Source: Bifidobacteriaceae bacterium (GTDB taxonomy: Bacteria > Actinomycetota > Actinomycetes > Actinomycetales > WQXJ01). From it: a stretch of DNA of 9,679 bases. Each line of letters starts with the position of its first letter. Position 1 is the stretch's first letter. A model generated the notes under the pieces. The model was given only the letters and a program-made list of their open reading frames with translations, was not told the DNA's origin and did no database searches. A program made the position numbers and the translations under genes. Where the stretch lies: NCBI GenBank assembly GCA_031265345.1, contig JAISCU010000103.1, positions 1 through 9,679 on the forward strand. Reading direction: 5' to 3'. Of the stretch, positions 1-9,679 are shown piece after piece.

Positions 1-345
1 GACCAGGGCGGCGTGGCGTATGGGAACACGTTCCTCGAGGCGACCACTGACGCAGGGTGCGTGGCCCAGGCCAAGCTGGCCGGCGCTGTGAAGGAAGCCG
101 GCGGCCAGACGCCGACAGACGCCGCGAGCCAGAACCCGACCTCCGGCGCGGTCGCGGCCTCGGGTGGCCCGGGAACTCCGGGAACTTCTCCCGCCAGTGC
201 TTTGGAGCGCACTGGCGCGTCCAGTGCGCCGGTCGCTGGTTTCGGCATGGTGCTGGTCGCAGCGGGATTCGCCTTGTGCGCGCGTCGCGCGCGCGGGCGT
301 CTGGGCAGGCGCACCGGACAGCATGCACGGGTAACCGGGGCGTGA
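1..345 (+). CDS. C-terminal end of a putative sortase-anchored surface protein (partial; T1)
   Basis: The frame is open from base 1, so the gene begins upstream of the window; the GTG at 13 is internal. The 114 visible residues are, in order: the end of a probable folded domain (about 1-34), a Gly/Pro/Ser/Thr/Ala-rich linker (35-66) of the kind that spans a cell wall, the motif LERTG (68-72), a hydrophobic stretch (about 77-93) ending in Cys, and an Arg-rich tail (95-110). This is the layout of a cell-wall sorting signal (LPXTG class; actinobacterial class E sortases prefer LAXTG). A Glu at position 2 of the motif is unusual, and the charged tail is longer than normal. If functional, a sortase would cleave T-G and attach the protein to peptidoglycan. 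The stop lies 6 nt before the next gene. The last 45 residues are repeated almost unchanged in the gene at 1663. The ectodomain, and so the function, is not visible. Confidence 0.75.
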   Translation, partial: DQGGVAYGNTFLEATTDAGCVAQAKLAGAVKEAGGQTPTDAASQNPTSGAVAASGGPGTPGTSPASALERTGASSAPVAGFGMVLVAAGFALCARRARGRLGRRTGQHARVTGA

Positions 346-351
346 CTTCTG

Positions 352-1089
352 ATGGATTGTTCGGCGGTTGATGCGCTGCTTCGCGGGTGGCTGGGGTCGG
401 CTGTCGGCCGCCTGGCACGTTGGTTTGGGCCCGGCCGAACTGCTCGAGCTTTCGACTCGGGCGGCTCCCTGGTCGCGTGGGGTCTTGCGGGCTCGGAGAC
501 CGGGTTGACAGATTGGGTGTTGTGGGACACCGATCAGGGGGCGACCGCTGGCAAAGCCCGCGACTCCGACGGGCACGAGCGACCCGACTGGGAGAACCGT
601 GATGCTAGCTGCCCCGGGCATGATGGCGGGTCTTACGACCTCGATGGTTCGGGGCGACGACCGGGCACGGGACTCAGGCTAGTCTCCCTGATTGTTGGTG
701 TGCCGGCTACCCTGGCAGCCGCGTTCCTTGTCTTCTCCCTCTGGGTTCTTTCGTCACTCCCGCCGTCCGCGTCTGATGCCTCAAGCGCGCTGATAGAACT
801 CATACCGGCCGCAGGCGTCTTGTTTGTAGCGTTCAACCTGGCGATCGCACAAGTCGCTCCCGCGTGGGTGATCGTGGTCTACGCCTTCGCCGCCGCCACC
901 GCAGTGAATCTGCCGTTTCTGTCGCCAATGGTCCACCATGGAGGCGAAGGGTTCCTCGTCTGGTCCTGGGTGTCGGGGATTGTTGGGCTCCTCGGGACCG
1001 CTTTCGGGGTGCGCCCGCTTCGCAGACCGGAGCCCAAGCAGGATGAGGGCTGCCCGGGGCCGGCGCCGCCAATGAACACGGGCGAGTAG
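352..1089 (+). CDS. Four-helix membrane protein, B module with a degraded A-module N-terminus (B1)
   Basis: This is a 245-residue member of the local paralogous family; I do not recognise it from any known family. Residues about 107-245 form the B module: predicted helices near 109-132, 151-168, 171-190 and 200-218, the signature VVYAFAAATAVNLP in helix 3, GTAFGVRPL after helix 4, and a Pro-rich acidic end. Residues 1-106 lack a hydrophobic helix but align in frame with the end of the A module of the genes at 1960 and 3407: LGSAVGRLARWFGPGRT matches their VGAAGM-LAVK-RPGRT stretch, SLVAWG matches SLMARG, and DTDQGAT matches GTDQSAT. I read this as an A-B fusion that lost most of A. The ATG at 352 is chosen because a TGA-6 nt-ATG junction is shared with the other two A-B genes; the Shine-Dalgarno match is poor. 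It may be expressed as a B-only protein or be decaying. Confidence 0.65.
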   Translation: MDCSAVDALLRGWLGSAVGRLARWFGPGRTARAFDSGGSLVAWGLAGSETGLTDWVLWDTDQGATAGKARDSDGHERPDWENRDASCPGHDGGSYDLDGSGRRPGTGLRLVSLIVGVPATLAAAFLVFSLWVLSSLPPSASDASSALIELIPAAGVLFVAFNLAIAQVAPAWVIVVYAFAAATAVNLPFLSPMVHHGGEGFLVWSWVSGIVGLLGTAFGVRPLRRPEPKQDEGCPGPAPPMNTGE

Positions 1090-1091
1090 GC

Positions 1092-1097
1092 AGAAGG
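1092..1097 (+). promoter_or_regulatory. Ribosome binding site of B2
   Basis: AGAAGG lies 6 nt before the ATG at 1104. It is one of the better Shine-Dalgarno matches in the array and supports the ATGGAT start that all stand-alone B genes share in the form ATGGAY. Confidence 0.55.
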
Positions 1098-1103
1098 CGT
1101 CAT

Positions 1104-1649
1104 ATGGATACCAGGTTGCCGGCGGCCGGGGATAAGCCTGAGGACGTTGCGGGTGTTGGCAAGGCCGCTGGCCGCGCTGGCGGCCCGGAGCAGAAGACGG
1201 GCGATCTGGGCCACTCCGACGATTCGGAGCGGCGGCCAGATCCGGGGTTTAGGTTCTTGTACCTGCTTGTCGGGGTGCCGGCTATCCTGGTCGCGGGCCT
1301 TCTTGTCGTGCTCCTCGTGGCTTACTCGTCGTTCGTGACCAGTGGCAGGGCGGTAGAACTCACGCTGATCTTGGGCGTCTTGTTTGTGGTGTTCAACCTG
1401 CCGATCGCGCAACTCACCCCTGTGTGGGTGATTGTGGTGTATGCCGTTGCCGCCAGCACCGCCGTCAATCTGCCGCTCTTTTCCCTATTGGTCCGCCATG
1501 GTGGTGCTGGCACCGTTGTGTGGTCCTGGGCGTTGGGGATTGTCGGGTTGGCGGGCACAGCCCTCGGGATGCGCTCGTTTCACGCACCGGGAGCCAAGTC
1601 GCGCAAGGGCCAGCCCGACCCGCTGCCGCCGACGAGCACGGACGAATAG
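1104..1649 (+). CDS. Four-helix membrane protein, stand-alone B module (B2)
   Basis: A 181-residue integral membrane protein of unknown function. Residues 1-48 are hydrophilic and charged with no signal peptide. Predicted helices follow at about 51-74, 87-103, 107-127 and 137-156. Family marks are VGVPA (56-60), VVYAVAASTAVNLP (111-124), GTALGMRS after helix 4, and the end PLPPTSTDE. With four helices and a hydrophilic N-terminus, both ends are probably cytoplasmic. The N-terminus resembles that of the gene at 4829 (MDT/MDI start, then G-E/D-K/E-P-E/D-DV). The ATG at 1104 is supported by AGAAGG upstream. It sits 14 nt after the previous stop and 13 nt before the next start, so it is probably cotranscribed. 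Its first loop is almost identical to that of B3, and its HGG-G-VWSW loop matches B1. Confidence 0.8.
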   Translation: MDTRLPAAGDKPEDVAGVGKAAGRAGGPEQKTGDLGHSDDSERRPDPGFRFLYLLVGVPAILVAGLLVVLLVAYSSFVTSGRAVELTLILGVLFVVFNLPIAQLTPVWVIVVYAVAASTAVNLPLFSLLVRHGGAGTVVWSWALGIVGLAGTALGMRSFHAPGAKSRKGQPDPLPPTSTDE

Positions 1650-1662
1650 AACGGCGCAGGCC

Positions 1663-1953
1663 ATGGACACGGACGACGCCAGCCCTAGCCCGACCGGTGG
1701 CGCCTCGGGCGCTTCGGACCGATCGTCGACCGTCGGCGCGGGCGGCTCATCCGGCCGGCCGTCTCGCATTGACGCTTTGGAGCGCACTGGGGTGTCTAGT
1801 GCGCCGATGGCTGGTTTGAGCTTCATCCTCGTGGTGGCGGGATTGGCGCTCTGTGCGCGCCACGGGCGTGGACGGCTCACAAGGCGGGTCGGGCAGCACG
1901 CGCGGAGCGGCTGGGTAGCGACAGAGGCATCGGATCGCCCGGGCGACGGTTGA
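1663..1953 (+). CDS. Small protein with an orphan LERTG sorting-signal-like tail (T2)
   Basis: A 96-residue protein starting MDT. Residues 1-37 are Ser/Gly/Thr-rich with no hydrophobic signal peptide. Residues 39-43 are LERTG, about 48-65 form one hydrophobic segment ending in Cys, and 66-81 are Arg-rich. The tail is a close copy of the end of T1: 17 identical bases at 199-215 and 1774-1790, and the cytoplasmic tail RL-RR-GQHAR is kept. Without a Sec signal it should not become a normal sortase substrate, and it may instead be a tail-anchored membrane protein. The start context (ATGGACAC, 13 nt after a TAG) is that of the B genes, so the gene looks like a fusion of a B-type 5' end with the 3' end of a T1-like gene. 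Its stop is 6 nt before the next ATG. Coding is supported by the preserved frame relative to T1; function is unknown. Confidence 0.6.
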   Translation: MDTDDASPSPTGGASGASDRSSTVGAGGSSGRPSRIDALERTGVSSAPMAGLSFILVVAGLALCARHGRGRLTRRVGQHARSGWVATEASDRPGDG

Positions 1954-1962
1954 CGCGTGATG
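1951..1962 (+). other. Conserved TGA-6 nt-ATG junction that decides the start of the A-B gene
   Basis: The stop TGA (1951-1953), six bases and ATG (1960) repeat the spacing seen at 343-354 and 3398-3409, although the six bases themselves differ. This favours ATG 1960 over the GTG at 1957 as the start of the A-B gene and suggests translational coupling from the upstream T gene. Confidence 0.55.
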
Positions 1963-3255
1963 GATGACTGGTGGGAAGTGCTGGTGCGCGGCAAGCCGAC
2001 GTGCTGGCTCCGGCACGGCCGGACTGTTCTGGCGGCCTCAGGGGTGATGTTCGCGGCTTTGACGGTGGGGGTCGAGGCCGCCGGGCGGCGTGGACACGCC
2101 TTTCCGTTGTGGCTGGCGCTCATCGGATGGCTGGTTGTGGCGGCCTTGGCGGCAGCAGGGACGGTCCTGTGGTGGGTCAATGGACGCCTGCCAGATGTGA
2201 GCCGGGAAGCGGCGCGGCGGGCCGGGGAGGTCGATCGGATTGCTTCGCGGGTCGTGTGGGGCCTGATGGGTGCGGCGGCGTACCCGCTGTTCGTGGTCGG
2301 GGTGTTCGGTGCCGCTGGAGGGCCGTGCGCCTCAGCGCGGGAGGCCTCGGGCGACGCTTGTGTCTTCGTCGGCGGAGCCGGGGCGGTGGCCGTGGTTGTA
2401 GGGCTGGTGGCAGCCTTCGCGCTGGCGCGTCGAGCGGCCGCTTGGGCGGGGGTCGTGTATGGGGCCGGTGCCGCTTGCACGGTTTGGTACGTGGTCGACT
2501 CTGCGGGCTATTTTGACTCGCGCTACCCGTCCGGAGGCTCGTTGTCTTTGCTGGCCACCGGGGTCGTCGGCGCCGCGGGGATGACGCTGGCGGTCAAGCG
2601 CGGGCCGGGACCGGCCCGCGCGGCCGACGATGAACTCTCGCCGCGCCGGGGCACGTCTTTGATGGCGCGGGGATGCTGGGTCGTCGGCATATCGGTCGTG
2701 GCGGCCGCTGTCATGGCGGTGGCGGGTGCGGTGTGGCCGGTGACCTGGTTGGGGATCGTAGCGGGCGTCGTAGTGGTGCTAGCAGGCTGGTCTCTCGGGG
2801 ACACCAATCAAGAGGCAGGGGATGGGCGACACGGCAGGGCCGGTGGTTCGAGAGGTCGGGCTGTGACGCGAAGGATCGCCTCCCTGGTCGTCGGGGTCCC
2901 AGCCACCTTGACCGCCGGTTTCCTTATCGTGCTCCTCGTGGCTTCCGCGTCGTTCGAGACTAGTGGCAGCGCGTTGGAACTCACGCCGGTCGTGGGCGCT
3001 TTGTTGGTGGTGCTTAACGTGGTGATTGCCCGTGTCGCTCCTGTCTGGGGGATCGTGGTCTACGCCATTGCCGCCGCTACCGCCGTCACCCTTCCGCATC
3101 TTTCGCCAGGCAGGGACATCGTCTATTGGGCCTGGGCGTTGGGAGTTGTCGGGTTGCTCGGGACCGCTCTCGGGGTGCGCCCGCTTCGCGCACCGGAACC
3201 CAAGGGGCGAGAGGGCGGCTCGGAGTGGCTGCCGTCGACGAACCCGGACGAATAG
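1960..3255 (+). CDS. Polytopic membrane protein, A-B fusion of about 12 helices (AB3)
   Basis: A 431-residue protein of a family I do not recognise. The A module (1-280) has predicted helices near 22-39, 48-72, 98-119, 135-156, 161-181, 192-212, 238-258 and 261-277. It also carries a conserved CWLR-GRT motif before helix 1 and a CX10C pair (C123, C134) in the loop between helices 3 and 4, which could form a disulfide if that loop faces outside. A short charged linker (281-304) leads to the B module (about 302-431), with helices near 306-328, 342-359, 362-381 and 387-405, VVYAIAAATAVTLP, GTALGVRPL and the end NPDE. No transporter or enzyme motif is visible. The full-length paralog at 3407 aligns along the whole length, showing that both modules are under constraint. 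Start ATG 1960 is chosen from the conserved junction; GTG 1957 would add one residue. It is probably cotranscribed with T2. Confidence 0.8.
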   Translation: MDDWWEVLVRGKPTCWLRHGRTVLAASGVMFAALTVGVEAAGRRGHAFPLWLALIGWLVVAALAAAGTVLWWVNGRLPDVSREAARRAGEVDRIASRVVWGLMGAAAYPLFVVGVFGAAGGPCASAREASGDACVFVGGAGAVAVVVGLVAAFALARRAAAWAGVVYGAGAACTVWYVVDSAGYFDSRYPSGGSLSLLATGVVGAAGMTLAVKRGPGPARAADDELSPRRGTSLMARGCWVVGISVVAAAVMAVAGAVWPVTWLGIVAGVVVVLAGWSLGDTNQEAGDGRHGRAGGSRGRAVTRRIASLVVGVPATLTAGFLIVLLVASASFETSGSALELTPVVGALLVVLNVVIARVAPVWGIVVYAIAAATAVTLPHLSPGRDIVYWAWALGVVGLLGTALGVRPLRAPEPKGREGGSEWLPSTNPDE

Positions 3256-3269
3256 ACAGGGTGCGGAAC

Positions 3270-3400
3270 ATGGACACTGGGCCACAGTCGCCTAATGGAG
3301 TACTCTTCCCCGACCGAGGCACGCATTGGATGTCGCGGGTTTGGGCCTCGTATTGTGATGGTGGCCGGATTGGCGCCGGGTGGTGACGGCGGATGTTTGA
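3270..3400 (+). pseudogene. Decayed third copy of the T (sorting-tail) gene
   Basis: It starts with the shared ATGGACAC context 14 nt after the previous stop and would give MDTGPQSPNG, like the start of T2. Parts of the tail are then recoverable only by changing frame: VAGLGLVL at 3332-3355 is followed at once by TGA, MVAGLA continues at 3358-3375 in another frame, and a final stretch ending VVTADV stops at TGA 3398-3400, 6 nt before the next ATG, as in the intact copies. The LERTG region has become ARIG-like, and about 13 bases are missing after it relative to T2. An uninterrupted 38-codon frame does run from 3270 to 3386 but it has no hydrophobic segment. I read this as a pseudogene. Confidence 0.65.
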
Positions 3401-3406
3401 CAGGCG

Positions 3407-4816
3407 ATGACCAGCGATCTCAGGCAGTTCGCGACGCGCGGGCCAGCCTGCTGGCTTCGGCGTGGCCGGACCATTTTGGCGGCCGCGGGGGCGGTGTTCG
3501 CGGTTTTGATGGCGGCGATTGGGGTGGCCGGGAGCCGTGAACGGGATCTTCCGTTGGGGTTTGCGGTCATTGGATGGCTGGTTGCGCTGGGCTTGGCGAC
3601 GCTTGGGGCGGGGCTGTTGTGGGTCGGCGCACGTGCGCCCAGCGTGGATAGCGGGGCGGTCGCCGGGAGAGCAGAGGCACTGGACTGGCGTGCGTCGCGG
3701 GCTCTGTGGGGCATGGTCGGTGTGGCGGCTTACATCGTGTTCGTGATCGCTTTGTTCACGGCCGCCGGGGGGCCGTGCGCATCTCCACGCGAGGCCTCGA
3801 GCGACGCTTGCGTCTTCGCGGGCGGAAACGGGTTGTGGGTCATAGTGGTGGGGCAAGTCGCGGTCATGGTCCTGGCGCGCCGGGCAGGTGGCTTGGCGGG
3901 TGTGGCCTATGGGGCCGGCATTGCCTACACGGTTTGGTCTGTGATCGCCTCTGCGGGTTTTCTTGATTCGCGTTACGCGCACCGTGGTTCTTGGCCGTTG
4001 CTGGCCCTGGGGATCGTCGGTGCGGCGGGAATGGGGCTGGCGGTCAAGGTCCGGCCTGGACGGACGCGACATTCCGGTGGGGAACCCCCGCCGCGCCATG
4101 GCCCCTCCCTGATGGCGCGGGGGGCCTGGGTTGCGAGCGTGTCGGCTGTCGCGGGCGCTGTCTTATGGGCGGCGGGTCCCGTGTGGCTGGTAACCTCGTT
4201 CGGAATCGTTGCGGGCGTGGTGATGGTGCTGGCTGGCTCGGCGCTCAGGGGCACCGATCAATCGGCGACCACCGGCGCGGCTGGCGGAGCTGATGAGACC
4301 GATGAGACTGAACGAGATCGTTGTGGGAACGGTGGTGCCGATAGCATTGGGCGCGATGGGGCAAACGGCAACCCCGATGGTCGGGAGCGGCAGCGGGCCG
4401 TGATACTCAGAATCGTTTCCCTAGCCGTCGGTGTTCCGGCCACCATCGTCGCAGGCTTCTTTGTTCTCGTCTTTTGGGTTTATTCGGATTTGCTTGGGTC
4501 CGGTGGTGGCGTCTCCGGTTGGTTGCAAGAAGCCGCGGTGCCGGTGGGCTGGCTGCTGGTGGCGTTGAACTTGGTTGTGGGCCGGGTCGCTCGAACCCGG
4601 GTGATCGTGGTCTATGCGGTCGCCGTCGTTTCGGCCGTCTTTCTACCGTACTTGTCGTCGAGCGCAGTTGACGTGCTCGACGTCTTCTGGCCCTGGGCGT
4701 TGGGTGTGGTCGGGCTGATCGGTACCGCCTTCGGGGTCCGTCCGCTTCGCCCGCCGGGAGCCGAGCAGGGCGCAGGCCGTTTGGGGTCGGAGCCGCCGCC
4801 GAGTGCGGATGAATAG
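3407..4816 (+). CDS. Polytopic membrane protein, A-B fusion of about 12 helices (AB4)
   Basis: A 469-residue full-length paralog of the gene at 1960. The A module covers about 1-283 with CWLRRGRT (15-22), predicted helices near 22-41, 49-73, 99-120, 136-157, 161-182, 195-213, 238-258 and 261-279, and the CX10C pair at C124/C135. The linker (281-331) is longer than in AB3, acidic and Asn/Gly-rich, and holds one extra Cys (306). The B module (332-469) has VGVPAT (341-346), VVYAVAVVSAVFLP (401-414), GTAFGVRPL (439-447) and the end PSADE. Its B loop GGVSGWLQEAA is shared with B5 but not with B2 or B3. ATG 3407 keeps the TGA-6 nt-ATG spacing; the Shine-Dalgarno is weak. The stop is 12 nt before the next gene. 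The protein should lie in the cytoplasmic membrane; its role is unknown. Confidence 0.8.
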   Translation: MTSDLRQFATRGPACWLRRGRTILAAAGAVFAVLMAAIGVAGSRERDLPLGFAVIGWLVALGLATLGAGLLWVGARAPSVDSGAVAGRAEALDWRASRALWGMVGVAAYIVFVIALFTAAGGPCASPREASSDACVFAGGNGLWVIVVGQVAVMVLARRAGGLAGVAYGAGIAYTVWSVIASAGFLDSRYAHRGSWPLLALGIVGAAGMGLAVKVRPGRTRHSGGEPPPRHGPSLMARGAWVASVSAVAGAVLWAAGPVWLVTSFGIVAGVVMVLAGSALRGTDQSATTGAAGGADETDETERDRCGNGGADSIGRDGANGNPDGRERQRAVILRIVSLAVGVPATIVAGFFVLVFWVYSDLLGSGGGVSGWLQEAAVPVGWLLVALNLVVGRVARTRVIVVYAVAVVSAVFLPYLSSSAVDVLDVFWPWALGVVGLIGTAFGVRPLRPPGAEQGAGRLGSEPPPSADE

Positions 4817-4820
4817 GGCC

Positions 4821-4825
4821 GGGAG
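4821..4825 (+). promoter_or_regulatory. Ribosome binding site of B5
   Basis: GGGAG stands only 3 nt before ATG 4829, closer than usual. The surrounding GAATAG-(8-14 nt)-ATGGAY layout recurs at 1647 and 3253 and is the standard junction of this array. Confidence 0.4.
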
Positions 4826-4828
4826 CAT

Positions 4829-5482
4829 ATGGATATCGAGTCGCAGACGATCGGCGAAGAGCCCGACGACGTCGGGGGCGCCGCGCACGCCGCGGGGACA
4901 GGTAGGGAACGAGGGCCCGGACAGTCCCGGCAGAAGGCGGGTGATGCCGGTGCCTCGGGGCCCGCTGGACACGGCGACGGGTCTGGGCACCCTCTGCGGG
5001 ATAAGGGTGATGCCGATGACGCCGGGAAGGGTGGAGACGCTCGTGATCCTCGCCAGGGGCGCACTGAGGGGTTCAGGTTTGTTGCTCTGTGTGTCGGTGT
5101 GTCAGCGACCCTGGTAGCTGGTTGGTTCGTCTTCCTCCTCTGGGCTCTTTCGGGTTGGCTTGGATTCGAGGGCGGCGTCTCCGGCTGGTTGCAACAAGCT
5201 GCGCCGCCGGTCGGCATCCTATTGGCGTTGCTGAACCTAGCCATCGCTCGTGTCGCTCCCGCGTGGCTGGTCGTGGTCTACGCGGTCGCGACGGCGACCG
5301 CCGTGACTTTACCGTACCTGTCGCCAGGGGGAGACATTGTCTACCGGGCCTGGGCTCTTGGGCTGATTGGCATGCTGGGGACTGCCTTCGGCCTCCGCCC
5401 ACTCCAGTCGCCCGGCGCCAAGCAAGATGAGGACTATCCGGAGCCGCTGCCGCCGGCGTCGGCGAACGCGGACGAAGAGTAA
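4829..5482 (+). CDS. Four-helix membrane protein, stand-alone B module (B5)
   Basis: A 217-residue member of the B family with the longest N-terminal extension: residues 1-80 are hydrophilic, Gly/Asp-rich, low in complexity and probably disordered. Predicted helices are at about 83-108, 126-143, 145-164 and 172-190. Marks are CVGVSAT (88-94), VVYAVATATAVTLP (149-162), GTAFGLRPL and the acidic end NADEE. The GGVSGWLQQAA loop pairs it with B4, while LSPGGDIVYRAWALG pairs it with B3. The start at ATG 4829 is supported by the MDI/MDT beginning common to the stand-alone genes. It lies 12 nt after AB4 and 11 nt before B6, consistent with one transcript. No known family is recognised. Confidence 0.8.
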   Translation: MDIESQTIGEEPDDVGGAAHAAGTGRERGPGQSRQKAGDAGASGPAGHGDGSGHPLRDKGDADDAGKGGDARDPRQGRTEGFRFVALCVGVSATLVAGWFVFLLWALSGWLGFEGGVSGWLQQAAPPVGILLALLNLAIARVAPAWLVVVYAVATATAVTLPYLSPGGDIVYRAWALGLIGMLGTAFGLRPLQSPGAKQDEDYPEPLPPASANADEE

Positions 5483-5487
5483 GGAAG
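5483..5487 (+). promoter_or_regulatory. Ribosome binding site of B6
   Basis: GGAAG directly follows the TAA stop of B5 and stands 6 nt before ATG 5494. It is a good Shine-Dalgarno match that fixes this start. Confidence 0.55.
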
Positions 5488-5493
5488 CGACGC

Positions 5494-5991
5494 ATGGACA
5501 CCGGATCGGGTGCGGGCAGCGAGGGGGCCGATGGCGCTGACCGGCCTCAGCCACGTCGGCCGCAGGCCTTGGCAATCAGGATGGCGTTCATAGCAGCGGG
5601 CTTGTTGGCGGTCACGATCTCCGGATGTTTGATCGTCCTGATCATGATTGACGCGTCCGGATCGCTTTGGGGCACGGGATACTTGACCGGAGCGCAGCAG
5701 GCCATGCCGGTTGTGGGGATCTTGCTGGTGGTCTTCAATGTGATTATCGCCCAGGTCGCTCGTGTGTGGGTGCTCGCCGTTTATTCGGTTGCCGCCGCCA
5801 CTGCGGTCAACCTGCCGTACCTCGAGGCGGCCGAACGTCATGGGATGGTTGGACTCATAGCGTGTTCCTGGGTCCTGGGCATGGCTGGCATGCTTGGAAC
5901 CGCTTTTGGGATTCGCTCTTTCCGCCCGTGGGACGCCAGACCGCCGAAGGACGGTCACGATCCGCAGCCACCGACGGACGCGCACGAATAG
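5494..5991 (+). CDS. Four-helix membrane protein, divergent stand-alone B module (B6)
   Basis: A 165-residue protein and the last gene of the array. A short hydrophilic N-terminus (1-27) precedes predicted helices at about 29-52, 71-88, 91-110 and 119-140. It is the most diverged B copy: the VGVPAT motif of helix 1 is replaced by AAGLLAVT, and the loop after helix 1 is SLWGTGYLTGAQQA. Helix 3 (VYSVAAATAVNLPYL) and GTAFGIRSF after helix 4 still place it firmly in the family, and the end PTDAHE keeps the acidic terminus. The start ATG 5494 has a clear GGAAG. It is followed by 174 non-coding bases before the permease, so it probably ends the array's coding part. Function unknown. Confidence 0.8.
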   Translation: MDTGSGAGSEGADGADRPQPRRPQALAIRMAFIAAGLLAVTISGCLIVLIMIDASGSLWGTGYLTGAQQAMPVVGILLVVFNVIIAQVARVWVLAVYSVAAATAVNLPYLEAAERHGMVGLIACSWVLGMAGMLGTAFGIRSFRPWDARPPKDGHDPQPPTDAHE

Positions 5992-6032
5992 GCGGGAGCG
6001 CCGAGGCGAAGTCACGCGCCCTGCTCCAGCCG

Positions 6033-6066
6033 AACCACAATTGGGGCCCGTCACCAAATTGTGGTT
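6033..6066. promoter_or_regulatory. Perfect 10-bp inverted repeat, candidate operator or stem-loop
   Basis: AACCACAATT at 6033-6042 is the exact reverse complement of AATTGTGGTT at 6057-6066, with a 14-nt GC-rich spacer. The arms are AT-rich inside very GC-rich DNA and lie in the only sizeable gap between genes, about 100 nt upstream of the permease. No T-run follows, so an intrinsic terminator is less likely than a regulator-binding dyad, but a terminator or processing stem for the array transcript remains possible. Confidence 0.45.
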
Positions 6067-6128
6067 TGCCGGGGCCGGCGGGGTCCCGCGCCAACGCGGC
6101 CCAGCCCGGAGCGCCAGAGACGACCAAG

Positions 6129-6150
6129 CGGCATCGTCCAAGTGATGCCG
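6129..6150 (+). other. Short stem-loop in the permease leader
   Basis: CGGCATC (6129-6135) pairs perfectly with GATGCCG (6144-6150) around an 8-nt loop and ends 15 nt before the GTG start of the permease. It is followed by TAATAGG but no T-run. It could be a leader hairpin; a 7-bp stem in GC-rich DNA can also arise by chance. The rest of the gap shows no convincing promoter. Confidence 0.3.
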
Positions 6151-6165
6151 TAATAGGCTGGTCCG

Positions 6166-8274
6166 GTGGTGGATGTGATGGCGACGCTGGGGCGCCTGGT
6201 GATGGGGCGGCCGACGCGCGAGTTCGCGCCGCGGGCCAAACCCCAGCCGCTGCGCATCCGCTACGCGCTGCCGCTGCTGGCGCCGGACGCGCTCAGCTCG
6301 GTGGCCTACGCGCCGGACGAGATCCTGCTGACCCTGGCCGCCGCCGGGCTGGTGGGCGTCAACCTGTCGCCGTGGGTCGGGCTGGCCATCGCGGCGGTCA
6401 TGGCGGTGGTGATCGCTTCCTACCGCCAGACCATCAAGGAGTACCCGGAGGGAGGCGGCGACTACGCCGTGGCCAGGGAGAACCTCGGCTCGCTGGCCGG
6501 AGGGCTGGTCGGGGGAGCCGCGATGGTCGATTCGCTGCTGACGGTGGCCGTGTCGGTGTCATGCGGGGCGCAATACCTGGCGGCGATCGTCCCCGCGGTA
6601 GAGGCGCACACCCAGGCGGTCGCGGTGGGCCTGGTCGCGATCATCACGGTGGCCTCGTTGCGCGGGCTCAAGATTCTCGACACCACCGTGGTCGTGGCGG
6701 TCTACGCGTTCATTGCGGCCCTCGGCGTGACGGCGCTGGTGGGCGGCATCGAGTCGCTCGCGGGGACGTTGGGGCCGTCCCCGACCGAAGGCCTGGAACT
6801 GGTCCCGGCCACGGGCTTCCAACATGGAGCGACCTCCCTGGCCGTGGCCTTCCTGGCCCTCCGGGCCTTCTCTTCCGGAGCGGTCGCCCTGACCGGGGTG
6901 CAGACCATCTCGACCGGGGTGCGCCGGTTCCGCGACCCGAAGCCCCGCAACGCCGCCAGGTCGTTGTCCTTCCTGGGACTCGCTTGCGCGGCGCTGCTGA
7001 TAGGCACCCTGGTGCTGGCCGATCGGGTCGGAGCGGTTTTCGTGGCCGATCCAGCCGACGAACTGCGCTACGCCTTCTCCGGCCAGCCGGTGCCGGAGGA
7101 CTTCCACCTCGACCCCGTCTGGGCACAGATCGCCCAGACCGTCTTCGCTGGCGCGCGGCCCGTGTATGTGCTGGTCATAGCACTGGTCGGGCTGCTGTTG
7201 ATCCTGGCCGCCTCGAGCGCGTTCCGGTGGGTGCCGGCCCTCATGTCGATGCTGGCCCGCGACGAGTTCCTGCCCAAGCAGTTCTACCGGCGGTCGGACC
7301 GGAGGGTGGCGGCGCACGGGATCGTGACCCTGGGGATCGGCTCAGCGGCGTTGATCCTAGTCATGGGGGCGTCGGTGACGCGCCTGGTCCAGTTGTACAT
7401 TGTGGGCGTCTTCTTGTCCTTCACCATCTCGCAGTTGGGCATGTTGCGGCACTGGAACGGGAAGCTGCCCCTCGCCAAGACCGCGTTGGAGCGCCGCCGT
7501 ATCCTCGGGTCCCGGGCGGTCAACGCGGTCGGGCTGGCGCTGACCGCCGTCGCGCTGGTGATAGTGGTCATCACCAAGTTCACGCACGGCGCCTGGATCT
7601 CGCTCGGCCTGGTGGCGGGCGCGTTCTGGGCGATGGTTTCGATCCGCCGCCACTACCGTCGGGTCGCGGCCGAGCTGAAGCTCCCGGTCGGGGACCGCAC
7701 CGACCTCGGCCTGCCCAGCCGCGTCCATGTGATTGTGCTGGTCAGCGCCATGAACCGGGCGACCGCTCGGGCATTGGCGTACGCCCGTGCGACCCGGCCC
7801 GCCAGTCTCGAGGCGCTCAGCGTGGCGGTCGACATGGCTTCTGTCTGGGAACTGCGGAGGGGCTGGGACCGGGCGAACGTGCCGGTCACGCTCCGCATCC
7901 TCGATTCACCCAGCCGCGAGATCACCCGGCCCCTGATCGACCACGTCACGGCCCTGCGCCGCCGCGCGCCGCGCGACATGGTGGTGCTGTACATCCCCGA
8001 GAAGGTGGTCCGCCACTGGTGGGAGCGCTGGCTCCACAACCGTTCCGCCGCCCGCCTGACCTCGCGGCTGCGGCACCTGCCGGGCGTCGTGGTGGCGACG
8101 GTGCCTTGGCAGTTGGACCCCTCGGACGATGCCGCGCGCACGGTCCGCCCCGCCGGTCGTCCCAGCGCCGGTGGGGCTGGCAGCCCGAGTGAGCCTGGCC
8201 ACCCCGGTGGGACTGCCCGCCCCGGCGCGGGTAACCTTGGTAGCCCTAATCACGTCAGCGACAGTACGGAGTGA
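6166..8274 (+). CDS. KimA-like APC-superfamily permease, probable potassium importer
   Basis: A 702-residue membrane protein. Residues about 30-500 form a 12-helix APC core with motifs of Bacillus subtilis KimA, a proton-coupled high-affinity K+ importer: DALSSVAY (41-48), SYRQTIKEYPEGGGDY (85-100), RENLG, VDSLLTVAVS (121-130), RAFSSGAVALTGV (233-245), RNAARSL, LARDEFLP (363-370) and LYIVGVFLSFTISQLGM. D41, Y48, D122, T126 and T243 fall at the spacing of the K+-site residues reported for KimA as I recall them. Residues about 516-650 are a soluble Rossmann-like, USP-type domain, as in KimA, followed by a Pro/Gly/Ser-rich tail (655-702). Mycobacterial Rv2690c is the likely actinobacterial counterpart. 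Start: GTG 6166, or ATG 6178, which gives MATLGRLVMGRP and has GGTGG upstream; both fit. It overlaps the next gene by 4 bp. The substrate is inferred from the family. Confidence 0.88.
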   Translation: MVDVMATLGRLVMGRPTREFAPRAKPQPLRIRYALPLLAPDALSSVAYAPDEILLTLAAAGLVGVNLSPWVGLAIAAVMAVVIASYRQTIKEYPEGGGDYAVARENLGSLAGGLVGGAAMVDSLLTVAVSVSCGAQYLAAIVPAVEAHTQAVAVGLVAIITVASLRGLKILDTTVVVAVYAFIAALGVTALVGGIESLAGTLGPSPTEGLELVPATGFQHGATSLAVAFLALRAFSSGAVALTGVQTISTGVRRFRDPKPRNAARSLSFLGLACAALLIGTLVLADRVGAVFVADPADELRYAFSGQPVPEDFHLDPVWAQIAQTVFAGARPVYVLVIALVGLLLILAASSAFRWVPALMSMLARDEFLPKQFYRRSDRRVAAHGIVTLGIGSAALILVMGASVTRLVQLYIVGVFLSFTISQLGMLRHWNGKLPLAKTALERRRILGSRAVNAVGLALTAVALVIVVITKFTHGAWISLGLVAGAFWAMVSIRRHYRRVAAELKLPVGDRTDLGLPSRVHVIVLVSAMNRATARALAYARATRPASLEALSVAVDMASVWELRRGWDRANVPVTLRILDSPSREITRPLIDHVTALRRRAPRDMVVLYIPEKVVRHWWERWLHNRSAARLTSRLRHLPGVVVATVPWQLDPSDDAARTVRPAGRPSAGGAGSPSEPGHPGGTARPGAGNLGSPNHVSDSTE

Positions 8275-9464
8275 GCGCCCAGATGATCGAATTGGTGGCC
8301 GGCCCTTGGGGCAACGGCGGCATTTGCGCCTGCCGCCGCGACGATGGCCCGGTGGTGCTCCTGAGCGGAGCGCTGCCGGGGGAGCGGGTCGTGGCCGAGG
8401 TCACGACCACGGCCAAGTCCTTCTGGCGCGCGCGGGTGGACCAGGTGTTGGAGCCCTCGCCCGACCGGGTCCCGCCGCCCTGGCCGCAGGGCTTGGAGCT
8501 CGGCGCCGCCGACTGGTTGCACGTCGCGCCGAAAGCGGCGCGGGCGGCCAAAGCCGACGTGGTGCTCGGATTGCTGGAGCATGCCACGGGGCTGAGGCCC
8601 TCGCTGGGGGTCGCGCCCCTGGGCGGCGGCGGCCCGCTGGGCTGGCGCACCAAGGTCGAGTTGGCAGTCAGCGAGGCTGGCCGTGCGGGCATGGTCCGCG
8701 TCGGCACGCACCAGTTCGAGCCTTTGGTCGCCATGCCCCTGGCGGTGGACGCCATCAGCGAGTTGGGCCTGTTCGACCGACGCTGGCCGCCGGGGTCGCG
8801 CCTCACCGCCGTCGCGCCGTCCGCCGGTCGGGCTTTCTGGTTGGACGATGCCGCGCGCCAGGGCCGCCGCCGCCGCGAAGTTGTCCGCGTGGCTGGCCGG
8901 GCGTACCACTACGAACTGGACGCTTTGGGCTTTTGGCAAATCCACCGGGCGGCGCCGGAGGCGCTGGCCGAGGCGGTGCTGACTGCGCTGCGCCCGCAGG
9001 CTGGCGACGCGATCTGGGACCTGTACGCCGGGGCCGGGCTGTTCACTTTGCCGTTGGCGGCGGCGGGCGCGCGGGTCAGCGCCGTGGAGGGCTCGCGCCG
9101 GGCGGTCGCGGATCTGAGGGCCAACATCAAGCGGGCCGGACTGGAGCTGGCGCGGGCCGATTCGGCGTCCGTGGCGAGGGCCTTGCGCGGCCCGTTGGGG
9201 CGGACGCGCCCCGGCGCGGTGCTGCTAGACCCGCCCCGATCCGGCGCGGGCCGGGCGGTCATGTCAGCCGTGGCCGCTGCCCGACCGTCCCGGATCGCGT
9301 ACCTGTCCTGCGAGCCCGCCGCCCTCGCCCGCGACCTGGCCGCCCTGACGGAGGCCGGGTACCAGCTGACGGGTCTGAAGGGCTTCGACCTGTTCCCCGG
9401 CACCCACCACGTCGAGATCCTGGCGCTGGTCGAGCGCCACAACCCCAAAGACGTGGTAACGTAG
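8271..9464 (+). CDS. Class I SAM-dependent RNA m5U methyltransferase-like protein (TrmA/RumA family)
   Basis: A 397-residue protein expected to methylate C5 of a uridine in rRNA or tRNA. An N-terminal TRAM RNA-binding domain covers about 6-62. The catalytic domain has FWQIH (221-225), the SAM motif DLYAGAGLFT (250-259), acidic E273, DPPRSGAG (320-327), the nucleophile C347 in YLSCEPAALARD, and E382 in GTHHVE, the expected general base. Length and order fit RumA/RlmD relatives and mycobacterial Rv2689c. Oddly, the Fe-S motif is gone: where CGGCDWQH is usual the protein reads LGAADWLH (77-84), and the distal Cys position appears to be M155; C19, C21 and C347 are its only cysteines. GTG 8271 overlaps the permease stop (GTGA), suggesting translational coupling; ATG 8283, with GGAG 11 nt upstream, is an alternative. 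The exact RNA target cannot be read from the sequence. Confidence 0.9.
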   Translation: MSAQMIELVAGPWGNGGICACRRDDGPVVLLSGALPGERVVAEVTTTAKSFWRARVDQVLEPSPDRVPPPWPQGLELGAADWLHVAPKAARAAKADVVLGLLEHATGLRPSLGVAPLGGGGPLGWRTKVELAVSEAGRAGMVRVGTHQFEPLVAMPLAVDAISELGLFDRRWPPGSRLTAVAPSAGRAFWLDDAARQGRRRREVVRVAGRAYHYELDALGFWQIHRAAPEALAEAVLTALRPQAGDAIWDLYAGAGLFTLPLAAAGARVSAVEGSRRAVADLRANIKRAGLELARADSASVARALRGPLGRTRPGAVLLDPPRSGAGRAVMSAVAAARPSRIAYLSCEPAALARDLAALTEAGYQLTGLKGFDLFPGTHHVEILALVERHNPKDVVT

Positions 9465-9679
9465 TCCCAACGCCGCCCCCTGGTTGAGTCGTGAGACAGT
9501 ATTCATCTGCGGACCCTTCGGGTTCGCCCTGATGGCCATGACGCGGGGGAAGTATGGCACCAACGATCTGGGAGCGGTTCGTTCGTCTTCGGATAGCTTC
9601 AAGACGCTCGCGTTCGATCGAGCAGGATGGGAACGTCCACCGGACTTTGCGTCGGTCGATGCGCTCGGCTGAAGGCAGG
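9465..9679 (+). other. Non-coding right edge with one doubtful short frame
   Basis: After the methyltransferase stop I see no RNA gene, clear promoter or T-tailed terminator. A TTG-initiated frame at 9484-9672 would encode 62 residues (start MSRETVFICGPFGFALM), but it has no Shine-Dalgarno, mixed third-position usage unlike its neighbours and no recognisable motif. GGACCC and GGGTTC at about 9510-9524 can form a 6-bp stem including one G-T pair around a triloop, without a T-run. The TTG frame could be a real small protein or chance. Confidence 0.25.

Follow-up and report, generated by a model that had tools for sequence, protein, structure and literature searches.

A tandem array of four-helix membrane proteins beside a candidate surface-hydrolase gene in a Bifidobacteriaceae bacterium

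Closest described systems

Tandem partner genes beside a phospholipase gene are known from Staphylococcus and its relatives, in the TslA-TilA lipase-immunity gene clusters (PMC10730906): there TslA is secreted by a type VII route involving small helical partners, and the TilA proteins are lipoproteins. The locus presented here resembles these clusters, by arrangement and sequence class only, in that a phospholipase-type gene adjoins tandem, nonidentical, recombining partner genes; unlike TilA, however, the partner proteins (A/B) are predicted to have about four to twelve membrane-spanning segments each, and unlike TslA, the relatives of the adjoining surface protein (S) carry a putative sorting signal. 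No genes for type VII helical partners were recognized by eye among the listed open reading frames of the window (the whole 9,679-nt stretch analysed) or of the related loci L083 and L087. By profile and motif blocks, the S relatives belong to the SGNH/GDSL hydrolases (PF13472; 4hyq, 5mal) but combine the hydrolase with a VWA-like domain and an LERTG tail in one chain; the A/B proteins themselves are not hydrolases. A third point of comparison is the LAVTG-type sortase-dependent surface proteins (NF058582), whose LxxTG-hydrophobic-basic layout is also seen in S0, the S fragment of the window, although S0 scores below the threshold of the model (16.3 bits against a cut-off of 27). In termite-associated Bifidobacteriaceae, sortase-dependent pili are reported not to be encoded (PMC11707648).

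Layout and architecture of the array

Six homologous four-helix modules (B) lie within positions 667-5988, all six frames open (Table 1): two end large A-B proteins, one follows a remnant of the A module, and three stand alone, just as the preliminary description of this DNA had it. The same description gave six tandem copies starting at 352; the six modules are real, but the row is broken by the S1 relic and a gap, and it begins upstream of 352, with 6 bp between the end of S0 and the start of B1. The array is probably the tail of an operon beginning upstream of that position. Sequence scans gave near-chance counts for promoters (0 found, mean 0.6) and terminators (8 found, mean 5.5, sd 2.5).

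Table 1. Features of the array, numbered from the first letter of the window (contig JAISCU010000103.1, assembly GCA_031265345.1, forward strand)
Feature	Position	Strand	Description
S0	1..345	+	3' end of surface-protein gene, cut by contig edge
B1	352..1089	+	A remnant 352-666 + B core 667-1086; 245 aa
B2	1104..1649	+	Solo B, 181 aa
S1	1663..1953	+	Relic: LERTG tail of a second S gene behind a B-like start (MDTD)
AB3	1957..3255	+	A module followed by a B core; 432 aa; initiation at GTG 1957 or ATG 1960
Gap	3256..3406	+	151 bp; short stretch like the start of B genes
AB4	3407..4816	+	A module followed by a B core; 469 aa with 12 predicted helices (390 aa, a shorter form, in the protein database)
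B5	4829..5482	+	Solo B, long N-terminal tail, 217 aa
B6	5494..5991	+	Solo B, most divergent copy, 165 aa

In the DNA the repetition shows up as a six-copy family (D1), in which five members match the reference at 63-76% identity across 123 nt; in the proteins, the B cores share 42-57% identity with B2, and 23 alignment columns are invariant. A signature had been proposed for all six modules, of which the GTA(F/L)G-x-R-(P/S) block and the LP motif indeed occur in every copy, whereas VVYA is found in five, B6 having AVYS instead. A simple hydropathy scan finds the expected four segments in five of the six cores and two in B5, whose core nevertheless aligns along its whole length. In the B tree, B2 adjoins the related protein P0007 (support 93/97, under the tool's starred level); no branch reaches that level, and hence no duplication order is claimed.

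The A module is probably itself built of B-like units, such that an A-B protein would comprise approximately 2 x (2+4) helices. Comparison of the two A-B halves with hhalign returned 87.8% (score 38.2) and that of A helices TM3-6 with the B cores 83.7% (score 36.1), against a top score of 31.5 among 87 controls (72 shuffles, 2 reversals and 13 transporter windows). Because that top control was an A/B shuffle and an initial comparison using two A sequences gave a weak match (3%), we consider the homology likely, not certain. The scan detects 11 helices in AB3, the 12th being placed by alignment with AB4; with this one helix positioned by homology, lysine and arginine residues distribute 28:5 between the inside and outside predicted loops of AB3, and likewise in AB4. 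The A-B protein would comprise two repeats in the same orientation, with both ends predicted inside.

Distribution and linkage to a surface-hydrolase gene

Orphan membrane families are common. No A/B protein matched Pfam or NCBIfam above curated cut-offs (best Pfam scores for the six window proteins 10.7-14.6 bits, cut-offs 30-31.5), none matched PADLOC or PHROGs at E ≤0.1, and the PDB returned one meaningless match for B (E 0.37) and none for A-B; the earlier view of an undescribed family, open to challenge by a strong match to a characterised Pfam family, therefore stands. A literature search retrieved no paper combining all searched terms, and no relatives were found for AB4 among plasmids, for B2 among phages, or for the B profile and the S protein among viral contigs.

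Convincing A/B relatives come only from genomes of the Bifidobacteriaceae, the window's own family. At the level of the order, with at most ten (B) or five (A-B) candidates scored per genome, B matched five genomes out of 396 at E 0.001, of which three, covering 46-65 of 140 columns with E values between 3e-4 and 7e-4, were dismissed as chance. A-B matched 3 of 297 at E 1e-4; here G141, whose match spans 68 of the 460 positions (E 1.8e-5), and a weak match within G002 (C237) were likewise discarded. None of 80 loci examined for synteny with the permease neighbour had a credible A/B gene; the best tblastn E value for an A/B query there (1.9e-4) came from scattered matches judged to be chance. 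Outside the family, S was matched in 3 of 149 genomes of the order, two in the SGNH region only, and in 2 of 148 of the class, one in the VWA part only and with no A/B-like gene recognized alongside by eye.

S0 shares 74% identity with the C terminus of the 974-aa L087 S protein across 110 aa, and DNA identity for S0 is 78% over 332 nt; its full-length relatives (973-974 aa) are VWA-like plus SGNH-hydrolase proteins ending in a predicted LERTG sorting signal. The window holds the S tail alone, with the hydrolase domain outside it, and the hydrolase class is accordingly assigned from these relatives. The L083 protein scores above the cut-off for PF13472 (38.2 bits, cut-off 32.9) and just below that for VWA (22.7, cut-off 23.8), PF13472 is precomputed for seven of eight S matches (P0008-P0014), and the nearest solved relatives of the L087 protein are the phospholipase A1 4hyq and the lipase 5mal. 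All three full-length close S proteins, 58-78% identical in comparisons with the L087 protein, feature the GDSYA, CHRS, GGNDAGF and FHPN blocks, among them the Ser, Gly/Asn and His blocks of SGNH/GDSL hydrolases (GDSYA, GGNDAGF and FHPN); distant S proteins (P0011-P0014) are 30-44% identical. The LERTG layout at the C terminus of S0 and of the L083, L087 and P0009 proteins may reflect anchoring by sortase.

An A/B gene follows the S gene in four of four loci with visible downstream DNA: the window, L083 (973-aa S gene, 39 bp, then an A-B gene), L087 (974-aa S gene, 1 bp, then a B1-type gene and a second B gene) and L084, where the S copy is damaged, lacking the GGND block and with its frame broken, and the 311-aa B gene that follows is intact. 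These four are the loci with visible neighbours; in C383, another S locus in the L083 genome, the downstream end lies off the contig. Among 18 Bifidobacteriaceae genomes, B (E 0.01) and S (E 1e-10) match in the same two, and P0007 (a B protein) and P0009 (an S protein), for each of which the longest contig is given as 18,395 bp, probably share one contig. The preliminary description had missed this upstream gene, as well as the likely A-B homology and the recombination described below.

Selection, recombination and possible roles

Purifying selection on the A/B proteins, as proposed at the outset for the membrane protein set, is supported by dN/dS values (NG86) of 0.25-0.74, below 1 in all 28 core pairs (six window cores and two from L087), as well as by values of 0.48 for the A3/A4 pair and 0.40 for the A remnants of B1 and its L087 counterpart; the ratio is thus not near 1 across copies. 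It is somewhat relaxed (0.74) for B2/AB3, which has the lowest dS of all core pairs (0.44). The array also recombines: the S1 relic of a second surface-protein gene is, over 79 aa, 66% identical to P0009 and 57% to both S0 and the L087 protein, and a mosaic test by halves on five pairs, of which one was strong (p 7e-6), one gave 0.01 and three were not significant, marks AB3 as a mosaic copy. A member of repeat family D10 (66% and 75% identical to the other two) occupies 3228-3280, and the short stretch in the gap that resembles the start of B genes is possibly the stump of a lost copy.

We put even chances on a reading in which the A/B proteins are membrane companions of a wall-anchored VWA plus SGNH-hydrolase, phospholipase A1-like S protein and, jointly, constitute a narrowly distributed integral membrane family that arose by duplication of one unit, a helix pair plus the four-helix B core. 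The S enzyme would be exported and stay in the membrane through its C-terminal helix until LERTG is cleaved by sortase; there it would encounter the A/B proteins, which may tether, mature or restrain it close to the membrane of its own cell. Unequal recombination between copies of the operon would then have multiplied and shuffled the companions. Contact between A/B and S and the enzymatic activity, export and anchoring of S are what we infer in this scheme. Against it stand the larger number of B than S copies in the window, the small number of loci with visible neighbours (four, one of them with the damaged S copy) and the reported lack of sortase-dependent pili in termite-associated Bifidobacteriaceae (PMC11707648).

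The adjacency of divergent copies to one hydrolase gene would also fit immunity proteins that protect against the phospholipase-like S and neighbours' variants of it, the array then combining a set of immunity genes with orphaned enzyme tails. The second S relic, the mosaic AB3, the intact B beside the broken S copy of L084 and the faster evolution of the B cores relative to S (dN/dS 0.16 for the one full-length pair) all agree with this, as does the precedent of tandem, recombining TilA genes beside TslA (PMC10730906). Nevertheless, the enzyme domain is not visibly polymorphic among the three full-length close S proteins, S appears to be wall-anchored and not released, the B proteins are predicted to expose short external loops only, and no toxicity is known, which leaves self-protection an unlikely explanation. 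In a more specific version, the array would be a set of polytopic membrane immunity proteins that recombines and is directed against phospholipases anchored in the wall and acting on contact. That would make it the equivalent of lipase-immunity systems in a Gram-positive, sortase-based form; we regard this version as distinctly unlikely.

Restricted distribution, the S1 relic, the possible stump and the relaxed B2/AB3 pair could instead reflect a selfish or near-neutral lineage-specific family, its copies generated by recombination and kept for a while with no specific role. The open frames of all six copies, the dN/dS below 1 in every core pair, the persistence of the B1 form with its A remnant in L087 and the 1-39 bp spacing to S in three loci speak against this, making it improbable. 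Quite improbable, too, is a role for A-B as a 6+6-helix transporter of what the surface hydrolase releases, with solo B copies accessory or decaying: the roughly 12 predicted helices in two same-orientation repeats, with both ends inside, would suit such a role, but no transporter family matches above cut-off, the sole invariant charged residue in ten B cores is an Arg just before helix 1, and the solo copies are still under purifying selection. Diversifying surface antigens, suggested initially alongside subunits of a putative hetero-oligomer, are unlikely as the main idea because the predicted external loops of the A/B proteins are short and their long tails are predicted to be cytoplasmic.

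Returning to the companion reading, an undescribed membrane family is here tied to a defined partner gene, which makes its function testable. If the A/B proteins hold a surface phospholipase or protect against it, the locus would represent a surface-anchored version of an enzyme-companion system. The array, in turn, displays how one helix unit is duplicated, fused, trimmed and shuffled within a single row of genes.

Array layout and a duplicated helix unit

The window is a complete 9,679-bp contig in which six plus-strand open frames end in a common C-terminal module, the four-helix B core, bearing out the six homologous copies proposed in the preliminary description. A large N-terminal module, A, heads AB3 and AB4 (56% identity over A), and the first ~105 residues of B1 correspond by alignment to the end of A, minus its last helix pair. 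The start of AB4 (3407-3645) is uncertain: the protein database holds a 390-aa form beginning ~79 residues later, against which stands the fact that the first two helices are alignable in AB3 and in L083, the locus of a relative. In two other relatives a pair of TrkA potassium-uptake-like genes, recognised by eye, lies divergently upstream of the permease (L001 8629-10085; L005 8395-9713), in the place that the array occupies here; the corresponding window region is 5992-6165.

Genes of the array and its downstream neighbours, with spacing to the next gene
Feature	Coordinates	Spacing (bp)	Assignment
S0	1-345	6	3' end of putative surface-protein gene S
B1	352-1089	14	B core with A remnant
B2	1104-1649	13	B core
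S1	1663-1953	3	S relic
AB3	1957-3255	151	A-B fusion
AB4	3407-4816	12	A-B fusion
B5	4829-5482	11	B core
B6	5494-5991	174	B core
Permease	from 6166		Amino-acid permease, PF13520 (Pfam match)
Methyltransferase	within 6166-9464		RNA uracil-methyltransferase type, PF05958 (Pfam match)

When the two halves of the A-B proteins, each of two plus four helices, are compared by hhalign, they match with a probability of 88% and a score of 38, and helices 3-6 of A match the B cores at 84% and 36; both scores exceed every control (72 column shuffles, two reversals and 13 unrelated-transporter windows; top score 31.5, with 85 of 87 below 23). Despite a weak earlier comparison with two A sequences only (3%, E 0.015), A-B thus probably arose when one six-helix unit was duplicated in tandem; the solo B genes of the window probably correspond to its four-helix core, minus the helix pair. 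By helix scan AB4 has 12 segments and AB3 has 11, the twelfth of the latter being placed by homology, and the predicted loops of each protein hold 28 K/R inside vs. 5 outside, so that both ends are predicted to lie inside. Two cysteines conserved in all three A-B proteins lie in the external loop that follows helix 3, and the seven residues invariant over ten B cores (R, G, A, N, Y, G, P) do not form a catalytic-looking pattern.

A putative surface-protein gene beside the array

Bases 1-345 encode the C-terminus of another protein, S, where LERTG precedes a hydrophobic stretch and a basic tail. Its full-length relatives in loci L083 (973 aa) and L087 (974 aa) share 60% identity; the former contains an SGNH-hydrolase domain (PF13472) scoring 38.2 bits against a cut-off of 32.9, and a VWA-like domain that falls below its cut-off (22.7 vs. 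23.8 bits). Among solved structures, a phospholipase A1 and a lipase are nearest to the latter. PMC11707648, on termite-associated Bifidobacteriaceae, reports that the genera it covers do not encode sortase-dependent pili; neither of the isolate names sought in it, Cd354 and Nc350, occurs there.

Directly behind the S gene lies an A-B gene in L083, and in L087 a B1-type gene and then another B gene; in L084 the B gene that comes after a damaged S copy encodes 311 residues, has a helix pair ahead of its core and matches A-B profile positions 230-452. That S copy (3-1502) lacks the GGND block and its frame is broken ahead of the sorting signal, with the intact B gene directly behind it. S and B occur in the same two of 18 family genomes, a coincidence expected in 1 in 153 cases if they were independent, although the genomes are related. 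The L083 genome holds one more S copy (L102, 2-1414, minus strand), cut by the contig edge, with its downstream neighbour outside the sequence. More distant S proteins (P0011-P0014; 30-44% identity), whose neighbour genes lie outside the data, make S wider than A/B as found here.

S1 joins a B-like start to an LERTG sorting-signal tail, with no export signal seen by eye, and is what remains of a second S gene. Its tail is nearer to the database protein P0009 (66%) than to S0 (57%). In L087 the last frame is likewise a start fused to an S tail, and this tail resembles P0009 (69%) more than it does the S gene of the same contig (62%); these P0009-like tails make it likely that an earlier layout contained two S genes.

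Distribution, selection and origin

The family was proposed to be unrecognised, and this view stands: A/B has no above-cut-off match in Pfam or NCBIfam and none at E <= 0.1 in PADLOC or PHROGs, and in the PDB B yields one meaningless match (E 0.37) and A-B none. Among 5.8 billion database proteins an exact-word search with AB4 returns only itself and AB3, while B1, B2, B5 and B6, which have no full A module, match three of the window contig's own proteins as well as P0005 and P0007, the latter a B relative from a Bifidobacteriaceae MAG. P0005 equals the 140 C-terminal residues of B6 except for its start residue, although its contig of record measures 5,698 bp. Because only candidates sharing exact words were scored, this negative is soft; the search missed the L083 and L084 A/B proteins. 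A genome search places convincing members in two of 18 family genomes, G002 (the genome of L002) and G008, and, with weak matches dropped, no further one among 396 (B) and 297 (A-B) genomes of the order. The literature yielded no paper joining all terms sought. The family thus appears undescribed within the data searched; narrow-range orphan membrane families are common.

The open frames had been attributed to selection, and NG86 dN/dS is indeed 0.25-0.74 over 28 B-core pairs rather than near 1 in all copies; it is 0.48 for A3/A4 and 0.38 for B1 vs. the L087 B1, and the A remnants of these two B1 genes give 0.40; S tails stand at 0.27 and the single pair of full S genes at 0.16, all rough values since many dS are high. 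AB3 looks mosaic in its sequence: informative sites shared exclusively with B2 number 41 within alignment columns 1-85 and 7 beyond them, and those shared exclusively with the second B of L087 number 24 and 32 (Fisher p 7e-6, flattered by a breakpoint set by eye); no such change appears in three of the five pairs compared half by half.

Affinities across the contig conflict. For the permease, identity is 75-84% with its counterparts in six MAGs that carry the label Bifidobacteriaceae (L001-L006), presumably from termite guts given their isolate-name style, and at most 53% with the other 74 of 80 loci kept. Permease and methyltransferase are 83% and 68% identical to G002 vs. 49% and 39-47% (the latter in two pieces) to G008, whereas the S tail reverses this order (G008 74%, G002 55%). 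Third-position GC is 0.72-0.78 in the eight array frames and 0.90 in both downstream genes; in L083, S (0.64) and A-B (0.69) are the lowest of five genes measured (others 0.72-0.82). The conflict would be accounted for if the array had been transferred horizontally or if the G008 contig had been mis-binned; a tetranucleotide comparison favoured neither.

Possible function

The reading we favour, at roughly even odds, is that the A/B proteins are membrane companions of the putative surface hydrolase. Its strongest special form, in which they protect the cell from the enzyme, is rather unlikely as it stands. The precedent for it is the phospholipase A TslA, neutralised by TilA, whose gene varies in copy number and whose copies recombine (PMC10730906). 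Gene arrangement and enzyme type are alike, but the partner proteins are of other kinds, and the array is therefore not classed with TslA/TilA. As companions, a putative function deduced from sequence, the A/B proteins would tether, mature or restrain the hydrolase.
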